DNA of 64,000 nucleotides from an uncultured Clostridia bacterium. Lineage in GTDB: Bacteria > Bacillota > Clostridia > Lachnospirales > CAG-274. The stretch is taken from positions 26,200 to 90,199 of the forward strand of contig CANRIS010000007.1 of assembly GCA_947630725.1 (NCBI GenBank), written 5' to 3'. Position numbers and translations under genes: made by a program. The number at the start of each line of letters is the position of its first letter. Position 1 is the stretch's first letter. The notes under the pieces are model-generated. The model worked only from the letters and a program-made list of their open reading frames with translations, did no database searches and was not told the origin of the DNA. Below, piece after piece: positions 1 through 64,000 of this stretch.

Positions 1-1
1 T

Positions 2-2830
2 TCCACCGAGGGTGTAGGCGCATATAAAATGGACGGTACACTTAAGGACGGAGCAAAGGTATTTTATGTAACGCCCGAAACAGCTAAGACTATTAAAACA
101 GACGTAGTTACCAGCAACAAGGGCGCTACGACCACAGGCGAAGGTATACAGACTATAATTGACCTCTATCAGAAGGGCTTTGACAAGACTCCTATCGACT
201 TCCGTATCGTAGGCCTTATAAGCAAGGATGACCTTGACCATATTTCAAGCAGCAAAGAAGGCCTCCAGATAAAGGGAAAATCAACCTATTCTCAGCTTAA
301 TATTACAATTGAAGGTATAGGCAACGATGCCGCAGTTACAGGCTTCGGATTTCTTCTCAGAAACGCAGCAGGTGTAGAAATAAGAAATATTGCTCTCCTT
401 AATTTTATGGATGACGGTATCTCTATAGATACGGCAAACTCAAATCTCTGGATACACAACAATGATCTTTTCTACGGCGGCCCCGGCGGAGATTCCGATC
501 AGGCAAAGGGTGACGGTTCGGTAGATGTAAAGGCAAAGTCCACAAATGTTACAGTATCCTACAACCATTTCTGGGACAGCGGAAAGAGCTCTCTCTGCGG
601 TATGGGTGAAGAAACAGCCGACAGCCTTATTACATATCATCACAACTGGTTTGACCACAGTGATTCAAGACATCCCAGAGTAAGAGCTATGTCCGTTCAT
701 ATTTATAACAACTATTATGACGGAAACGCAAAGTACGGCTCAGCTTCTGCAAATGATGCAAGTCTTTTTGTACAGAATAACTATTACAGAAGTTGTAAGT
801 TCCCCGTAATAATAGGCGGACAGGGTCATGAAATAGGCAGCGAAGGAAAGGGTACTCTTTCGGGTGAGAAAGGTTCTCCCATCAAGCTTAGCGGAAATAT
901 AATGACCGGAACCTACAGTTACACGGATTATACGGACAGCACGACCAATTTTGACGGTGTAAAGGTAGATAGTGCAAGTAAAAAGCTTGGCAGCGAAATT
1001 AAGGCAGTTGACGGCTCCAGCTATAACAATTTCGATACAGATACATCAAAATTTGATCTGGCTGTTAAGGATCTTGACGAGGCTTCGGCTGTTCCCGCAA
1101 AGGTTATGGCAAACGCAGGCAGATGCCAGGGCGGAGATATTTTCCATAGCTTTGATCAACCGACGGACGATACCAATTACAGCGTAAACAGCGTTCTTAA
1201 GAATAAGGTAATAGGATATACTTCTTCGGTTAAGGTAGTTGGCGGCACCGTAAAGGCAGGAGCAACGAACCCCGGCAATACGGACGCAAAGGATCCTTCA
1301 ACCACCGATCCCGATTATAACGACAGAGACGAAAACAATCAGGGAAATGCAGGTAAACTTCCCGGTGAAGATCAGGGTTCAACAGGAGATACACCCGGCG
1401 GTACAGTAACTCCCGTAGAGCCTGACGATGGAAACGATCCTTCGGCTCCCGATGAGCCTACGCCCGATCTTCCTTCCGATGATGAAGAACCCGATAATCC
1501 CGTAGAGGGCAACCTTATATGGGATCTTACAAACGGCACAAATACTCTTAACGCTGTTGTAAACGGTAAGGAATGGAGCAACGCAAAGGATAACCCCGTA
1601 ACCTATGATGGAAAATCTCTTACAAAGGCTATAAAGATGGAAAGCTCTACAACATTTGAGTTTTCAACAGGCGCAGCAGGCAAGCTTACTATTGTATCAT
1701 TTGTAGAATCAGGTTTGGGTAAGGATGGCGTTATAAAGCTTGACGGAAACAATGTAACTCTTGACAAGAGCGGAATAACTACTGTTGATCTTGCCGCAGG
1801 CAACCATAAGATCCAGAAGAATACAACAAAGACACATATTTATTATCTTGCAGCTGCACTTGGGGGCGGAACCACAAGTCCCACAGATCCTACAGATCCC
1901 CCTGTTACCGAGCCTTCTTATGAGGGAACAACTCTTGAAATAAGCGAAGTAGTTACCGAAAATACAGACGGAAAAGATTCACCGAATATTACTTATCCCA
2001 AGAACGCTGACGGAAGCTACAGCATAGACGATAAGGATACAGCATTGACAGGAAACCTTATATTCCCCTTCGAGCCTCAGTCAAAGGGCAAGGTTGTTAT
2101 AAGCGGTACGTTTACACCCGGCGGCACAAACAGCGGTTGGACTCTTGTGCAGATCGTAGGAAAGGAAACTGCGGATGCAGCCGAACTTTCGGATCTGTTC
2201 GATTTCAGAGCTGTAAGCGACAAGGATATAAGTGACAATGGAGCAATAGGCTCAAAGGGCAATTATAACCTCAGAATAGGCGGAGGATACAAGGCAGGTC
2301 TGGATGCTTCGATATCAACGTCAAAGACAGAATATCAGTTTGTAATTGACCTTACGAACAAGACCGTAAAGGCCACAATAGGCGGAAAGTCAACGGAGGA
2401 GATTCCTTTCGACGATGTTAGTGTAGATTCTATATCGGGCGTTAAGTTTATGACTGCTTCGGGCGAAAGAACAATAACCATGAGCGTTCCCGAGGTTCTT
2501 ATCGTAAACGAAGGTGAACCCGTTGATCCCGATCCCGATAACCCTGACAAACCCGATCCCGATGATCCCGACAAGCCCGATCCTGACAAGCCCGTAATCA
2601 CTGCCGATGGCGATGCCGACAACAACGGCGCCCTTACGGCAAACGATGCGGCAGTAGCTCTCCTGCTCTCCAATCAGGCAGACTTTGCAGCAGCAAAGAC
2701 GCTTGCCGATTCAAAGAATTGGAGCGCTGAAAAGGCTGACGTTGACGGAAACGGTCAGATAACAATGGACGATATAAGCCGGATCATGGCTAAAGTCCTT
2801 GACAGCAGCAAAGCATTCACCAAGGCTTAA
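2..2830 (+). CDS. Secreted/cellulosomal-type pectate lyase (PL1-like) with two beta-domain linkers and C-terminal type I dockerin; 5' end lies outside the window
   Basis: Reading frame is open from base 2 (STEGVGAYKM...) upstream of the listed ATG. PL1 motifs VTVSYNHFWDSGKSSL and ITYHHNWFDHSDSRHPRVR. Pro/Asp-rich linker. C-terminal repeats DADNNGALTANDAAVAL and DVDGNGQITMDDISRIM are dockerin Ca-binding repeats. Confidence 0.88.
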   Translation, partial: STEGVGAYKMDGTLKDGAKVFYVTPETAKTIKTDVVTSNKGATTTGEGIQTIIDLYQKGFDKTPIDFRIVGLISKDDLDHISSSKEGLQIKGKSTYSQLNITIEGIGNDAAVTGFGFLLRNAAGVEIRNIALLNFMDDGISIDTANSNLWIHNNDLFYGGPGGDSDQAKGDGSVDVKAKSTNVTVSYNHFWDSGKSSLCGMGEETADSLITYHHNWFDHSDSRHPRVRAMSVHIYNNYYDGNAKYGSASANDASLFVQNNYYRSCKFPVIIGGQGHEIGSEGKGTLSGEKGSPIKLSGNIMTGTYSYTDYTDSTTNFDGVKVDSASKKLGSEIKAVDGSSYNNFDTDTSKFDLAVKDLDEASAVPAKVMANAGRCQGGDIFHSFDQPTDDTNYSVNSVLKNKVIGYTSSVKVVGGTVKAGATNPGNTDAKDPSTTDPDYNDRDENNQGNAGKLPGEDQGSTGDTPGGTVTPVEPDDGNDPSAPDEPTPDLPSDDEEPDNPVEGNLIWDLTNGTNTLNAVVNGKEWSNAKDNPVTYDGKSLTKAIKMESSTTFEFSTGAAGKLTIVSFVESGLGKDGVIKLDGNNVTLDKSGITTVDLAAGNHKIQKNTTKTHIYYLAAALGGGTTSPTDPTDPPVTEPSYEGTTLEISEVVTENTDGKDSPNITYPKNADGSYSIDDKDTALTGNLIFPFEPQSKGKVVISGTFTPGGTNSGWTLVQIVGKETADAAELSDLFDFRAVSDKDISDNGAIGSKGNYNLRIGGGYKAGLDASISTSKTEYQFVIDLTNKTVKATIGGKSTEEIPFDDVSVDSISGVKFMTASGERTITMSVPEVLIVNEGEPVDPDPDNPDKPDPDDPDKPDPDKPVITADGDADNNGALTANDAAVALLLSNQADFAAAKTLADSKNWSAEKADVDGNGQITMDDISRIMAKVLDSSKAFTKA

Positions 2831-2867
2831 ATAAAAGAAGCATAAACACACTTTATCACACATTTAT

Positions 2868-3210
2868 AAGGCGTATCGGCAAAATCCGATACGCCTTTCA
2901 GCGTGTCGAAAAAATCGACACGCTGTCATCAAAATGCAGTCGCATTTTGATGAGACCCAAATGCGCGTGCCGGACAAGCCGGCGACTTCATTTGGATATA
3001 GGAATATAAATTTCAATTTGTTCCAAAAACTGCGTTTTTTCGCAAATTGAAATTTATTCCTCTGGCATCGGAAGAAAATCCGAACGCCTGAGCATAAGCG
3101 AAAGGCGGCGTTTGCCGTAGGCAAATGTGCTGAGGACGGACAAAGCTCACGTTCAGTGCTTTTCCTTGTGGAAAAGTTGCCTTTCGGGCAATCCGACATC
3201 TTTCGGACAC
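2868..3210. repeat. Array of about ten consecutive hairpins; the first also works as the pectate lyase terminator
   Basis: AAGGCGTATCGG-CAAAAT-CCGATACGCCTT (2868-2897), CAGCGTGTCGA-A5-TCGACACGCTG (2899-2925), TCATCAAAATGC-AGTC-GCATTTTGATGA (2926-2953), CCAAATG...CATTTGG (2957-2995), TTTCAATTTG...CAAATTGAAA (3001-3060), then TTTGCC/GGCAAA, CTTTTCC/GGAAAAG, TTGCC/GGCAA, CCGA/TCGG. Confidence 0.85.
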
Positions 3211-3402
3211 TACCTGCGGATCAAAGTCTGCGACGCTGTAAATAAGATATTTGTTGAATATTTTTCTTATTATGTAGATTTACTTTTTTGACAGTCTGCA
3301 AGGTGGTTCCCTTTGATTGAATAAAGATTGGTATAATATCTTGACGTAAAAGTAAATATAGGATATAATTATAGTCAAATATTTAAGACTGGAGTGAAAA
3401 AA

Positions 3403-3858
3403 ATGTTATTTAGCTTATTAAACGGCGAGCTTAACGGAAGCCTTGCAGGGGCTGCCGAGGCTGTTACAAAAGCGGCAACTTCGGCATCGGGAAATGCGGC
3501 TCCCGCAAGAAGCGGCGGCCTTGGACCTATGTTCTGGGTGTTCTATATTGTATGTCTTGTTGCGCTTTTCTACTTTTTTGCCATAAGACCCAATAAAAAA
3601 CGTGAGCAGGAAAGACAGACCCTCCGCGAGGGAATAAAGCTTGGGGACTGGGTAGTTACCACAGCCGGATTCTATGGCAAGGTAGTAAATATATACGCAG
3701 AAGAATTTATGATAGAATTTGGCACAAACAAGGGAATAACCATACCCGTAAGAAAAGAAGAAGTCGTTGGCGTAAAGGAGCCGGGACTTGCCAACGAGCC
3801 TGCTCCTGTTGAGGTTGAGGATACTCCCAAAAAGAGAAAGTTTGGTCTTTTCAGATGA
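3403..3858 (+). CDS. yajC: Preprotein translocase subunit YajC
   Basis: Single TM followed by FFAIRPNKKREQERQTLREGIKLGDWVVTTAGFYGKV, the YajC signature. ATG 3403 preferred over GTG 3394 because ggagtg gives an RBS. Confidence 0.93.
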   Translation: MLFSLLNGELNGSLAGAAEAVTKAATSASGNAAPARSGGLGPMFWVFYIVCLVALFYFFAIRPNKKREQERQTLREGIKLGDWVVTTAGFYGKVVNIYAEEFMIEFGTNKGITIPVRKEEVVGVKEPGLANEPAPVEVEDTPKKRKFGLFR

Positions 3859-4769
3859 TAGACGCTGCTCTTTTGGGAACGGGAGGTATGATGCCTCTGC
3901 CGAACAGATGGCTTACGTCTCTTCTGGTGAGATATAACGGAAGAATGATACTTCTGGACTGCGGAGAGGGAACACAGATAACCGCAAGACTTCTCGGCTG
4001 GGGATTCAAGAATATTGACTGCATACTTATTACACATTTCCACGCAGACCATATTTCGGGACTGCCGGGAATGCTGCTGACAATAGGCAATTCCGACAGA
4101 ACCCGGCCCCTTACGATAATAGGCCCAAGAGGGCTTAAGCCGGTGGTGGAGGGAATGCGTAGGATCGCCCCCGAGCTGCCCTTTGAAATAAGGCTTGTGG
4201 AGACTGACGGAAACGGCTTTGAAACAGAGATCATAGGACTTAACGTAAAGGCAGTCAGGCTCAACCACAGAATACCCTGTCTGGGATATTCCTTCGAGCT
4301 TTCCCGAAAGGGAAGATTTATGACGGAAAGAGCCATAGAAAACGACATTCCTCTGAAATACTGGTCTATGCTCCAAAAAAATGACAGAGTAGAGGCTGAG
4401 GACGGCAGAGTTTTTACGAGCGATATGGTTCTCGGGCCCGAAAGAAAGGGAATAAAGCTGTGCTATACCACCGACACAAGACCCACGGAGGGTATTGCGG
4501 AATTTATAAAGGGAGCGGATCTCTTTATCTGCGAGGGTATGTACGGAGACCCCGAAAAGCTTAAAAGCGTGGAAGAAAAAAAGCATATGCTGTTTTCGGA
4601 GGCTGCGTCTCTCGCAAGATCGGGAGGTGTAAAGGAGCTGTGGCTTACCCACTATAGCCCTGCTCTCACAAATCCCAAAGCAGAGCTTTTTCATGCCAGA
4701 AATATTTTCAAAAATACGAAGGCTGCTCATGACAGATTTTTAAAAACCCTCAGATTTGAAGACGAATAA
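3855..4769 (+). CDS. rnz: Ribonuclease Z / MBL-fold
   Basis: LLGTGGMMPLPNRWLTSLLVRYNG, THFHADHISGLPG; overlaps the yajC stop. Confidence 0.9.
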   Translation: MIDAALLGTGGMMPLPNRWLTSLLVRYNGRMILLDCGEGTQITARLLGWGFKNIDCILITHFHADHISGLPGMLLTIGNSDRTRPLTIIGPRGLKPVVEGMRRIAPELPFEIRLVETDGNGFETEIIGLNVKAVRLNHRIPCLGYSFELSRKGRFMTERAIENDIPLKYWSMLQKNDRVEAEDGRVFTSDMVLGPERKGIKLCYTTDTRPTEGIAEFIKGADLFICEGMYGDPEKLKSVEEKKHMLFSEAASLARSGGVKELWLTHYSPALTNPKAELFHARNIFKNTKAAHDRFLKTLRFEDE

Positions 4770-4770
4770 C

Positions 4771-4808
4771 AAAGGCGGCCCACAAAGCCGTCTTTCTGCT
4801 TTTTTAAT
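4771..4808 (+). terminator. Intrinsic terminator after rnz
   Basis: AAAGGCGGC-ccacaaa-GCCGTCTTT followed by a T-rich tract. Confidence 0.65.
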
Positions 4809-4956
4809 AAATTTATTTTATATACATAAGCTTTCTGTTCAGACAGAAAGGCGGTTTTTGCGTATATATTTATAAGGCTGAGCTTATAAAAATAAACATT
4901 TGCATAGGCTTTAAGCGATTTGATAGGCGCATCCTTAAGATAAGGCAGGTGATAAG

Positions 4957-5529
4957 GTGACGGAGGATATCTGCAAAATGACCGATATTGAGGTTGTGCA
5001 GTCGGTACTCAAAGGAAACAAGGACGATTTTGAAGAGATAATAAAGCGATATAAAAATCTCGTTTTTGCCGTTATACACAGAATGACGACCGACTATGAG
5101 GAGGCAAACGACACGGCTCAGGAGGTTTTTATAAAAATATATAAAAATCTTGACAAATATAACAGCGAATACAGGTTTGCCACGTGGATAATAAAAATAA
5201 CGACAAATTATATTATAGATAAAAGACGGCGGAAAAAATACGAAATTGTCCCCATAGACGATATCGACTATGAGCTTTCGGGCGGCAGCACGCCTGAAGA
5301 AAGCTATATAGAAAACGAGAGAAAAAACGAGCTTATGAAGCTTATAGACGGACTGCCCCAAATGTACAGAGAACCTCTGCTTTTGTATCACAGAGACGGT
5401 CTGAGCTATCTCGAGATCGCCGACAGAACGAACGAATCCTTATCCAAGGTGAAAAACAGGATATTCAGAGGACGAAAAATACTGAAGGAAAGTCTTATGA
5501 AAGAGGGTGAAGGACATGGATTGCTTTGA
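4957..5529 (+). CDS. ECF-family RNA polymerase sigma factor
   Basis: Sigma region 2 (FEEIIKRYKNLVFAVIHRMTTDYEEANDTAQEVFIKIYKNLDKY) and region 4 (MYREPLLLYHRDGLSYLEIADRTNESLSKVKNRIFRGRKIL); GTG start with upstream aggtgata. Confidence 0.92.
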   Translation: MTEDICKMTDIEVVQSVLKGNKDDFEEIIKRYKNLVFAVIHRMTTDYEEANDTAQEVFIKIYKNLDKYNSEYRFATWIIKITTNYIIDKRRRKKYEIVPIDDIDYELSGGSTPEESYIENERKNELMKLIDGLPQMYREPLLLYHRDGLSYLEIADRTNESLSKVKNRIFRGRKILKESLMKEGEGHGLL

Positions 5530-5782
5530 TGCGGGAATTTTAATGCTTAAGGAGCTTGAAGGAACATCCGCCGAAAGAGAGAGGGAGGTTCTGGCGGCGC
5601 ATTTGCTGACGTGTCCGGCATGTATGAGACACTATAAATATCTGAGAAACGCAGTTTTCGGTGATGAGAACGAAAAACTCCAGACTCGGATACCGGTGGA
5701 TTTTGAAGTTCAGGTAATGACAAAAATTAGATATGTAAACGCCGTAACGGTCGTGACAACGAAGGTGAATAAAATAAAATGA
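5516..5782 (+). CDS. Zinc-finger (ZAS/zf-HC2-like) anti-sigma factor lacking a transmembrane segment
   Basis: AAHLLTCPACMRHYKYLRNAV matches HxxxCxxC; overlaps the sigma gene 3' end; C-terminus ends ...VTVVTTKVNKIK with no hydrophobic helix. Confidence 0.75.
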   Translation: MDCFDAGILMLKELEGTSAEREREVLAAHLLTCPACMRHYKYLRNAVFGDENEKLQTRIPVDFEVQVMTKIRYVNAVTVVTTKVNKIK

Positions 5783-7665
5783 AGCTTATAGACGGAATAA
5801 TTAAAAACGACACCGAACTTATAAAAGAGGCTCTCAGAGAAGACCCCAAATGTGTGAACAAAACACAGGACGGTCTGTGCGGCGCATTTTATGCCGCAAG
5901 AGGCGGAAATATGGAGATAAACAAGCTTATGATAATAAACTCAATGACAAGCTACAATGTTCTTGACGACAACAGAAGAAGCGTTTTGTTTTATGCTGTG
6001 GAATCGGGAAACCCCGAGCTTTGCAGATATATTGTGGAAAGAGTGGGTCATTCTCCTCTTGCAGCCGACAAAAACGGAATAACCGCCTTTGAATATGCCC
6101 ACGAGCTGGGGAAAAAAGAGGTTCTTGAATACTTTGAAGAATACTGCGGATTCAAGTATGAGGAGGGGTACAAAAATCCCGTAAGGAGAGGCTTTTATCC
6201 CGATCCCTCCATAGTGAGAGTGGGAGACGACTATTATATGGTAAACTCCACCTTTGTATATTTCCCGTGTATACCCATATCCCATTCAAAGGATCTTGTT
6301 CATTGGGAAATAATCGGCCACGCCATAACGAATCCCGACTGGGCGGAGCTTGAGGGACTTGACGGCGGCAGAGGATATTGGGCGCCCGATATATCCTATT
6401 ATAAAGGAAAGTTCTATATATGCGCCACCTACAGAAACAACGACAACGAAAAAATTGTAAGAAAACAAATGGTAACGAGATCAGACAGACCCGAAGGGCC
6501 ATATGAAAAGCCCGTGTTTATTGAGGTCGATGGAATAGACCCCTCCATTTTCAATGATGACGACGGAAACAGATATATGCTGCTGAACAGGGGGGCGAGC
6601 ATATTTAAGCTGAGCGATGACGCAAAGGAAAGGACTTCGGAGGTTTCGCTTTTGTATTACGGTGATAACAAGAGAGCGCCCGAAGGCCCTCATATTCTCA
6701 AAAAGGACGGCTGGTATTATCTCTTTCAGGCTGAGGGCGGCACAGGCCCCGGTCATATGATAAGCGTTTCGAGGAGCAGAGAGCTTTTCGGGGTATACGA
6801 AAGATGTCCCTACAACCCCATAATGACATACAGAGAAATTTTCAATCCCTACATAAGGCGCTGCGGCCACGGAAAACCCGTACAGACCGCTGACGGAAGA
6901 TGGTTTATTTTTTATCTGTGCGGCAGACTTCTGGACGGCAGGTATACCGTTCTGGGCAGAGAAACCTGCGTTGACGAGCTTGAATGGACTGCTGACGGCT
7001 GGCCTGTCATAAACAAGGGCAGAGGAGCGAGCGCATTTTCAAAGATGCCCCTCATATCCTCCGACAGCGTATGCAGAGACGAAATAAAGGACGACTTTGA
7101 CGGCGATGAGATAGGCTGCGAATGGTACAGTCTGAGAGGCAGAAAGGCCGAGACATTCGGTCTTGATAACAGCAGGCTTATTATAAAGGGCGATAGCTGC
7201 GGCCTTGATTCAACAAAATGCTCAAGTGTTCTTCTCCGCAGACAGGAAAGCTTTGCTTTTGAGGCAGACACCGTGGGCAGGTTCAGTCTCAGAGAGGGAG
7301 GCAGCGGCGGACTGACCTGTTATTATGACGAATACAGCTATTTTACGTTCGGCGTTACCCAAAAGGACGGAAAAAATTATGTCGAAATATGGGAAAAGGC
7401 AGGCTCCGATCTCAAAAAAAGCTTTTATAAAAAAACGGACAAAAAAGAATTTAAATTCGGCGTAGTTACCGAAGGGCTTAAGAGAAGTCTTTATCTTAAC
7501 GATGAGCTTGTATATACAATAGAAGATTCCTCTTATCTGAGCGATGAGGGAGTCAATATGGGAAAACGCTTTACCGGGGCAATGATGGGAGTGTTCTGCA
7601 CAGGCGAAGGCTCCGAGGCGGCTTTTGACTATTTCCGCACAAAGGTGCTGCCGTTCAGAGAGTAA
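5779..7665 (+). CDS. Ankyrin-repeat / glycoside hydrolase family 43 fusion protein with C-terminal beta-sandwich, cytoplasmic (no signal peptide)
   Basis: Residues ~1-125 are ankyrin-like (SVLFYAVESGNPELCRYIVERVGHSPLAADKNGITAFEYAHELGKKEVLEYFEE). GH43 motifs follow: RGFYPDPSIVRVGDDYYMVNSTF, GYWAPDISYYKGKFYI, DPSIFNDDDGNRYMLLN, APEGPHILKKDGWYYLF. Start ATG overlaps the anti-sigma stop (ATGA). Confidence 0.88.
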   Translation: MKLIDGIIKNDTELIKEALREDPKCVNKTQDGLCGAFYAARGGNMEINKLMIINSMTSYNVLDDNRRSVLFYAVESGNPELCRYIVERVGHSPLAADKNGITAFEYAHELGKKEVLEYFEEYCGFKYEEGYKNPVRRGFYPDPSIVRVGDDYYMVNSTFVYFPCIPISHSKDLVHWEIIGHAITNPDWAELEGLDGGRGYWAPDISYYKGKFYICATYRNNDNEKIVRKQMVTRSDRPEGPYEKPVFIEVDGIDPSIFNDDDGNRYMLLNRGASIFKLSDDAKERTSEVSLLYYGDNKRAPEGPHILKKDGWYYLFQAEGGTGPGHMISVSRSRELFGVYERCPYNPIMTYREIFNPYIRRCGHGKPVQTADGRWFIFYLCGRLLDGRYTVLGRETCVDELEWTADGWPVINKGRGASAFSKMPLISSDSVCRDEIKDDFDGDEIGCEWYSLRGRKAETFGLDNSRLIIKGDSCGLDSTKCSSVLLRRQESFAFEADTVGRFSLREGGSGGLTCYYDEYSYFTFGVTQKDGKNYVEIWEKAGSDLKKSFYKKTDKKEFKFGVVTEGLKRSLYLNDELVYTIEDSSYLSDEGVNMGKRFTGAMMGVFCTGEGSEAAFDYFRTKVLPFRE

Positions 7666-7700
7666 TTATATATTTATAAGTATAAAATCTACAGGCGAGG

Positions 7701-7728
7701 GCTCCCGGACAATACGGGAGCTTTCGTC
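7701..7728 (+). terminator. Intrinsic terminator after the ankyrin-GH43 gene
   Basis: GCTCCCG-gacaata-CGGGAGC-TTTCG. Confidence 0.6.
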
Positions 7729-7874
7729 ATAAAAGAAATAAGCGTGTCGTATTACATTATATATGGAAGAAACTCGTTACGGAACTTTATAGATCAGCCC
7801 GAATGTAAAAAAATTATTTTTAATACTTGACAAGAATTAAAATATGTGTTAATATTAACAGGCATTGAAGATAT

Positions 7875-7946
7875 GGCCCGTTGGTCAAGCGGTTAAGACG
7901 CGGCCCTCTCACGGCTGAAACATGGGTTCGATTCCCGTACGGGTCA
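7875..7946 (+). tRNA. tRNA-Glu (anticodon CTC)
   Basis: Cloverleaf GGCCCGTTGGTCAAGCGG...CCCTCTCACGG...GGGTTCGATTCCCGTACGGGTCA. Confidence 0.93.
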
Positions 7947-7950
7947 TTTC

Positions 7951-8022
7951 GGCGCTATAGCCAAGTGGCTAAGGCAAGGGACTGCAACTCCCTGATCTCC
8001 GGTTCAAATCCGGATGGCGCCT
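7951..8022 (+). tRNA. tRNA-Cys (anticodon GCA)
   Basis: Cloverleaf GGCGCTATAGCCAAGTGGCTAAGGCAAGGGACTGCAACTCCCT...GGTTCAAATCCGGATGGCGCC. Confidence 0.93.
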
Positions 8023-8367
8023 CTTAAAGAAGGGCGTTTGTATCTTTTGCTTTATGCCGCAAGGATATGAATGCCTTTTATAGATTGTGGTGTTTGGCTT
8101 ATTTGTTTTGAATTTGTTGTTTTAAACAGACTTCTTCCTTATGGGAGGAAGTATTTTTTTTGCGAAATATTTTAAAAAACGACCGATTGTCCATAAAAAA
8201 TCGAACAAAGTTTTTATTTTTGTAACATTGAAAAACACAAAAATAACCTTATATAGGCATATAGGGATAATAAAGACAGGGGAAATGGCTGTATTTAGTA
8301 GAATATATGCGCTACCTTTACAGAGTATTTAAAATTGTTACAAGTTCTTTACAAATAAAAAAAAGGC

Positions 8368-8396
8368 TTGATTTCGGGCAAAAAAGGTGATATATT
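8368..8396 (+). promoter_or_regulatory. Predicted sigma-A-type promoter upstream of a candidate ncRNA
   Basis: TTGATT-17 nt-TATATT. Confidence 0.5.
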
Positions 8397-8402
8397 AAAT
8401 AC

Positions 8403-8605
8403 AAGCCAAGGGGCGGAAGAAGAAAAACACATACTGCGCTTATACGGCGGAAAGCCTTTGATGCCGGTTGTTCCATGCATAGGCGGGCGAACGGCTCTGT
8501 CGCATAAAACGGCTCGGCCGGATCGTCTGAGCGTTCCGATGAGGTTTTTGAGCATAAAATCCGTGGGAATGCTCGTAAGTATCGGCGAATTGTTACATTT
8601 TTGTT
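8403..8605 (+). ncRNA. Candidate structured small RNA or long leader, class unknown
   Basis: No supported CDS. Has its own promoter and hairpins such as GAGCAT-AAAATCCGTGGGA-ATGCTC nested inside CCGAT...ATCGG. Confidence 0.3.
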
Positions 8606-8623
8606 ACAATTAAAGTTTGTGTA

Positions 8624-8652
8624 TTGACTTGATTTCGACCCGGTGCTATAAT
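8624..8652 (+). promoter_or_regulatory. Strong sigma-A-type promoter for the surface protein gene
   Basis: TTGACT-17 nt-TATAAT. Confidence 0.75.
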
Positions 8653-8720
8653 AACCATTGTAAAAGAGGTATTTATGCTCAGACCTCTACACCAAATATT
8701 TTCATTAAGGAGGAAAAAAA

Positions 8721-11282
8721 ATGAAAAGAAAAATAGCTTTACTTTTAGCATTGGCTATGACAGCTTCAATGCTTCCAGTAAACGCCTTTGCTACTTCATC
8801 AAACGAAGTAAACAAAGTAGTTTCTGTTAAGGACGAAGATTCCGTTGATGGCGTATTCTTAAAGATCACTCCCAGAGAAGAAGTATCAAGCGGCGACTCT
8901 ATCGTTCTTAGATTCACCAACTCAGAGGTTCAGCCAAGAGAAGTACTTGAGGCTAACGGTTTCGAGAACTTCGTTAACTCCACTTTTGAGGATGACTTTA
9001 CTTATGAGTATGCCATGGAAGAATTCCAGAGCTACTATCATCCTCAGGACGAAAGCTCAGCTTCTCAGAAGTTAGCTATGGAAGATGCCTGCAAAACTGT
9101 ATTTACACAACTTTGGGGAAATACAAATGATGCATATCTTCCTTGGAAGCTTGAAAGAAACGGCAAGTCTCAGATTACAGTAAGACTTTTCCCCATTTCT
9201 GCAACAATGAGCAACAAAAAGGTTGGTTCGTTATTGCCTTCAAACCAGGAAGCTATTCCTCACTACTACATTCCTCTTCTTGTAAATGCTGACGGCGAAG
9301 GCGACATGACAGTTGCTATCGAGGCTAACGAGACAACTCTTACTGACAGCACACTTACATTTGCTAAGAGCACAAATGACAGCGGCGCTACAGTTACTAC
9401 AGTTGACGAAGTTCAGGACTTCAACGAAAGCCTTACATTAAGCGATGCTAACGGTAATGCAATCAGAATCGAAGAGACTGTTGCAGGTACATTCGAGAAA
9501 GGTACTCTTACAATCAGAATCAACGGCGGTTTCGTATTTGCCGGAACAGGCAGTGACATCGTTGTAGCTGGCGCTAAGAATGATCCTAAGTTCACTGTTG
9601 GTACAAAGACAGTAACAGATTCTAAGATCGAAATCGAATTTACTGAATTCCAGGAGACAAAGAAGGCTTCAGCTATCACCATCTCCGGTATCACAATTGA
9701 ACCCGATGACGAAGACGACGACTGGGGAGTTGTAAACTTCACATTCAGAGGCATCGGTATGACAGGCGAGACAATCCAGGTTGCTAACAGAGCTGACTAT
9801 GGTATGAGCCTTACACTTGATGAAGAAGCTACATCTATCTTTACAGGTTTCTCATATCCTGAAGATTCTGACCTTGACGAAGATGATTTCCTTACAGCAT
9901 ATGCTCACGTAGAAGAGACAATCGCTGACACATGGAACTCAAAGCAGAAGCTGTACTTCAAGCTTCCCGAAGGCGTTAAGATCATAAGCTTCGAGACAAA
10001 GGATCTCAAGAATATGGATTCAGCTGTATTTGACAAGGCTTACCTTACAGACGGCGGTTCTACACTTGTAGTAACAAGAACAAACGAGCTTACATCTGTT
10101 GAAAACAACAAGGTTCACAATGCAGTAAATCCTGACGAATGCTCAGAATTCGACATCAGATTCAACGTAACAATCGACCCCGCATTCGGCGACAACGACA
10201 TCACACTTTCAATGTATGGTGCAGGCGTTGAAGAAGGCGCTATCAGCGATCTCGTTATAGCTAAGGCTGTTACACCTATCACAGTAGCTACAGAGACAAC
10301 AAAGACAAACATTGGTTATTCAGCTATCGAGACAGCTGACATCACTATCACAGAGAACGCAGCAGGCGCTCTTAGAGATGACAGAGACGTTGTTCTCAGC
10401 ATAGATACACTTTGGACACTCGGCGACATCGGTTTCGATACAGACGACACAGCAGCAGAGGCTACAGGCGAGCTCGAAATCGGCAAGCTTAAGGGAACCA
10501 GCGGAACAATCACAATCCCCGTTGAGAAGATGTCCTACACAACACCCGGTTCAATAACAGTTTCTAACGTATCTGTTGGTACATCAAGAAGCGTACCTTA
10601 CGGCGACTATGATCTTAAGGTTATGGGCGGTGCTGTAATCAACAACTATGATGATACAACAAAGGATGACTATAAGACATCTACAATGCCCAGAGACGGC
10701 GCTCTTGTAAGGACAATCAGCGTAAATGATAAGAATGGCGAAAAAGAAGAGAAGAAGAGCGACTATACATTCGTATGGACTCAGGACAACACAGAGAGCT
10801 ATGACTTTGCTAAGTATCTCTCAGTTGGTACTCTCACAGGTACACTTGACAAGAAGGTTAGCGTAACAATCGGCGAGACAACTATCACTGTTGACGGCGA
10901 AGCATACACAATGGACGTAGCTCCTTACATCCAGGTATCTTCAAACAGCACAATGGTTCCTCTTCGTTTCGTATCACTTGCACTCGGTGTAGACGCTGAG
11001 GCAGTTGCTAACGGCAGCACAGACGAAACATCCACAATCACATGGGATGCTAACACAAAGACTGCTACAATCTTCTACGCTTCAGGTTCAGGCCAGAAGA
11101 TCATTCAGTTCACAGCAGGTTCAAACGCAATGGTAGTTGACGGAACATCTGTTCCTATGTCATACGGCGTAGTTGCTGAGATCACTGACAGCAGAATGTT
11201 CGTTCCTTTCAGAGCACTTGGTACAGCACTCGGTGTAGTAGTTGACTGGGATGAAACAACAAGAACAGCTACTTACAACTAA
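8721..11282 (+). CDS. Secreted, probably abundant cell-surface protein with C-terminal copper amine oxidase N-terminal-like domain
   Basis: Signal peptide MKRKIALLLALAMTASMLPVNAFA. C-terminal repeats MVPLRFVSLALGVDAEAV...ITWDANTKTATI and FVPFRALGTALGVVVDWDETTRTATYN. Strong RBS aaggagg. Confidence 0.85.
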   Translation: MKRKIALLLALAMTASMLPVNAFATSSNEVNKVVSVKDEDSVDGVFLKITPREEVSSGDSIVLRFTNSEVQPREVLEANGFENFVNSTFEDDFTYEYAMEEFQSYYHPQDESSASQKLAMEDACKTVFTQLWGNTNDAYLPWKLERNGKSQITVRLFPISATMSNKKVGSLLPSNQEAIPHYYIPLLVNADGEGDMTVAIEANETTLTDSTLTFAKSTNDSGATVTTVDEVQDFNESLTLSDANGNAIRIEETVAGTFEKGTLTIRINGGFVFAGTGSDIVVAGAKNDPKFTVGTKTVTDSKIEIEFTEFQETKKASAITISGITIEPDDEDDDWGVVNFTFRGIGMTGETIQVANRADYGMSLTLDEEATSIFTGFSYPEDSDLDEDDFLTAYAHVEETIADTWNSKQKLYFKLPEGVKIISFETKDLKNMDSAVFDKAYLTDGGSTLVVTRTNELTSVENNKVHNAVNPDECSEFDIRFNVTIDPAFGDNDITLSMYGAGVEEGAISDLVIAKAVTPITVATETTKTNIGYSAIETADITITENAAGALRDDRDVVLSIDTLWTLGDIGFDTDDTAAEATGELEIGKLKGTSGTITIPVEKMSYTTPGSITVSNVSVGTSRSVPYGDYDLKVMGGAVINNYDDTTKDDYKTSTMPRDGALVRTISVNDKNGEKEEKKSDYTFVWTQDNTESYDFAKYLSVGTLTGTLDKKVSVTIGETTITVDGEAYTMDVAPYIQVSSNSTMVPLRFVSLALGVDAEAVANGSTDETSTITWDANTKTATIFYASGSGQKIIQFTAGSNAMVVDGTSVPMSYGVVAEITDSRMFVPFRALGTALGVVVDWDETTRTATYN

Positions 11283-11327
11283 TTATAGGTTATATAATCA
11301 CATAAGTAAGTAAACTAAAATAAAAGG

Positions 11328-11353
11328 AAAGCCCTCAGCATTGAGGGCTTTTC
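11328..11353 (+). terminator. Intrinsic terminator
   Basis: AAAGCCCTCA-GCAT-TGAGGGCTTTT. Confidence 0.85.
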
Positions 11354-11573
11354 GCTTTGTCAGATATTTGTCGTATATTTGTCGGATATTTTTAACTGTA
11401 CAGACAGATACTTTTGACAGATATTTTTGGCAGATAACTTTGATGGATATTTGTGACAGTCCTGCCGACGTAGCCGATGTATGGCCGGTATGGATATGTT
11501 ACAGAAGCCTGCCTTTGTTTGTATGACTGACAGGCTGACGGTATCATATTATAAATACATAATAAATATAAAT

Positions 11574-11631
11574 AAAAAAGCAGTATTCGCATATCTGGGG
11601 AGATCCTTAACGGCTGAAATACTGCTTTTTT
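11574..11631. terminator. Bidirectional terminator, copy 1
   Basis: AAAAAAGCAGTATT...AATACTGCTTTTTT. Confidence 0.75.
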
Positions 11632-11854
11632 GATTAATCGAAGAGGTTTAAAGGTTTGGTTTGTGTTTTTCCATGGTCTTAGGCTTGTCGGCTTAGTTCT
11701 GTACAGACAGATATTTTTGACAGATAACTTTGATGGATATTTGTGACAGTCCTGCCGATGTATTGCCGGTATGGATATGTCACAGAAGCCTGCCTTTGTT
11801 TGTATGACTGACAGGCTGATGGTATCATATTATAAATACATAATAAATATAAAT

Positions 11855-11912
11855 AAAAAAGCAGTATTCGCATATCTGAGGAGATCCTCAACAGCTGAAA
11901 TACTGCTTTTTT
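11855..11912. terminator. Bidirectional terminator, copy 2 (metE-proximal)
   Basis: AAAAAAGCAGTATT...AATACTGCTTTTTT with inner TGAGGA-GA-TCCTCA. Confidence 0.8.
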
Positions 11913-11973
11913 GATTAATCGAAGAGGTTTAAAGGTTTGATTTGTGTTTTTCTATGGTCTTAGGCTTGTCGGC

Positions 11974-14235
11974 TTAGTTCTCATATTCGGCTCTGAGTTC
12001 CTTTGCGGCGGCTACGAGATTTTCAAGACTTGGCTTTGTTTCGTAGGTGTCTCTTGTCTTAAGGCCGCAGTCGGGGTTGACCCAAAGCTTTTGTACGGGA
12101 ATCTTTTCAAGCATTTTTCTGAGAGCCGATTTTATTTCTTCCTTGGAGGGGATCCTCGGAGAATGTATGTCATATACTCCGGGGCCGACTTCCGTGCGGA
12201 AATTGTTTTGGATAAGCGAATCGAGTATGAGGAGATCCGAACGGGATGCCTCAAAGGTGATTACATCGGCATCCATACTGTCTATGGCCTTTATAATGTC
12301 TGTAAATTCACTGTAGCACATATGGGTATGGATCTGGGTTTCGGGCTTTACTCCCGAATGAACAAGACGAAACGCAGGAATTGCCCAGTCAAGATAGTCG
12401 CTGTACCAATCGGATCTGCGCAGGGGCAGCTTTTCTCTCAGAGCAGCCTCGTCCACCTGTATTATGCTTATGCCTGCGGATTCGAGGTCAAGAACCTCGT
12501 CCCTTATGGCGAAGGCTATCTGATATGCGCTTTCCTTAAGGGATATATCCTCTCTTGGGAAGGACCAGTTGAGTATAGTCACAGGCCCTGTAAGCATACC
12601 CTTTACGGGGTGGTCGGTGAGACTGTTTGCATATACCGACCATTCTGTGGTGATTGGCTTTTCTCTCGATACATCGCCCCATATGATAGGAGGCTTTACA
12701 CAACGTGTGCCGTAGGACTGTACCCACGCTTTTTCGGTAAAGAGAAATCCCCTGAGACTTTCGCCGAAGTATTCAACCATATCGTTTCTTTCGTATTCTC
12801 CGTGAACAAGCACGTCAAGGCCGATCTCTTCCTGAAGCTTTATGCACTGAGCGATTTTATCCCTGTTGAATTGTTTATACTGTTCTTCGGAGATATTTCC
12901 CTTGCGGTATGCAAGCCTGTTGGCTCTTACATCTGAGGTCTGAGGGAACGAGCCTATTGTCGTTGTAGGCAGCAGAGGAAGATCAAATCTCTTCTTTTGA
13001 ATTTTTTCTCTTTCCTCAAAGGACGGCAGACGTACGAAGTCGGAGTCCTTTATTGAGGCTACTCTCTCCTTTACGGCATTGTCGCTGCAGTCTCTTTCTT
13101 CCTTGAATATGGCGATATTTGCCTTGTATTCGGGTGTTTCGGCAGGATTTTCGGCAGAAACGATGGCCTTAAGCTCCGAAAGCTCCGAAAGCTTTTCTTC
13201 TGCAAAGGCAAAATGCTTTGTATATTCGTCCGAAAGCTTTGTTTCGCTTCTGAGCGTGTAGGGAACGTGAAGAAGGGAGCAGGACGTGTCAAGAACCGTA
13301 TTTTTGGCATATTTATTTATTTCGGTTAAGAGAGACAGGGTTTTTTCGTAGTTGTTCTTCCATATATTCTTTCCGTTAACTACGCCTGCGAAAAGCAGCT
13401 TGTCATCGGGAAATCCGTATTTCTTAAGGAGAGAAAGACTTTCCTTACCCTCGACAAAATCTATGCCTATGCCTGCAAAGCCAAGGGAAATAACATCGCT
13501 GTAACAGTCTCTTATGTCTCCGAAATAAGTCCTGAGTATTATTTTTTGTCCGCCTGAAAGAATTTGGGCGTACAGAGCCTTGAACAGGTCTATATCCTCC
13601 GAGGAGAGATCCTTTACAAGACATGGCTCGGCAATACTTATAACGGGGCTGCCTATATTGTTTATAAGCTCCTTATATGCCGCAGACGCAGAATTTATAA
13701 AATCGGCTGCTTTCTTCTTGCCCGTATAGCGTGAGAGAGAAAGAAGCGTAAAAGGCCCTATAAGCACGGGAACGGTGGATATGCCCTCGTCAAGAGCCTC
13801 CTTATATTCCGCAGCAGGCTTGTCTGAAGAAACCTTTATAACGGTATCATCGTCTATTTCGGGTACAACATAGTGATAATTTGTGTTGAACCACTTTTTC
13901 ATTGGAAGAGCCTTTACATTTCCTGCTGAACCCTGATAGCCTCTTGCCATTGCAAAATATGTGTCAAGCTCCGAAACGCCAAGATCTCTGTAGCGCTTTG
14001 GAACAATGCCCAGTATAAATGCCATATCAAGCAGATTGTCATAGTAGGAGAAGTCGTTTGATGGTATGAAGTCAATCCCCTTTTCTTTCTGTGCGGAAAG
14101 ATTTGACAGCCTGACGGCTTTTGCGGTTTTTTCAAGCTCCTCGGCTTTTATCTCACCTCGGAAATATTTTTCGGAGGCAAATTTAAGCTCTCTTTGGGCT
14201 CCCACACGGGGGTAGCCTATTACAGATGTTTTCAT
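11974..14235 (-). CDS. metE: Cobalamin-independent methionine synthase
   Basis: MKTSVIGYPRVGAQRELKFASEKYFRGE; LPLLPTTTIGSFPQTSDVR; HGEYERNDMVEYFGE; IHTHMCYSEF; NPDCGLKTR. Confidence 0.97.
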   Translation of the reverse strand: MKTSVIGYPRVGAQRELKFASEKYFRGEIKAEELEKTAKAVRLSNLSAQKEKGIDFIPSNDFSYYDNLLDMAFILGIVPKRYRDLGVSELDTYFAMARGYQGSAGNVKALPMKKWFNTNYHYVVPEIDDDTVIKVSSDKPAAEYKEALDEGISTVPVLIGPFTLLSLSRYTGKKKAADFINSASAAYKELINNIGSPVISIAEPCLVKDLSSEDIDLFKALYAQILSGGQKIILRTYFGDIRDCYSDVISLGFAGIGIDFVEGKESLSLLKKYGFPDDKLLFAGVVNGKNIWKNNYEKTLSLLTEINKYAKNTVLDTSCSLLHVPYTLRSETKLSDEYTKHFAFAEEKLSELSELKAIVSAENPAETPEYKANIAIFKEERDCSDNAVKERVASIKDSDFVRLPSFEEREKIQKKRFDLPLLPTTTIGSFPQTSDVRANRLAYRKGNISEEQYKQFNRDKIAQCIKLQEEIGLDVLVHGEYERNDMVEYFGESLRGFLFTEKAWVQSYGTRCVKPPIIWGDVSREKPITTEWSVYANSLTDHPVKGMLTGPVTILNWSFPREDISLKESAYQIAFAIRDEVLDLESAGISIIQVDEAALREKLPLRRSDWYSDYLDWAIPAFRLVHSGVKPETQIHTHMCYSEFTDIIKAIDSMDADVITFEASRSDLLILDSLIQNNFRTEVGPGVYDIHSPRIPSKEEIKSALRKMLEKIPVQKLWVNPDCGLKTRDTYETKPSLENLVAAAKELRAEYEN

Positions 14236-14606
14236 AGTATATTTATCCTTTCAACATTTTTGGGGAGAAAGCGGTCAAAGCTGTCGGAAAATATAATTCG
14301 GGAGAAAAATTTTCCGCCGTGGGCTTTGGCGCTTTCCCAAAGGCACAGTCTAAGATTTATGCCCGTTATCATAAGTATAGCAATATACCTCATTTATGTA
14401 AAATACAAATTGATAATGGTAAGATATAGATTTTTTCTATATCAAACCGACCATATTGGTATGTTGGTATATCGGCATATATGACCCGAAAGAAATATAT
14501 CGGGGCGGGGCTTATGAATTTGACAATTTGAATAAGCAGTATTATAATGTTAAAAAAGAAAAATAAACAATAACTTCGGTCGGCAATAAAAAAGGAGAAT
14601 ATATAT

Positions 14607-14777
14607 ATGCCAAAGGATCCCGCAATACTTCTGAGCTATATAAATACAAAGCTGAGAGACGAATATACCTCTCTGGACGCGCTTGTTTCGGATCTGGAAT
14701 GCGACAGGGACGAAATAACAAAGGCTCTTGGCTCCATAGGATATGAATATAACGAAGAGCTGAACAGGTTTGTATGA
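14607..14777 (+). CDS. DUF4250-like small protein (56 aa), below the ORF-track length cut-off
   Basis: MPKDPAILLSYINTKLRDEYTSLDALVSDLECDRDEITKALGSIGYEYNEELNRFV; RBS aaaggag. Confidence 0.75.
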   Translation: MPKDPAILLSYINTKLRDEYTSLDALVSDLECDRDEITKALGSIGYEYNEELNRFV

Positions 14778-14790
14778 GGAGCTGCGGAGT

Positions 14791-15684
14791 ATGAACAAAA
14801 AGTTATGGGCAAAGGCTGCCCTCTTTGCGGCGGCGGTCATATGGGGGCTTTCATTTGTTATTGTAAAGGATGCCATTGAGACTGTTCCGCCGTTGCTGAC
14901 AATAGGAATAAGGTTTCTGATAGCGTTTGCGCTTATGTCGGTGGTTTTTATAAAAAAATACGGGCTTATAAACAGGGATTACATAATAAAAGGCATAACG
15001 GCGGGGGCGTTTTTGTGGCTTGCCTATGCTGTGCAGACCGTGGGGCTTGCAGGCACCACACCGGGGAAAAATGCCTTTCTTACGGCAGGCTATTGTATTA
15101 TAACGCCTTTTTTGTTCTGGGCGCTGAGCAAAAGAAAGCCGTCTGTTTATAATGTGGCAGCCGCTGTCGTCTGTATGACGGGATTTGGGTTTGTTACCCT
15201 TGATGACGGACTGTCGATAGCGAGGGGCGATCTTCTGACGATTTTGTGCGGATTTTTTTATGCCCTGCATATATCATATGTGGCAAAGGTGTTTGGCGAT
15301 AAGGATCCCGTGCTTTTTTCGATAGTGCAGTTCGGCACCGCAGCCGTGCTGTCTCTGTCTGTGGGACTGCTGACGGAGCCCTTGCCAAAGACGGTTCCCC
15401 TGTCGTATATTCCCGATATATTGTATCTTTCGGTGGGAGCAACGGCGATAGGGCTTCTTTTTCAGAATATAGGGCAGAAGTATACAAACCCTTCCGCCGC
15501 AGCCCTTATACTGAGCTTGGAGGCTGTTTTCGGAGTTTTGTTCTCGCTCATACTTTATGATGACGAAAAGCTGACGCTTAGGCTGTCCATAGGCTTTGGG
15601 CTTATATTTGCGGCGGTTCTGATCTCCGAGGTGCTTGGAGGAGACAGGGCTTCCGACTGTAACGGAGGTGCGCACAGTGAATAA
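14791..15684 (+). CDS. DMT/EamA-family transporter
   Basis: Ten-TM-like protein with WGLSFVIVKDAIETVPPLLTIGIRFLIA; start moved to ATG 14791 with RBS gaggagctgcgg. Confidence 0.85.
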   Translation: MNKKLWAKAALFAAAVIWGLSFVIVKDAIETVPPLLTIGIRFLIAFALMSVVFIKKYGLINRDYIIKGITAGAFLWLAYAVQTVGLAGTTPGKNAFLTAGYCIITPFLFWALSKRKPSVYNVAAAVVCMTGFGFVTLDDGLSIARGDLLTILCGFFYALHISYVAKVFGDKDPVLFSIVQFGTAAVLSLSVGLLTEPLPKTVPLSYIPDILYLSVGATAIGLLFQNIGQKYTNPSAAALILSLEAVFGVLFSLILYDDEKLTLRLSIGFGLIFAAVLISEVLGGDRASDCNGGAHSE

Positions 15685-16501
15685 AAAATATGATTTGTTG
15701 GTATGTGACTGCGATTTTACGCTGATAGACGACAAAGGCTATCTTTCGGAAGAAAACATAGACGCCATAAGGCAGGTTATGGAAATGGGAGTGGATTTTG
15801 TCATAGCTACGGGCAGAAACGATGTCCTCGCCTTTGACTTTGCAAGGGAGATAGGAGGAGACATAATCGTCATAGGCTGCAACGGCGCTACCGCAAGAAA
15901 TCCTGCCACAGGTGAAATATACAGAAATGAGAGCATACCCGAAGAAAGTCTCGAAATGATCGTGGATTATCTCGACAGAAATGCGGCAGGTTACAGAGCC
16001 TATACAATAGACAGGGCGTACAGCAAGGGTCTTGATCTGGGGCTTAAACTAAAAGCTCTCACAGGCAAGGAATACGAAAACTATATGGATCTGGACGTTT
16101 TTGAAATAAAGGACGGCGGCGATATAGTGGGACAAAAGGTTCTTAAAGTGGTTGCGGTTGAAGAAAAGGAAAGGCTTGAACGCATACAGAGGGATCTTAG
16201 GAGCATTTCGGGCATAAACGCAGTATTTGCAGGCGAAACCGTTTTGGACATTATATCCGACAGAGCCTCAAAGGGCGCCGCTCTGAAAGAGCTTATGACA
16301 AAAAAGGGAATAAAGCCCGAAAGGACAATAGTATTCGGCGACAGCGAAAACGATCTGTCTATGCTAAGGCTTGCAGGGCTTTCGGTCTGTATGAAAAACG
16401 GCGATGAATCGGTGAAAAGGCTCTGCCATAAAGTAACCGAATATGACAACAACAGCTCCGGCGTAGGAAGAATGCTTAAAAAAATATTTGATCTGAGGTG
16501 A
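15677..16501 (+). CDS. HAD-superfamily Cof-type hydrolase
   Basis: LLVCDCDFTLIDDKGYLSEENIDAI, ATGRNDV, VFGDSENDLSMLRLAG; GTG start with RBS ggaggtg. Confidence 0.88.
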   Translation: MNKKYDLLVCDCDFTLIDDKGYLSEENIDAIRQVMEMGVDFVIATGRNDVLAFDFAREIGGDIIVIGCNGATARNPATGEIYRNESIPEESLEMIVDYLDRNAAGYRAYTIDRAYSKGLDLGLKLKALTGKEYENYMDLDVFEIKDGGDIVGQKVLKVVAVEEKERLERIQRDLRSISGINAVFAGETVLDIISDRASKGAALKELMTKKGIKPERTIVFGDSENDLSMLRLAGLSVCMKNGDESVKRLCHKVTEYDNNSSGVGRMLKKIFDLR

Positions 16502-17305
16502 ATGGGTATGAGGATTGCGCTTTGTCAGACAGATATATTGTGGGAGGAAAAGGACGAAAACCTTAAACGGGCGGAAAAATTTATAGAGGAGGCGGCTCGC
16601 CGCAAAGCCGATCTTATAGTTTTTCCCGAAATGAGCTTTACGGGCTTTACGGTGAACATCGAAAAATGCTCTGAAAAGTCTGAGGGCTCATACACAACGG
16701 CGAAAATAAGCGAGGCGGCGGCAAGGTACAAGATAGCCGTAGGCTTTGGGTTTATTGTTTCGGAAAACGGAAAAAACTACAATCGTTTTGTCATTGTGGA
16801 TAAAAACGGCGAGGTACTTTGCAGCTATGACAAGATACATCCCTTTTCTTACAGCGAGGAGGGGAAGTTCTTTTCGGGAGGAGATCACCTCTGTACGGTA
16901 AGGATAGGTGACGTATGGGTGTCTCCCTATGTGTGCTATGATCTGCGCTTTCCCGAAATATTTTCGGCGGCATCACGCCGAAGCCATCTGCTTGTTATAA
17001 TAGCCAACTGGCCTGCCAAGCGTATAAGCCAGTGGACGGCTCTCCTCAGAGCGAGGGCGATCGAAAATCAATGCTGCGTAGCAGGCATAAACCGCACGGG
17101 AGTGGGCGACGGCATAATATATAACGGAGGCTCGGGGCTATATAACACCTACGGCGACCCCGTCACGGAGGCGGATGAAAGCGAATGTATAGTTTACGGA
17201 GACATAATTCCCGATGAGATAGAGTCCTACAGAGAAAGGTTCAGACTTAAAGCCGACAGAAAAGAAGAGCTTTATAAAGAATTTTTTGACAGGGAAGAAA
17301 AATAA
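16502..17305 (+). CDS. Carbon-nitrogen hydrolase (nitrilase / omega-amidase family)
   Basis: Catalytic triad context FPEMSFTGF (E), YDKIHPFS (K), PYVCYDLRFPEIF (C). Confidence 0.88.
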   Translation: MGMRIALCQTDILWEEKDENLKRAEKFIEEAARRKADLIVFPEMSFTGFTVNIEKCSEKSEGSYTTAKISEAAARYKIAVGFGFIVSENGKNYNRFVIVDKNGEVLCSYDKIHPFSYSEEGKFFSGGDHLCTVRIGDVWVSPYVCYDLRFPEIFSAASRRSHLLVIIANWPAKRISQWTALLRARAIENQCCVAGINRTGVGDGIIYNGGSGLYNTYGDPVTEADESECIVYGDIIPDEIESYRERFRLKADRKEELYKEFFDREEK

Positions 17306-17392
17306 AATCAGTCATATAGGATATGACAGGAGTATATATAAGGCAAATTTTTATAAAAAATGCACAAATTTATTTTTAAAGTCAAAAAACTG

Positions 17393-17421
17393 TTGACAAA
17401 CGCAGCCGAAGTGAATATAAT
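17393..17421 (+). promoter_or_regulatory. Exact consensus sigma-A promoter for glnA
   Basis: TTGACA-17 nt-TATAAT. Confidence 0.85.
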
Positions 17422-17435
17422 TAAAACATCAAATC

Positions 17436-17488
17436 AAGGACGGATAAAGCCAAGCGCTTTATATCGTCCTTTCTTTTTATAAAGAAAG
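17436..17488 (+). promoter_or_regulatory. Two overlapping leader hairpins in glnA (terminator-like hairpin plus U-tract-sequestering hairpin)
   Basis: AAGGACG-g-ATAAAGC-caagc-GCTTTAT-at-CGTCCTT followed by TTCTTTTT, and CTTTCTTT-TTAT-AAAGAAAG, which uses the same U-tract. Confidence 0.6.
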
Positions 17489-17527
17489 CATAGCGTATTT
17501 TACATATGCCCGAAAGGAGATAATTTT

Positions 17528-18877
17528 ATGGCAAAGTATAGCAAGGAAGATATTCTCAGAATGGTCGATGAAGAGGATGTTAAATTTATAAGACTTCAGT
17601 TCATTGATATTGCGGGACAGCCGAAGAATGTTGCTATTCTCAAATCCTCACTTAAGAGCGTTCTTGAGGACGGTATGATGTTTGACGGTTCTTCGATAGA
17701 AGGCTTTGTAAAGATAGACGAGTCCGATATGTATCTTAAGCCCGATCTTGACACCTTTACTATCTTCCCCTGGAGACCTCAGCATGGCAAGGTTGCGCGC
17801 TTTATCTGCGATGTATATACTCCCGACGGCGAGCCTTTTGAGGGCGACCCAAGAGGAATCCTTAAAAGAGTGGTAAAGAAGGCTGCCGATATGGGTTATA
17901 CGGTAAATATAGGAAACGAATGTGAGTTTTTCCTTTTCCATACCGATGACAACGGCTACCCCACAAAGAAGGTAAACGATACGGCAGGATATTTCGATCT
18001 GGCTCCTCTTGACTCTGCTGTGGACTGCCGCCGTGAGATCTGTCTCACTCTTGAACAGATGGGATATACTATAGAGGCGTCTCATCACGAGGTTGCTCCC
18101 GGTCAGCACGAAATAGACTTCAAATATGAGGACGCAGTCACGACTGCCGACTATGTTGTTACTTTCAGAACCGTAGTAAAGACCATAGCTAAGAAGTACG
18201 GACTTCATGCGACATTTATGCCAAAGCCAAAGTTCGGTATAAACGGTTCAGGTATGCATACAAATATGTCCCTTTTCACAAAAAAGGACGGCAAGACAGT
18301 GAATGCATTCTATGATCCCGATGATCCTACGGGACTTCAGCTTTCATCTACGGCATACAGCTATATCGAGGGCGTTTTAAGACACGTAAAGGGCATTACA
18401 GCCATTACAAATCCCCTTGTAAACTCATATAAGAGACTGGTTCCCGGTTATGAGGCTCCCTGCTATGTTGCATGGTCAGCTTCAAACCGTTCGGATATAA
18501 TCAGAATACCGGCATCGAGAGGTATGGGTACACGCTGCGAGCTGAGAAGCCCCGACCCCTCAACAAATCCCTACCTTTGCCTTGCGGTTTGTATCGCGGC
18601 AGGCCTTGACGGTATCGAAAAGAATATGAAGATCAGAGATTCTGTTGATATAAACCTTTTCAAATCGACTCCCCAGGAGAGAGCAGCTCTCGGCGTTGAC
18701 AACCTTCCCGGAAGTCTTGAGGCAGCTATCAAAGAAATGGATAAGGATCCCCTTGTAAGAGAGATTCTGGGCGAACACGCTTATGACTGTTTCAAGAGAA
18801 TGAAGAAAGTAGAGTGGGACGCATTCAGAACAAGCGTTTCTCAGTGGGAAATTGACAACTATCTGTTTACTTATTGA
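17528..18877 (+). CDS. glnA: Type I glutamine synthetase
   Basis: FDGSSIEGFVKIDESDMYLKPDLDTF, GQHEIDFKY, NRSDIIRIPASRG. Confidence 0.97.
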   Translation: MAKYSKEDILRMVDEEDVKFIRLQFIDIAGQPKNVAILKSSLKSVLEDGMMFDGSSIEGFVKIDESDMYLKPDLDTFTIFPWRPQHGKVARFICDVYTPDGEPFEGDPRGILKRVVKKAADMGYTVNIGNECEFFLFHTDDNGYPTKKVNDTAGYFDLAPLDSAVDCRREICLTLEQMGYTIEASHHEVAPGQHEIDFKYEDAVTTADYVVTFRTVVKTIAKKYGLHATFMPKPKFGINGSGMHTNMSLFTKKDGKTVNAFYDPDDPTGLQLSSTAYSYIEGVLRHVKGITAITNPLVNSYKRLVPGYEAPCYVAWSASNRSDIIRIPASRGMGTRCELRSPDPSTNPYLCLAVCIAAGLDGIEKNMKIRDSVDINLFKSTPQERAALGVDNLPGSLEAAIKEMDKDPLVREILGEHAYDCFKRMKKVEWDAFRTSVSQWEIDNYLFTY

Positions 18878-18889
18878 TTTGGCGTTTAT

Positions 18890-18922
18890 GGATCCTGTCT
18901 CTGCGGAGGCAGGATCTTTTTA
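18890..18922 (+). terminator. Intrinsic terminator after glnA
   Basis: GGATCCTG-t-CTC-tgcg-GAG-g-CAGGATC-TTTTT. Confidence 0.8.
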
Positions 18923-19015
18923 TGGATCATCAAAATGCTGCCGAAAAGAATTGTTTTTCGGGCTTTATGACAAATATGTACAAGTATCACAACAACAAAC
19001 TCGGAGGTGTTGCAT

Positions 19016-19552
19016 ATGGTATTGAGCAACAATGTATTTATTGCTTTTCGCAGCGGCAAGGCAGGAAATAAGGTGGCCGCAATGCTTAAAACAGGCGGTA
19101 TACACTATAACGCCGTCTGCACAACGTCCTCTGAGCTTCTTACAAAAATAAATATGTTTGAGGACGGAGTAATTGTCTGCGGAGACAGATTCAAGGATAC
19201 CGTACTCATAGACGTACTTGACTTTATACCCGATAATTTTCATATTCTCGCCATAGGCACTATGGACACTCTGGACGACCTTCCCAACGACAGGGTTTTC
19301 AAGCTGACAGTTCCTTTAAACCGTACCGATCTTATTTATTCTGTAAGTATGCTTATGAACCTCGACAATCACAGAGCGCTCATACACAATCAGTTCCGTA
19401 CGGAGGACGAAGAAATGATCATACAACAGGCCAAGGGCATACTCATACATAAATATCATATGACTGAGGAGCAGGCTCACCGCTATATGCAGACAAAGAG
19501 TATGAACACGGGCGAAAAAATGATAAACATAGCACGACTTATATTAAATTAA
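19016..19552 (+). CDS. ANTAR-domain RNA-binding antiterminator with degenerate receiver-like N-terminus
   Basis: C-terminal EEMIIQQAKGILIHKYHMTEEQAHRYMQTKSMNTGEKMINIARLIL is ANTAR-like; RBS cggaggtg before ATG 19016. Confidence 0.85.
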   Translation: MVLSNNVFIAFRSGKAGNKVAAMLKTGGIHYNAVCTTSSELLTKINMFEDGVIVCGDRFKDTVLIDVLDFIPDNFHILAIGTMDTLDDLPNDRVFKLTVPLNRTDLIYSVSMLMNLDNHRALIHNQFRTEDEEMIIQQAKGILIHKYHMTEEQAHRYMQTKSMNTGEKMINIARLILN

Positions 19553-19661
19553 TTCAATAACGTAAAATCCTATATGACAGACCGAAAAAAACATACTGCG
19601 GATCGGGCAGATAACCCGGTCCCTTTTTGCGTATAATACCAACAGGAAAGGATGTGCCGGA

Positions 19662-20759
19662 ATGCTCGAAATATATGTACACATACCCTTTTGCATAAAA
19701 AAATGCGCATACTGCGATTTCAATTCCTTTTTCGGCGATGAGGCCGCTGTGAACGCATATAAGGAGATGCTTATAAAAGAGATAAAAGCCTGTCCGCACA
19801 GGGGCGAACGGGTCGATACGGTTTTTATAGGCGGAGGAACGCCCTCTTTTATTGACGCAGGGCATATTTATGATATAATGGACACGGTCTCAAAAAGCTT
19901 TTCCGTAAGCGATGACTGCGAAATATCCATGGAGGCAAATCCCGAAAGTATAAGCGCCGAAAAGCTTGCCGTATATAAGAGCGCAGGCATAAACAGAGTG
20001 AGTATGGGGGTTCAGTCGTTCTGCGATGAGGAGCTTAAGACGCTGGGCAGAGTCCACAGCGGAGAAAAGGCTGTTTCCTCTTATATGAAAATAAGAGAGG
20101 CAGGCTTTGACAATGTAAATCTGGATCTTATGTTTTCATTCCCGGGGCAGACCCTTGAAAGCTGGGAAAAAAGCCTGCGAAAGGCTGCTGAGCTTGAGCC
20201 TTCTCATATATCCGCCTACAGTCTTATTATAGAAGAAGGCACTGAATTTTTTAAAAAATACAAAAATTATCAGACAAATGAGATTCTGGATCGTATTATG
20301 TATAGAAAAACAAGTGAGATTCTGAGTGAATATGGATTTCACAGATATGAAATCTCGAATTTTTCAAAGTCGGGCAGAGAGTGCAGACACAACATAGGCT
20401 ATTGGAAAAGATATAACTATATAGGCTTCGGACTTTCGGCTCATTCTCTCTATGACGATATAAGATCGTCAAATACCGACAGCTTTGAAGAATATATAAA
20501 GGGCAATACCGCAGGTGAGACGGAAAAGCTCAGTACGGATGACAAAATAGGCGAGTTTATGTTTTTGGGACTTCGTATGAGCGAGGGCGTAAGGTTTTCG
20601 GACTTTTCAAAAAATTTCGGGATCGGTCTTTATGACAGATTCGCAAATGTTATCGAAAAGTATTGCAGAATGGGGCTTTTGGAAACGGACGATACCTCTC
20701 TTAAGCTCACCGACAGGGGCATAGACGTATCCAACACGATTTTTGCGGAATTTATATGA
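19662..20759 (+). CDS. hemW: Radical SAM heme chaperone HemW-like
   Basis: MLEIYVHIPFCIKKCAYCDFNSF (CxxxCxxC), FIGGGTPS. Confidence 0.92.
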   Translation: MLEIYVHIPFCIKKCAYCDFNSFFGDEAAVNAYKEMLIKEIKACPHRGERVDTVFIGGGTPSFIDAGHIYDIMDTVSKSFSVSDDCEISMEANPESISAEKLAVYKSAGINRVSMGVQSFCDEELKTLGRVHSGEKAVSSYMKIREAGFDNVNLDLMFSFPGQTLESWEKSLRKAAELEPSHISAYSLIIEEGTEFFKKYKNYQTNEILDRIMYRKTSEILSEYGFHRYEISNFSKSGRECRHNIGYWKRYNYIGFGLSAHSLYDDIRSSNTDSFEEYIKGNTAGETEKLSTDDKIGEFMFLGLRMSEGVRFSDFSKNFGIGLYDRFANVIEKYCRMGLLETDDTSLKLTDRGIDVSNTIFAEFI

Positions 20760-20821
20760 CTTAGCAAGACCCCGTTGAATATACTAAAGCTTAGGTTATA
20801 CAAAAATTATCGTCAAGGTAC

Positions 20822-20850
20822 TTGACATTTGTCTCGGCAGGTGTTATTTT
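20822..20850 (+). promoter_or_regulatory. Promoter of the hrcA operon
   Basis: TTGACA-17 nt-TATTTT. Confidence 0.7.
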
Positions 20851-20862
20851 TATATGAGTAAA

Positions 20863-20889
20863 TCAGCACTCAGCGCCAAGGAGTGCTGA
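20863..20889 (+). promoter_or_regulatory. CIRCE operator (HrcA-binding site), variant
   Basis: TCAGCACTC-N9-GAGTGCTGA; canonical is TTAGCACTC-N9-GAGTGCTAA. Confidence 0.93.
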
Positions 20890-20925
20890 CAGGAGCTTAT
20901 GTAAGCTTTTTTGCAGGTGATCCGA

Positions 20926-21957
20926 ATGAATCTAAACGAAAGAAAAATAAGAATCCTTGAAGCAATAATCACCGACTATATAAAAACGGGAGACCCCGTA
21001 GGTTCAAGGACTATATCGAAAAAATATCCTCTCGGCATATCCTCAGCCACCATAAGAAACGAAATGAGCGATCTGGAAGAGATGGGACTTATCCATCAGC
21101 CCCACACATCGGCAGGCAGAGTACCCTCTGACAAGGGCTACAGGCTGTATGTGGACAGACTTATGCATAAAAGCAGACTGCCCGAAAATGAGAGCATATT
21201 CCTCAGAGAGCTTATCGCCAACAATATAAGCCGCATAGACTATCTTATGGAACAGACAGCAAAGGCTCTCGCAAGGCTCACAAACTACGCCGCTGTCGTT
21301 ACTGAGGCGGACGGCGAGGACGACAGGCTGAAAAGAATATCCCTTGTGCCTGTGGACAGCCGAAGCCTCGTTATGGTGAGCGTAACCGAAAACAAAAAGG
21401 TGGACAACACCATCATAAGGGCGGAAAATATACCCGATATTGACGAGCTGAACCGCATAAGCTCCGCAATAAACGAATATATAGAGTTTTATGGATCGGA
21501 GCTTAACGAATATGCCGCAGGAGTTGTGGCAGCGGAGTTTGAAGGCAGCGCCGAGCTTGTGGAAAAGGTGTTTTCGGCTATCTTCAAGGGAGGAAGAAAA
21601 AATTCGGGCATATACTACAGCGGAGTAGACCACATTCTTGACTATCCCGGTTTTTCGGATGTCTCCAAGGCGAAAGAGGTTTTCAGCGTTCTGGAGCAAA
21701 AGGACGTCCTCCACAGGCTGCTTAAAAACAATTCGGGAAACGAAAACGAAGTACAGATCATAATAGGCGGAGAAAACAATATATCTCAGCTTAGGGAGAT
21801 CTCTATAATAAAGACAAGCTGCAATCTCGGTGACGGAAACGCAGGCATTATAGGAGTTATAGGCCCCACGAGAATGAATTATTCGCAGGCCGTCTCGGTT
21901 ATTTCAGAAACGGTGAGCAGTCTGAATGAGGTCATAAAAGCACTGATAGGAGGTTGA
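20926..21957 (+). CDS. hrcA: Heat-inducible transcription repressor HrcA
   Basis: MNLNERKIRILEAIITDYIKTGDPVGSRTISKKYPLGISSATIRNEMSDLEEMGLIHQPHTSAGRVPSDKGYRLYVD; downstream of CIRCE. Confidence 0.97.
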   Translation: MNLNERKIRILEAIITDYIKTGDPVGSRTISKKYPLGISSATIRNEMSDLEEMGLIHQPHTSAGRVPSDKGYRLYVDRLMHKSRLPENESIFLRELIANNISRIDYLMEQTAKALARLTNYAAVVTEADGEDDRLKRISLVPVDSRSLVMVSVTENKKVDNTIIRAENIPDIDELNRISSAINEYIEFYGSELNEYAAGVVAAEFEGSAELVEKVFSAIFKGGRKNSGIYYSGVDHILDYPGFSDVSKAKEVFSVLEQKDVLHRLLKNNSGNENEVQIIIGGENNISQLREISIIKTSCNLGDGNAGIIGVIGPTRMNYSQAVSVISETVSSLNEVIKALIGG

Positions 21958-21963
21958 CGCAAT

Positions 21964-22551
21964 ATGAGCGCAGAAAATGAAGAATTGAAGGAAACACCCG
22001 AAAAAGAACAAGGGACTGCCGAAGAAGCTGCCGAGGACACAAACAGCGAAGCAGCCGCAGAAGATACAAAAGAACCGACAGAGAACGAAAAGCCCTCCGA
22101 TGACGAGCCTTCAAAAGAAGAAAAGCTAGAAAACGAGGTCAGGGAGCTTAAGGACAGGATACTCAGAAATCTGGCTGAGTTTGACAACTTCAGAAAAAGA
22201 ACGGCTGCCGAAAAATCTATGATGTATTCAATGGGTATGGCAGATGCAGCCGAAAAGCTTTTGCCCGTGCTTGACAATTTTGAAAGAGCCCTCAGCTCCG
22301 AACCCGATAAGGAAAGCGGATTCTATAAGGGCGTGGAAATGATCTTCAAGCAGATGCAGACGGCTTTCGTATCTATGGGAGTTGAAGAAATAGAGGCGGA
22401 AGGGCAGGTTTTTGACCCGAATCTCCATAATGCAGTAATGCATATCGAAAACGAGGAGCTTGGCGAAAATGTGGTTTCGCAGGTTCTCCAGAAGGGCTAT
22501 AAGCATAAGGACAGGGTCATAAGACCCGCTATGGTGCAGGTTGCAAACTAA
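21964..22551 (+). CDS. grpE: Nucleotide exchange factor GrpE
   Basis: RILRNLAEFDNFRKRTAAEK, VLPVLDNFERAL-type motifs, operon position. Confidence 0.96.
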   Translation: MSAENEELKETPEKEQGTAEEAAEDTNSEAAAEDTKEPTENEKPSDDEPSKEEKLENEVRELKDRILRNLAEFDNFRKRTAAEKSMMYSMGMADAAEKLLPVLDNFERALSSEPDKESGFYKGVEMIFKQMQTAFVSMGVEEIEAEGQVFDPNLHNAVMHIENEELGENVVSQVLQKGYKHKDRVIRPAMVQVAN

Positions 22552-22616
22552 GGATACAGCCACAAAAACAAAAATAAGTCAATCAAGAATAAAAATATAA
22601 ATATGAATATTTTTAA

Positions 22617-24479
<1,863 letters not shown>

Positions 24480-24507
24480 TGCGCTTTTATTAAAAGGATA
24501 GATTATA

Positions 24508-25638
24508 ATGGCAGAAAAAAGAGATTATTATGAGGTAATGGGCGTTGAAAGAACAGCCTCTCAGGATCAGATAAAAAAAGCATACAGAAAAAAAGCCAAG
24601 GAATGCCACCCCGACTTTCATCCAAACGATCCACAGGCCGAGGCAAAATTCAAGGAGCTGAACGAGGCCAACGAGGTTCTTTCGGATCCCGACAAGAGAG
24701 CGGCATATGACCGCTACGGACATTCCGCCTTTGAACAGGGCGGCATGGGAGGCGGCGGCTTTTCGGGAGACTTTTCGGGCGGTTTTTCGGGAATGGATAT
24801 GGGCGACATATTCGGAGATATGTTCGGCAGCATATTCGGCGGCGGCAGCAGAAGAAGAAACGGCCCAAGCAGGGGCGCGGATATTTCTATGACTATCGTG
24901 CTGACGTTTGAGGAGGCTGTGTTCGGCTGCAAAAAGACTATTGATGTCGATACTATAGACAACTGCGACACCTGCCACGGTACGGGAGCAAAACCGGGGA
25001 CTTCGCCTCAGACCTGTCCCACCTGTCACGGCTCGGGCAGTGAAACCGTCACAAGACAGACGATGTTCGGTATGGCTCAGACGGTCACCACCTGTCATAC
25101 CTGCGGCGGAAGAGGCAAGATCGTGAAGGATCCCTGTACAAGCTGCAACGGTACCGGCAGAGTCAGAAAGAAAAAGCAGATCGAGCTTGATATACCCTGC
25201 GGAATAAGCAACGGCCAGACCATCAGAAAGAGCGGTCACGGTCAGGCAGGCACGGGCGGAGGCGGCTACGGAGATCTGCTCGTCACGGTAAGCGTTCGCC
25301 CCAGCGCCGAATTTGTGCGGCAGGACAGAAATATACTTTCGGATATAAAGATAAGTGTCGTTCAGGCCATTTTAGGGGCGGAGGTCACCATACGCACCAT
25401 AGACGGAGAGGAAAAGTACAATATAAAGCCCGGCACGCAGCCCGATGCAAAGATATTCTTAAAGGGCAAGGGAGTGCCTTATCTCAGAACACCCAACAGA
25501 CGTGGAGACCATATAGTCACAGTAAAGGTGGAGATCCCCACAAATCTTTCCGACAAACAAAAGGAGCTTATAAGAGAATTTGGCGGACTGCCGAAGAAAG
25601 AGAGCTTTTCGGACAAAATAAAAAAAGCATTCAACTGA
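24508..25638 (+). CDS. dnaJ: Molecular chaperone DnaJ
   Basis: J-domain with HPD (KECHPDFHP), Gly/Phe region, four CxxCxGxG repeats. Confidence 0.98.
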
Positions 25639-25647
25639 CGTATAAAC

Positions 25648-25692
25648 AAAACGGCACAAAAGCTGCGCAGGCGGTTTTTGCGCCGTTTATTT
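25648..25692 (+). terminator. Terminator after dnaJ
   Basis: AAAACGGC-a-CAAAA...TTTTTG-c-GCCGTTT. Confidence 0.6.
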
Positions 25693-25697
25693 TCTGC

Positions 25698-25726
25698 TTG
25701 ACAGAATTGCTGAAATGATGTATTAT
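25698..25726 (+). promoter_or_regulatory. Predicted promoter of the rny leader
   Basis: TTGACA-17 nt-TATTAT. Confidence 0.65.
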
Positions 25727-25732
25727 AATATC

Positions 25733-26321
25733 AGTATCGAATGTGTATGTGCGGCTCTGTTTGTGAGACGTATTTCAGACCAAATAGCCGTTAAGGTCTG
25801 CGGAATTCGGTAAGCATATTGATTTTTTTTCGGTTTTAACGCAGCTTGTTCTGCGTGTTCTTTTGCCGAGGCAAAGATGTCACGGGACATAAGCTGTGCT
25901 TAAAATAGATTTAATCACTGTATTCGGAAGGATCTGCGTTTCGGGGTTTTTCCGAGCTTTTTAAATTCTTTTTTATTTCGGTTACGGATACATACCGACC
26001 GCAGGTTCGGCGGGACGGATATATTATATATAGGGATCATGTCCTGCGGACGGAGGGTCGGCTGTATACAAAACCGCATAAAGGAGAAATGGTTTGTGGG
26101 ATATACGGCGGAAAGACGGGATAACCTTTTTTCGTTTTTGTCCGCATAGGCCGAGGGAGCCAAGGCTCCATACATATTGAAGCCCCGATGATTCGGGCAG
26201 GCTGCGCAGGGACAAGGCGCAGCGTCTGCGGCCGAAGATAAGTTTTTATGAGCTTAAGAGTCTCAAAGACTTCGGCTGCGTATGAACATTGAAAATCAAA
26301 TAAGGAGGTACAGGTTCTATT
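25733..26321 (+). other. Long (~590 nt) hairpin-rich untranslated leader of rny or an independent ncRNA
   Basis: No plausible CDS. Hairpins include ACGCAG-cttgtt-CTGCGT, TTTTGCC-ga-GGCAAAG, GGAGCC-aa-GGCTCC, CCCGA-tgat-TCGGG, CTGCGC...GCGCAG, CCGAAG...CTTCGG. Confidence 0.4.
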
Positions 26322-27872
26322 ATGCAACCAATTTTGTGTATAGTCTTTGTCGTGCTTGCGCTTGCCATAGGACTGGGCGCAGGATACGCCATAGGCTATA
26401 TTATGAGAAAAAAGACTGCCGAGGCAGCAATTGGTTCTGCAGAAAAAGAAGCTGAAAACATTATCCTTGAAGCAAAGAAAACCGCAGAGACAAGAAAAAA
26501 AGAAATTCTTGTGGAAGCAAAGGAAGAAAGCATCAGAACCAAGAACGAGCTTGAAAAAGAGGTCAGAGACCGAAAGAGCGATCTGCAAAGACAGGAAAAA
26601 CGACTTCAGCAAAAGGAAGAAAACCTTGACAGAAAGTCGGATTCGCTTGACAAGAGAAACGAGGTTCTTACAAAGAGGCTTGAAACCATAGACAAAAAGC
26701 TTAAATCCGCCGATGAACTTCTGGAAAGCAGACAGGCGGAGCTTGAGAGGATATCCGGACTTACCACAGAGGAGGCAAGGGCGGTTATACTTGAGTCCCT
26801 TGAGGACGATCTGAAGCATGACAAGGCTGTTTTGATCAAGGAATATGAGGCTGAAATAAAGCAGAACTGTGAGAAAAAGGCAAGAGATATTATTGCAAGC
26901 GCCATACAGCGCTGCGCAGTTGATCATGTTGCCGAGAGTACAGTATCGGTGGTAACTCTGCCTAACGATGAAATGAAGGGCAGGATCATCGGACGTGAGG
27001 GACGAAACATAAGAGCCCTCGAATCACTTACGGGAATAGAATTTATTATAGACGATACTCCCGAGGCCGTTATACTTTCGGGCTTTGACGCAATGAGACG
27101 TGAGATCGCAAGGATCGCTCTCGAAAGACTGATAATAGACGGCCGTGTTCATCCTGCAAGGATAGAAGAAATGGTTGAAAAGGCCAAAAAAGAGGTTGAA
27201 CAGAACATCAAAGAAGAGGGTGAGACAGCTACCTTTGAGACAGGCGTCCACAATCTTCACCCCGAGCTTATAAAACTTCTTGGAAAGCTCAAATTCAGAA
27301 CAAGCTATGGACAGAATGTGCTTAAGCATTCTATGGAGGTATCTCATCTCTGCGGCATTATGGCTGCCGAGCTGGGAATTGACCCAACACTTGCAAAACG
27401 TGCGGGCCTTTTGCATGATATAGGAAAGGCCATTGACCACGATATGGACGGCTCGCATATCGAGCTTGGAGTCGCTTTGTGCCGGAAGTATCACGAATCT
27501 CCGGTTATTATAAATGCGGTAGAGGCGCATCATGGCGATGTGGAGCCTCAGAATATAGTTGCTGTTCTTGTTCAGGCAGCGGACGCTATTTCGGCAGCCC
27601 GTCCCGGAGCAAGGAGAGAAACTCTTGAATCGTATATAAAGAGACTTGAGTCTCTGGAAAATATTGCTTCTTCGTTTGAGGGAGTCGAAAAGTCATTTGC
27701 CATTCAGGCAGGACGTGAACTGAGAATTATGATTATTCCCGATATGGTAGACGATGACGGAATGAAGGTCATGGCAAGGGAAATTGCCGAAAAGATCCAT
27801 GCCGAGCTTGAATATCCGGGAAAAATAAAAGTAAACCTTATCAGAGAAACAAGGGCGGTAGATTACGCTTAA
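26322..27872 (+). CDS. rny: Ribonuclease Y
   Basis: N-terminal TM, coiled coil, KH motif [21 protein letters not shown] domain [21 protein letters not shown]. Confidence 0.97.
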
Positions 27873-27899
27873 ATAAAAATTCTGCATGAGAGGTAATAT

Positions 27900-28502
27900 A
27901 TGAAAAAATGTATGCCGGCAGTATTTATATTATTTGCTCTGCTTTTACTTTCTTTTTCAGGCTGTGACAAAAACAACCAAAGAGAAGACACAAAGGCTGC
28001 GGATCCTCTCGGGGAGGCGCAGACTGCCGCGCGTACGGCAAATCCCGGCGGACTTGAATACAATGACGGCGAAAAGGGTCTTTATATAATGCTCCCCAAT
28101 GAAAACTGGCGGCTTTCTTCTGACGAGGAAGGCTGTATAGGCTTTTCGGAGGACGCAGGTATGATAAACATATACTATGGAGACGATGACGGTTCGGCGT
28201 ATAAAAACGTCCCCAAGAATAAGGAGGACGTGCTGAAAATTCTTGAAAAAGCAGGAATTTCGGCAGACTGGGTAGACGTACAGAGGTTCAGTCTGAATGA
28301 AGACGATGATAAAAATGTAAGGACCTATTCCTACACGATAAAATTTGATGTCCCCGATGATGAGGGCAGCAAAAATGAGTTTTATACGGTTTCAAAATCT
28401 ATCTGCGGCAAGGACAGGGTTTGCGTTGCGGCAGGACAGATATACAGAAAAGACGCCGTGGAATCCTGCGAAAGGTCTGTGGAAAGCTTTGCTGTGTATT
28501 GA
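27900..28502 (+). CDS. Putative lipoprotein
   Basis: Lipobox LLLSFSGC; secreted acidic protein. Confidence 0.75.
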   Translation: MKKCMPAVFILFALLLLSFSGCDKNNQREDTKAADPLGEAQTAARTANPGGLEYNDGEKGLYIMLPNENWRLSSDEEGCIGFSEDAGMINIYYGDDDGSAYKNVPKNKEDVLKILEKAGISADWVDVQRFSLNEDDDKNVRTYSYTIKFDVPDDEGSKNEFYTVSKSICGKDRVCVAAGQIYRKDAVESCERSVESFAVY

Positions 28503-28639
28503 GGAAATAGGTATAGAGGTATAAATCACAGAATATAAATACAGGGTGTTCGGAAAGAGCGCCCTGTTGTTGTTTGGGGACTTTTTTGCATATGAATTAT
28601 AACAGATATAAAAAAATAAGGGCAGGGAGGTTTTTTAAT

Positions 28640-29242
28640 ATGAAAATAATGAATATATTGAATGTATTGAATATATTTAAAATATTGTTTGCTGCGGCTT
28701 TGGCGGCTTTTTGCGTCTGCGGCTGCGAAAAATCGGAGGATGTTTCCGAGCCGAAGGGAGCCGAGATAGTATCCGATGACGGCAGCGTGTCGATAGTTCT
28801 GCCCGATGAGGGTTATACAGTAGGTCAGCTTGACAACGGCGTAATGAGCTTTTTTTCGGACAAGGGGGATATATTTACATCTCACGGAGAAGAGGACTCA
28901 AACGGCAGAATGTATGACGCAATGCCCCGCACAAGAGAGGAGCTTGAAGAATTTTATGAAAAAAGCTACGCAGGCGAAGCGGAGTATGATATGGAAATAA
29001 AGGACTTCAGCTACAGCGAAAAAAACGGCGTAAAGTATATGTCCGACATTGTCTATATCACTGAATATACCGAGGACGAAAACGGTGAAAAAGTCACCGA
29101 AAAATACGCTATTATAGAAAATACTTCTTCTGACGGCAAGACATACTATTATGCAGAGGCCGAAACGGAACAGAACGAAGAAACCGTAAATAAGCTGGCA
29201 GCGTCTCTTGCCACCTACGGCCCCACCGACGACTCCAAATAA
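28640..29242 (+). CDS. Putative lipoprotein, paralogue of the preceding gene
   Basis: Lipobox AFCVCGC; shared layout with 27900..28502 (ILPDEGY / MLPNENW, GVMSFFSDKGDIFTSHGEED / GCIGFSEDAGMINIYYGDDD). Start moved to ATG 28640 with RBS gggagg. Confidence 0.72.
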   Translation: MKIMNILNVLNIFKILFAAALAAFCVCGCEKSEDVSEPKGAEIVSDDGSVSIVLPDEGYTVGQLDNGVMSFFSDKGDIFTSHGEEDSNGRMYDAMPRTREELEEFYEKSYAGEAEYDMEIKDFSYSEKNGVKYMSDIVYITEYTEDENGEKVTEKYAIIENTSSDGKTYYYAEAETEQNEETVNKLAASLATYGPTDDSK

Positions 29243-29369
29243 AATGACAATTTTTTAAAATTCGTTGCAAAATAATTAATGTGTGATATAATAAAATAGG
29301 TTGTGTATAGATATATGGCAAATGCCAAAAAAATAAAAAATAAAATTTAAGCAAGAAAGGATTTTTTAA

Positions 29370-30533
29370 ATGAGTATATTCAAAGTTACAAACGATGTTG
29401 TTTATATAGGCTGTGACGACAGGGAAATCGACCTTTTTGAAAGTCAGTATGTAGTGCCTGAGGGTATGTCCTACAACTCATATCTTATTCTGGACGAAAA
29501 GATCGCCGTTATGGATACGGCAGACAAAAGGGTATCCGACGAGTGGTTTTCTAATCTGGAAGAGGCTCTTGGAGGCAGAAAGCCCGACTATCTTGTAGTC
29601 TCACATATGGAGCCCGATCACGCTGCCAACATTGAAAAGGCGGCTGTAAAATATCCCGAGCTTAAAATCGTGGGAAACGCAAAGACATTTGTATATTATA
29701 AACAGTTTTTTGACAAGGATATTTCCGAAAGATGCGTTACGGTAAAGGACGGAGACGTTCTGGAGCTTGGAGAACATAAGCTGCATTTTATATTTGCTCC
29801 CATGGTTCACTGGCCCGAAGTTATGGTTGAGTATGACGAAAAGGACAAGATATTGTTCTCGGCTGACGGATTCGGAAAGTTCGGCGCTCTTGACGCAGAC
29901 GAGGACTGGGCCTGCGAAGCCAGAAGATATTATTTCAATATAGTAGGAAAGTACGGGGCTCAGGTACAGGCTCTTCTGAAAAAGGCCGCAAAGCTGGATA
30001 TAGGCATTATATGTCCTCTCCACGGACCCATACTCAGCGAAAATCTTGAATATTATATAGACAAATACAATGTATGGAGCTCATATGCTCCGGAGGATAA
30101 GGGCATTCTCATAGCCTATGGCTCTATACACGGTCACACGGCTGAGGCTGCCGAAAAACTGGGCGAGATACTTAAGGCAAAGGGAGCGGAAAAGGTTGTT
30201 GTAAGTGATCTTTCAAGAGAGGATATGGCAGAAGTCATCGAGGACGCTTTCAGATATGACAGAATGGTGGTTGCGTGCGCAACATATGACGGAGGACTTT
30301 TCCCTGTAGTAGAGGACTTTCTCCATCACCTTAAGATAAAGAATTATAACGGCAGAAAGGTCGGACTTATAGAAAACGGAACGTGGGCTCCCGCAGCAAA
30401 CAGGCTTATGAAGGCATATTTTGAGGGAATGAAGAACATTGAAATATGCGACAGCAGCGTTACCGTAAGGTCTGCCCTTAAGCCGCAGAATAACGAAGAG
30501 CTTGAAAAGCTTGCGGAAGAGCTTCTTGCATGA
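29370..30533 (+). CDS. Flavodiiron protein (FprA-type A flavoprotein)
   Basis: Diiron motif HMEPDHAANIE plus C-terminal flavodoxin IAYGSIHGHTAEAAEKL. Confidence 0.93.
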   Translation: MSIFKVTNDVVYIGCDDREIDLFESQYVVPEGMSYNSYLILDEKIAVMDTADKRVSDEWFSNLEEALGGRKPDYLVVSHMEPDHAANIEKAAVKYPELKIVGNAKTFVYYKQFFDKDISERCVTVKDGDVLELGEHKLHFIFAPMVHWPEVMVEYDEKDKILFSADGFGKFGALDADEDWACEARRYYFNIVGKYGAQVQALLKKAAKLDIGIICPLHGPILSENLEYYIDKYNVWSSYAPEDKGILIAYGSIHGHTAEAAEKLGEILKAKGAEKVVVSDLSREDMAEVIEDAFRYDRMVVACATYDGGLFPVVEDFLHHLKIKNYNGRKVGLIENGTWAPAANRLMKAYFEGMKNIEICDSSVTVRSALKPQNNEELEKLAEELLA

Positions 30534-30682
30534 GTAATTGGCTGAATTTGTTATATTTTAATTCTTGCATAGTTTGACCTTTTGTTATACAATAGTATTA
30601 TAATAGTATTGCAGAGGGATAAAGGTAATTTTGGCGTAATATAAAAGGAATAAAGAGGAAAAATGAAAGAAAAGGTGGTGAC

Positions 30683-31987
30683 GTGGTGGCAGACTATAAC
30701 GGAGGAAGATCCGGAGAAAGAAAAACCGCAGCGCAGAAAATAGCTGAACAAAGAAGAAGGAAAAATGCTCTTGAGGAGGTACAGGGGCCAAGGCTTGGCA
30801 ACAGAGGTACAAACGCATACAATACACCCAGACTTTCATCAAGGAACGACATACAGGACAGGCAGGAAAGACCAGACAGACCGGACAGACAGAGAACGGC
30901 GGCTCCTGCTCCGAGAAAAAGCGCAAACAGGTCTGTGAGCAGAAAAAACGACAGAAGCATACAACTGTTTCCGGGTACGGGAGCCTCAAGGGTATATACA
31001 AAGCCCTCCGGCAAGGCTCTGTTTGGTAAGCGCTCACGTCTCGGAGGCTCCGGCGGAAAAAAGCTGATCGCTATAGGAGCTGTAGTTGCTGCGGTGCTTG
31101 TGATGCTGTTTATGCTTACAAAGAAAAACGCCGTAGAGGTTTTTGTTGACGGAAATTCTGTGGGTGTCGTTATGGACAAGAACTACGATGCCGAAACCAT
31201 TAAAACAACCTGTACAGCAAGGCTTGTTTCGGATCACGACACAAATGTTGAGATCACAAGCAATATAGAGACCAAGAAGGTACACGCAAGAAAAAGCGAT
31301 AAAAATGTTTCGACTGCCGACTATCTTCTTAAGGAGATAAACGAAGTTCTTAAGTACAATGTGGAGGCTACCGCTATTGTTGTCAACGGCAGCGAAATGG
31401 CGGTCGTTTCAAACAATGAGGCGGCGCAGACCGTTGTTGACAGGATACGCTCCGAGCATAAGCTCTCTTATATAGAGGACACGAGTACGATCGTGGAGGG
31501 ACCCGAAATAGAGGGATTGGAGTATGTGTCGAAGTTTGTGGACGGAACAGAAATTCTGAGTACGGATCAGGCATATGACAAGCTGAACGGAACCAGGCAG
31601 GAGACGCTTACATATACGGTTGCGGCCGGCGACAGCATAGGAAAGATCGCAGCAAGATATGGGCTTGGGGTATCCGAGCTTATGGCATCGAACCCCGATA
31701 TTGCCGATGCTACGAGAATATCTGTGGGAGACGAAATAAAGATAGACGCAACAGTACCTATACTGAACATAAAGGTCGTAACTCAAACGGTTGACAGAAG
31801 CAGCGGTACGGCTGTTATTGAAAAGACCACATATATAAACGGCAATATATCGGACACAACATCTCTTGACAGCAGCAAGGCTGACAACGCAGATGACGAA
31901 AACGACGGCGATGAGGGCGCAGACAACACTGACAACACCGATGATGGGGAAAGTTCGGAAAATTCTGGTAATTCCGAGAGTGAATAA
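30683..31987 (+). CDS. Membrane-anchored LysM-domain protein with acidic C-terminal tail
   Basis: TM KLIAIGAVVAAVLVMLFML; LysM ETLTYTVAAGDSIGKIAARYGLGVSELMASNPDIADATRISVGDEIKI. Confidence 0.8.
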   Translation: MVADYNGGRSGERKTAAQKIAEQRRRKNALEEVQGPRLGNRGTNAYNTPRLSSRNDIQDRQERPDRPDRQRTAAPAPRKSANRSVSRKNDRSIQLFPGTGASRVYTKPSGKALFGKRSRLGGSGGKKLIAIGAVVAAVLVMLFMLTKKNAVEVFVDGNSVGVVMDKNYDAETIKTTCTARLVSDHDTNVEITSNIETKKVHARKSDKNVSTADYLLKEINEVLKYNVEATAIVVNGSEMAVVSNNEAAQTVVDRIRSEHKLSYIEDTSTIVEGPEIEGLEYVSKFVDGTEILSTDQAYDKLNGTRQETLTYTVAAGDSIGKIAARYGLGVSELMASNPDIADATRISVGDEIKIDATVPILNIKVVTQTVDRSSGTAVIEKTTYINGNISDTTSLDSSKADNADDENDGDEGADNTDNTDDGESSENSGNSESE

Positions 31988-32035
31988 ATAAAAATAAGCG
32001 CCGATGGTTCGCTGTAAAAAATTTTTTAAAAATGT

Positions 32036-32219
32036 TCTGCTCACGACTTTTCCGCAAGGAGTACCTTCGGTACCCCTGCGTTAAAGTCGGAGCCGTAAAA
32101 GGGCGGCAACAGCCGAGCCGATTTCATCGGCTCGGCTGTTGCGGTCAATGCCTGCGGCCGCAGGCCGCAGGCATTGACGCGGCATCTTTGCCCCGTTAGG
32201 GGCAAAGATGCGCCGCCCT
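32036..32219. repeat. Multi-arm palindromic element H1 (cloverleaf-like)
   Basis: AGGAGTACC-ttc-GGTACCCCT arm, then AGGGCGGC closing stem enclosing CAACAGCCGAGCCGAT-TTC-ATCGGCTCGGCTGTTG, GTCAATGCCTGCGG-CCGCAGG-CCGCAGGCATTGAC and GCATCTTTGCCCC-GTTA-GGGGCAAAGATGC, closed by GCCGCCCT. Confidence 0.9.
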
Positions 32220-32467
32220 ATGATACCAGGATACGAAAAACGCACTTGGTTATATACAGCAGTAAAAAAGCTTTTGGAAAAGGGAAAATACCACGGCAGA
32301 GTTGTTGTCGGAGGCGCTTTCCTTTTTGCTTTGCGCAAAAAAAAACAACAATATATGAAAAAATAATTAAATCTGAAAAATAATGTGGATTTTCTTAGGA
32401 TTTTAAGCTATACTATAAACTGTATTCCATAAGTCATATACAATTCGGGCTTAAGATGGTCTGAATT

Positions 32468-32612
32468 TAACCGACAAGTAAGTCCCCCGCCTCTTTAGGC
32501 GGTGGGTACTTACTGTTGTATTCGGTGGGAGATGCAAGCTCCCATCGAATACAAAGGCTTCATCAGAAGCCGTCGGGTAGAGATACGTAGCGTAAGCGGA
32601 GTGCGAATATCA
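32468..32612. mobile_element. IS200/IS605-type end remnant (solo end or PATE-like), no transposase
   Basis: TTTAAC adjacent to AGTAAGTCCCCCGCC-tcttta-GGCGGTGGGTACTTACT and TATTCGGTGGGAG-atgcaag-CTCCCATCGAATA hairpins, typical of IS605-family ends. Confidence 0.6.
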
Positions 32613-32624
32613 TTGACTATAGTG

Positions 32625-32815
32625 TCTGCTCACGCCTTTCCCGCAAGGAGTACCTTCGGTACTCCTGCGGCAAAAGCGGAGCCGTAGGAGGGGGAGGGCG
32701 GCGCGCCGAGCCGATGAAATCGGCTCGGCCGCTGCGGTCAGGGTCTGCGGCCGCAGGCCGCAGACCCTGACGCGGCATCTTTGCCCCGCAGGGGCAAAGA
32801 TGCGCCGCCCCCCCC
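32625..32815. repeat. Multi-arm palindromic element H2, homologous to H1
   Basis: AGGAGTACC-TTC-GGTACTCCT arm, then GGGCGGCGC...GCGCCGCCC closing stem with arms GCCGAGCCGAT-GAA-ATCGGCTCGGC, GTCAGGGTCTGCGG-CCGCAGG-CCGCAGACCCTGAC, GCATCTTTGCCCC-GCA-GGGGCAAAGATGC. Confidence 0.92.
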
Positions 32816-32909
32816 TATTGAGGCAAGCCGACACGGAAAGTATAAAAGTTGCACATACACAATATACAGTAAAGAAGTTAAAAGTTGATTTCGGAGGAAA
32901 CGTAAATCT

Positions 32910-34304
32910 ATGAGAACTATGAGAAAAAAATTATTGTTGGCAGCGGCTGTCCTTGCGGTGGTGTTTACGCAGCTATTTGCCATGAATACATACTGTTCAA
33001 ATGAGATAATAAGAGTAGGGCTTGTGACAAGTTTCGGAGACATATCCTCGGTCAGCATCGGAGATCAGGCTGTTATGACAGGATATTCAAGTGGAAACAA
33101 CTTTTATGAGATTGCCTATCTGGATATGAGCGGCGGCGGAAGTCTTTCAAAATCAGCCTCGTATTATATAGCTGTTGACGGAAGTTATGGCGACTATGCC
33201 TCTGCTAAGGCAAGAGCGTTAAGGCTTGTTGCAGACGGATACAACTCCGTCCCTGCATTCAAGGGAAACGGCGTATGGAATGTCTATATAGGACCGTATG
33301 AAAGCAGCGAAAGGGCGGCAGCCGCCGAAAACAACTATCCGGGCAATGCTGTCACATGCGCTCCATCGGCATATACTATGTACCTTTCGGGGGCGAACGA
33401 CAAAATGATATATGACTTTTCGGGTGGTAATTTTGCCATAACGGGAGACAGCGCAGTCAGCATCGGGGGCAGCTCATACAGAGGCTATATTGAATTCTGC
33501 AATACTGGCGGAGGGTTTACCGCAGTGAATGTTATTTCTCTTGAAACTTATCTGTGCAGCGTTGTTCCATCGGAAATGCCTTCGGGCTGGGGAACCGAGG
33601 CGCTGAAGGCTCAGGCCGTGGCTGCAAGGACATATACCGTGAACAAGCTTAAGGCAGGCGGAGAGACAGGCTATTATGACATATGCGACAATGCCCATTG
33701 TCAGATGTATACGGGAACGAAAAGTGAGGCGGCATCTGCTACTGCTGCAGTCGGCGCTACGGCAGGAGAGGTGGCAGTGTATAACGGCGAGCTTATCAAT
33801 GCGGTATACTGTTCCTCTGTAGGCGGAGTAAGCGATGATAACGAGAATGTCTGGGGCGAGGATATTCCGTATCTCAAAAGCGTAAAGGAAATTGACGGCA
33901 CAGAGGTTGTCGAGTGGAGCAGAAGCTACAGCTTTAAGACCATTTCGGACATTCTTTCGGCAAGAGGCGTGAATATAGGAAAGCTTGTATACATAAACGT
34001 ACAAAGAAGCGATAACGGAAGGGTATATTCTATGACCTTTTCGGGAGAGAGCGGAAGCTATACCGTAGAAAAAGAGGACGTAAGGACGTTTTTTTCGGGA
34101 ACGAGCGAGGGTACTCTCCAAAGCAGAGTTTTTGACATAAGCTTTGAATACGGAAACGAATTTGTGCTTCACATTGACGGAAAAGGCTGGGGACACGGAC
34201 TTGGACTTAGTCAGTACGGCGCAAAGGCTATGTCGGAGGCAGGCTATACATATGACGAAATACTTAAGCATTATTATAAGGGAATTGAAATAACGGGATA
34301 TTGA
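32910..34304 (+). CDS. SpoIID/LytB-domain secreted protein
   Basis: NVISLETYLCSVVPSEMPSGWGTEALKAQAVAARTYTV; GWGHGLGLSQYGAKAMSEAGYTYDEILKHYYKGIEI. Confidence 0.93.
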   Translation: MRTMRKKLLLAAAVLAVVFTQLFAMNTYCSNEIIRVGLVTSFGDISSVSIGDQAVMTGYSSGNNFYEIAYLDMSGGGSLSKSASYYIAVDGSYGDYASAKARALRLVADGYNSVPAFKGNGVWNVYIGPYESSERAAAAENNYPGNAVTCAPSAYTMYLSGANDKMIYDFSGGNFAITGDSAVSIGGSSYRGYIEFCNTGGGFTAVNVISLETYLCSVVPSEMPSGWGTEALKAQAVAARTYTVNKLKAGGETGYYDICDNAHCQMYTGTKSEAASATAAVGATAGEVAVYNGELINAVYCSSVGGVSDDNENVWGEDIPYLKSVKEIDGTEVVEWSRSYSFKTISDILSARGVNIGKLVYINVQRSDNGRVYSMTFSGESGSYTVEKEDVRTFFSGTSEGTLQSRVFDISFEYGNEFVLHIDGKGWGHGLGLSQYGAKAMSEAGYTYDEILKHYYKGIEITGY

Positions 34305-34458
34305 AAAATGCGGCAGATATGGCAGATATGATTGAAATGACCGAAGTGCAATGAAAGACGAAGAGTATTTTCCCGATACCGATAAAATTTGTTAGGGTTT
34401 TCCATCAGTTTGTCCGATTTGTTCGGGCTGTCACAGCAGCCGCATTAGGAGGTTTATT

Positions 34459-35490
34459 ATGAAAACTTCTGATTTTTATTATTATTTACCGCAGGAGCTT
34501 ATAGCGCAGAAGCCTTTGGAGGATCGTTCCTCCTCAAGGCTTCTTGTTTTGGACAAGGAAACGGGCGAAATAAGCCACAGAGTTTTTAAGGATATTGAAG
34601 AAATGCTCTCTCCGGGGGATTGCATTGTAATAAACAATACAAAAGTCATTCCTGCAAGGCTTATAGGAGAGAGAAAAAACACAGGAGCAAGGGTTGAGAT
34701 ACTTCTGCTTAAAAGAATAGACAAGGACAGATGGGAAACCCTTGTTTATCCCGGAAAAAAAGCAAAACCGGGAAATATCATAGTGTTTGGACAGGGACTG
34801 CTTGAGGCAGAGATCTGCGAAGTGATAAACGGAGGCAACAGGATCGTACGTTTCAGCTATGAGGGAGTGTTTGAGGAGCTTTTGGATAAGCTGGGACAAA
34901 TGCCGCTGCCGCCATATATAACCGAAAGTCTGAAGGACAAAAGCCGTTATCAGACGGTGTATGCCAAAAACGACGGGTCTGCGGCGGCTCCTACGGCGGG
35001 ACTTCACTTTACCGAGGAGCTTTTGGAAAGGCTCAGAGCAAAGGGAGTAAGGATCGCGGAGCTTACTCTTCATGTAGGGCTCGGAACCTTTCGCCCCGTA
35101 AAGACCGAAAACATAGACGATCATATTATGCATTCGGAATATTTTGAGCTTGAAAAAAGTCAGGCGGATATTATAAACGAAACAAAGAAAAACGGAAACA
35201 GAGTGGTGGTTATAGGCACCACAAGCTGCCGCACTCTTGAATCCATAGCCGATGAAAACGGCGTTCTGAGAGAAAAAAGCGGCACAACGGATATATTTAT
35301 ATACCCGGGATATAAATTCAGGATAGTTGACAACCTCATTACAAATTTCCATCTGCCGGAATCAACTCTGCTTATGCTCGTGTCGGCTCTCGCAGGAAAG
35401 GAAAATATAATGAGAGCCTACGATCAGGCTATAAAAATGGGATACAGATTTTTTTCCTTTGGGGATGCTATGTTTATAAAGGGAAGATAG
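34459..35490 (+). CDS. queA: S-adenosylmethionine:tRNA ribosyltransferase-isomerase
   Basis: [49 protein letters not shown]. Confidence 0.97.
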
Positions 35491-35511
35491 CGAAAGGCAG
35501 TATAACGTAAT

Positions 35512-36087
35512 ATGAAAAGCATATTGTTTTTGGGAGACAGTATAACAGACTGTGAAAGACTGTATTCGGCAGACGGTCTGGGTTTGGGCTATGTAAAGCT
35601 TATTTCCGAAAGGCTGCCCTATGCCATAGTTAACAGGGGCTGCAACGGCTTTGGCGTGTACGACGTAAGGAGACTGCTGAAAAGGGGGCTTGAAATAAAG
35701 CCCGATATTGTATGCGTTCTTGTGGGCGTAAACGACATTCCTTCGCTTATGGCAGGGGGAGAGACATTTGATGATTTTGGGAGAGCCTATGAGGACATAC
35801 TCAAAAGGCTTGCAGGTTACAGAACGGTTGCTGCGGCACCCTTTTTGTTTCGCAGTCCGTCAGAGCTGATAAGTTGGAGGCCTTTTCTTGAAAATATGAC
35901 TGAAATTATAGTGGGTTTATGTGAAAGGTACGGTGTTCCGTGTATTCCAACGAATGATATTTTTGAGAAAAGGGCGGAGGTCTGCGGCGAGGATAAGCTG
36001 ACAGTGGACGGCATACATCTTACATATGAGGGGCATAGGATATTGGTCGATGAGTTTATAAGGCTGATAGATCATGTGGCTGAATGA
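35512..36087 (+). CDS. SGNH/GDSL-family hydrolase
   Basis: FLGDSITDCERL, GVNDIP, DGIHLTYEGHRIL. Confidence 0.88.
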   Translation: MKSILFLGDSITDCERLYSADGLGLGYVKLISERLPYAIVNRGCNGFGVYDVRRLLKRGLEIKPDIVCVLVGVNDIPSLMAGGETFDDFGRAYEDILKRLAGYRTVAAAPFLFRSPSELISWRPFLENMTEIIVGLCERYGVPCIPTNDIFEKRAEVCGEDKLTVDGIHLTYEGHRILVDEFIRLIDHVAE

Positions 36088-36110
36088 GGATAATGTGGGA
36101 AGGGATTTTT

Positions 36111-37484
36111 ATGAGGATATGCAAAAGGGCTTTTATTTTTCTGATCGTATTTATCGTTCTGTCGGGATATACGGTGGTTTATGCGGAGGAAAACGGCTTT
36201 ACAAAGGATTGGGCAGAAAAAAATATTTTGCTGCAAAGGGCTGATTTTTCGGGCAGCAAAACGGGCAGCTACAGAGAAAGTCTGTCGGACAACTGGGCGT
36301 ATGTCTATGATTATTTTTACGGCGCATTGAGGGATTATGCAAATTATACGGAGGAGGCTGACGGGAATACCGTTATAACGGTGTCTTTTAAGGTATATGA
36401 CAGGGAGTATGACATTTCTCCATACAATTATCAGCTTGATTATGGAGATTGGAGACTTGATCATGATACAATGTTTTTGCTGGTAAATATGATAGCCTGC
36501 GACCACCCCGAAATTTTTTGGACAGTGGATACCTCCGAGTCTATATATACCGCTATGGCGTATAACTGCACAGACGGACACTATGAATTTTATATGAAGG
36601 CAAAGGCTATGGGGAGCGTTGCCGAGTTGGGTGAATACCAAAGAAAAATAAACGAGGTAAAAGCTGATATTATAAGCGGGGCAATGGCTGTCGATAATTT
36701 ATATGACAGGGTGAAGTATATACACGACAGCATATGCGACTATGGAGACTATGATTGGGAAACCATAAACGGAGAAAGAGGAACAGGCCACAATGTGGTC
36801 GGGCTTTTTGAAAACAGGCTTGGGGTCTGTGAGGCGTTTTCAAACGCTTTTAAAATGCTTTGTGATGAATGCGGCATAGACTGTGTTTTTGTACGCTGCC
36901 TTGACGAATATCATGGCTGGAACTATGTCAGAATGGAGGACGAAAAGTGGTATGCCGTTGATCTGACCCTTGACGGGCAGACACCGGAGACATTTCACAA
37001 TTATTTTCTGAAGGGCGCAGAGTACTTTTTTGAGGACCATCATATGGAAAATCCTCTTATGCTTGATTTTTCGCAGGAGGACTATGTTCCCGATGGAGGT
37101 TTTGAGGACAGGACAATAAAATTGTTTGTAAATTCATATGCCATAGATGTTTTTGGGAGACATTTTGATAATGACTCAGCTCCCGTCATCGTAAATTCAA
37201 GAACGATGCTGCCTGTAAGACCCGTTGCAGAGGCTCTCGGAGGAAAGCTTGAATGGGACGGGGAACAGAGAAAAGCCGTTATTACAAGCCCGAACGGAGA
37301 TAAAATTGATATTTTTGCGGATTCGGACAGGGCATATATAAACGGCAGAGAGACAAAGCTTGACTGCGCTGCATTTGTGTCAAACGGAAGAACATATCTT
37401 CCGCTCAGGTTTGCGGCGGAGGCTATGGGAGCTTCGGTAGAGTGGGAGCCTGATTTAAAGAGGATAACGATAACAAAACAATAA
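36111..37484 (+). CDS. Secreted transglutaminase-like protein with C-terminal copper amine oxidase N-terminal-like domain
   Basis: GVCEAFSNAFKMLCDECGIDCVFV...HGWNYVRMEDEKWYAVDLTLD catalytic C/H/D context; C-terminal RTMLPVRPVAEALGGKLEWDGEQRKAVIT. Confidence 0.87.
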   Translation: MRICKRAFIFLIVFIVLSGYTVVYAEENGFTKDWAEKNILLQRADFSGSKTGSYRESLSDNWAYVYDYFYGALRDYANYTEEADGNTVITVSFKVYDREYDISPYNYQLDYGDWRLDHDTMFLLVNMIACDHPEIFWTVDTSESIYTAMAYNCTDGHYEFYMKAKAMGSVAELGEYQRKINEVKADIISGAMAVDNLYDRVKYIHDSICDYGDYDWETINGERGTGHNVVGLFENRLGVCEAFSNAFKMLCDECGIDCVFVRCLDEYHGWNYVRMEDEKWYAVDLTLDGQTPETFHNYFLKGAEYFFEDHHMENPLMLDFSQEDYVPDGGFEDRTIKLFVNSYAIDVFGRHFDNDSAPVIVNSRTMLPVRPVAEALGGKLEWDGEQRKAVITSPNGDKIDIFADSDRAYINGRETKLDCAAFVSNGRTYLPLRFAAEAMGASVEWEPDLKRITITKQ

Positions 37485-37585
37485 AGCGATAAAATAACAA
37501 AGGAACAAAACAATAAAACAGGGCGGCCGTGTATTGTGGCTGCCCCGATTTTTTGTGTGTTGGAGTGTGTGTTGGAGTGGGTTTT

Positions 37586-38050
37586 TCAGCCTGCGTATTT
37601 TGTCAGCAGAATGGAAAAACGCTGTGCATTGTTCTGGTCGTCGGTCATAATTTCTTCAAGGGTGTCCCGTATCTGCCTGTTTAAAAAGCTGAATTTGAGA
37701 CTTCTTGCAAGCTCGGAGGAGGTTATTTCAGACAATGCTCCGCAGCGGAACTCCTCGGGAAGATTTTCGGAGGAGATGTTTTTTTCGTCCGATGAAGGTG
37801 TTGAATCAGGTGAAGGCGATAAAGTCTCTGCGCACCTTGGACGCATACCCGTGAATTTGTAGTGAAGCTCCGAAAGCATATGAAGGTGCTTTATTTTTGT
37901 AAGGATTATGTCTTCCAGAACCCTTTTGTCGTTTTCGTCCATAAGACAGTCGAGAAGTCTCGTATAGTGTGATATTTTATCTGCCGTTTGTTCTGTCCGG
38001 GCATTTATGAGCTTTATGATTTCTTCGTTTAAAACAGGAATTGTATCCAT
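37586..38050 (-). CDS. Hypothetical helical protein, possibly ferritin-like
   Basis: MDTIPVLNEEIIKLINARTEQTADKISHY...KIKHLHMLSELHYKFTG; RBS agaggga. Confidence 0.45.
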   Translation of the reverse strand: MDTIPVLNEEIIKLINARTEQTADKISHYTRLLDCLMDENDKRVLEDIILTKIKHLHMLSELHYKFTGMRPRCAETLSPSPDSTPSSDEKNISSENLPEEFRCGALSEITSSELARSLKFSFLNRQIRDTLEEIMTDDQNNAQRFSILLTKYAG

Positions 38051-38112
38051 TTTCTCCCTCTTTCCGCATTTATATATAATATAAAGCATATGAGGGATTT
38101 TTATAAAAAATG

Positions 38113-39393
38113 TTATTTTTGCTTTCTTTTTTCAGCCATAACAAGCATTTCATCAAAAGTCGCAGTGGGGTCGGTTTTTCTGTATTTTTCATACAGCTCA
38201 TACAGCTTTCTTGTGTTGTGGCCGTCCATATATTTTCCCGCTGTGTCAAGGAGCAGCTCCTTATAGCTTTTATGCTTTGATGAAATGTTCTCGAGAACAT
38301 ACTCCAGAACCTCGGCGGCCTTGTCGGCCTGACCGTTTTCGGAATATACATCGGAAAGGAGCCTTGCATCGTTTATATACTCCTTTTCTTCCGCCGACAT
38401 AAGGGAGCTTTTTATTTCGAGATCTCTCTGAAGGTTTGAGATGGCTTTTCCGTATATAAAATTTCTTCTGTATATATCTGCAATTTCCTTAAGGCAGTTT
38501 GCGTAAAAAATATTTTTAACCCCCAGACTTTTTTCAAAAATATCGAGAGCCCGCATTCTGAGATCGAGGGCTTTTTTGTCGTCTCCTGTTTTTGAACTGA
38601 CCTCGGCGGCTCTGTTCATAACCTCTCCGCCAAAAGGCTCTTCTAAAAGTCCTGTCTTTCCCAAAAGATACAGCGTCTTGTCATATTCGGAGAGAGCATC
38701 GGCATAATTTTCGGACTTTCTGTATACGGAGGCAAGATAGCTGACATTGGCAATATAGTCCGTATCCTCTTCGGTAAAAAGGGTTTTGAGAATATCCAGG
38801 GCGTTTTTGAAATATCCTATTGCCTTGTCGTATTCTTCAAGCTTTTCGTAGTCATAGCCTATAAGATTCAGATTGTTTGCGTATTCCTCGTCTTTTTCAC
38901 CTCTGAATTCAAGCGCTCTGATGTGGTATCTTACGGCGGAGGATGGATCCTTGAGATCATAGCAGCAACTGCCGAGATTTATGCAGGCATCGGCCTTGTC
39001 AAGGTAGCTGCAGCTTTCGCTTTCTCTGCCGTAGAATATAAGTCGGTAGCTTTTTCTGAGCAGCATACTGCCCGTATCGGTTTTGCCCAGTTTCATACAT
39101 ATTATGCCAAGGTTGCCCGAAAATATTGCCGCAAGTCTTTCTTTTTTCAGTCTTTCGACAATGGAGAGGGCGTTTTTGCATGGCTCGTAGGCTTGTGCAT
39201 AATCTCCCCTGTTTATATAAAAGAGACTGAGGTTGTATAGGTGACAGGCGTAATTTTCGGTTTCGGTAAGCTTGTTGCGTGTGTAATAAAGGGTTATTTT
39301 TTCGTTAAGCTCCTTTATTTTTTCGGGATCGTCCTCGTCAAAGTAATATTTGAAATTATTTAAAAGCTCGTTTATTCTAAGTTCAGCAGCCAT
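38113..39393 (-). CDS. Tetratricopeptide-repeat protein
   Basis: Repeated TPR helices (RGDYAQAYEPCKNALSIVERL, LEEYDKAIGYFKNALDILKTL, SENYADALSEYDKTLYLLG). Confidence 0.85.
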   Translation of the reverse strand: MAAELRINELLNNFKYYFDEDDPEKIKELNEKITLYYTRNKLTETENYACHLYNLSLFYINRGDYAQAYEPCKNALSIVERLKKERLAAIFSGNLGIICMKLGKTDTGSMLLRKSYRLIFYGRESESCSYLDKADACINLGSCCYDLKDPSSAVRYHIRALEFRGEKDEEYANNLNLIGYDYEKLEEYDKAIGYFKNALDILKTLFTEEDTDYIANVSYLASVYRKSENYADALSEYDKTLYLLGKTGLLEEPFGGEVMNRAAEVSSKTGDDKKALDLRMRALDIFEKSLGVKNIFYANCLKEIADIYRRNFIYGKAISNLQRDLEIKSSLMSAEEKEYINDARLLSDVYSENGQADKAAEVLEYVLENISSKHKSYKELLLDTAGKYMDGHNTRKLYELYEKYRKTDPTATFDEMLVMAEKRKQK

Positions 39394-39443
39394 TTAAAAT
39401 TATCCTCGTTTTATAATAATATAATAAATATACTTTTTTTACA

Positions 39444-39605
39444 GGCGGCAGAGAACGGTCGGGGCGGCGGATTTTGCCTTCGCCATGCTCTTTTCCTGCG
39501 GAAAAAGCATAGGCGAAGATGCAAAATCCCGTGGGGGCGTCTTTGCGCAGCAAAGACGCCCCCACGCCCGGCTTACGCCGGGCGCCGCCCCGAGACGCCT
39601 GCCGC
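39444..39605. repeat. Multi-arm palindromic element H3 (same architecture as H1/H2)
   Basis: GCGGCAG...CTGCCGC outer and TCGGGGCGGC...GCCGCCCCGA inner closing stem enclosing GGATTTTGC...GCAAAATCC, GTGGGGGCGTCTTTG-cgcag-CAAAGACGCCCCCAC, GCCCGGC-ttac-GCCGGGC. Confidence 0.85.
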
Positions 39606-39617
39606 AGTCCTTTCGGC

Positions 39618-40250
39618 TCATTCACAGTCGAAGCCATCACTTCTGTATTTTCCTAAAGCGTCTCGTATATCCGAATATGAAAAGCCAAGCCTTAACAGGT
39701 ATCCCATAAGGCGCTGCTCTTCTTTTCTGTCTTCTATAAGGCCGCCCCGAAGCTTTTTTTCGATTGCTTCGGTCATAAGCCTTTCGCTGTCCTCCTGCAT
39801 AAGCTCAGAAAATTCGTCTATGATCTCTTTGCTTATACCCTTTAGAAACAGCTCGTTTCGGAGTCTGTATTCTCCGCAGCCTTTAAGGCGCCTTTTTTCG
39901 TTTATGTAGCTTTCGGCAAATTTTCTGTCGTCAACATAACCGTATTTTTTCAAAAATTCAAGGGTTTTTTCGACAGCCTCATCGGGCAGATCCTCTTTTT
40001 TAAGTCTGTCGGATATTTCCTTTTCGGTTCTCATTCTGTAGCCCAAAAATCGAAGAGCTATGTTTTTTGCCTTTGCATAAGCGTTGTCTTTTGTTATTTC
40101 ATTAAGCTTTTCGGCGCTTATAGGCTCTCCGGGTCTGAGCTTATAATAAAGCAGATCCACATCGGTTATTGAAAAGGTATACTCTCCGTCCACAAAAACA
40201 GAGAATCTTTTTGTGTTGTGCTTTTGTCTCTGTATGTCTGTTATGATCAT
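39618..40250 (-). CDS. recX: Regulatory protein RecX
   Basis: Overlaps recA (ATGA); [49 protein letters not shown]. Confidence 0.92.
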
Positions 40251-41434
40251 TCCACATCAAGCTCCGCGAGATCCTCATCGTCAAACACGTCCTCTGAAAG
40301 CTTTTCGTCCTCGGAGGCTTTTTGCGCCTTCTGAGCCTTCGGCTTGTTTTCGGCTGCGTCCTCCGAATTTTCATCGGCCGGTTCAAGGGGCTTTGTGGGG
40401 TCTGCCGAAAGACCGTAATGCACTCTTACTGCCGCTTCTATTTCATCTCTCAGAGCGGGATTTTCGTCAAGAAACTTTTTGGCGTTTTCTCTGCCCTGTC
40501 CGAGCTTTCCGTCCTTGTAGGAGTACCACGCTCCGCCTTTTTTGACGATGTCCACATCGGCAGCCAGATCCAGTATGTCTCCCGTTTTGGATATGCCCTC
40601 TCCGAACATAATATCAAATTCGGCTGTTTTGAAGGGCGGCGCCACCTTGTTTTTGACTATCTTTGCCTTTGTTCTGTATCCCAGCACATCTGAGCCCTTT
40701 TTTATGGGGTCGGCTTTTCTTATATCTATTCTTATTGACGAATAAAATTTAAGCGCCCTGCCGCCTGTGGTGGTTTCGGGGTTGCCCATTACATAGCCTA
40801 TTTTTTCTCTGAGCTGATTTATGAAAATGACTATACAGTTGCTTTTGGCCGTTATTCCCGTGAGCTTTCTCAGCGCCTGAGACATAAGCCTTGCCTGAAG
40901 TCCCATATGAGAGTCTCCCATTTCGCCGTCTATTTCGGCTTTGGGGGTGAGCGCAGCAACGGAGTCCACAACAATTATGTCGATCGCTCCCGACCTCACC
41001 ATAGTTTCGCATATTTCGAGAGCCTGTTCTCCGTCATCGGGCTGAGAGATATAAAGCTCGTCTATATCAACGCCTATTTTGGAGGCATAGACGGGGTCAA
41101 GGGCGTGTTCGGCATCTATAAAGCCTGCTATGCCGCCTCTTTTTTGTACCTCCGCCACCATATGGAGGGCTGTTGTGGTTTTTCCTCCCGATTCGGGGCC
41201 GTATATTTCGATTATTCTTCCTTTGGGGATACCTCCGAGGCCGAGGGCAATATCGAGACTGAGGGAGCCTGTGGGAACAACCTCCACCGACATATTTCTT
41301 GTGGTTTCTCCCAGCTTCATTACCGCGCCCTTGCCAAAGCTTTTTTCAATGGCGACCAGAGCGGCTTTCAGAGCCTTTTCCTTCCCCATTTCGATATTTT
41401 CTTCAACCTTTGGTTTGGATTTTTTTTCTGCCAT
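40247..41434 (-). CDS. recA: Recombinase RecA
   Basis: [50 protein letters not shown]-like [37 protein letters not shown]. Confidence 0.99.
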
Positions 41435-41685
41435 ATTGAAATCTCCTTATGTACATACGAAATGATCTTCCATAACTACAGTTTACATTAAAGGACGGTA
41501 AAAAAACCTGCAGTCTGTATATATAGTCTGTATATATTATATAATAAACCGATTTTTTTTTCAACAGAAAAATAAAGACAATGGCGCCAAAGGCAAGGTT
41601 AAAAATTATAAAATTTCACAAAACGGCTTGCAATTGAGCCGAAAGTGTAGTATTATTATAATCGCCTTAAGAGGAGGAGTTTTTA

Positions 41686-43053
41686 TTGACAGACTACATA
41701 ATTATCGTGCTTCTTGTTGTATACAGATTCGTTATAAAGACTGTTTCTGCATCTTTGAGTGTTCTTGAAGTGGGACGGCTCACATACGACATAGGCGATG
41801 AGAAGTTAGAGAAAAAAATCGAAAGCTATAAGCTCAAAAGCAATTTTTATATGACCGCAGCAAGCCTTATGAGCGTTATTATACAGATATTTTCGGGTAT
41901 AATAATATACTCGAGGTTAGTTAATCTGTTCAGGCTGAATCCTGCTCTGTTTTATGACGGAAATGGTTTTTCGCCCGCAGGCTATATAGCGTTTCTTGCA
42001 GCCATACTTCTGCTATCGGTTGTGTTTACCGTGGTGGGAGGCCCTATTCCCAGAAACATAGCTATAAAAAATCCCATATGGTACATTGTTACCTTTGGTT
42101 TTCTGCTTAAGCTTACTTCCTTTGTGCTTTATCCCCTTGTGAGGATCATATCGGCGTTCAGCATCAAAATGTCGCAGCTTGAGCTTGACCCCGACGATTT
42201 TGAAATCGAGGAGGATACTCACGATGAGATACAGCAGCTTCTTTCAACGGGAGAGGAAAGCGGTACAATTGACGAAAACGAAAGAGAAATGATCGAAAAT
42301 GTTCTGGCTATTGACGAAATTACCGCCGAGGACATACTGACTCACCGAAAAGAGATCGTGGCGCTGCCCTCCGACTGCAAAATAGACGATATAAAGAAAA
42401 TTATACTCTATGAAAAATATACAAGAATACCTGTGTATGAAAAAAATATAGACAACATAATAGGTATACTCAACACAAAGGATTTCATAAGATATTATCT
42501 CAGAAGAACGGGAACAAAATTCAATATAAAAAGGCTTTTAAAGCCTACATTCTATGTCCCCACGAACAAAAAGGCGGATGAGATCTTTGAACAGATGCAG
42601 AGAGAAAAAATCCATCTTGCGGTTGTTGTGGACGAGTATGGCGGCACCCTCGGCATAGTCACAATGGAGGACATTGTGGAGGAGGTTATGGGAAATATAC
42701 TGGACGAGTTCGATATTGACGAGATTCCCATAATTGCCAAAAATGAGGACGGCAGCTTCACCATAGACGGAACGGCTCAGCTTGACGAGGTGAGAGAGGA
42801 GCTTGAAGTATCCGACTTTGAGGATGACGAGGACATAGACACAATAGGCGGATATATGATATCCCGACTGGGGTATATTCCCGAAGATAACTCCGAGTTT
42901 GAATGCAGTCATGACGGCTGGATATTCAAGGCGGAAAAAATAGAAGGCAAAAGAGTAGTTCTTATAAAAGCCGAAAAAATATTGAGCAGGTTGGATAATC
43001 GCGCCCATGAGGGTGAGGAAAGTCCGGGCTCCGCAGAGCAGGATGCCGGATAA
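41686..43053 (+). CDS. CNNM/CorC-type hemolysin-family transporter with CBS domains; 3' end overlaps rnpB
   Basis: TTG start with RBS aggaggag. DUF21-like TM region, CBS pair (MEDIVEEVMGNILDEFD), CorC_HlyC domain. The final residues SRLDNRAHEGEESPGSAEQDAG are encoded by rnpB sequence. Confidence 0.9.
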   Translation: MTDYIIIVLLVVYRFVIKTVSASLSVLEVGRLTYDIGDEKLEKKIESYKLKSNFYMTAASLMSVIIQIFSGIIIYSRLVNLFRLNPALFYDGNGFSPAGYIAFLAAILLLSVVFTVVGGPIPRNIAIKNPIWYIVTFGFLLKLTSFVLYPLVRIISAFSIKMSQLELDPDDFEIEEDTHDEIQQLLSTGEESGTIDENEREMIENVLAIDEITAEDILTHRKEIVALPSDCKIDDIKKIILYEKYTRIPVYEKNIDNIIGILNTKDFIRYYLRRTGTKFNIKRLLKPTFYVPTNKKADEIFEQMQREKIHLAVVVDEYGGTLGIVTMEDIVEEVMGNILDEFDIDEIPIIAKNEDGSFTIDGTAQLDEVREELEVSDFEDDEDIDTIGGYMISRLGYIPEDNSEFECSHDGWIFKAEKIEGKRVVLIKAEKILSRLDNRAHEGEESPGSAEQDAG

Positions 43054-43333
43054 CGTCCGGTGGAGGCGACTCTAAGGAAAGTGCAACAGAAATAAACCGC
43101 CCTCTTTTTGAGGGTAAGGGTGGAAAGGCGAGGTAAGGGCTCACCGCTTGTGCGGCAACGCAGAAGGCTCTGTAAACCCCATCCGGAGCAAGATCGGAAA
43201 GAAACAGCGGACATTTTTGTCCCGAGGGGCTGCTCGTCCCGTTTCAGGTACAGATCGCTGGAGACTGCCGGCAACGGCAGTACAAGACAGATGATTATCC
43301 ACGACAGAACCCGGCTTACAGACCTGCTCGATA
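42982..43333 (+). ncRNA. rnpB: RNase P RNA (bacterial type A-like)
   Basis: GAGGAAAGTCCGGGCT and ACAGAACCCGGCTTACAG core; AGTGCAACAGAAATAAACCGCC; P1 GAGCAGGT/ACCTGCTC; P2 GGATAATC/GATTATCC. Confidence 0.95.
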
Positions 43334-43354
43334 TTTTTGACTTAAATATAAATA

Positions 43355-43391
43355 TAAGCACTTCCGTATTTATGCGGCGGTGCTTATTTTT
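43355..43391 (+). terminator. rnpB terminator
   Basis: TAAGCAC-tt-CCG-tatttatg-CGG-cg-GTGCTTA-TTTTTG. Confidence 0.8.
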
Positions 43392-43414
43392 GTTTTATGT
43401 TTTATGCTTTATGT

Positions 43415-43927
43415 TTATTTGCCCGAGCTGCCGAGACGTCCCTCGCCCCGTGACGAGGGTATGCGCCTTAGCTCCTCTATGGAAATTTCCTTTCGGTCAA
43501 GCTCGTTGTGAACGTGGTGGATAACCCCCTGAAAGAGAGCCTTTTCGTAAGGATAGATTATAAAGCTTTTTTCGATAAGCTCCTTTACCGATGGAGGAAG
43601 GCTGTCGAGGTCTATCTTTGATATGATAACGGGCTTGCGGTTCGTGTTTGTGGTGGCAAGAAACCATTCGCCCCGATAGCCTGAATCTATCACTCCTGCG
43701 GAGTATTTTATACCCCTGCTGCCGCTGGAACCTCTCTCCTCTATCTGTATATAATAATCCGTGGGAATTGCCGAGGCTATGCCCGTAGGCACGAGGACAG
43801 TCTGTCCCGGCTCAATAAGCATATAATCCTCACTGAAACAGGGGTAGATGTCAAGTCCCGCATTTTCGGGAGACCTGTCGGGTATCTGAGCATCTTTTCT
43901 TAATTTTGCAAAAAATATACTGTTCAT
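43415..43927 (-). CDS. dut: dUTP diphosphatase (dUTPase)
   Basis: DAQIPDRSPENAGLDIYPCFSEDYML; QIEERGSSGSRGIKYSAGVIDSGYRGE; start at MNSIFF with RBS aaggag. Confidence 0.87.
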   Translation of the reverse strand: MNSIFFAKLRKDAQIPDRSPENAGLDIYPCFSEDYMLIEPGQTVLVPTGIASAIPTDYYIQIEERGSSGSRGIKYSAGVIDSGYRGEWFLATTNTNRKPVIISKIDLDSLPPSVKELIEKSFIIYPYEKALFQGVIHHVHNELDRKEISIEELRRIPSSRGEGRLGSSGK

Positions 43928-43953
43928 TTTTTCTCCTTTTTTTTCGTGGGTTT

Positions 43954-44441
43954 TCAGCGGTTGTCTATTTTTTCGGGATAGAGGTCGTGGTTCAGAAGTC
44001 TGTTTTCGGCGGCTTTCTCCCATATTGTTCCCTTTCTGCCATAGTTGCAGTAGGGGTCTATGGAAATGCCTCCTCTGGGAGCGAATTTTCCCCATACCTC
44101 TATATATTTTGGATCCATAAGCTTTATAAGATCCTTCATAATTATATTTACGGTATCCTCGTGAAAACAGCCGTGGTTTCTGAAACTGAAAAGATACAGC
44201 TTCAGAGACTTGCTTTCGACCATTTTTTCATCGGGTACATACGAAATATAGATAGTGGCATAATCAGGCTGTCCCGTGATGGGGCAGAGAGCCGTAAATT
44301 CGGGGCAGTTGAACTTCACAAAATAGTCGTTTTCTCTGTGCTTGTTCAGAAAGACCTCCAAAATATCGGGGTCATAATCGGAGGGGTATTTTGCGACCCT
44401 GCTGCCCAAAAGAGTAAGCCCGGGTTTTTTGTTTTCCGACA
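43954..44441 (-). CDS. queF: NADPH-dependent 7-cyano-7-deazaguanine reductase QueF
   Basis: [57 protein letters not shown]. Confidence 0.96.
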
Positions 44442-44755
44442 TATATACATTCTCCCTTTCAATAATATATTTCTGTATAAACAATATTCTTATGCAGCTG
44501 CTTTTATATGAGACTGATTATCTGTATTTTATTTTATAAGAAAAAAATCCGTATGTCAATTTTTAATATTTAATTTCGGTTATTCTCTTGACAAATCTCA
44601 TTCAAATTTATAAGATTATTGTAAGGAATATCCGATCAGACAACAGCTTGCGACAAGGGATAGGGATAACGCTCCCTTGTATATGCCGCAAAGGAGTTTT
44701 AGTCGGAGCCTGCTTAAGAAAAGCCGCACAGTCGGCAAAAAGGGGTGCAAAAAAA

Positions 44756-46036
44756 ATGAACAATGCCGAAAAACTGATAGAATTTATTACAAACTGCCCC
44801 GAGTCAACCCTGACAACCGGATTTATATCCAAAGAGCTGGACAACTACGGTTATGAAAGACTTGAGGAGGGCGAACCTTTCAGCATAAAAAAGGGAGGAG
44901 CATACTATATCGTCAGCGGCTCCTCGTGTATAGTTGCCTTTACTGTGGGACAGAGCGTGAGAGAACCCGTTTTCAAGATAGCTGCTGCGCATACCGACAG
45001 TCCTGCTTTTAAGATCAAAAAATCCCCTACCATAAAAAACAAGGGATATATAAAGCTGAACACCGAAAGCTACGGAGGGCTTATGCCTGCGAGTTGGTTT
45101 GACAGACCGCTTTCGTTTGCAGGACGGATAATAGCAAGAGGAGAAAGCATATTCAAGCCCACCGAAGTGCTTATGGACTTTAAGCGCCCTATGATAACAA
45201 TACCGTCCCTTGCGGTTCATCTTGACAGAAGCAGAGGAAAAGAGAAAAAAGAATATGACTTTCAGGAGGAGATGCTGCCCGTTTGCGGTATTCTGAACGA
45301 GGGAAAGGATTTTAATTTTGAAAAATATATTTCCAAAGAGTCGAGAGTAAGCCTTGACAACATACTCGACTATGAATTTACGGTATACAACAGCGAAAAG
45401 GGCTGTCTTCTGGGCTTTGAAAAGGAACTTGTTTCGGCTCCGAGACTTGACGATCTTCTTATGGTATATTGCATTTTAGAGGGAATAAAGAGAGAACGCT
45501 CCTCCGACTATATAAATGCAGCAGTGTTCACCGACCATGAGGAGGTTGGCAGCCAATCGGAAACAGGCGCAAAGTCGGAATTTATAAAAAACACATTCAG
45601 AAGAATAGCCTTTGGACTTAAATTTTCGGAGGAAGAATATTTCTGCGGACTTAGTAAGTCTGTGGGCGTTTCGGCGGACCTTTCTCACGGCTATCATCCC
45701 AACTATGGCGATAAGTATGATATAACGAATTTTCCTGTTCTCAACGGAGGAATCGTCATAAAATATGCCGCATCAAGATCCTATTCGACCGAAAGCTATG
45801 CCGCAGCGGTATTTAAGGAGATCTGCGGCGAGGCCGGAGTAAAAACCCAGAGCTATTATAACAGATCGGGTCAGAAGGGAGGCTCTACCATAGGAGGAGT
45901 TCTTTCGGCTGCGTTGGGCATACCCTTTACGGATATGGGGCTTTCGGTGCTGGCTATGCATTCAGCCAGAGAGCTGTGCGGAAGCGCAGACGTTGACAGC
46001 GGCGTAAAGCTTTTCAAGACATTCTACAATATATGA
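44756..46036 (+). CDS. M18-family aminopeptidase
   Basis: AAHTDSPAFKIKKSP; PRLDDLLMVYC; FTDHEEVGSQSETGAKSEFI; DLSHGYHPNYGDKYD; start reassigned to ATG 44756 with RBS aggggtg. Confidence 0.93.
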   Translation: MNNAEKLIEFITNCPESTLTTGFISKELDNYGYERLEEGEPFSIKKGGAYYIVSGSSCIVAFTVGQSVREPVFKIAAAHTDSPAFKIKKSPTIKNKGYIKLNTESYGGLMPASWFDRPLSFAGRIIARGESIFKPTEVLMDFKRPMITIPSLAVHLDRSRGKEKKEYDFQEEMLPVCGILNEGKDFNFEKYISKESRVSLDNILDYEFTVYNSEKGCLLGFEKELVSAPRLDDLLMVYCILEGIKRERSSDYINAAVFTDHEEVGSQSETGAKSEFIKNTFRRIAFGLKFSEEEYFCGLSKSVGVSADLSHGYHPNYGDKYDITNFPVLNGGIVIKYAASRSYSTESYAAAVFKEICGEAGVKTQSYYNRSGQKGGSTIGGVLSAALGIPFTDMGLSVLAMHSARELCGSADVDSGVKLFKTFYNI

Positions 46037-46054
46037 TCATAATGCGGTGATACT

Positions 46055-46762
46055 ATGGAAGATTTTTTTATAAAGCTTATTTCAGCCGAAAAGGACTATG
46101 GTGGCACAAAGGCTTTGGAGGATATAAACTTGGGACTTCACAGGGGTCGCACGGTGGGAGTTCTGGGCGGCAAAAGGTCGGGCAAAACGGCGCTGTGCAG
46201 GCTGCTTGGCGGCATAGAGAAGCCCTCTGAGGGAAAGGTGCTTTTTGACGGCAAGAAAATAAAGCCATCCTCAAAAAGAAGGATCAGCTTTATGCAGAGC
46301 GATAATTTTATAGGCAGGATGGGTACGTTTCAAAGGCTTTTTGAATTTTATGAGACCTTCTACTATGATTTTGACAGAAAAAAAGCGGCGGCGCTTATGA
46401 AAAGCTTCGGCGTTGACGATGTGGAGCGCATAACGAAAAACAAGGGACTTTGTCAGCTTGCGGCGCTCGCTTGCTGTGTGTCACGAAAGGCTGATATGTA
46501 TGTGCTTGACGATCCTCTGACATATTTTGACAGAGACGAAAGAGGGAGGTTTCTTAAGGAGGCTTTCAGATCTCTCGGCAACAAACCTCTTATTGTGATA
46601 GCTGCCGAAAAGGTGAGGGGCATAGAGTCTCTTCTTGACGATGTTATCTTTCTTGACGGCGGAAGAATGAAGCTCTGCAAGTCCGCAGAGGAAATAAGGA
46701 TAAAAACCGACAAAAGCGTAGAGGCTCTGTATGGGGAGGTGTTTGAAAATGCTGATCTATGA
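46055..46762 (+). CDS. ABC transporter ATP-binding protein
   Basis: Walker A-like GGKRSGKTALCRLLGG; MYVLDDPLTYFD Walker B region. Confidence 0.85.
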   Translation: MEDFFIKLISAEKDYGGTKALEDINLGLHRGRTVGVLGGKRSGKTALCRLLGGIEKPSEGKVLFDGKKIKPSSKRRISFMQSDNFIGRMGTFQRLFEFYETFYYDFDRKKAAALMKSFGVDDVERITKNKGLCQLAALACCVSRKADMYVLDDPLTYFDRDERGRFLKEAFRSLGNKPLIVIAAEKVRGIESLLDDVIFLDGGRMKLCKSAEEIRIKTDKSVEALYGEVFENADL

Positions 46763-47306
46763 TATAAAAAGGACGGCAAAATTCACTCTCATACCATGCC
46801 TTGCGGCTGTGCTTGTACAGGTTTTTCTGAGGCTTGTGGGCGGAGCTTCGGCTGCGCTTTATTCGGCGGGAGCCGTACTGATAATTCTGGTGAATTTCGG
46901 ACTTTTCAAAAGGGACTATGTGGGACGTGACGCAGCGCTTATAAATATGCTGCCCGTCAGCCCCTTTATAAAAATACTCACAAAGCTTTCGGTGGGATAT
47001 ATTCTTTTGTTCTTTTATACATATCTGTTTATTTTTATAGGATTTCGTGATCTTATATATTATATGCGCCCGCAGATATTTACAACGGCGCTTATGGTTT
47101 TTCTCGGAGGCTATACATCTCTCAGTCTTATAAAATATTTGGGAAAGCTCTATGTCGCTGTCGGGGCGATGCTGCTCATATTGGCGGCAGGTCTGCTCAT
47201 AGGACGGGTCGCAGGCATACTTTTGGGCGGCGGCTTTGTCTGTACGGCTCATCTTCTGTTCTGCATACTGCTCTGGATCGTTTGTATGCGCAGCATTGAA
47301 AGATAA
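46749..47306 (+). CDS. Integral membrane protein, probable ABC permease partner
   Basis: MLIYDIKRTAKFTLIPCLAAVLVQVFLRL...; overlaps the ATPase stop; multi-TM. Confidence 0.65.
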   Translation: MLIYDIKRTAKFTLIPCLAAVLVQVFLRLVGGASAALYSAGAVLIILVNFGLFKRDYVGRDAALINMLPVSPFIKILTKLSVGYILLFFYTYLFIFIGFRDLIYYMRPQIFTTALMVFLGGYTSLSLIKYLGKLYVAVGAMLLILAAGLLIGRVAGILLGGGFVCTAHLLFCILLWIVCMRSIER

Positions 47307-47413
47307 TTATTATGTATAAAAAAGGAGACAGCGGATATACTATAAATACAGCCAAAGCCCGTTTATATAAAATCAGGCTTTGGACAGCATTCTTTTTTCT
47401 CCTTTAATGATCG

Positions 47414-47451
47414 AAAAAGTCTTTCGGCGACAGACGCCGGAAGGCTTTTTT
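47414..47451. terminator. Bidirectional terminator
   Basis: AAAAAGTCTTTCGGCG-acaga-CGCCGGAAGGCTTTTT (with G-U pairs). Confidence 0.8.
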
Positions 47452-47560
47452 ATGTCCCTTTCAATATTTTTGCCAAAGGAATATACGAAAAAAAAGCCAC
47501 CAAAAAAGCCACCGTCCGAGAGGCGATGACTTTTTGAGAAGTCAATGATATACTTGTCGG

Positions 47561-47722
47561 TTAAATTATATCCAGCTTGTCGAGGATCCTGTTTGCGCCC
47601 TTTCGCATTATGCGGCCGTCCTTTACCACCATTTTTCTGGTTCTGCGGTCGCTTATAGCCATCGTCATACCCAGAATGCCTATGATACCTCCTGCGATAA
47701 GACCTGTTCTGAATCTGCCCAT
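47561..47722 (-). CDS. Small (53 aa) membrane-associated protein, below the ORF-track cut-off
   Basis: MGRFRTGLIAGGIIGILGMTMAISDRRTRKMVVKDGRIMRKGANRILDKLDII; RBS aaagggag; hydrophobic Gly-rich N-terminus plus basic tail. Confidence 0.6.
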   Translation of the reverse strand: MGRFRTGLIAGGIIGILGMTMAISDRRTRKMVVKDGRIMRKGANRILDKLDII

Positions 47723-47953
47723 TTTAAAACACTCCCTTTTTTATATTTATTCTTTCCCGATCGGTTAAAAAAATTCGGATGGTCCGTCAGCCTTTCGGAT
47801 AAAGATCGGTATGAGACTATCTCAACAATATTGTTAGCAAAAAATGAAAAAATATTATAAAAATCAAAATAAAAAATTGCCGCAGACGTAGGTATGTATA
47901 TTTGCGGCAATTTGTTTTTTAATTTTAGTTCCTTATTTTAAATCGGATATATT

Positions 47954-49201
47954 TCAGTTTTCGAGCTTGTGTATAAAAATGCCCGAACGCGGCTTCGGCT
48001 CAAACCACGTTGATTTCGGCGGCATTATGTGGCCGCTGTCGGCTACGGACATAAGCTGCTCTACTGTCGTGGGATACATCGCAAAGGCTACCTTCATTTC
48101 GCCGCTGTTCACACGTCTTTCAAGCTCTCTCAGTCCTCTTATGCCGCCTACAAAGTCTATTCTGTCGTCATTTCTCGGATCTCCTATGCCCAGTATGGGA
48201 GTAAGGAGCCTGTCCTGAAGAATAGACACGTCAAGGCTCTTTATGGGGTTATGGTCGTCCGTATTCTCGGCCTTAAGAAGATACCACTTTTTGCCGAGGT
48301 ACATACCGAAGGTGTGGAGGGCGGAAGGCCTTGGGGAGGTTCCCTTTGATATTTCCTCAACAACAAAGCTTCGCCTTACCGCCGAAAGAAACTGTCTTTC
48401 GCTCATACCGTTGAGGTCTTTTACGATACGGTTATAGTCCATTATCCTGAGCTGGCTCTCGGGGAAAATTACCGAAAGATAATAGTTAAATTCGGAGTTT
48501 TCGTCATAATTCGGTATCTGCTCTCTGCGCATAAGCCCTACCTTTACGGCGGAAGCGTTTCTGTGGTGGCCATCGGCTATGTAGAGAGAATCCACAGACA
48601 CAAAGGCCTTTGTTATCTTTTCTATGACTTGATTATCGTTTATGACCCATACGGTGTGACCTATTTTGTCGTCCGAAACAAAGTCATATATGGGAGAGTT
48701 GTCGCTTATCCATCTGGACACCTCTCTGTTTATGGAGGGCATGTCCCTGTATGTAAGAAAAATGGGGCCTGTGTTTGCGTTGCAGGCGTCCACGTGGCGG
48801 ATCCTGTCGATTTCCTTTTTTTCGAGAGTAAGCTCATGCTTTTTTATTTTTCCCTCTATATACTCGTCTATAGACGTACAGCCGACTATACCTGTCTGGC
48901 TGCGGCCGTTCATAGTCAGTCTGTATATATAAAGGACAGGTCTTTTATCCTGTATGTACAGACCTTTTTTAATCATACGGTTCAGGTTGGAGGCGGCCTT
49001 TTCATATACGTCGGGGTCGTGCTCGTCTGTTCCCTCGGGAAGGTCTATCTCTGCCCTGTCAATGTGCAGAAATGAATATGGGTTGTTTCTGACCGCTTTT
49101 CTCGCCTCGGCGCTCGTCATTACATCGTATGGCAGAGCGGCAACCTTCGATACTATATCCGCAGTCGGTCTGTAACCCCTGAAGGGGCGTACAATTGACA
49201 T
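47954..49201 (-). CDS. DUF1015-family protein
   Basis: MSIVRPFRGYRPTADIVSKVAALPYDVMTSAEARKAVRNNPYSFLHIDRAEIDLPEG; ADGHHRNASAVKVG; start at ATG 49201 with RBS gaggtg. Confidence 0.9.
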   Translation of the reverse strand: MSIVRPFRGYRPTADIVSKVAALPYDVMTSAEARKAVRNNPYSFLHIDRAEIDLPEGTDEHDPDVYEKAASNLNRMIKKGLYIQDKRPVLYIYRLTMNGRSQTGIVGCTSIDEYIEGKIKKHELTLEKKEIDRIRHVDACNANTGPIFLTYRDMPSINREVSRWISDNSPIYDFVSDDKIGHTVWVINDNQVIEKITKAFVSVDSLYIADGHHRNASAVKVGLMRREQIPNYDENSEFNYYLSVIFPESQLRIMDYNRIVKDLNGMSERQFLSAVRRSFVVEEISKGTSPRPSALHTFGMYLGKKWYLLKAENTDDHNPIKSLDVSILQDRLLTPILGIGDPRNDDRIDFVGGIRGLRELERRVNSGEMKVAFAMYPTTVEQLMSVADSGHIMPPKSTWFEPKPRSGIFIHKLEN

Positions 49202-49351
49202 ATTTATCACCTCAAAAAAATAATACTCTACTATATTAAACTATCGGAGAGAAATAATCAAGTGCAAATTTTCTTAAATTGTTGCTATAATATTAAATTT
49301 GTGGTATCATAAAAACGAAAGAAGAAAGCAAAAAGAAAGGAAATATAATAA

Positions 49352-50461
49352 ATGGATCCAAGAACAACAGTACTTGCAAAAAATATTACACAATATTCGC
49401 TAAAAGTAAAACAGGGCGACAAGGTTCTCATAAATTCGGGCGGACTTTCGTGCCTTCCCCTTGTAAAGGCTCTCGTAAAGGAAATATATGCCGCAGGGGG
49501 ATATCCCTATGTGGATCTTCACGATGCGACCCTCGACAGGGAGCTTCGTATTGGCGGCTGCGAAGAGCAGTGGAAGTATATTGCTCAGACAGATATGAAA
49601 AAAATGGAGGGTATGGACTGTTATGTGGGCATAGGAGGCAGCGAAAACGCCGCAGAGCTTTCGGACGTGCCGAGAGACAAGCAGGATTTGTATGTAAAAT
49701 TATATCAGCGACCCGTCACGGATATAAGGCTCAAAAAAAGATGGGTGGTGCTGAGGTATCCCAATCCGGGACTTGCCCAGAGTATGGGAACAAGTCAGGA
49801 GGCCTTTGAGGACTTTTTCTATAGGGTGTGCAATCTGGATTATTCTAAAATGTCGAAGGCTATGGACAGCCTTGTGGAGCTTATGAACAGAACCGACAGG
49901 GTAAGGCTTGTGGCAAAGGATACGGACATAAGCTTTTCGATAAAGGATATTCCTGCCATAAAATGCAGCGGAGAGATGAATATTCCCGATGGAGAGGTCT
50001 ATACCGCTCCCGTGAGAGACAGCATAAACGGAAGGATCACCTATAACACTCCCAGTCCCTATCACGGCTTTAATTTTGAAAATGTAAGCCTTACCTTTAA
50101 GGACGGAAAAATAATTGACGCCACATCGAACGACAACAAAAAAATAAACGAGATACTGGATACGGACGAGGGCGCAAGATATGTGGGAGAATTTGCCATA
50201 GGAGTGAACCCGTATATCACAAAGCCTATGAAAAACATTCTTTTTGACGAAAAAATAAGAGGCTCCATACACTTCACACCGGGAAACGCCTATGACGATG
50301 CCGACAACGGCAACAGAAGCGCAGTACATTGGGATCTCGTGCTTATAATGACGGAGGAATACGGCGGAGGAGAAATATATTTTGACGACAGGCTCATAAG
50401 AAAGGACGGTATATTCACGATACCGGAGCTTTTGTGTCTTAATCCCGAAAATCTGATTTAA
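49352..50461 (+). CDS. M29-family aminopeptidase
   Basis: VKQGDKVLINSGGLSCLPLVKALVKEIYAAGGYPYVDL; SGEMNIPDGEVYTAPV; HWDLV C-terminal motif. Confidence 0.92.
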   Translation: MDPRTTVLAKNITQYSLKVKQGDKVLINSGGLSCLPLVKALVKEIYAAGGYPYVDLHDATLDRELRIGGCEEQWKYIAQTDMKKMEGMDCYVGIGGSENAAELSDVPRDKQDLYVKLYQRPVTDIRLKKRWVVLRYPNPGLAQSMGTSQEAFEDFFYRVCNLDYSKMSKAMDSLVELMNRTDRVRLVAKDTDISFSIKDIPAIKCSGEMNIPDGEVYTAPVRDSINGRITYNTPSPYHGFNFENVSLTFKDGKIIDATSNDNKKINEILDTDEGARYVGEFAIGVNPYITKPMKNILFDEKIRGSIHFTPGNAYDDADNGNRSAVHWDLVLIMTEEYGGGEIYFDDRLIRKDGIFTIPELLCLNPENLI

Positions 50462-50470
50462 AAAAAGCGC

Positions 50471-50512
50471 CTGCCGTCCGACAAAACGTTCTTATTTTCG
50501 GACGGCAGACTG
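50471..50512 (+). terminator. Hairpin/terminator after the M29 peptidase
   Basis: CTGCCGTCCG...CGGACGGCAG, 10-bp perfect stem. Confidence 0.6.
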
Positions 50513-50538
50513 CAAAAAATAATGAAGGAGGTATTTTT

Positions 50539-52644
50539 ATGAGGAGAAAGCTATTCTGTTCAATACTCTGCGCAGCGCTTGTTATGGGGAGCGTATGTCA
50601 GGCCATAGGAGCGGAAATATCCCCCGAAGAGACCGCAGAGGGGACAGTCGTTTCTGCGGAGGGCGGCTCAGATGTTAAAACCGATGAGATCATACTCTAT
50701 GCAAAGGAGCTTTTCGGCATAGGGGACGAGTATGACGAATTTGACTATACGCTGAGACAGGCGGATAACGAAACCATATGGCAGCTTGACTGGAGAAGCA
50801 GCGCGGACGATTCAAGCCTTCACATTGGTATAGACGGCGAAAAGTATGTCCGCAGCTATAACAAATACAAGCCCTCAAAGTACAGAGAGGGTCTCGGCGC
50901 TCTGACAAGGCAGCAGGCGGAGAAAAAGGCTGACGAATTTATGAAGCTTGTTGTACCCGAAAAATATTCGGCAGGGCTTAAGCTCAGACAGGAGCAGAAC
51001 GGATACGGCTATGACGGTATGATGGCGTATGTGCATTATGACTATTATGTAAACGACATTCCCTGCGCCAACAATGCCGTGACTATTGATGTGTCGAGAG
51101 ATACGGGAGAGGTCATGGACTTTGAAATGGACAAGTCTCTGTTTATGCTCAGATACCCCTCTGTTGAAAATCTCATATCGGAGGATAAGTCAAAGCAGGT
51201 ATTCAGGGACAACACTCATATGGCTCTTGAGTATATGAAAGGAACCTCCAAGGAGGACGGAGGGTCAAAAATTTTCCCCGCTTATCATATTTCATCTGCT
51301 GACAATACTGTTGCTGTGGACGCAGTAACGGGAGAGCCGTTCGGCACGGGTGATGATTATTTATTATATAACGGCTATGACGGCGCAGGTTTCGGTCGGT
51401 TTGAGGCAACGGAGGATGCGTCCGAGGCTGAGGGTGGAAAAAAGGTCGCTCTTTCGGAAAAAGAGATAGCGTCAATTGAAGAAAAAAAGGATCTTATAAG
51501 CCCGGAGGAGGCTCTTGCGGCAGTCGAAAAGGCAGCGCATATTGACGACAGATCGGGTATGACCTCCGCTCTGTATTCGGACAGCGACAAAAATTATTTC
51601 TGGGATATAAATATATTTAACGACAATGTGTGGATCAGCGCCAATGTCGATGCCACAGACGGCAGGCTCAGAAGCTTTTATGACTACAACTGCTATTATG
51701 ATGAAAACGGACAGCCCTCCGACTATGACACAATGGCTGCCGAGGCAAAGAGGCTTGCGCAGGAGTTTGCGGGGGACAAGCTGCCGCAGACGACCCTTGA
51801 ATTTTCCGAGGATAAGCCTGACGATGATATTGTGGAGTACAGCACTTTTACATATCAGAGAATGGAAAACGGCATACCCTGCAATTCAAACCACATAGTT
51901 ATAAAATTCTCAAACGACAACAAATTATTTTATTATGGCTATGAATGGGATGAAAATGCAGAATTTTCCGATGTTTCGGACGCTGTGGGGGAGGATCGGG
52001 CATATACCGCTCTTTTCGATATAACAAAGCCCAGGCTCTGCTATATAAGCGATGAGGGCGTGGCGCGGCCCGCATATCTGTACGAGGGCTTCAATTATGT
52101 TTATCTGGACAAATACGCAAGCAGGATCAACTCTGACGGCGAGCCCTATAAAGAGGATCCCCGATCCTATGACTATACCGATATAAAGGGTACAAAATAC
52201 GAGGATATAATAAGGCTCCTTAAAAATAACGGCTATATGGTTAACAGAAACGAGTTTAAGCCCACCGAGCCTATATCGACCGAGGACTTTGCGGAGTTTT
52301 TCAAGATGGGCGGTTATTCACTGCTTAAGGGAAACAACGCAGCGGAGGATGACGGCTATAAGTTTTATTTTATAGATGACAAGACCTTCGGAGAAAATCT
52401 GACAAGATATGAGGCCTGCGAAATACTGGCAAGCTATAAGTTCGGACAGGAAATAGGCAAACACCCCGAAATTTTCAAGGATGAGTTGTTTGCGGACGTA
52501 ACGGACGAATATTATAAGGGCTATGTGGCAGTCTGCAAGGGCTTCGGATATATAAACGGCGACCAAAACAACGTATTTGACGGCGGCAGGCTCATTACAA
52601 ACGAAGAGGCCGCAGTCATACTCTATAACTATCTCACAAAATAA
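50539..52644 (+). CDS. Secreted YcdB/YcdC-like repeat protein with C-terminal S-layer-homology-like domains
   Basis: Signal peptide. Repeated ISPEEALAAVEKAAH...YDYNCYYDENGQPSDYDTMAAEAKRLAQEFAG modules. C-terminal YTDIKGTKYEDIIRLLKNNGYM... FADVTDEYYKGYVAVCKGFGYINGDQNNVFDGGRLITNEEAAVIL. Confidence 0.8.
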   Translation: MRRKLFCSILCAALVMGSVCQAIGAEISPEETAEGTVVSAEGGSDVKTDEIILYAKELFGIGDEYDEFDYTLRQADNETIWQLDWRSSADDSSLHIGIDGEKYVRSYNKYKPSKYREGLGALTRQQAEKKADEFMKLVVPEKYSAGLKLRQEQNGYGYDGMMAYVHYDYYVNDIPCANNAVTIDVSRDTGEVMDFEMDKSLFMLRYPSVENLISEDKSKQVFRDNTHMALEYMKGTSKEDGGSKIFPAYHISSADNTVAVDAVTGEPFGTGDDYLLYNGYDGAGFGRFEATEDASEAEGGKKVALSEKEIASIEEKKDLISPEEALAAVEKAAHIDDRSGMTSALYSDSDKNYFWDINIFNDNVWISANVDATDGRLRSFYDYNCYYDENGQPSDYDTMAAEAKRLAQEFAGDKLPQTTLEFSEDKPDDDIVEYSTFTYQRMENGIPCNSNHIVIKFSNDNKLFYYGYEWDENAEFSDVSDAVGEDRAYTALFDITKPRLCYISDEGVARPAYLYEGFNYVYLDKYASRINSDGEPYKEDPRSYDYTDIKGTKYEDIIRLLKNNGYMVNRNEFKPTEPISTEDFAEFFKMGGYSLLKGNNAAEDDGYKFYFIDDKTFGENLTRYEACEILASYKFGQEIGKHPEIFKDELFADVTDEYYKGYVAVCKGFGYINGDQNNVFDGGRLITNEEAAVILYNYLTK

Positions 52645-52748
52645 ACAAATTATAATAAACTGTCGGCACATTTTGGCAGTCGGAAAATCATCTTCGGGTG
52701 AATAATATTCCTGTTTTGGAAAAAAATAACCTCGGAGGTGATTTTTTT

Positions 52749-52922
52749 ATGACATCTAAGGAGCTGCTTTATATCGAAGACGCCTTGGGACACGAAAAGT
52801 ATTTTCAGAGCGAATGCAGAGAGGCTTTTGAAAAGCTTAATGATCCCGAGCTTAAGAGCTGCGTCAGAGAAATGGAAGAAAAGCACAGAAGAATTTTTCA
52901 GAACCTGTATGGTTTGCTCTGA
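52749..52922 (+). CDS. Small spore-coat-like protein
   Basis: MTSKELLYIEDALGHEKYFQSECREAFEKLNDPELKSCVREMEEKHRRIFQNLYGLL; RBS ggaggtga; paired with the next gene. Confidence 0.55.
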   Translation: MTSKELLYIEDALGHEKYFQSECREAFEKLNDPELKSCVREMEEKHRRIFQNLYGLL

Positions 52923-52941
52923 AGAAAGGAGATAACGGAAA

Positions 52942-53193
52942 ATGGACGACAGAAACATTATGGAAGGAATACTTCTGCTGGAAAAGGGAGTATGCGACCT
53001 CTATATGCACGGAACCATAGAATCCTCATCAAAAAATGTTCACAGGGTCTTTAAATCGGCTCTCGAGGACTCCCTCACGATGCAGGACGGCGTTTATACG
53101 CAGATGCAGGACAAGGGCTGGTATAAGACCGACAAGGCCGACCAGACAAAGGTCATATCCGTGAAAAACAAGTTTGAAACTGTAACGGCATAA
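52942..53193 (+). CDS. Spore coat protein (CotF-like)
   Basis: MEGILLLEKGVCDLYMHGTIESSSKNVHRVFKSALEDSLTMQDGVYTQMQDKGWY. Confidence 0.75.
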   Translation: MDDRNIMEGILLLEKGVCDLYMHGTIESSSKNVHRVFKSALEDSLTMQDGVYTQMQDKGWYKTDKADQTKVISVKNKFETVTA

Positions 53194-53204
53194 AAATTTT
53201 TTTT

Positions 53205-53234
53205 AAAGCCCCGGATTTGGGGCTTTATTTTTTT
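53205..53234 (+). terminator. Intrinsic terminator
   Basis: AAAGCCCC-ggattt-GGGGCTTT-ATTTTTTT. Confidence 0.85.
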
Positions 53235-53352
53235 ATGAAAATTGTGTATAATGTAAAATGTGGATTTTTATATATTTGCAAATATACCAATGTGTTATAC
53301 AGGGGGATAGTTTTGGCTGCCCTATTAAAATAAATCGGAGGTTGATAGGAAT

Positions 53353-54426
53353 ATGAAAAGAATAGGTATACTTACAAGCGGAGGAGACTGTCAGGGACTT
53401 AATCCCGCAATAAGAGGCGTTGCAAAGGCTCTTTATGAAGCCTTCGGAGACGTTAAGATCTATGGCATAAAGGACGGCTATAAGGGGCTTATAGAGGGAG
53501 AGTATGAAATCATGAAAAAGAGCGATTTTTCGGGCATACTCACCATGGGAGGCACCATTCTCGGCACATCGAGACAGCCATTTAAAAAAATGAGGATAAT
53601 AGGCGATGACGGAGTTGACAAGGTTCAGGCTATGATAAAAAACTATAAGGAAATGAAGCTTGACTGCCTTGTTATACTGGGAGGAAACGGCACCCACAAA
53701 AGCGCCAATCTTCTGAGCGAAAGCGGCCTTAACATAATCACTCTGCCCAAAACCATAGACAACGATCTCTGGGGCACCGATATAACATTCGGATTTCATT
53801 CGGCTCTGGACGTTGCCACGGAGGTAATAGACAGGCTCCACACGACAGCCACATCTCACGGCAGGATATTTGTCGTTGAGATAATGGGGCATAAAGCGGG
53901 CTGGCTTAATCTCTACGCAGGCATCGCAGGGGGCGCCGACGTTATACTTATACCCGAAATACCCTACAGCAAAGAAAAAATTGCGGAGATAATTGAAAGC
54001 CGTACAAAGGACGGCAAGGGCTTTTCCATAGTGGCAGTTGCAGAGGGAGCAGTCTCTCTCGAAGAAAGCAAAATGAGCAAGAAGGAGTTCAAGGCGGCGA
54101 GAGCGGCTATGCGTCAGCCGTCTGTGGGTTATAGAGTGGCGGAAGAAATAGAGCTGCTTACGGGTCACGATGTAAGGGTCACCGTGCCGGGACATATTCA
54201 GAGAGGCGGCAGCCCATCGGCATATGACAGATTTTTATCAACTATGTTCGGCACAAAGGCCGCAGAGCTTATCAAAAACGAGCAGTACGGATATATGGCA
54301 GGACTTAAGAACAACGAGGTCGTAGCCGTTCCACTTTCGGAGGTGGCAGGCAGACTTAAGTGCGTTCCCACCGACAGCCAGATAATCAAAACAGCCAGAA
54401 GCATAGGCTTAAGCTTCGGCGACTGA
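53353..54426 (+). CDS. 6-phosphofructokinase family protein
   Basis: MKRIGILTSGGDCQGLNPAIRGVAKAL; LPKTIDNDLWGTDITFGF; EIMGHKAGWL; QRGGSPSAYDRFL. Confidence 0.93.
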   Translation: MKRIGILTSGGDCQGLNPAIRGVAKALYEAFGDVKIYGIKDGYKGLIEGEYEIMKKSDFSGILTMGGTILGTSRQPFKKMRIIGDDGVDKVQAMIKNYKEMKLDCLVILGGNGTHKSANLLSESGLNIITLPKTIDNDLWGTDITFGFHSALDVATEVIDRLHTTATSHGRIFVVEIMGHKAGWLNLYAGIAGGADVILIPEIPYSKEKIAEIIESRTKDGKGFSIVAVAEGAVSLEESKMSKKEFKAARAAMRQPSVGYRVAEEIELLTGHDVRVTVPGHIQRGGSPSAYDRFLSTMFGTKAAELIKNEQYGYMAGLKNNEVVAVPLSEVAGRLKCVPTDSQIIKTARSIGLSFGD

Positions 54427-54473
54427 AAACGCTGTCTCCCCCCAAGAACGTCAGAAAAGGAAGTGACGCTTAA

Positions 54474-55994
54474 ATGAATAAAAAAGTAATGGCAGTAGTA
54501 GAGATAGCCTCAAACGAGCTGCGGTTCAAGATAGGTGAAAGAAAGGGAGAGGGTTTTAAAATAACCGAGGCGCTGAGCTATCCCCTTAGTCTTGGAAAGG
54601 ACGTTTTTCACTTCGGAAAGATCAGCTTTGAGAGTATGTGCCGTTCGGCTGATATAATAAACGGCTTTCTGAAGGTCGGTGAGGACTATGGCGTAGACAA
54701 GGTAACCACCATAGCCACCACGGCGGTCAGAGAGGCCACAAACAGAGATTATATACTGGATCAGATAAGAATAAAAACGGGTCTTGAAATAAACGCCGCC
54801 GATGACAATCAGGAGAAAAACTATATAAACACCCTTATGATGGGGCTTATGCCCAAAAAACATACAAAATCGGCTCTTGCGGTACATCTCGGCTCGGGAA
54901 ACATAAGCATATCCCTTTTGGAGGATTCACGCATAACATTTACAAGGATAATCAAAATTGGCGGACTGAGACTTTCTGAGATGTTTGACGTTGTAGGCCC
55001 CGAAAAATATTTTTCGGTCGTGAGAGAATATCTGAGACCCCTTCTGGATTCGGTGCTGAAAAATCTTCCCGAATCGGTCAACGACATTATACTTACGGGG
55101 CAGGACGCAGCCCTTATTTCAAAATTCTGCAAGGGAAGACCCAACGGCGACTATGACGAAATAGACAGCAGAGATTTTTCGGCATTTTATAAGCAGATAA
55201 GGGACAAAAGCCCTACTCAGCTAAGAGACAGGCTTGGCATAACAACGGAGACACAGGAGCTTTTGCTGCCTGCCCTCGTTATTTATAACAGATTTCTGAA
55301 ATATTCAAAGACAGAAAAAATAATAGCCCTCCCCATAACCGCAGGCGACTGTCTGCTTCTTAAACTTCTGAATCCGGGGAGATATTCGGAGCTTAAGAGA
55401 CAGCTTGAAGAAAGCTCCGTGACGAGCGCATTCAAAATAGCCGAAAAATATGAGCTTGATACCGAGCATATAAAGCAGGTGGAAAAGTGCGCCCTGCTTA
55501 TGTTTGACAAGCTCAGGAGACTTCACGGACTGGACAAGAGAAAGAGGCTTTTGTTGAGACTTGCGGTCATTCTTCACAATGTAGGAAGGTTTATAAACCC
55601 CAAGTTTCACTATCTGCACTCATACAACATAATTACGGGTCTTGACATAGCGGGCATAAGCGATGAAGAAAAGCAGGTTATTGCGGCTGTGGCTCTCTTT
55701 CATGGGTCGCTCCTGCCAAGTGCGTCACACCCTGTCTATAACAATCTTAGTCCCTCAAACAGGGCGGTGGTTTCAAAGCTTTGCGCCATACTGCGCCTTG
55801 CGGTAGCCATAAACTCGGGCTATGGAAGCAAGTATGACAAGGTGACTATGAAGCTTAAGGGAAACGAATTTATAATAACACTTGAAACCTACAAGGACAT
55901 AGAGCTTGAAAAGATCATATTCGGAACGAAGAACGAATTGTTTGCCGATGTATACGGCATAAAAGCGGTCCTGGAAAAAAGGAGCGTGATTTGA
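54474..55994 (+). CDS. Ppx/GppA phosphatase-family protein (exopolyphosphatase-like)
   Basis: VVEIASNELRFKIGE; TTIATTAVREATNRDYILDQI; HLGSGNISIS; HD-like C-terminal region; adjacent to ppk. Confidence 0.85.
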   Translation: MNKKVMAVVEIASNELRFKIGERKGEGFKITEALSYPLSLGKDVFHFGKISFESMCRSADIINGFLKVGEDYGVDKVTTIATTAVREATNRDYILDQIRIKTGLEINAADDNQEKNYINTLMMGLMPKKHTKSALAVHLGSGNISISLLEDSRITFTRIIKIGGLRLSEMFDVVGPEKYFSVVREYLRPLLDSVLKNLPESVNDIILTGQDAALISKFCKGRPNGDYDEIDSRDFSAFYKQIRDKSPTQLRDRLGITTETQELLLPALVIYNRFLKYSKTEKIIALPITAGDCLLLKLLNPGRYSELKRQLEESSVTSAFKIAEKYELDTEHIKQVEKCALLMFDKLRRLHGLDKRKRLLLRLAVILHNVGRFINPKFHYLHSYNIITGLDIAGISDEEKQVIAAVALFHGSLLPSASHPVYNNLSPSNRAVVSKLCAILRLAVAINSGYGSKYDKVTMKLKGNEFIITLETYKDIELEKIIFGTKNELFADVYGIKAVLEKRSVI

Positions 55995-55995
55995 T

Positions 55996-58110
55996 ATGGC
56001 AGCAGACTTAAACAACAAGGAGCTGTATATAAACAGAGAGCTGAGCTGGCTCGAATTTAACGAAAGGGTGCTTGACGAGGCCTTTGACAAAACGAACCCC
56101 GTGCTTGAAAGATTCAAGTTTCTGGGCATAACAGCATCCAATCTGGACGAATTTTTTATGGTGAGGGTTGCGGGGGTTATGGAGCAGGTGTTCGCAGGAA
56201 GAACAAAGCCCGACTCATCGGGACTTTCGCCTGCGGCGCAGCTTGAAAAAATATCCGAAAGAACTCACGAAATGGTTAAAAAGCAGTACAACTGTCTGAA
56301 TCGCAGCCTTATACCGAGACTGAGAGAAGAAAAAATAGTGTTTAAGGACTATGGAGACCTTGAATACAATCAGAAGGACTTTCTTAAGAGCTATTTCACG
56401 ACAACGCTTTTCCCCGTGCTTACGCCTATGGCAATAGACAGCAGCAGGCCGTTTCCTTTGGTGTACAACAAAAGCTTAAACCTCATAGCGGAGCTTTCGG
56501 GCGAGGGCGAAAACCGTTTTGCGGTGGTTCAGGCTCCGTCTGTTCTGGGCAGAATAATAGAGCTGCCGTCCGGGGGAGAGACAAGGGACTTTATTTTTTT
56601 GGAACAGGTCATAAAGCACTTTATGCCGAGGCTTTTTGAGGACTGCGAAGTCATATCCTCCTCAGCATTCAGGATCACACGAAACTCCGATCTCGAAATA
56701 GACGAGGACGAACGCCACGACCTTATGGTGGAGATCGAACAGTCCATAAAACGCCGCAAGTGGGGCGCTCCCGTAAGGCTTGAAGTCGAATCGGACATAA
56801 GCAAGAACGCATATTCGTTTTTAAGGGAAAAGTTAGAGATAGACGAAAGCTATGTATATCATATATCGGGCATACTGGACCTTACGGCGTGCTTTGCAAT
56901 TTCGGGCATAAGGGGAGAGGAGAGACTGTGTGACGAGCCTTTGCCTCCCGTTGCCGTAAAAGCCTTTAAGGACAGGGATATGTTTGAGAGGATAAAGGAG
57001 GGGGACGTGCTTGTACATCATCCCTATGAGTCCTTCGACTGCGTTGTTAATTTTGTGAGGACGGCTGCGTCCGATCCGGGAGTGCTTGCCATAAAGCAGA
57101 CCTTATACAGGGTTTCGGGCAATTCTCCCATAATAAACGCCCTTATACAGGCTGCCGAAAACGGAAAGCAGGTGACAGTGCTTGTGGAGCTTAAGGCGCG
57201 TTTTGATGAGGAAAACAATATCAACTGGGCGAGAAAGCTCGAAAACGCAGGCTGCCACGTTGTATATGGCCTTGTGGGACTCAAGACCCACTGCAAGCTC
57301 TGTTTGGTGGTAAGGAAGGAGCCCGATGGCATACATCGCTATGTTCACCTTGCCACGGGCAATTATAACGACAAGACTGCCAAGCTGTATACCGATCTTG
57401 GAATGTTTACGTCAAAGGAAAGCTACGGAGCCGATGTTTCAAAGCTTTTCAACGTACTTACGGGATATTCAAAGTCCACGGATTTTTCAAAAATATCGGT
57501 GGCTCCCACGGGGCTGAGGGATATGCTCCTCTATAATATCCGCAACGAGACCGAAAACGCAAAAAACGGCCGTCCTGCCGCAATAGTCGCAAAAATGAAC
57601 TCACTTGTGGATAAGCCCGTTATAAAGGCGCTTTATGAGGCGGCAGAGGCAGGAGTAAGCATAAAGCTCATAGTCAGGGGCATATGCTGTCTGCGTCCCG
57701 GAGTAAAGGACATAAGCGAGAACATATCTGTATACAGCATTGTGGGAAGATTTTTGGAGCATTCGAGAATATATTATTTTGAAAACAACGAAAATCCGAG
57801 ACTTTATCTTTCCAGCGCCGACTGGATGCCGAGAAACCTCAACAGACGTGTGGAGGCTGCCTTTATTGTGGACGATGAGAATATAAAGAAAGAAATACTC
57901 GATATATTGGACATCACTCTTTCGGATACCGAAAAAATAAGGGTGATGCAGACAGACGGAAGCTATAGGAGAGCCGACAGGAGAGGAAGGGCAAGGCTCA
58001 ACTCACAGCTGGAATTTTACAGAAGGGCAAAGGAAAAAAACAAGCCCGACAGCGAAAACCGTGAGGACGAAATTTTTGTCCCCATAACAAGCTCGTCCGA
58101 TAACATATGA
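55996..58110 (+). CDS. ppk1: Polyphosphate kinase 1
   Basis: LYINRELSWLEFNERVLDEA; SNLDEFFMVRVAG; IKQTLYRVSGNSPI; LATGNYNDKTAKLYTDLG. Confidence 0.97.
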   Translation: MAADLNNKELYINRELSWLEFNERVLDEAFDKTNPVLERFKFLGITASNLDEFFMVRVAGVMEQVFAGRTKPDSSGLSPAAQLEKISERTHEMVKKQYNCLNRSLIPRLREEKIVFKDYGDLEYNQKDFLKSYFTTTLFPVLTPMAIDSSRPFPLVYNKSLNLIAELSGEGENRFAVVQAPSVLGRIIELPSGGETRDFIFLEQVIKHFMPRLFEDCEVISSSAFRITRNSDLEIDEDERHDLMVEIEQSIKRRKWGAPVRLEVESDISKNAYSFLREKLEIDESYVYHISGILDLTACFAISGIRGEERLCDEPLPPVAVKAFKDRDMFERIKEGDVLVHHPYESFDCVVNFVRTAASDPGVLAIKQTLYRVSGNSPIINALIQAAENGKQVTVLVELKARFDEENNINWARKLENAGCHVVYGLVGLKTHCKLCLVVRKEPDGIHRYVHLATGNYNDKTAKLYTDLGMFTSKESYGADVSKLFNVLTGYSKSTDFSKISVAPTGLRDMLLYNIRNETENAKNGRPAAIVAKMNSLVDKPVIKALYEAAEAGVSIKLIVRGICCLRPGVKDISENISVYSIVGRFLEHSRIYYFENNENPRLYLSSADWMPRNLNRRVEAAFIVDDENIKKEILDILDITLSDTEKIRVMQTDGSYRRADRRGRARLNSQLEFYRRAKEKNKPDSENREDEIFVPITSSSDNI

Positions 58111-58191
58111 TACCCCTCGGATATAAACCGTTCGTCCGCCCAAAGGGTTAAAAAAAGACCCCACAAGCCCTGAAGCTTCGGAGGTGGAATA

Positions 58192-58305
58192 TTGCCAAAA
58201 AAAGTAAATCTTATTTTGAATGCGATAATAGGCTCATTCAATCCTAAAGCTGATTATCCGACACAAACCAAAACAGCAATAAAATCCCTTTTGTTAGGGG
58301 CATAA
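58192..58305 (+). CDS. Possible 37-aa small protein or gene remnant
   Basis: TTG start 6 nt after ggaggtgg; LPKKVNLILNAIIGSFNPKADYPTQTKTAIKSLLLGA. Confidence 0.35.
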   Translation: MPKKVNLILNAIIGSFNPKADYPTQTKTAIKSLLLGA

Positions 58306-58315
58306 CGAAAAAAAC

Positions 58316-58363
58316 AACGAAACCGATGGCGCCATACAAATAAGACACCATCGGTTTTTCGTT
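58316..58363. terminator. Bidirectional terminator
   Basis: AACGAAACCGATGG...CCATCGGTTTTTCGTT. Confidence 0.8.
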
Positions 58364-58375
58364 AAAAATCAGAAT

Positions 58376-58762
58376 TTATCTACGAATCCCTTCTTCTGTA
58401 AAAGTTTTTTTTAATGTTTTCTCTGTCATATATATAGAACCTATTAAAATAGCAAATTGAATAAATGTCAAAATCAGGCCGACAATTCCGATAGAATCAT
58501 TTGAAACTCCGTAAAATGGAAGATGGATAATAATTGACGGGACTAAAATAATCCGGCCAATTTTCCACCAAAGTTTTCCACTGTAATGATGAGCAAAAAG
58601 CCATGTATCCATATTTTGCATAGAACGAGAGGTTCTATATCCAATCAGAGAATTTATCTTTTGCGGTGGGCGCTTCCACATGAGCCGTCCAATAACTATC
58701 ATCAACAACGGAATTATTAAATCACAACAAAGCATAAACCACCAAAACCACATATCGTTCAC
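58376..58762 (-). CDS. SdpI-like membrane protein
   Basis: KINSLIGYRTSRSMQNMDTWLFAHHYSGKLWWKIG matches the SdpI-family signature. Confidence 0.75.
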   Translation of the reverse strand: MNDMWFWWFMLCCDLIIPLLMIVIGRLMWKRPPQKINSLIGYRTSRSMQNMDTWLFAHHYSGKLWWKIGRIILVPSIIIHLPFYGVSNDSIGIVGLILTFIQFAILIGSIYMTEKTLKKTFTEEGIRR

Positions 58763-58815
58763 CTCTACAAAATCCGATTACAGCCTTTGTTAACTCCGAT
58801 GCAAACAGGAAGTTG

Positions 58816-59328
58816 TCAATCAATTCCAAAGGCTGAGTCATATTTGACCATACCCTTAACTTGAGGTACGTCATCTTGTAATTTGAATGCCATGTAGTAT
58901 TCGTCCTGCACTTCAAATGGCGCTTCAATACCATATAAGCTCGCAGGAAGATAACCAGCCCTCGGATAATATGCTGGAGACCCCAATACTATCGAGTAGT
59001 CATACCCCAACTGTTTGGCAATACGGTGCCCCTCACGGATAAGCGCCAGCCCGATTCCTCTCCGCTGATATGCCGGAAGAACAGAAAGGGGCGCAAGAGC
59101 AAGTTCGATGGTTTCTCCTATGGTGATTTTAGTAAAAAGGATGTGCCCCACAATTTTGCCATCTTCCTCTGCTATAAGCGAGAGTTCCGGAATAAAGGAT
59201 GGAGTGTCCCTCAACAGAGTCACAAGCTCCTGCTCGTTTCCATCGCTATGTTCTGCATGAGAAAATGCTTCCGTTACGACCTGAAAGACTGCATTATAAT
59301 CGTCTGCTCGTTCTTGCCTTATTTCCAT
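58816..59328 (-). CDS. GNAT-family N-acetyltransferase
   Basis: LALAPLSVLPAYQRRGIGLALIREGHRIAKQLGYDYSIVLGSPAYYPRAGYLPA. Confidence 0.9.
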   Translation of the reverse strand: MEIRQERADDYNAVFQVVTEAFSHAEHSDGNEQELVTLLRDTPSFIPELSLIAEEDGKIVGHILFTKITIGETIELALAPLSVLPAYQRRGIGLALIREGHRIAKQLGYDYSIVLGSPAYYPRAGYLPASLYGIEAPFEVQDEYYMAFKLQDDVPQVKGMVKYDSAFGID

Positions 59329-59411
59329 ACAAGTGCCTCCTTTTTAGAAAATCCTTTATACCGTCAAATTCCGATTTGTAGGGGCTTGTGTTTTTTCTGA
59401 TTTGTGATATA

Positions 59412-60287
59412 TCAGTTTTTCGGCTGATATTCAAGCTCGGGGTTTTTGATGGTTACTCTTGTGTTGGGCTTTACCGATGTTACGACAAAGGCGTTTCCTC
59501 CTATGACGCTGCCCTCGCCTATGACGGTGTCGCCTCCCAGAATAGAGGCTCCCGAATAGATAGTTACGTTATCTTCTATTGTGGGGTGACGTCTTACTCC
59601 CTTAAGCTTCTGTCCGCCCGAGGTCGAAAGACCTCCCAGTGTTACGCCCTGATATATTTTGACGTGTTCGCCTATAATTGTAGTTTCGCCTATGACTATG
59701 CCTGTGCCGTGGTCTATGCAGAAGTATTTGCCTATTGTCGCTCCGGGGTGTATGTCTATGCCCGTGACGCTGTGGGCGTGCTCCGTCATTATTCTCGGTA
59801 TGAGAGGCACATCAAGAAGATAAAGCTCGTGGGCTATCCGCGCTACCATAATGGCATATATGCCGGGGTAGGAGTATATTACCTCGTCTCTGCTGTATGC
59901 CGCAGGGTCGCCCTCAAAGGCAGCCTCAACGTCCGTCTCCATATAATCTCTTATTATGGGAAGCTTTTCAAAAAAGCTGCGGCTTATGGCGTCAACCCTT
60001 GCATCGGAGACGTCCTCGGGGGCGGCGTTTTCTTCGGCGCAGAGAAAGGCCTTTTTCATTTGTTTTTCAAGATTGTATTTTATTTCTTCGAGTATTTCTC
60101 CTATATAATATCTCACAAACTCCCGACTAAGCTTTTTCTGCTCAAAAAAACCGGGAAATATGAGCTTTTGCAAAAGTCCGATTATTTTGACAACGGTTTC
60201 TTTGTTGGGCTGCGGACTGCGTCCGATCTTTGCCGTTACGGGGCTTTTGCCATAGCTTTCAAGCAGCCTGTCGATCGTGTTATCCAA
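59412..60287 (-). CDS. cysE: Serine O-acetyltransferase
   Basis: HSVTGIDIHPGATIGKYFCIDHGTGIVIGETTIIGEHVKIYQGVTLGG hexapeptide repeats. Confidence 0.93.
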   Translation of the reverse strand: MDNTIDRLLESYGKSPVTAKIGRSPQPNKETVVKIIGLLQKLIFPGFFEQKKLSREFVRYYIGEILEEIKYNLEKQMKKAFLCAEENAAPEDVSDARVDAISRSFFEKLPIIRDYMETDVEAAFEGDPAAYSRDEVIYSYPGIYAIMVARIAHELYLLDVPLIPRIMTEHAHSVTGIDIHPGATIGKYFCIDHGTGIVIGETTIIGEHVKIYQGVTLGGLSTSGGQKLKGVRRHPTIEDNVTIYSGASILGGDTVIGEGSVIGGNAFVVTSVKPNTRVTIKNPELEYQPKN

Positions 60288-60304
60288 AACAAATACTCCT
60301 TTCT

Positions 60305-60862
60305 TTATATTAAGCGCCTTAAATTTTTTATATCGTCAATATATGTATCTCTGAGACTTCTGTTGTATATTACAGAGGCCGGGTGATACAGAGGAAACAG
60401 CCTGAAGCCCTCTGCGGCTATGGCCTTTCCGTGCAGTTCGCCTATAACGGCTTTTTTGTCTCCCAGAACAGCCCTTAGAGCAAAGTTGCCCAAAGTGACT
60501 ACATATTCGGGAGACAGCAGAGCAAGCTCTCTGTGGAGATATGGCGTGAAAAAGTCCACCTCGTCCCTGTTGGGCGGACGATTTGAGAGCCTTCCCGTTT
60601 TGGGGTTTGTTTTGGAGGGTCTTATTTTTACAACATTTGTTATGTATATATCCTCTCTGACAAGTCCTAAAATACCGAGAAATTCGTTGAGGTTTTGGCC
60701 CGCCTTTCCCACAAAGGGGCGGCCCTGTTTTTCCTCCTCGCCGCCGGGAGCCTCTCCCACAAGGACTATTCGGGGATCGGCGCAGCCCTCTCCGGGTATA
60801 AAACGCCTGTCGGGAAATTTTTCCGAAGCAGCCAACCGCATTTCACTGTAAAGCTTATCCAT
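60305..60862 (-). CDS. Uracil-DNA glycosylase (type 4-like)
   Basis: GEAPGGEEEKQGRPFVGKAGQNLNEFL; ITNVVKIRPSKTNPKTGRLSNRPPNRDE; LFPLYHPASVIYN. Confidence 0.92.
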   Translation of the reverse strand: MDKLYSEMRLAASEKFPDRRFIPGEGCADPRIVLVGEAPGGEEEKQGRPFVGKAGQNLNEFLGILGLVREDIYITNVVKIRPSKTNPKTGRLSNRPPNRDEVDFFTPYLHRELALLSPEYVVTLGNFALRAVLGDKKAVIGELHGKAIAAEGFRLFPLYHPASVIYNRSLRDTYIDDIKNLRRLI

Positions 60863-61901
60863 TTTTATCCGCCTTTCTTTTATCCCAAAGACCGTAGGCG
60901 AGTCCTATGGGAAGTCCCGTCAAAAAGCCTCCTATGTGGCCGAAATTGTCTATGCCGCTTATCATAAAGCCCAAGCCCAGATTCAGAAGCGCAAATATAA
61001 TGTATATATAAATATCAAGACCGTCCATTTTGATCTTATTCACGGCGGTGTATGCAAGAGCTGAGCCTATAAGCGCCATAATAGCTCCCGAGGCTCCTGC
61101 GGATACAGCTCCGTCCGAAAAAACCATACTGAGCAGGGCGCAGCCAAGTCCTCCGAAAATATAAAGTATCAGAAACCTTCCCCGCCCGTAGTATTTTTCA
61201 CATCTCGTGCCGAATATATAGAGTGAAAACAGATTTGAAAAGAGATGAACCGCTCCTATATGCAGAAACATATAGGTAAACAGCCTGTAAAGCTCTCCCT
61301 GAGCCGCAAGAGGGGCGCAAAGTGCGCCATACTTAAGCAGAACGCCTGTGTCCGTGCTGCCTCCGTCTGCCGAAAGTACCGCAAACATACATAAACACAT
61401 TAAAGCTATGACATATGTCAGAACAGGCTTTTTTGTTCTGACTTCAACAGACCCGGAAGGAATTATTTTTTCGTTTTTGAAATATGCCGCAAAGCAGTCC
61501 TCTATGCCATCGGCTTTGGTGGGCGCATTTTCTGAGAATATGAGACGACCGTTTTCGGTATCTGCCGACCACCTTGCTCTCATAATATCGGCTGTTGGGT
61601 CGAAGTCATCCTTTTCCGCAAAGGCTCCCGAATCTCCTATGGCTATGCCCAGACAGAAAAATTTCATTCTTACGCTGAACAGCTTGGGAATTTTTTCGGA
61701 AATAAGCATAAATCTTGCCTCGGGATCCGAAATTTTCCGAGTATCCAGAATTATGACGGCGTTTATCAAGGCTCCCTCGGCCTTGTAAAAGCAAAGTTCG
61801 GAAGCGTCCCCGTATGTTCCGCCCGTTTCGGGTGCGGTCATTATTCTGCTGTAGTTTTTGCTTTTCAGGTATTCGCCTATACCCGACATAATTTCGTTCA
61901 T
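60855..61901 (-). CDS. Rhomboid-family intramembrane serine protease
   Basis: LFTYMFLHIGAVHLFSNLFSLYIFG; SAGASGAIMALIGSALAY; NFGHIGGFLTGLPIG. Confidence 0.92.
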   Translation of the reverse strand: MNEIMSGIGEYLKSKNYSRIMTAPETGGTYGDASELCFYKAEGALINAVIILDTRKISDPEARFMLISEKIPKLFSVRMKFFCLGIAIGDSGAFAEKDDFDPTADIMRARWSADTENGRLIFSENAPTKADGIEDCFAAYFKNEKIIPSGSVEVRTKKPVLTYVIALMCLCMFAVLSADGGSTDTGVLLKYGALCAPLAAQGELYRLFTYMFLHIGAVHLFSNLFSLYIFGTRCEKYYGRGRFLILYIFGGLGCALLSMVFSDGAVSAGASGAIMALIGSALAYTAVNKIKMDGLDIYIYIIFALLNLGLGFMISGIDNFGHIGGFLTGLPIGLAYGLWDKRKADKNG

Positions 61902-61914
61902 ATCGTATTTGTAC

Positions 61915-62181
61915 CTATAGCGTAATAAGCTTTATTATGTAAAGCCCTATAAGGGCAGGCAGACCCAGCGCTCCGATGAGTATTCCGTTGACGGCATTTA
62001 TCCCCAGAGCAAGACCGTACTTGCCCAAAAAGACGTTTGCAGCGCCAATGGCCGCAAGCCCCAAAAGCCCCCTCGCCGTGACCTTGGCGATCTTTTTTGA
62101 AATATCCGAAAAGGCTATGCAGAGGGCTGCGGCGCAGAGAATGAGGATCATATACTTTATGGTGTTCTCCGACAGACTCAT
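61915..62181 (-). CDS. Pro-sigma-K processing inhibitor BofA-family protein
   Basis: KVTARGLLGLAAIGAANVFLGKYGLALGINAVNGILIGALGLPALIGLYII. Confidence 0.85.
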   Translation of the reverse strand: MSLSENTIKYMILILCAAALCIAFSDISKKIAKVTARGLLGLAAIGAANVFLGKYGLALGINAVNGILIGALGLPALIGLYIIKLITL

Positions 62182-62402
62182 GCCGTATATCCCCTTTCCT
62201 TACAGATCTTAAGATAGTAGTGATAGCGCATATTTACGGATTTGATCTCATAGATTATGCTGTCTATAAGCTCAGCCTCCGTAACAAAGTCAAGTATTGA
62301 ATAGAGATCGGCGAGTCTGTTTTTCATGCTGTGGCAGCCGGCTATATAGCCAAGTCTGTCCTTGTCTGTAATGTTGTTTCTGAGCAGTCTGATAGGATCC
62401 AA
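62178..62402 (-). CDS. DUF2508/YaaL-like protein
   Basis: TTG start with RBS ggagg. Conserved yaaL-bofA gene order. MDPIRLLRNNITDKDRLGYIAGCHSMKNRLADLYSILDFVTEAELIDSIIYEIKSVNMRYHYYLKICKE. Confidence 0.65.
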   Translation of the reverse strand: MDPIRLLRNNITDKDRLGYIAGCHSMKNRLADLYSILDFVTEAELIDSIIYEIKSVNMRYHYYLKICKERGYTA

Positions 62403-62475
62403 GATTTGTCCTCCGTTTCCTTTTTTAGGTATTTTATGCAGAAATAACATACTTTATTCAGAACTGCCTAAAAAA

Positions 62476-62508
62476 ACAGGACAGAGTAAAAATTTTCTGT
62501 CCCTGAAT
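62476..62508 (-). terminator. efp terminator
   Basis: Minus strand: GGACAGA-aaatttttac-TCTGTCC followed by TGTTTTTTT. Confidence 0.75.
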
Positions 62509-62512
62509 TTTA

Positions 62513-63076
62513 TTATTTGTTCACACGGCCTGTATATTCGCCTGTTCTTGTGTCGATTTTGATGATTTCTCCCTGATTTATGAAAAGAGGTACGTTTACC
62601 TGCGCTCCCGTTTCTACAATTGCGGGCTTTGTTGCGCCTGTGGCTGTGTCTCCCTTAAAACCGGGCTCGGTCTGTGTGATCTCAAGCTCCACAATAAGGG
62701 GAGGCTCTATGCCTATTACGCTGCCGTTGTATGAGTTGATCTTTACCATTTCGTTTTCTTTTACAAACTTAAGGCCGTCGCCTACGTCTGCTGCGGACAC
62801 AGAGATCTGATCGTAGCTCTCCATATCCATAAAATAGAAGAGGTCTCCATCCGAATACAGATACTGCATTTCCTTGCGGTCGATGTGAGCCTTGCCCACC
62901 TTTTCGGTAGGACGGAAGGTTTTTTCGACTACGCCGCCGTTGACAAGATTTTTAAGCTTTGTTCTTACAAAGGCTGCGCCCTTTCCCGGTTTAACGTGCT
63001 GAAATTCAATTACCTGATAAACTATGCCGTCGATCTCTACTGTGACCCCGTTTCTGAATTCACCTGCTGATATCAT
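62513..63076 (-). CDS. efp: Elongation factor P
   Basis: [44 protein letters not shown]. Confidence 0.98.
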
Positions 63077-63260
63077 AGATATATCCTCCTGATTTCTGAT
63101 TTTTTTGTATAATATTCATTATAAACATAATACCAAAATACAACAGAAAAGTCAATACCTTATTACCGCCTATTATTTCTGACTTGATTCTCAAAGTAAA
63201 TATAGAAAAAAGCAAAAAAAATAAACACAGGGATAAATCCTCGGTGTTTACTCTTTTTAA

Positions 63261-63344
63261 TGCCCGGAACCGGACTTGAACCGGTACGGTATCGCTACCG
63301 CAGGATTTTAAGTCCTGTGCGTCTGCCAATTTCGCCATCCGGGC
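63261..63344 (-). tRNA. tRNA-Leu (anticodon TAA)
   Basis: Minus strand GCCCGGATGGCGAAATTGGCAGACGCACAGGACTTAAAATCCTGCGGTAGC...GGTTCAAGTCCGGTTCCGGGCA with long variable arm. Confidence 0.95.
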
Positions 63345-63556
63345 ATATATCGGGACTGACTGCATAATATCCGTTGTGCCGTTTTCAATAAAAGTTAATG
63401 CAGCTTTTGTACAATAAACTTAGTTTTTTGTAACAAACCATAACGCAAAATACATATCTTATCGCATTATGGCACTATACATATAACTTTAAAGAAACAG
63501 ATACGGATCTTAAACGGCTTTTAAATAATGTCCCAAAATATTTTTTTGCAAAAAAA

Positions 63557-63629
63557 TGGGAACAATAGGGCTCGAACCTATGACCCCCTGCTTGTAAGGC
63601 AGATGCTCTCCCAGCTGAGCTATGCTCCC
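63557..63629 (-). tRNA. tRNA-Val (anticodon TAC)
   Basis: Minus strand GGGAGCATAGCTCAGCTGGGAGAGCATCTGCCTTACAAGCAGG...GGTTCGAGCCCTATTGTTCCCA. Confidence 0.95.
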
Positions 63630-63682
63630 ATGTAAAAATTAAATTTTTAAGTGGAAATCTTTTTTAGTCGGAATTTCCAAAG

Positions 63683-63756
<74 letters not shown>

Positions 63757-63910
63757 GTATCAAGCAAACAAAAAACCTTTTTTTAAACCTACAAAGCTTA
63801 TGCTTACTTTCAGCGACAAGAATTAGTATACTATAAACCAATAGGTTTGTCAACAGTTTTTTTTAATTTTTTTAAAATCTTATAAATTGTAAAATAAAAT
63901 GTCCGCGATG

Positions 63911-64000
63911 TTAAGGGTTATTATTCAATAAAGCACACATTTGATTTGCTGACAATCCGTCTAATATTCGTCTTGGATAATTGTTGAGCCAATTTTCTAC
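63911..64000 (-). mobile_element. C-terminal end of an IS30-like transposase, truncated by the window edge
   Basis: Minus-strand open frame VENWLNNYPRRILDGLSANQMCALLNNNP* resembles the IS30-family C-terminus. Confidence 0.6.

Follow-up and report, generated by a model that had tools for sequence, protein, structure and literature searches.

The question raised by this locus is why a glycosidase fused to ankyrin repeats is encoded in one operon with an ECF sigma factor and an anti-sigma, and what such a module would sense and control. In the window, by which we mean the entire 64-kb stretch of DNA analysed, three overlapping genes at 4957-7665 on the forward strand form this operon, as the sequence-only reading had described it. 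The first gene (4957..5529, +) encodes a SigW-like ECF sigma factor of 190 aa. The second (5507..5782, +) overlaps the sigma gene and encodes a soluble zinc-motif anti-sigma of 91 aa if translated from the GTG at 5507 or, more likely, of 88 aa from the ATG at 5516 (MDCF...). The third (5779..7665, +), the start of which overlaps the anti-sigma stop as ATGA at 5779, encodes an ankyrin-GH43-GH43_C2 protein of 628 aa. The order of sigma, short anti-sigma, and ankyrin-GH43 is identical in seven of the nine genomes of the genus, that is, in all seven in which the locus is assembled; in the other two, the contig breaks within the GH43 gene (G021) or the sigma gene (G018). Because the order is kept in 7/9 genomes, the operon is not a chance arrangement. 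A metallo-beta-lactamase (RNase Z-like) gene (3855..4769, +; Lactamase_B_2) lies 5' of the sigma gene wherever the contigs of the genus extend that far and also in the sister genera, making it a syntenic anchor. In a single genome of the genus (G020; L093, 5454-5982), genes for a ferredoxin-thioredoxin reductase beta-like protein and a thioredoxin are found between this anchor and the sigma gene.

The sigma factor matches Sigma70_r2 (61.3 bits) and Sigma70_r4_2 (51.1 bits), both above the Pfam cut-off, and is an ECF sigma factor by definition in that it possesses regions 2 and 4 only and scores 106.2 bits against TIGR02937 (cut-off 42.9). Its best matches among NCBIfam models are the two SigW equivalogs, both of which remain below their cut-offs (125.4 vs 209 and 101.8 vs 243.1). 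The protein is 55-58% identical to its counterparts in g10 and g3, two sister genera within the family, and the segment LSK(V/I)KNRIFRGR in region 4.2 is common to the sigma factors of this genus and the sister genera.

The important remark of the sequence-only reading is that the anti-sigma is soluble; it had noted a zinc-finger motif and no membrane helix, and both observations hold. H-x3-C-x2-C, a class I ZAS feature, spans helices 2 and 3 with H32, C36, and C39 invariant in the genus, and the zf-HC2 match reaches 21.5 bits with a Pfam cut-off of 22.2. Together with C6, these residues make up four possible zinc ligands, all conserved and all shared with the membrane-anchored relatives. The structural model is a three-helix bundle (pLDDT 82-94 over residues 1-50) followed by a C-terminal helix of low confidence. 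No transmembrane segment was found, the highest 19-residue Kyte-Doolittle mean being 0.73 in the window protein and 0.64-0.73 in the genus; in the anti-sigmas of the sister genera it is 2.04-2.36. All seven genus anti-sigmas are 91-102 aa long and lack a hydrophobic segment, and all eight from g10 and g3 are 187-191 aa long with two such segments. The g10 and g3 loci have the metallo-beta-lactamase, sigma, and anti-sigma genes as in this genus but no GH43 gene 3' of them. Beyond the family, 27 of the 28 related loci with a readable anti-sigma encode a membrane-anchored protein of 169-204 aa; in the 28th (L250), a frameshift, either an assembly error or real, lies just before the membrane half, which sits in another frame. 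We considered that a frameshift might also account for the short form in the genus and rejected this, as all seven genomes have the short form with 49-56% identity to the window protein. In the alignment, the genus anti-sigma stops at the start of the first membrane segment of its relatives, and the ankyrin-GH43 gene begins there. Because the related loci in the sister genera and across the class encode anchored anti-sigmas, the membrane-anchored form is most simply taken as the ancestral state and, judged from the aligned proteins, the genus anti-sigma no longer has the membrane half, with its two helices, that is present in related proteins. Of note, conservation is high (0.88) in the genus-specific tail of the anti-sigma, residues 75-85, but not in the linker before it (0.42).

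In the third protein, the ankyrin part comprises residues 1-125 (5779..6153, +) and matches Ank_2 in two stretches (60.7 bits vs a cut-off of 27.3), the GH43 catalytic domain comprises residues 131-409 (6169..7005, +; Glyco_hydro_43, 264 bits), and a C-terminal concanavalin A-like domain, GH43_C2, comprises residues 437-621 (7087..7641, +; 102.7 bits), confirming the earlier description of ankyrin repeats joined to a full GH43 enzyme. The model of the protein (pLDDT 90, pTM 0.90) consists of four ankyrin helix pairs (residues 2-21, 35-54, 69-89, and 103-123), then the GH43 blades, and then the C-terminal sandwich. Because the first ankyrin helix of this model begins at residue 2, there is no leader ahead of the repeats, in agreement with the initial assignment of a protein lacking a signal peptide. 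The catalytic carboxylates D142 (6202-6204), D254 (6538-6540), and E302 (6682-6684) are invariant in 27 fusions. Among solved enzymes, the nearest carry the names beta-xylosidase or arabinofuranosidase; BlXynB-type structures (6ms2, 6ms3) share the GH43 and C-terminal domains at 41-42% identity and a TM-score of 0.93 by target length but are without the N-terminal ankyrin part, and no ankyrin-GH43 structure was among the top Foldseek matches listed. Based on domains and retained active-site residues, the third protein is best explained as a catalytically competent cytosolic glycosidase.

Ankyrin-GH43 fusions extend far beyond this operon. Full-length or nearly full-length fusions are present in 13 further genomes in a class-wide sample of 391; the family adds two more, and the genome collection contains nine in other clostridial lineages. 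In the tree, one branch (99/99) separates the fusions from their nearest single-domain relatives, and the genus fusions, seven in all, make up a single clade (100/100). The neighbourhood comparison proposed in the sequence-only reading links ankyrin-GH43 to a neighbouring sigma gene in 7/7 loci of the genus and in 0/24 outside it, 20 of these 24 having at least 2 kb of upstream sequence; outside the genus, this result goes against the supposed partnership. Moreover, the ankyrin part is less conserved than the GH43 domain to a similar degree in the sigma-linked genus (0.62 vs 0.84) and in the sigma-free family f20 (0.57 vs 0.83); this likeness, seen in few sequences, does not point to an added constraint on the ankyrin part from contact with a sigma factor. 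The ankyrin part is best explained as a trait of the enzyme lineage that was not invented for this sigma factor, and the earlier proposal that it contacts the sigma or anti-sigma finds no support in these comparisons. Several fusion loci outside the genus adjoin genes for ABC permeases, a GDSL esterase, other glycosidases, or an altronate dehydratase plus an oxidoreductase of the mannitol-dehydrogenase family, and such neighbours of sugar uptake and sugar-acid catabolism fit a cytosolic hydrolase that would act on imported pectin-type oligosaccharides. Of the suggestion that the cytosolic GH43 may hydrolyse or bind imported oligosaccharides and act as a sensor, the hydrolase part fits, and the sensor part is not supported. 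Most other genera of the family (L013-L032) have a single-domain GH43, ~45% identical, that is absent from this genus; because of this absence, the fusion may be the only enzyme of that GH43 clade in the genus. We found no description of an ankyrin-GH43 lineage in Clostridia in the open-access literature searched, in which papers combining ankyrin and GH43 are almost all fungal genome surveys.

As for what the module would control, a predicted SigW-like promoter for the sigma operon, AGAC-N16-CGTATA (4841..4866, +), is the only match in the 64-kb window and is conserved 5' of the sigma gene. Sites of the form A[A/G]AC-N16-CGTATA occur ahead of 5/6 sigma genes in the genus and 6/8 in the sister genera, the means for shuffled sequences being 0.05 and 0.04, respectively; similar boxes are found 5' of most related sigma genes across the class. 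The genome has 12 r4_2 matches, and from the motif in its own promoter we infer that this sigma factor is the one among them that reads the motif. A demonstration of the regulon by genome-wide counts was attempted and rejected, as neither AAAC-N16-CGTATA nor ARAC-N16-CGTATAT was in excess over mirrored controls; the motif is short. Because of this shortness and the lack of genome-wide over-representation, only sites kept before orthologous genes were used. By this measure, 9/9 genomes of the genus have the motif 141-162 bases 5' of mcsA, a gene of the mcsA-mcsB(-clpC) operon, as opposed to 0/16 in other genera (shuffled means ~0.05), and the spacers between the two conserved boxes of these sites have diverged; the mcsA-mcsB-clpC operon was followed as far as clpC in one genome (G000). 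It is also found 5' of the gene for a Zn_peptidase_2 (YugP-type) metallopeptidase in 7/9 genus genomes, with an extra ORF in between in an eighth, 5' of htpG in at least four genus genomes, and 5' of ftsH in one. In sister genus g10, sites of a stricter motif lie 5' of the sigma gene as well as of genes for a SHOCT-like protein (three genomes) and a PspC protein (two genomes). At one locus (L098; G024), the sigma gene is without the motif, yet mcsA, the metallopeptidase gene, and htpG of that genome have it. Three genomes also had recurring matches close to araA; these were discarded, as they fall within the coding region of the regulator gene that lies 5' of it.

Because the anti-sigma is soluble and the motif is found in a genus-specific manner 5' of mcsA-mcsB-clpC, in addition to the metallopeptidase and htpG sites, an envelope-type sigma module seems to have been rewired toward cytosolic protein quality control. 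Our working hypothesis, which we hold to be probable, is that this locus houses an autoregulated ECF module of the SigW type, rewired in this genus to cytosolic protein quality control, and that ankyrin-GH43 is a recruited, co-expressed enzyme. Specifically, the anti-sigma would hold the sigma factor in the cytosol until a cytosolic signal of protein or thiol damage, acting on the zinc domain or on turnover of the anti-sigma, releases it; the freed sigma factor would then raise expression of its own operon and of the McsB/ClpC, HtpG, and metallopeptidase genes. A feed-forward loop could arise through removal of the anti-sigma by ClpC. The ankyrin-GH43 gene, from an enzyme lineage that would elsewhere process imported oligosaccharides of pectin or hemicellulose, would have been recruited behind the truncated anti-sigma gene, so that its product would now be made together with the stress sigma factor. 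A co-expressed cytosolic enzyme is the most likely role of ankyrin-GH43 and is favoured over that of a dedicated sensor. Counting against this explanation, a sugar enzyme inside a protein-stress operon is without evident rationale, and the strict linkage of ankyrin-GH43 in 7/7 genomes hints that the protein is more than a passenger.

An alternative is that ankyrin-GH43 would be a regulator that replaced the lost membrane sensor, with the ankyrin part binding the soluble anti-sigma or the sigma factor and ligand binding or the state of the ankyrin-GH43 protein freeing the sigma factor in response to a cytosolic cue, not necessarily a sugar. The loss of the membrane half and the arrival of ankyrin-GH43 coincide at one spot in 7/7 genomes, the anti-sigma and GH43 genes are coupled by ATGA, the anti-sigma tail is conserved while its linker is not, and ankyrin repeats usually bind proteins. 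We nevertheless regard this role as unlikely, because the fusion is far wider in distribution than the sigma link, the ankyrin part is not extra conserved in the genus, and the GH43 catalytic residues are retained. Still less probable is a more specific arrangement, in which an ankyrin-glycosidase, as a separate protein bound to the anti-sigma, took the place of the membrane half, turning a membrane-tethered envelope-stress switch into a cytosolic proteostasis switch of three proteins that joins carbohydrate status and protein quality control. The idea that GH43 senses imported arabino- or xylo-oligosaccharides and thereby lets the sigma factor switch on carbohydrate genes as its regulon draws on the ties of the enzyme lineage to sugar uptake elsewhere and on a pectate lyase gene 2 kb 5' in the window; it appears highly improbable given that the genes with conserved predicted sites serve protein quality control and not carbohydrate use, that the araA-region match in three genomes falls within a neighbouring regulator gene, and that the fusion has no sigma link outside the genus. 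The predicted targets and the sigma-free distribution of the fusion likewise disfavour the original conception of the enzyme as a carbohydrate sensor.

The nature of the signal can be considered separately and in a manner compatible with the rewired, quality-control module that we favour. The soluble anti-sigma might act like RsrA or RshA, in which case zinc and thiols would open upon oxidation. The protein is soluble and short with C6, H32, C36, and C39 conserved; among class I anti-sigmas, ~35% are soluble, and zinc motifs are over-represented among the soluble ones, which often sense redox (PMC7406223). The SigH/RshA regulon takes in Clp protease and heat-stress genes (PMC3489674), and genes for a thioredoxin-reductase-like protein and thioredoxin adjoin the sigma gene in G020. 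On the other hand, these thioredoxin neighbours occur in one genome only, the motif matches did not include a thioredoxin promoter, the RsrA equivalog model scores 18.5 bits on the anti-sigma vs a cut-off of 62.5, and the membrane-anchored relatives share the four residues, so that the motif is no proof of redox sensing. We therefore entertain redox sensing as a tentative possibility.

Like SigW/RsiW of Bacillus subtilis, which responds to envelope stress, the genus module has a sigma factor best matched by SigW models and a predicted CGTA-type promoter with autoregulation; the sister genera keep a membrane anti-sigma, and their motif before PspC and SHOCT-like genes recalls yvlABCD, in which YvlC is a PspC protein. 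The yvlABCD operon is a SigW operon in B. subtilis (PMC3498285). Unlike RsiW, the genus anti-sigma is without a membrane part, and RsiW-style intramembrane cleavage cannot apply; moreover, the predicted targets are McsAB-ClpC, the metallopeptidase, and HtpG, and the ankyrin-GH43 gene has been added. With SigR/RsrA and SigH/RshA of Actinobacteria, which respond to thiol and heat stress, the module shares a short soluble H-x3-C-x2-C anti-sigma and Clp/quality-control targets, here predicted; it differs in that the sigma factor is of another lineage, derived from membrane-anchored relatives, and in that no thioredoxin target was found. We know of no ankyrin-GH43 gene in SigR/RsrA or SigH/RshA systems. 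By the tests made, the genus module does not fall in the SigR/RsrA family, and we infer that it would work similarly. Finally, the mcsA-mcsB-clpC order (G000) resembles the CtsR-controlled ctsR-mcsA-mcsB-clpC operon of Firmicutes, except that no ctsR was seen ahead of mcsA in 25 genomes of family f1 and that the promoter in the genus is predicted to be of the ECF type. A CtsR profile search gave no match in 48 f1 genomes, which is a weak absence as the control also missed B. subtilis.

The ECF sigma factor, the anchoring of its anti-sigma, and the predicted targets thus differ together between related genera at one chromosomal spot, which makes it testable how a sigma module shifts its input from the envelope to the cytosol and whether, in Clostridia without a visible CtsR, an ECF sigma factor can come to control ClpC/McsB. 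The locus also reveals a widespread lineage of ankyrin-GH43 enzymes in Clostridia. Regarding its surroundings, a pectate lyase with CBM77 is encoded at 29-2830 of the window, ~2 kb 5' of the operon, and the organism is equipped for pectin. At 8721-11282, an 853-aa protein with a C-terminal copper amine oxidase N1-type domain is encoded; several genomes of the genus retain this gene 3' of the operon.

Follow-up and report, generated by a model that had tools for sequence, protein, structure and literature searches.

A dispersed family of cloverleaf-like palindromic elements in one lineage of uncultured Clostridia, probably a folded-DNA repeat

Two palindromic elements, H1 and H2, lie near one another in the 64,000-nucleotide stretch of DNA analyzed here (the window), and each combines a head hairpin with a three-armed cloverleaf whose stems differ between the two copies at positions that nevertheless stay paired. 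Such a pattern could mark an RNA selected for its fold, a piece of DNA that folds and moves, or some other strong hairpin, and the original prediction allowed for either a structured ncRNA or a mobile unit of folded single-stranded DNA. The question is therefore what kind of element H1 and H2 represent, and which process keeps their arms paired.

Two elements and the family to which they belong

H1 occupies positions 32035..32225 of the window on the plus strand, as delimited by a covariance model and by the conservation of the ends across copies, and consists of a left tail (TTCT), the head hairpin P1, a linker, the cloverleaf, and a right tail that is degenerate in this copy. P1 (GCTC...GTACC-TTC-GGTAC...GAGC; 32039..32093) is evident from the sequence and has a z-score of -4.1 in single-strand DNA folding. 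Sequence and DNA folding likewise define the closing stem of the cloverleaf (5′ side GGGCGGC, 32101..32107; 3′ side GCCGCCC, 32212..32218) and the three arms that it encloses: arm a, a perfect hairpin with loop TTC (32108..32140), arm b, a perfect 16-bp hairpin with loop GCA (32144..32178), and arm c, a perfect 13-bp hairpin with loop GTTA (32182..32211). H2, also on the plus strand (32624..32817, by covariance model match), shares this layout of P1, short linker, and GGGCGGC/GCCGCCC stem around three arms, with P1 at 32628..32682 (z-score -4.0), the two sides of the stem at 32696..32702 and 32804..32810, arm b at 32737..32771, and arm c, with loop GCA, at 32775..32803. From P1 to the closing stem, the elements span 32039-32218 and 32628-32810. 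When the window was searched with the covariance model, the matches were 32030-32230 (E=1e-30) for H1 and 32619-32822 (E=7e-29) for H2; the cloverleaf z-scores are -14.5 and -13.0, and both folds are far beyond chance.

The shared stem, the three hairpins, and the head hairpin described in the original prediction are all present in the sequence where it placed them, and its account of the arms holds as well. Arm b reads GTCAATGCCTGCGG/CCGCAGGCATTGAC in H1 and GTCAGGGTCTGCGG/CCGCAGACCCTGAC in H2, with three changes on each side, every one of them paired. In arm a, the 25-nt core of H2 (loop GAA, 32705..32729) matches the H1 core at 32112-32136 exactly when reverse-complemented; given that every arm is a perfect palindrome, the difference amounts to the inversion of a 3-nt loop from TTC to GAA. 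What the prediction called H3 is probably a related cloverleaf, in which GGGGCGGC/GCCGCCCC encloses three arms, at 39459..39592 on the minus strand, with no recognizable P1 head, which lies between two minus-strand genes (model E=1.9e-5 in the window; DNA fold z-score -13.1).

The surroundings of H1 and H2 contain other repeats. In the interval 31987-32910, H1, a ~155-bp repeat, and H2 are flanked by a LysM-domain gene and a SpoIID-like gene, the matches of which are on separate contigs in those congeners where both were found, so that the locus is possibly a rearrangement point. The intervening repeat (32465-32620) occurs more than 20 times in this genome, in several cases at 95-99% identity, and as fragments of ~80-90% identity in congeners, chiefly G001 and G002; judged by its sequence it is probably a young non-autonomous element, and to the eye its hairpin (TAAGTCCCCCGCC...GGCGGTGGGTACTTA) looks like the ends of IS200/IS605 elements. 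Elsewhere in the window (11569-11636 and 11850-11917), two identical pairs of 19-nt inverted repeats, each with a 30-nt spacer, lie 281 bp apart.

BLAST with H1 found further copies in the same genome (G000), and those extracted share its architecture. A covariance model built from 16 copies, with H1 and H2 left out, recovers H1 at E=5e-29 and H2 at E=3e-27 and places the family at ~37 distinct sites in the genome, forward and reverse matches on one palindrome being counted as one. The element is ~160-190 bp long, and P1 and the three arms are found in all well-aligned copies, although the sequence itself varies widely. Some copies must nonetheless be recent, since one pair differs at just 4 core columns and another at 8. 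Two copies, L073 (G000:C30:8992) and L079 (G000:C6:55572), keep the cloverleaf arms under different heads (GGCACGCACATTTGG and a TCATCAAAATGC hairpin, respectively), which suggests an exchange of modules.

The distribution of the family is narrow. BLAST of 60 relatives, which include eight congeners, found no copy, and the covariance model detected weak cousins in two of those eight congeners (G005 and G008) and none in the other six. Under strict filters, the same model gave nothing convincing across 388 genomes of the class, where one match, in G076, was set aside as a single weak GC-rich hairpin that looks unrelated. No match was obtained in the phage and plasmid collections searched, and the literature searched, which covers part of what has been published, held no description of the family. 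H1 and H2 are thus copies of a dispersed, non-coding family that has multiplied in this lineage.

Pairing in the arms and in the head hairpin

Covariation that respects pairing, as anticipated by the original prediction, is pronounced in this family; together with the further copies, it means that the prediction passes its own test of refutation. In 32 distinct rows, 96.9% of cells pair, two-sided change occurs in 59 of 65 pairs, and the covariation score is 0.435, compared with 0.120 in shuffles and ≤0.08 in slid structures; this alignment was fitted to the covariance model and so leans towards structure, but a model-free hairpin search of each copy also returned nearly perfect arms. The head is built differently. 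P1 is an imperfect hairpin with an unpaired, bulged purine after GCTC, and a P1 position that is G-C in 16 of the 32 copies is unpaired in 13, whereas the three cloverleaf arms are perfect hairpins almost free of mismatches. Among close copies (≤25 differences), changes in the arms were two-sided in 54 cases and one-sided in 5, as against 22 and 29 in P1 (p=3e-8, with copy pairs that are not independent).

The kind of pairing is equally distinctive. The 1185 arm cells comprise 1166 Watson-Crick pairs, 6 G-T, 5 A-C, and 8 others, whereas the RNase P RNA in the same window has 7 G-U among 93 pairs (82 Watson-Crick). In P1, on the strand that the model reads as RNA, A-C cells (30) outnumber G-U cells (12). 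The covariation of the arms is overwhelming but DNA-like, and wobble pairs are not tolerated on either strand to the degree that a selected RNA would lead one to expect.

Two-sided change can also arise without selection. According to work on rRNA genes (PMC8794818), template switching in the course of DNA synthesis is able to generate perfect hairpins, to preserve them, and to turn their loops around. Because it can change both sides of a stem and invert a loop in a single event, covariation is not by itself proof of selection on structure, and while the compensatory changes that led the original prediction to invoke such selection are borne out, the conclusion drawn from them does not follow from covariation alone. 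In the second closest pair of copies, 6 of the 8 differences fall in unpaired columns and correspond to two inverted loops.

Loop orientation separates the head from the arms as well. Of the 62 loops in arms b and c, 50 are of the C-G-closed GNA type when read on one or other strand, a share far above the random expectation of 1 in 8, although the copies are related and any p-value is only a guide. C-G-closed GNA loops form very stable DNA mini-hairpins. The two orientations are found at 23:0 in P1, 19:8 in arm b, and 10:13 in arm c (P1 vs. arms b and c together, p=7e-5, for loops that are not independent observations). The exception is one truncated pair on contig C5, without the usual P1 tip, in which the head loops CGTG and CACG are inverted. 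The simplest reading of these sequences is that P1 may be read on one strand while the arms need only fold. In one TnpA-REP system, reverse-complementing the REP loop severely affected cleavage and compromised binding (PMC8266576), while in the E. coli REP system the role of the loop is structural only; the fixed loop of P1 may therefore be likened to the loop requirement of REPs as a parallel, not as a rule.

We consider it probable that H1 and H2 are non-autonomous, REP- or MITE-like elements of folded DNA, in which a transposase acting in trans reads P1 and the ends on one particular strand, and template switching maintains the perfect arms; mobility, transposase, and template switching are all things that we infer, whereas the family with its ends, its dispersal and lineage restriction, the DNA-like covariation, and the contrast between a fixed P1 loop and flipping arm loops are shown directly by the sequences. 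In such an element, the ends and the imperfect P1 would be the fixed parts, recognized on one folded strand, and the three arms of the cloverleaf body would have to pair but would need no particular sequence. Template switching in DNA synthesis would then rewrite both sides of a stem at once and invert arm loops. Selection for the DNA fold itself may act together with template switching.

Ends, placement and competing explanations

Copies aligned at their ends begin with KTCT directly before GCTC and finish with RWAWSTT after GCCGCCC, and conservation halts sharply at both ends, the flanks beyond being close to random. Terminal inverted repeats are absent, as the left KTCTGCTC and the right CCCRWAWSTT are not inverted repeats of one another, and no target duplication was seen by eye in the flanks. 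None of the 27 copies examined overlaps a gene as predicted by a simple codon-usage script. Where genes lie on both sides (n=24), 7 copies sit between convergent, 13 between co-oriented (7 and 6 by orientation), and 4 between divergent genes; their orientation relative to the genes is random, and many are close to gene ends.

One copy, at C2:29308, can be compared with relatives, as the same two genes are adjacent in five congeners. The spacer is ~350-390 bp long here vs. ~70-190 bp between aligned parts in those five, and the element is placed after the stop codon and before a hairpin that resembles a terminator and has a T run. To judge from these spacer lengths, the enlargement fits an insertion. 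The exact target at this site is unreadable because the relatives are too diverged, and for the same reason the congener comparison yielded no exact empty site; no transposition event was seen.

These observations bear on several other explanations. A folded DNA, as a cruciform or a single-strand hairpin, might be selected as a chromosomal site, for instance for gyrase, a nucleoid protein, or chromosome organization, with no present mobility. The DNA-like perfect pairing, the intergenic placement, and the stable GNA-type loops on either strand in arms b and c would all suit such a role, and two-sided changes in the arms could equally reflect strong selection on folded DNA. However, copying and insertion account better for the absence from most close relatives, the enlarged spacer, the sharp ends, and the clustered copies of young appearance, and we regard a purely chromosomal site as unlikely.

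Alternatively, the copies could be fossils of an ordinary DDE-type MITE or of an extinct element, spread in the past by some other means, recombination and retro-copying among them, and today subject to mutation alone. The wide variation among copies agrees with this, as does the fact that no autonomous partner with matching ends was found, but the ends lack terminal inverted repeats and show no visible target duplication, and the two nearly identical pairs point to recent copies. A fossil origin is thus distinctly improbable.

We think it very unlikely that the family is a structured ncRNA or a cis-acting RNA, such as a 3′ stabilizer of mRNAs, under selection for an RNA fold, despite very strong covariation, stable predicted folds, and the many copies close to gene ends. 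The near-absence of wobble pairs and of strand bias in the arms, the excess of A-C over G-U in P1, and the random orientation relative to neighboring genes all count against it, as does the restriction to one lineage. H1 and H2 have no Rfam match at gathering score, and a permissive search gave only matches far below threshold. The ncRNA half of the original prediction is accordingly not supported, while its other half, the folded mobile DNA, is favored by dispersal, sharp ends, intergenic placement, random orientation, lineage restriction, and the one enlarged spacer. That the copies are transcription terminators, alike only as strong hairpins, is highly improbable even with such hairpins and the seven convergent sites among the 24 scored, as no T run follows H1 or H2, a separate terminator-like hairpin lies beyond the element at C2:29308, and a head with three arms is unnecessary for termination. 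Two further candidates were set aside by inspection only: integron attC sites, as there is no cassette array, and retron RNA, as no reverse transcriptase was recognized among the nearby ORFs listed.

If the elements are moved in trans, as the preferred reading of a folded mobile DNA would have it, an HUH single-strand transposase is the most likely candidate, though a tentative one. For strand-specific cleavage by a Y1 enzyme, the fixed loop of P1 would be the only sign, and an indirect one. Y1 transposase genes are present in exactly three of nine congeners, G000, G005, and G008, the same three that carry the elements or their cousins. These form one clade in the tree, so the co-occurrence counts as a single event and lends no independent support, and the link between Y1 genes and elements is suggestive only. 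No autonomous element with matching ends was found around the Y1 genes: none of the four Y1 loci in G000 is flanked by the element within the stretches examined (RAYT groups pooled), and GTCTGCTC, ATAACTT, GGCGGAGCCG, and the tail of the cousins are absent from the Y1 loci examined, which have other ends. Several of the IS200-like Y1 genes of this clade (L024, L025, L201, L203, and L202) contain in-frame stop codons.

The repeats in G005 and G008 (loci L173-L200) combine a head hairpin with a single long hairpin as the body and carry the fixed tail CCGCAGTCNNGTCGG. They are likely cousins of the G000 family, judging by the model matches, by one copy with the left end GTCTGCTCA, and by one with the right end CTATAACTT. 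Exact CCGCAGTCNNGTCGG tails number 16 in G005 and 16 in G008, with none in which the pattern is read backwards; they do not always accompany hairpins, a few being alone and two near contig ends. At L194 (G005:C44:13457) and L183 (G008:C5:92385), the tail stands alone in AT-rich DNA with no adjoining hairpin, either as a remnant or as a pre-insertion site. The body stems are mostly 33-46 bp long, 785 of their 793 pairs are Watson-Crick, and their 5′ arms contain little T (6.7%) and much G (46%). Comparison of the stems from different copies gave a median score of 15, barely above the 13 of shuffled sequence. Because the cousin copies share the tail while their perfect body stems are nearly unrelated, one might envisage a mobile element of this one clade whose fixed ends are inherited while its long perfect hairpins are continually rewritten or remade by fold-back DNA synthesis, so that structure would be inherited without sequence, a reading that we find rather unlikely.

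Comparison with known systems

The closest known counterparts are the REP, REPIN, and BIME sequences with their TnpA-REP (RAYT) proteins of the IS200/IS605 superfamily, which likewise comprise many short, intergenic, lineage-specific palindromic units with no autonomous genes inside (PMC8266576; PMC3733652; PMC3116915). A strand-specific hairpin, with a loop whose orientation was critical in one REP case (PMC8266576), is a further likeness. However, a REP is a single hairpin of 20-50 nt with a GTAG or CGTC tetranucleotide at its foot (PMC8266576; PMC3733652), whereas the element described here measures 160-190 nt and has four hairpins, three of them perfect arms free in sequence; neither tetranucleotide was seen beside P1, where KTCT stands, or in the right tail RWAWSTT, and no RAYT with matching ends was found in the stretches examined. 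By its size, its four hairpins, and the missing tag, the element is not a REP, although by analogy it may work like one. With MITEs and the non-autonomous derivatives of IS200/IS605 it has in common its lack of autonomy, defined ends, dispersal, and subterminal hairpins; it differs from MITEs in its ends, without inverted repeats or a visible target duplication, and from IS200/IS605 derivatives in that its ends are unlike those of the resident IS200-like elements. Were the preferred reading correct, the family would be a counterpart of REP and MITE elements in a lineage where we found none described, and of unusual design, since it would join a head read by protein to a folded body whose sequence is free.

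Rickettsia palindromic elements and mitochondrial double-hairpin elements are dispersed hairpin units without a known transposase. The cousins in G005 and G008 likewise have a two-hairpin layout, though the hosts differ and the likeness is one of description. To our knowledge, neither group includes a three-arm cloverleaf with conserved ends.

Template-switch mutations in hairpins (PMC8794818) resemble the present family in their simultaneous two-sided stem changes and loop inversions, but they represent a mutation process on rRNA genes and not an element, and their extension to a repeat family is one that we infer. For RNA discovery, the comparison carries a warning, as a process acting on DNA can produce overwhelming covariation with no RNA function behind it. 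If the extension is right, the dozens of copies in each genome would document template switching in nature, since both sides of their stems change together.
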